From assembly GCA_016188625.1 (NCBI GenBank), contig JACPHL010000028.1, positions 1 to 7,285 of the forward strand: a stretch of DNA of 7,285 bases, written 5' to 3'. The translations under genes and the position numbers were made by a program. The DNA is from Candidatus Rokuibacteriota bacterium. GTDB lineage: Bacteria > Methylomirabilota > Methylomirabilia > Rokubacteriales > JACPHL01. Below are positions 1 through 7,285 of this stretch, piece after piece; position 1 is the stretch's first letter; every line of letters starts with the position of its first letter. The notes below the pieces were generated by a model. That model was not told the origin of the DNA, did no database searches, and worked only from the letters and a program-made list of their open reading frames with translations.

Positions 1-15
1 CCAGCACGTGGCGCG

Positions 16-1011
16 CTAGAGGCCGGTGCCGAAGCGCTGCCGCTCCAGGAGCCGAGCCGCTTCTTTCGCCAGGTAGGTGATGATCAGATCAGCGCCCGCC
101 CGGCGGATCGCGGTGAGGGACTCCATGACCACCCGCTCCTCGTCGAGCCAGCCGAGACGCCCGGCCGCGCGGATCATCGCGTACTCCCCGGAGACCGAGT
201 AGGCGGCCAGGGGGAGGCCGAACTCCTGCTTCACCCGGGCGATGACGTCGAGGTAGGGGAGGGCGGGCTTCACCATGACGATGTCCGCCCCCTCGTCCAC
301 GTCCAGCCCGACCTCGCGGAGGGCCTCCAGGGCGTTGGCCGGATCCAACTGGTAGGAGCGCCGGTCGCCGAACTGGGGGGCCGACTCGGCGGCCTCCCGG
401 AAGGGGCCGTAGAAGCTCGAGGCGTATTTCGCCGAGTACGCCATGATCGGCGTCTCCTGGTAGCCGGCCTCGTCCAGGGCCTCCCGGATCGCCCCCACCC
501 GGCCGTCCATCATGTCCGAAGGGGCCACCATGTCCGCCCCCGCCTCGACCTGGGAGAGGGCCACCCGCGCCAGGAGGTCCACGCTCGGGTCGTTCTTGAT
601 CCGCCCCTCCTCCACCACCCCGCAGTGGCCGTGGCTCGTGTACTGGCAGAGGCAGACGTCGGTGATCACCAGCAGGTCGGGGATGCGCTCCTTCACCGCC
701 CGCACCGCCTGCTGGACGATCCCGTCGTCGGCGTAGGCCTCGGAGCCGCGGGGGTCCTTGCTCGCCGGGACCCCGAAGAGGAGGATCGCCGGGATCCCCA
801 TCCCGGCCGCGTCTTTGATCTCCTTGACCAGCTCGTCGATGGAGAAGCGGAAGACCCCGGGCATCGGCGCGATCGGCTCGCGGACGCCGCGCCCGTGCAC
901 GGCGAAGACGGGGTAGATGAGGTCGTCCACGCCGAGGGTCGTCTCCCGCACCATCCGGCGGAGGAGGGGCGACTCCCTGAGGCGTCGGGGACGGTAGATC
1001 GGGTAGGGCAT
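16..1011 (-). CDS. hemB: Delta-aminolevulinic acid dehydratase (porphobilinogen synthase), zinc type
   Basis: Condenses two 5-aminolevulinate molecules into porphobilinogen in the cytoplasm, the first common step of tetrapyrrole synthesis. The 331-aa product has the usual length for the family and is complete. The two Schiff-base lysines are visible as K195 in [13 protein letters not shown] and K248 in [10 protein letters not shown]. The metal site reads [14 protein letters not shown], with C120, C122 and C130; this three-cysteine pattern marks zinc-dependent enzymes rather than the Asp-rich magnesium type. [12 protein letters not shown] (161-172) is another family signature. The ATG start at 1011 is supported by a perfect AGGAGG five bases upstream. 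It is the last gene seen of a hemC-hemD-hemB set on the minus strand, 138 bp after hemD. That spacer is full of hairpins, so its expression may be partly uncoupled from hemCD. Assignment is very secure. Confidence 0.98.
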
Positions 1012-1016
1012 GGGTG

Positions 1017-1022
1017 CCTCCT
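1017..1022 (-). promoter_or_regulatory. Shine-Dalgarno of hemB
   Basis: AGGAGG on the minus strand, five bases before the ATG at 1011. It is a perfect anti-16S match and fixes the hemB start. It borders the palindromic repeat that begins at 1026. Confidence 0.85.
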
Positions 1023-1025
1023 AAT

Positions 1026-1149
1026 CACTCGGAGGGGGGCTCCGCCCCCCTTCCGACGGCCCTGGGCGAAGCCCACCTTTCGCCAGGCCGGCTGCGCCGC
1101 TGGCGAAAGGCTTCGGGGCCTGCCTCCCCCCAAAGACTTATGGGGAGCA
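1026..1149. repeat. Mosaic of palindromic elements in the hemD-hemB spacer
   Basis: The spacer holds no gene but four successive inverted repeats. At 1030-1055, GGGGGGC (1034-1040) pairs with GCCCCCC (1044-1050) across TCC. At 1063-1075, TGGGC pairs with GCCCA across a GAA loop. At 1076-1110 a perfect 11-bp stem, CCTTTCGCCAG with CTGGCGAAAGG, encloses a 13-nt loop. At 1121-1149, TGCCTCCCC pairs with GGGGAGCA with one bulged C, directly after the hemD stop. None is followed by a T-tract in transcript sense, so they are not classical intrinsic terminators. Two modules recur after fdhD: CACTCGGAGGGGGGCT, 16 nt, identical and inverted at 3131-3146, and GGGCGAAGCCC at 3125-3135. They look like dispersed REP-like elements and may stabilise or punctuate the mRNA. 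Confidence 0.75.
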
Positions 1150-1965
1150 TCAGGGCGATTCCTTGGGTCGGGCGAAGTGGGCGGCCACGGCCTCGGCGAG
1201 GGCTGGGACGGTATACTGCCGGGGCACGATCGTCGCGGTGAAGCCGTACTCGGCGACGGTCCCGGCCGTGATCGGCCCGATGGCGGCGAGGGCGACCCCC
1301 CGGAGCAGTCGGGGAAGCTGGTCGGTGGAGAAGAGCGCCATGAAGTTCCGGACGGTCGAGGAGCTGGTGAAGGTGACGACGTCCACCCGGCCGGCCTCGA
1401 GCAGGGCCCGGAGGCACTCAATCCCCTCCTCCCCGACCACGGTGCGATAGGCGGGCGCCACCGTCACCGAGGCGCCCAGGGCGCGGAGGGCCTCGGGGAG
1501 GAGCTCACGGGCCTCCTGGGCGCGCGGGATCAGGACGCGCATCCCCGGGGCCACGTGGGGGCGGAGCGTCTCCACCAGCGCCTCGGCCCGGAACTCGCCG
1601 GGGATCAGCTCGACCCGCACTCCCCACCGGCGAAGGGCCTCCGCGGTCCGGGGGCCGATGGCGGCGACCCGGGATCCGGCCAGGGCGCCCCCGTCCCGTC
1701 CCGTGGCGGCGAGCCGCGCGCGGACTGCGGCCGCCCCGTTGGCGCTCGTGAAGACCACCCAGTCGTACTCCGAGAGGCGGTCGAGGGCGCGGTCAAGGGG
1801 CTCCCAGGAGTCGGGCGGCTCGAGCCGGATCGTGGGGACGACCTCGACCTCGGCCCCGTAGGCCTGAAGCAGCTCGGCGAGGCGCGCGGCCTCGGCCCTC
1901 GGGCGGGTCACCACCACCCGCCGGCCGAGGAGCGGCTTGGCCCCGACCCCGGGGAGGACGCTCAC
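1150..1965 (-). CDS. hemD: Uroporphyrinogen-III synthase
   Basis: Closes and inverts ring D of hydroxymethylbilane to give uroporphyrinogen III, the branch point to heme, siroheme and cobalamin. From the GTG at 1965 the product is 271 aa, normal for the family. The family is divergent, but the two-domain pattern is clear: RRVVVTRPRAEAARL (15-29) as strand one, VVFTSANGAAAVRA (70-83), VAAIGPRTAEALR (100-112), VLIPRAQEARELLPEAL (144-160), VVTFTSSSTVRNF (196-208) and LAAIGPITAGTVAEYG (226-241). The open frame continues upstream to 2163, but that extension is low-complexity and overlaps hemC. The GTG has AAGGTGG (1970-1976) four bases upstream and overlaps the stop of a 33-codon mini-ORF as GTGA, so I chose it. 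Function is secure; the start is probable. Confidence 0.93.
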   Translation of the reverse strand: MSVLPGVGAKPLLGRRVVVTRPRAEAARLAELLQAYGAEVEVVPTIRLEPPDSWEPLDRALDRLSEYDWVVFTSANGAAAVRARLAATGRDGGALAGSRVAAIGPRTAEALRRWGVRVELIPGEFRAEALVETLRPHVAPGMRVLIPRAQEARELLPEALRALGASVTVAPAYRTVVGEEGIECLRALLEAGRVDVVTFTSSSTVRNFMALFSTDQLPRLLRGVALAAIGPITAGTVAEYGFTATIVPRQYTVPALAEAVAAHFARPKESP

Positions 1966-2063
1966 TGGTCCACCTTGGGGGGGAGCGGCGTCGCCCCTCC
2001 CCCAAGCCCCCCCACCGCCCGGGGCCGCGGTCGGGTGGCGACAAGGAGAGGCGGGCGGCTCAT
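1962..2063 (-). CDS. 33-codon mini-ORF coupling hemC to hemD; possible remnant of a duplicated hemD start
   Basis: An ATG at 2063 overlaps the hemC stop as ATGA and has CCCTCC (minus-strand GGAGGG, 2069-2074) five bases upstream, an excellent ribosome site. It opens a 33-aa frame whose TGA overlaps the hemD GTG as GTGA. The peptide begins MSRPPLLVATRPRPRAVGG and then becomes glycine- and proline-rich across a GC-rich inverted repeat. The LLVATRPRP stretch resembles VVVTRPRAEA, the first strand of HemD just downstream. I infer a leader peptide that carries ribosomes from hemC to hemD, possibly the relic of an older hemD start disrupted or duplicated around a palindrome. A stable peptide function is not indicated. 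It could simply be spacer sequence with fortuitous signals. Confidence 0.4.
   Translation of the reverse strand: MSRPPLLVATRPRPRAVGGLGGGATPLPPKVDQ
1970..1976 (-). promoter_or_regulatory. Probable Shine-Dalgarno of hemD
   Basis: AAGGTGG on the minus strand, four bases before the GTG at 1965. It favours the short HemD start over the long upstream extension. It overlaps the edge of the inverted repeat at 1974-2006, so folding of that repeat could mask it. Confidence 0.55.
1974..2006. repeat. GC-rich inverted repeat before hemD
   Basis: CTTGGGGG (1974-1981) pairs with CCCCCAAG (1999-2006), with a possible further AG/CT pairing inside and a 10-17 nt loop. It lies in the hemC-hemD junction, inside the mini-ORF, and touches the hemD ribosome site. 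Its minus-strand core is similar in style to the GGGGGGAGG tract at 1124-1131, suggesting the same class of dispersed GC-rich elements. Confidence 0.55.
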
Positions 2064-3007
2064 CGGAACCCTCCGCGCGCGGTCTCGGTCGCCAGCAGGA
2101 TCTCGGCGCCGCCCGCGGCCAGGAGGCGCTCGGCAAGGGCGGTGCCGAGGGCCTCGGGGGCATCGGGGGGGCCGGTGAGGGGTTCCCTCAGGATCCGCAC
2201 CCCGTCGGGGGAGGCCAACAGGGCGTCGAGGCGGAGCCGGTCGCCCTCGAGCCGGGCCAGGGCCGCGAGGGCAACGTAGCAGTTCCCCCCAAGCCGGGCC
2301 AGGAGCGCGCGCTCGGCGAGTGCCGCGATCCGGGTCGGCGGGTGATCGAGCGGGGCGAGCAGCTCCCGGGTCGGGGCATCCCCGGCTCGCGTCTGGACCG
2401 CCAGGGCCCCCTGCCCGACCGCCGGGAGCATCTCCTCGGGCGAGAGGACGCTGGTGTGCTCCGGTGCGAGGCCGAGCCGAGCAAGCCCGGCCCGAGCGAC
2501 CACGATGGCGTCATAGGGGGTCTCCTGGAGCTTCCGGAGCCGGGTGTCGAGGTTCCCCCGGATCGGCTCGACCTTCAAGTCCGGGCGCCGGGCCAGGAGC
2601 TGGACCTTTCGCCGCGGGCTCCCGGTCCCCACCCGCGCGCCGGACCGGAGGGTGTCGAGGCGCCCGCCTTCGCGGGTGATGAGCACATCCCGCGGGTCCT
2701 CGCGCTCGGGGAACGCCGCCAGCACCAGCCCCTCGGTGGGGAGGCCGGGGAGGTCCTTCAGGCTGTGGACGGCCAGCTCCACCCGGCCGTCCAGGAGCGC
2801 CTCCTCGATCTCCTTGACGAAGAGCCCCTTCCCCCCCACCTCGGCGAGGGTCACCTGGGCGAAGCGGTCGCCGGACGTCTTGATCGGAACCAGCTCCACG
2901 CCGAGGCCGGGCCAGTGCCGGCGCAGCGCCTCAGCCACCAGCTCGGCCTGGCGGAGGGCCAGGGCGCTCCCGCGCGTGCCGATGCGAACCTGACGACCAG
3001 GGTCCAT
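2060..3007 (-). CDS. hemC: Hydroxymethylbilane synthase (porphobilinogen deaminase)
   Basis: Polymerises four porphobilinogens into hydroxymethylbilane on a dipyrromethane cofactor. The 315-aa product is complete and of normal length. Visible landmarks are the N-terminal RIGTRGSALALRQAE (8-22), the catalytic aspartate D85 in HSLKDLP, the arginine pair R132-R133 in GTGSPRRKVQL, GNLDTRL (151-157), VGQGALAVQ (197-205) and the cofactor-binding cysteine C243. The cysteine context is GGNCYVALAA rather than the usual GGCQVPIGA, so the neighbouring Gln and Pro are replaced, although the Cys itself remains. The ATG at 3007 fits the family N-terminus but has no Shine-Dalgarno; the upstream sequence is AT-rich and holds a promoter only bases away, so initiation may be leaderless. 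It begins the hemC-hemD-hemB set. Identification is very secure. Confidence 0.97.
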   Translation of the reverse strand: MDPGRQVRIGTRGSALALRQAELVAEALRRHWPGLGVELVPIKTSGDRFAQVTLAEVGGKGLFVKEIEEALLDGRVELAVHSLKDLPGLPTEGLVLAAFPEREDPRDVLITREGGRLDTLRSGARVGTGSPRRKVQLLARRPDLKVEPIRGNLDTRLRKLQETPYDAIVVARAGLARLGLAPEHTSVLSPEEMLPAVGQGALAVQTRAGDAPTRELLAPLDHPPTRIAALAERALLARLGGNCYVALAALARLEGDRLRLDALLASPDGVRILREPLTGPPDAPEALGTALAERLLAAGGAEILLATETARGGFR

Positions 3008-3017
3008 AACAAAACAA

Positions 3018-3045
3018 AGTTTAGCACGGCGGTGAAAGGATTCAA
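3018..3045 (-). promoter_or_regulatory. Probable hemC promoter (sigma-70 type), near-leaderless
   Basis: On the minus strand, TTGAAT (3040-3045) and TAAACT (3018-3023) are separated by 16 bp; each matches 4 of 6 consensus bases. Transcription would begin about 4 nt before the hemC ATG at 3007, so the mRNA would have almost no leader, in keeping with the missing ribosome site. This is the AT-richest patch of the hem region, which also favours a promoter. A 7-bp inverted repeat overlaps the -35 box. Confidence 0.5.
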
Positions 3046-3060
3046 CCGTTTCCCGGTTGA
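3042..3060. promoter_or_regulatory. Palindrome overlapping the hemC -35 box (possible operator)
   Basis: TCAACCG (3042-3048) and CGGTTGA (3054-3060) are perfect inverted arms around TTTCC. Its left arm covers most of the proposed -35 hexamer of hemC, the right place for a repressor or an iron/redox regulator. I do not recognise the motif as a known box. Confidence 0.4.
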
Positions 3061-3068
3061 CTTTGCCC

Positions 3069-3082
3069 CGACAGGACTGTCG
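3069..3082. promoter_or_regulatory. Second perfect palindrome upstream of hemC
   Basis: CGACAG (3069-3074) and CTGTCG (3077-3082) form a perfect 6-bp inverted repeat around GA. It lies 8 bp beyond the first palindrome and upstream of the hemC -35 box. It is short enough to occur by chance in GC-rich DNA; as an operator it would suit an activator site. Confidence 0.3.
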
Positions 3083-3121
3083 AAGGGAAGCGGGTCGGAT
3101 ATGGCAGGCGGCGAGGAGGAC

Positions 3122-3146
3122 CTCGGGCGAAGCCCCCCTCCGAGTG
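3122..3146. repeat. Palindromic repeat after fdhD, shared with the hemD-hemB spacer
   Basis: CTCGG (3122-3126) pairs with CCGAG (3140-3144), with a nested GGGC-GAA-GCCC hairpin (3125-3135). AGCCCCCCTCCGAGTG (3131-3146) is the exact reverse complement of 1026-1041. It starts within three bases of the fdhD stop codon, so in the fdhD transcript it would fold as a 3' hairpin; there is no T-tract after it. The rest of the fdhD-hemC spacer holds the hemC promoter and palindromes and no gene. Confidence 0.65.
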
Positions 3147-3148
3147 GT

Positions 3149-3964
3149 TTAGTCGTCCGAGGGGGAGGGCTCGCGGGCGGCCCCCACGGTCTCTCGGAGG
3201 CCGTTGAGATCGAGGGCGTCGCCGCCGGCGTAGAGGTTGAACGCCTCGGGCTTCAGGTAGCCGACGACGGTGACCCCGAGCTGCTCGGCCAGCGAGACGG
3301 CCATCTCGGTCGGCGAGGTCCGCGAGACCACCAGGGGGACCTCCATGCGGGCCGCCTTGAGGAGCATCTCCGAGGAGATCCGCCCGGTGGAGAGGAGGAA
3401 CTTGTCCTCGGTCGGGATCCCCCGCAGGAGGGCCTCCCCCTTGATCTTGTCCACGGCGTTGTGGCGCCCGACGTCCTCGACCACGATCAGCAGCTCCTCG
3501 GGGGTGGCAAGGCCCGCCCCGTGGATCCCGCGCGAGGCCTGGTAGTTCACCGCCTGGCGGTAGAGGTCCTTCATCCGCTCGAAGATCTTCTGGGGCGGCA
3601 CCTTGAGCGCCGAGCGCACCCGGGTGAAGAGCCGGGGGTCGATCCTGAAGGTGATCCCGCCCCCGCACCCCGAGGTGAGGATGCGCTCCTTGGGCAGCTC
3701 CACCTCGCGGACCAGCTCGACCTCGGCCCGGCCATCGACCTCGGAGACGGCCAGGCGCTTGATGTCATCGAGGCCCGAGATGACTTTCTCCAGCCAGAGA
3801 TAGCCGAGGACCAGGCAGTCGAGCTTCTGGGGGGTGGAGAGGAGGGTGATGAACTTCTGGCCGTTGACGAAGACCGTCAACGGCTGCTCCCGGACGACCT
3901 CGCCCTTGACCTCCTTGAGCTCCCCCTTGGAATAGCTGAAATACGTCCGCACGGCCCCTCCCAT
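3149..3964 (-). CDS. fdhD: Formate dehydrogenase accessory sulfurtransferase FdhD
   Basis: FdhD moves sulfur from a cysteine desulfurase to the Mo/W bis-MGD cofactor of formate dehydrogenases, which is needed for their activity. Family signatures are clear (numbered from the ATG at 3964): EQPLTVFVNGQ (26-36), LVLGYLWLE (51-59), TSGCGGG (97-103), VEDVGRHNAVDKIKGEAL (162-179), STGRISSEML (192-201) and SRTSPTEMAV (214-223). The sulfur-carrying loop has one cysteine, CGGG (C100), where E. coli FdhD has CxxC. The ATG at 3964 gives 271 aa but has no clear ribosome site. A GTG at 3952 with GGGAGGGG just upstream, or a TTG at 3997, could be the true start; all conserved sequence lies inside either way. 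It is divergent from the HdrA-like operon and upstream of hemC on the same strand. Function is secure, the start is not. Confidence 0.93.
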   Translation of the reverse strand: MGGAVRTYFSYSKGELKEVKGEVVREQPLTVFVNGQKFITLLSTPQKLDCLVLGYLWLEKVISGLDDIKRLAVSEVDGRAEVELVREVELPKERILTSGCGGGITFRIDPRLFTRVRSALKVPPQKIFERMKDLYRQAVNYQASRGIHGAGLATPEELLIVVEDVGRHNAVDKIKGEALLRGIPTEDKFLLSTGRISSEMLLKAARMEVPLVVSRTSPTEMAVSLAEQLGVTVVGYLKPEAFNLYAGGDALDLNGLRETVGAAREPSPSDD

Positions 3965-3985
3965 CCCAAGGGTAGCGGGGCGACC

Positions 3986-4007
3986 CGGAAAAGGCAAGGG
4001 GTTTCCG
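3986..4007. repeat. Short inverted repeat between fdhD and the hdrA-like gene
   Basis: CGGAAA (3986-3991) and TTTCCG (4002-4007) form 6-bp arms around a 10-nt loop in the divergent spacer, 10 bp upstream of the -35 box of the plus-strand operon. The position suits an operator shared by both directions, but six base pairs is weak evidence. Confidence 0.25.
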
Positions 4008-4017
4008 CCTTCTGGCG

Positions 4018-4046
4018 TTGACGGTCCCCGGCCGCGCCTCTATAAT
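4018..4046 (+). promoter_or_regulatory. Strong sigma-70-type promoter of the hdrA-mvhD operon, near-leaderless
   Basis: TTGACG (4018-4023) and TATAAT (4041-4046) with an ideal 17-bp spacer. The -35 matches 5 of 6 bases and the -10 is perfect. Transcription should start around 4053, three bases before the ATG at 4056, so the message would be essentially leaderless. The AAGG at 4047-4050 would lie upstream of that start. I see no equally good promoter for fdhD in the other direction. Confidence 0.8.
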
Positions 4047-4055
4047 AAGGTTTCC

Positions 4056-6130
4056 ATGCGGTGGGGGGTCATCCTCTGTACCTGCAACGACACCCTCCCG
4101 ATCGACCCGAAGGCGATCGGGAAGGCCCTGGGCCTCGAGCGCCCCCCTGTCCTCTACTCCCGCCTCCCCCGTGACGAGATCCACTCCTTCCTCTCCCTGG
4201 CGAGCCGCGAGCGCTACGACCGGGTCCTGATCGGCTGCTGCGGCCCGAGGGAGCTCTTCACCGAGGCCCTGGCCGCGGCCGGGGCGGAGGGGACCCCGCT
4301 TCATCTTCTGGATCTCCGGGAGAGCTGTTACTGGCCCCACGGAGACCGCGAGGCGGCCAACGCCAAGGCGGCCCGCCTCCTCCGGGTGACCTTCCACGGC
4401 GCCGACCAGGGGGAGCGGGTCGTCGAGCACCCCCTGACGGTCGGTGGGCGCGTCCTCATCGCCGCCGACTCCCCCGACGGGCTCGCCCTGGCCAGGCGGA
4501 TCGGCGAGTTCGCCACCCCCGTCCTCCTCCTGGACGAGCGCACCGCGGCCTTCGACCCCGCCTTCCGCTACCCCCTCCCCTGGAAGGTCAACTGGGGGCG
4601 GATCGCGGAGATCCGGGGGCGGCTCGGGGAGTTCCAGGTCATCGTCGAGCGGACCCAGCCGATCGACCGCGAGACCTGCATCTACTGCCGGAAGCGCACC
4701 CCGGTCTGCCACACCGCGGCGATCACCGAGGGGCTCCGGCTACGCCTGGATCTCTGCGACCGCTGCGGGGACTGCCTGACCGCCTGCGAGAAGGTCGGGG
4801 CGATCAAGATCCCCCGCGAGGACCGGGATGTCATCAAGGCCGACCAGGTCGTCGTCCTCACCCACGACGGCGTGGAGCCCGGCCCGTACCGGACCGGGCA
4901 CCTGGTCCTGGCGAACTCCTCCCCGGCCGATCTCGACGCGGCGGCCTGGAAGGTCTACGGGCTCGTGGGGGAGTTCCGGAAGCCGGAGCACGTCCGCTAC
5001 AACCCCGAGACCTGCGCGGCCGGCGCCTCCACCTGCCGCGGCTGCGGGGTCTGCATCACGGCCTGCCCCTACGAGGCGATCGACCGGGAGCGGGACCGGG
5101 TGCGGGTGGACCAGTTCACCTGCGAGGGGTGCGGGGCGTGCGTCTCCGCCTGCCCGACCTCCTCGCTGACCTTCACCGAGCCCTCCGACGCCGAGTTGTA
5201 CGCCCGGCTCCAGGCCCTCCTCGCGCCCCTTCCGGGGCGGAACGGAGCTGACCGGCCCGTCGTCGCCTTCCACTGTAGCGAGAAGGGGCGCGAGGCCTTC
5301 CAGGCCGCCGGCCGCCTCCGCCTCCCCTACCCCGCCAGCGTGCTCCCCATCGGCGGCCCCTGCCTCCGCTACTTCTCAGAGGCGAACATCCTGGCCGCCT
5401 TCCGGATGGGCGCCGCCGGCGTCGCCCTGGTGGGGTGCGAGAGCTGCCCGCACGGGGAACGGGAGCTGCTCTACCAGAAGGTGGAGTTCGCCCGGCGGGT
5501 CCTGGACGCCTTCGGCTTCGGCGCCGAGCGGCTCCACCTGCTCACCGGCGCCGCCGGCGAGGAGGCGGCGACAGTCGAGGCCTTACGCCGCTTCGCCGAG
5601 GCGGTGGGGGATCCGCCGGTCCGCTGGGACGGCCAACCGTTCGCCGAGCGCGACAACCGGGCGGTGATCGCCGGGACGATCGCGACCTTCATCGCCGCGA
5701 CGGGACGGGAGCCCGGCCGCGTCCCCCTCGATCCGCCCCAGCCGTTCGCCCTCGCCGAGGTTGACGCCCCCGGCTGCACCCTCTGCCGCTCCTGCGTCAA
5801 TGTCTGCCCCACCCACGCCTTCCGGTTGGTGGAGGCCACGCACACCCTCGAGTTCAAGCAGCTCGCCTGCGTGGCCTGCGGGCTCTGCGAGCAGGCCTGC
5901 CCGGAGCGCGTGATCACGCTCAAGCGCGCGGTCTTCCTCGATCGGGGGGCCCTCGAGTACCAGCCTGTCGTCCAGGACGAGATGGTCGGCTGCGCCAAGT
6001 GCGGTAAGCCCTACATCAACCGCCGGGCCCTCGAGGCGGTGGAGAAGAAGGTCCTGGGGATGGAGGCCTGTGCCCCAACTGCCGGGCGGTGGTGGCGGTG
6101 CTGGAGATGCAGCAGGGGTGGGAGCCTTGA
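4056..6130 (+). CDS. HdrA-like/MvhD fusion iron-sulfur protein, C-terminus frameshifted
   Basis: Likely a soluble electron relay for a partner oxidoreductase. Residues 1-115 match the HdrA N-terminus: VILCTC (C8, C10), IGCCGPRE (C61, C62), then LDLRESCYWPHGDREAANAKAARLL. Residues 131-160 sit where HdrA binds FAD but lack GxGxxG. An irregular cluster region follows (C208, C211, C218; C234, C237, C240, C244), then a two-cluster ferredoxin (C327/330/333/337, C356/359/362/366). An MvhD-type domain spans about 400-500 (C407, C436, GCESCPHG with C461 and C464). A second two-cluster ferredoxin (C574/577/580/584, C605/608/611/615) and GCAKCGK (C646, C649) end it. The frame used runs on to 6272 with nonsense-like sequence. 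The -1 frame instead gives LCPNCRAVVAVLEMQQGWEP with a stop at 6130 that overlaps the next start, so I end the gene there. Expected length is about 691 aa. Confidence 0.85.
6056..6130 (+). other. Frameshifted C-terminal tail of the HdrA-MvhD gene
   Basis: Up to GCAKCGKPYINRRALEAVEKKVLG the frame starting at 4056 is coherent. After the G run at 6056-6059 it turns into Trp-, Arg- and Gly-rich sequence and ends at 6272, overlapping the next gene by about 145 bp. Read one base back, the DNA gives GDGGLCPNC and then RAVVAVLEMQQGWEP with a stop at 6128-6130. The CPNC pair would complete a four-cysteine zinc-knuckle-like site with C646 and C649. One extra G in the run would restore the frame; a longer deletion is also possible. 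It may be a real mutation, an assembly or sequencing indel, or, less likely, recoding. Confidence 0.7.
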
Positions 6131-6561
6131 AGAAGAAGGGGGGGCGACAGCAAGGCAAGGAGTTCCTGGACGCGGCGTTCGAAGCCTTTGCCCGACACTG
6201 CGCCCTGGAGAAGTGGCGGGAGACGGAGGACATACGGGAGACCCTGGGCTTCGACACCCCCGGGGCCGTTGAGGAGGCCTGCACCTTCCTCGAGCGGGGC
6301 CCCTATCGGCACATCTGGCGCCGGCACTGGCGCGCAGTGGTGGCGCCGGTGGCGGTCGCCAAGGGCTGGGGCGGGGACCTCTTCGCGGCCATGGAGGAGG
6401 CGATCGCCGTGGCCTTCCGGGAGGAGGTCGAGGAACGGCGCCGCCAGGGCGATCGGCCGATCGAGGAGGACCCCGAGTACAAGGGCTTTCTGGATCGGGC
6501 CATGAATCAGCTCTTCCGGGAGGCGGCCGGCGAGCTCGAGCCGCCGGACTCGGAACCATGA
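6127..6561 (+). CDS. Unrecognised 144-aa helical protein between hdrA-mvhD and torD
   Basis: I do not recognise this family. From the TTG at 6127 the product is 144 aa: a basic start (KKKGGRQQ), then charged, probably helical sequence with several tryptophans and EEVEERRRQGDRP near residue 100, and an acidic end. There are no cysteines beyond two scattered ones, no signal peptide and no membrane segment, so it is likely cytoplasmic and not an iron-sulfur protein. The TTG overlaps the corrected upstream stop as TTGA and has AGGGG (6114-6118) before it. A GTG at 6118 or an ATG at 6070 are alternative starts. Its stop overlaps the torD start as ATGA. Tight coupling between an electron-transfer protein and a redox-enzyme chaperone suggests a role in assembling or regulating the same enzyme; that is inference from context only. 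Confidence 0.8.
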   Translation: MKKKGGRQQGKEFLDAAFEAFARHCALEKWRETEDIRETLGFDTPGAVEEACTFLERGPYRHIWRRHWRAVVAPVAVAKGWGGDLFAAMEEAIAVAFREEVEERRRQGDRPIEEDPEYKGFLDRAMNQLFREAAGELEPPDSEP

Positions 6562-7285
6562 TCGGGGATCGGGACCTCCTCGAGTTCCGCCGGACCTACT
6601 ACGACCTCCTCGTGGCGTTCTTCTGGCGGGAGCCCATGGTGGAGCTGCTCGGCCCCCTCCGGGAGGGGATCGAGGAGCGGACCCGAGCCGCCTCAAGGCT
6701 CCATCCCCTCCTCGGCCAAGGGTGGGAGGAGATCGGGGGGTTCCTGGCCGGGCGCGCGCCCGAGGCTGCGGCCGAGGCCGCCGCCGACGAGTTCACCCGG
6801 CTCTTCCTGGGCCCCACGGCCCCCGAGGTCCACTCTTACGAGTCGTACTACCTGACGGGGAAGCTCCTGGACCGGCCCCTCGTCGCGATCCGGAGCTACC
6901 TCAAGAGCATCGGCATGGAGCGCGAGGAGAGCTACCCGGAGCCGGAGGACGCGCTGGCCTTCGAGCTGGGGGTGATGCGTCGGCTGATCGACCGCCAGGC
7001 GACCGAGTCGAACCCCGACGGCGAGACCCGGTGGGTGAACGTCCAGGCGACCTTCCTCAAGCTGCACCTCCTGGTCTGGGCCCCGACTTGCGCCCGGGAC
7101 ATGGAGGAGGCGAAGGGGGCCCGGCTCTACCGGGGGGTCGCCAGGCTCCTCCGGGGGTTCCTCGACCTCGAGCTCGACCGTGTCCGGGACTGGGGGCCGG
7201 TGGCCCTCCGCTCCCTGGAAGAGGCCCGCCAGGGCTACCTCGGGGCCGGGGAGTGGAAGGGCCCCCTGTTCGAGGTCCCCCCCGG
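6558..7285 (+). CDS. TorD/DmsD-family molybdoenzyme chaperone (3' end cut by window)
   Basis: TorD-family proteins bind an apo-molybdoenzyme, or its Tat signal, and hold it ready for cofactor insertion. The ATG at 6558 overlaps the upstream stop as ATGA. The frame stays open for 242 codons to the window edge, about full family length. The all-helical profile and core motifs fit: DEFTRLFLGP (77-86), YESYYLTGKLL (94-104), VAIRSYLKSIGM (109-120), then EPEDALAFELGVMRRL (128-143), followed by helices with TFLKLHLLVWAPTCARDM (165-182). In most relatives the EPED segment is followed by His; here it is Ala132. With fdhD nearby, the client is probably a formate dehydrogenase or related bis-MGD enzyme encoded just downstream. 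The family call is good; the specific client is inferred, so no symbol is given. Confidence 0.85.
   Translation, partial: MIGDRDLLEFRRTYYDLLVAFFWREPMVELLGPLREGIEERTRAASRLHPLLGQGWEEIGGFLAGRAPEAAAEAAADEFTRLFLGPTAPEVHSYESYYLTGKLLDRPLVAIRSYLKSIGMEREESYPEPEDALAFELGVMRRLIDRQATESNPDGETRWVNVQATFLKLHLLVWAPTCARDMEEAKGARLYRGVARLLRGFLDLELDRVRDWGPVALRSLEEARQGYLGAGEWKGPLFEVPP

Follow-up and report, generated by a model that had tools for sequence, protein, structure and literature searches.

An HdrA-FlpD-like polyferredoxin without the HdrA glycine motif and its possible role in the maturation of exported molybdoenzymes

Genes and features of the locus

The window (the whole 7,285-nt stretch of a Candidatus Rokuibacteriota contig that was analysed) carries fdhD and the haem genes hemC, hemD and hemB on its minus strand. 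The gene studied here lies beside fdhD on the plus strand and is followed by genes for a small conserved protein and a molybdoenzyme chaperone. The features are the following:

3149..3997, minus: fdhD, formate dehydrogenase accessory sulfurtransferase (PF02634, E 5e-68; TIGR00129 over cut-off)
4056..6068, plus: HdrA-FlpD polyferredoxin, very likely flavin-less; 671 codons in the conserved frame
4056..4430, plus: HdrA N-terminal domain, residues 1-125 (hhalign, structural matches, invariant columns)
4428..5009, plus: what is left of the HdrA FAD region after reduction, residues 125-318 (colinearity with HdrA)
4452..4499, plus: place of the HdrA GxGxxG motif, VLIAADSPDGLALARR, residues 133-148 (sequence reading and alignment)
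4677..4787, plus: first ferredoxin pair, residues 208-244, its first cluster one cysteine short (R214)
5013..5153, plus: second ferredoxin pair, residues 320-366 (Pfam Fer4 models; invariant cysteines)
5259..5606, plus: FlpD/MvhD domain with C407, C436, C461 and C464 (Pfam PF02662)
5775..5900, plus: third ferredoxin pair, residues 574-615 (Pfam, which places the pair at 574-617; conserved cysteines)
5991..6002, plus: C-terminal CxxC...CxxC ribbon, first half (C646, C649; invariant in 12 members)
6068..6069, plus: junction of a 31-nt deletion (DNA alignment with four homologues; frameshift)
6071..6130, plus: ribbon second half, CPNCRAVVAVLEMQQGWEP and stop, out of frame (homologue comparison)
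6127..6561, plus: small conserved protein, no family assigned, start uncertain
6558..7283, plus: TorD/NarJ-type molybdoenzyme chaperone (PF02613, E 3e-28), cut by the window end

The gene opens with the ATG at 4056, and its mechanical open reading frame (ORF) stays open to 6272. The original prediction had closed it at 5560. Homologues and the frame itself extend it to about 6068, and the protein thereby gains two more ferredoxin clusters and the CxxC ribbon. Judged by the same homologues, coding then passes to the +1 frame and stops at 6128-6130. The product is 63% identical to the long form in genome G025 and 52-60% identical to four further long forms, while plasmid relatives, matched along almost the entire length, are 25-28% identical. 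Four relatives agree on a 31-nt stretch that is missing from the window (within 6060-6131), and as a result the ribbon's closing CxxC is no longer read in frame. The deletion is either a genuine loss in the organism or an assembly error.

The frameshift and the loss of a cysteine could mark the onset of pseudogene formation. Besides the displaced CxxC, one cluster cysteine is substituted, and an fdhA matching this gene was not found in the window's assembly (best match 32% identity). The rest of the frame is nevertheless intact and well conserved across 671 residues, and the deletion itself may be an artifact of assembly. The assembly is 84% complete and spread over 344 contigs, and the contig breaks off inside the TorD gene, so the fdhA may simply be missing. 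We therefore regard decay of the gene in this organism as quite unlikely.

The small protein downstream is 37% identical (E 4e-20) to a homologue in G068; ORF 6070-6558 gave no match in Pfam or NCBIfam. Its gene separates the HdrA-FlpD-like gene from TorD in the window, G025 and G094; in G068 it stands upstream of the HdrA-FlpD-like gene.

Loss of the HdrA flavin site

HdrA is usually seen as a bifurcating flavoprotein. The N-terminus of the window protein had been described as a close match to it. The relationship stands (hhalign probability 98.1%, E 1e-13, for residues 1-128 against the HdrA N-terminal domain), but at about 23% identity it is not a close one. C8, C10, C61, C62 and C91 are invariant among six long forms. 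A structural model of residues 1-170, built with three HdrA-type rows (pLDDT 64), is usable for the N-terminal domain and not for residues 121-170. Its top six structural matches are all HdrA chains (Z 10.4-12.5), the model alignment itself having included an HdrA row. An alignment-free prediction of the full protein reached a pLDDT of 41.6 and was read for secondary structure only. The NCBIfam HdrA models score 155.6, 112.8 and 94.6 bits, far below their cut-offs of 1100, 1300 and 1400.

Beyond this domain, the segment VLIAADSPDGLALARR aligns against VLVIGGGxxG of HdrA and reads ADSPDG where HdrA and QmoB have GGGxxG. No GxGxxG/A occurs anywhere in the 671-residue product. The absence of the motif, as first reported for this protein, thus holds in the window and extends to every relative compared: 0/19 family members carry a glycine motif at the HdrA position, as against 5/5 HdrA/QmoB controls. 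Pattern matches elsewhere in the region in Variovorax and Microvirga are not at an equivalent position. The FAD region is also much reduced, spanning about 190 residues, partly ferredoxin, compared with about 400 in HdrA, and the short members of the family have no such region at all. The six long-form homologues are colinear with an HdrA/QmoB profile across 504 columns (99.9% probability). By segment, residues 318-398 match the HdrA C-terminal ferredoxin (98.4%) and residues 398-520 match FlpD (93.3%). Residues 125-205, where HdrA has its first FAD strand, score 0.5% on their own, so homology there is by position alone. Proteins of the QmoB and HdrA types that are also encoded in the organism's genome have their glycine motifs intact, which makes the loss specific to the HdrA-FlpD-derived gene family.

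With the motif absent from 19/19 members, the FAD region halved and short members lacking it, flavin has very likely been lost from the window protein and from the family, as proposed from the window sequence; electron bifurcation would have been lost with it. An altered pocket that still binds flavin and retains an HdrA-like function would have to accommodate the same missing glycines, the loss of roughly half of the FAD domain and the complete lack of this domain in the short forms. In its favor, a strand-helix-strand is weakly predicted at residues 132-160, HdrA shares the glycine at G142, and close relatives conserve the region. We consider such retention highly improbable.

In one published survey, all HdrA paralogues of ANME archaea appeared to keep their FAD residues (PMC9012536), and a later survey classified domain variants among 1,152 archaeal HdrA sequences (PMC12054007). 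In the parts consulted, neither these surveys nor the literature on TorD-fdh operons describes the present flavin-free branch.

Iron-sulfur clusters and the FlpD domain

Five canonical Cx2Cx2Cx3C motifs begin at C234, C327, C356, C574 and C605. Five such motifs had been predicted; the count is right for the full ORF, and only three of them fall within 4056-5560. The third motif appears, from alignment, to use C320 instead of C327 in relatives. A sixth motif, C208-C211-x6-C218, is degenerate in the window, where codon 214 (window 4695-4700) is CGC for arginine as opposed to TGC for cysteine in three close relatives. Cysteines that never vary among 12 members include C320, C330, C333, C337, the C356 motif, C574, C580, C584, the C605 motif and C646/C649, and the closing CxxC is nearly invariant.

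Pfam FlpD (PF02662) matches residues 402-517 with 63.4 bits (cut-off 22.3). The MvhD-like set C407, C436, C461 and C464, which had been correctly numbered, falls inside this domain and provides four candidate [2Fe-2S] cysteines. Haloarchaea and the window's clade retain them; Variovorax and Sulfitobacter have lost them. The Sulfitobacter member also lacks the first ferredoxin pair.

The protein thus resembles HdrA/QmoB (HdrA-FlpD fusions) in having the N-terminal domain, a ferredoxin pair and FlpD in the same order. It differs from them in the missing GxGxxG, the halved FAD region, two extra C-terminal clusters and the CxxC ribbon, and its family's neighbors are TorD and a molybdoenzyme.

Family distribution and partner enzymes

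The family is spread over several bacterial lineages and haloarchaea. Its members bear no NCBI annotation beyond "4Fe-4S binding protein" or "hydrogenase iron-sulfur subunit". By sequence comparison, we place the window protein with the "4Fe-4S binding protein" of proteobacterial DUF3305/DUF3306-TorD-FDH operons and with the haloarchaeal "hydrogenase iron-sulfur subunit". Near full-length homology, the C-terminal clusters, the ribbon and the neighbors are common to all; the proteobacterial members are unlike the window protein in their lost FlpD cysteines and, in Sulfitobacter, the lost first ferredoxin pair. Hypothetical ferredoxins have been noted in TorD-fdh operons (Bay et al., 2015; PMC4464133). 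No experimental work on the family turned up in the literature that was searched. Shewanella SO4508, which is listed as a Tat substrate and a formate dehydrogenase accessory protein, was considered as a member, and its membership was not supported.

From 95 genomes of the window's phylum, 14 loci were compared, seven with long forms (one a contig-edge fragment) and seven with short forms. TorD adjoins 13 of these 14, the exception being G077. Over the roughly 30 Mb of the ten genomes with loci there are 28 TorD genes, from which the chance of adjacency is estimated at about 0.5% per locus. On plasmids, TorD and a molybdopterin enzyme lie close by at all six loci that were opened (Variovorax, Sulfitobacter, Microvirga, Bradyrhizobium, Haladaptatus and Natronorubrum).

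In the window, the link to formate dehydrogenase is given by fdhD on one side and TorD on the other, where the nearest relatives also have fdhA. The latter gene follows in G094, G068 and G066; its counterpart in the window would lie beyond the contig end. In G066 the genes run in one direction as HdrA-FlpD-like gene, TorD, fdhA (with a Tat motif and an in-frame TGA), fdhB, NrfD-type subunit, fdhD and selB. G094 has the order of the window, HdrA-FlpD-like gene, small protein and TorD, followed by fdhA with the same TGA. A single in-frame TGA was seen in fdhA of G066 (L020:5337-8165), G094 (L021:5573-6211) and G070 (C200); the G072 copy has no stop. The TGA stands where selenocysteine is expected in such enzymes. 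These three fdhA genes thus probably encode selenocysteine formate dehydrogenases, with selB present in the G066 cluster.

The type of partner varies while TorD stays. Besides formate dehydrogenase, the partners include PhsA/ArrA-like molybdoenzymes, which accompany the short forms, and an enzyme in an ars region (the molybdopterin enzyme beside ars genes on the Natronorubrum plasmid). A Tat motif stands at the start of 10 of the 11 catalytic subunits checked. The exception is that of Haladaptatus, whose start may be misplaced. The window protein has no export signal when its N-terminus is read, so the export motifs are found on the partners only. FdhE was not found in the 95 genomes, and the loci examined showed no recognisable HdrB or HdrC and no constant acceptor gene.

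A second, short family member occurs in the window's own genome (G000:C172, L011:701-2488), beside TorD and an NrfD-like fragment. G076 encodes a shorter protein of a different kind (L051:3696-5117), akin to the Fer-FlpD part, near hemB- and hemL-like genes; neither TorD nor a molybdoenzyme was recognised near it. A scan of genome contigs returned only an ordinary HdrA from a Dehalococcoidia bacterium, a scan of viral contigs gave no true relative, and a search of plasmids with the short form found nothing. A tree built on the Fer-FlpD core that these proteins have in common had too little support to place the root.

Proposed role in enzyme maturation

The original prediction saw in this protein a possible one-polypeptide wire from formate dehydrogenase to an unknown acceptor. 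A single polypeptide derived from HdrA and MvhD, linked to formate dehydrogenase by its neighbors, is indeed supported. The permanent wire is the part that is not. Such a wire would pass electrons between a working formate dehydrogenase and a cytoplasmic partner, for example ferredoxin, that accepts or donates them; MvhD/FlpD does this between hydrogenase or Fdh and HdrA in methanogens, but the wire would act without bifurcation. HdrA and FlpD parts are electron-transfer modules, five or six clusters make a plausible chain, and methanogen HdrA complexes are known that take formate through FdhAB (PMC12054007). The Tat motifs, however, would place the working enzyme across the membrane with Fe-S and membrane subunits of its own, and the window protein carries no such signal. 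TorD is the constant neighbor while HdrB, HdrC and a regular acceptor gene are not seen, some partners are not formate dehydrogenases, and the FlpD cysteines are lost in proteobacterial members. We consider a permanent wire unlikely, and less likely than a maturation factor.

Exported partners, a constant TorD and partners other than formate dehydrogenase point instead to a step of enzyme assembly. With a Tat motif on the partners and none on the window protein, contact would occur only before export, as for TorD. We suggest, with a probability of roughly 0.55, that the window protein serves in the cytoplasm as a redox or Fe-S maturation factor, in the manner of NapF. It would descend from an HdrA-FlpD(MvhD) fusion, without the FAD and the bifurcation of HdrA, and would act with TorD and FdhD on the molybdenum subunit prior to Tat export. 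The FlpD domain, the C-terminal ribbon or both would touch the immature catalytic subunit held by TorD. Electrons would then flow from a cytosolic ferredoxin through the chain of [4Fe-4S] clusters into the immature enzyme, where they would help its Fe-S cluster and Mo/W-bisPGD cofactor to be inserted or reduced. FdhD would take part where the partner is a formate dehydrogenase. The finished subunit would leave through Tat, and the HdrA-FlpD-like protein would stay behind. The sequences themselves show the architecture, the missing flavin motif, the linkage of the genes and the distribution of export motifs; the location in the cytoplasm, the contacts with TorD and the catalytic subunit, and where and why electrons flow are inferred from them.

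The FlpD surface joins Hdr to formate dehydrogenase or hydrogenase in methanogens. There, MvhD hands electrons from hydrogenase to HdrA, and formate dehydrogenase can replace the hydrogenase in this transfer (PMC9012536; structure 7bkb). By analogy, docking of the FlpD domain on FdhA is plausible.

NapF is a cytoplasmic protein with four labile [4Fe-4S] clusters that is required for Fe-S reconstitution of NapA in vitro (reviewed in PMC10609526). The proposed likeness is that both would be proteins of ferredoxin type that attend to a Mo-bisPGD enzyme ahead of its export. The window protein is larger, has HdrA and FlpD domains and is not a NapF member (NCBIfam napF score 52.7 bits, under the cut-off of 102.2). 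In E. coli, periplasmic formate dehydrogenases are served by FdhE (PMC10609526). FdhE shares with the window protein CxxC pairs and, by our proposal, the service to exported formate dehydrogenases, but the window protein has no Pfam FdhE match. As FdhE was not found in the 95 genomes of the phylum, we speculate that the C-terminal ribbon may assume part of its work.

Some observations count against a maturation role. Gene linkage indicates a shared pathway and not a given step in it. The electron path cannot be identical in all members, since neither the first ferredoxin pair nor the FlpD cysteines are present throughout the family. The G077 locus stands without an adjacent TorD, and NapF is dispensable in some bacteria (PMC10609526).

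A broader version of the maturation proposal is tentative. The flavin-free HdrA-FlpD proteins, as a widespread and unrecognised class, might be general redox maturases of Tat-exported Mo/W-bisPGD enzymes, in which the FlpD surface feeds electrons to the TorD-held subunit and which replace FdhE where it is missing. If the maturation role is correct, the family would be a clear case of re-use, with the flavin discarded, the Fe-S modules and FlpD kept, and the whole tied to the assembly genes of exported molybdoenzymes. It would also be a candidate for the supply of reducing power and Fe-S clusters to periplasmic formate dehydrogenases and their kin ahead of export. Members are carried on plasmids of culturable bacteria (Sulfitobacter, Bradyrhizobium and Variovorax), so the role may be testable genetically.
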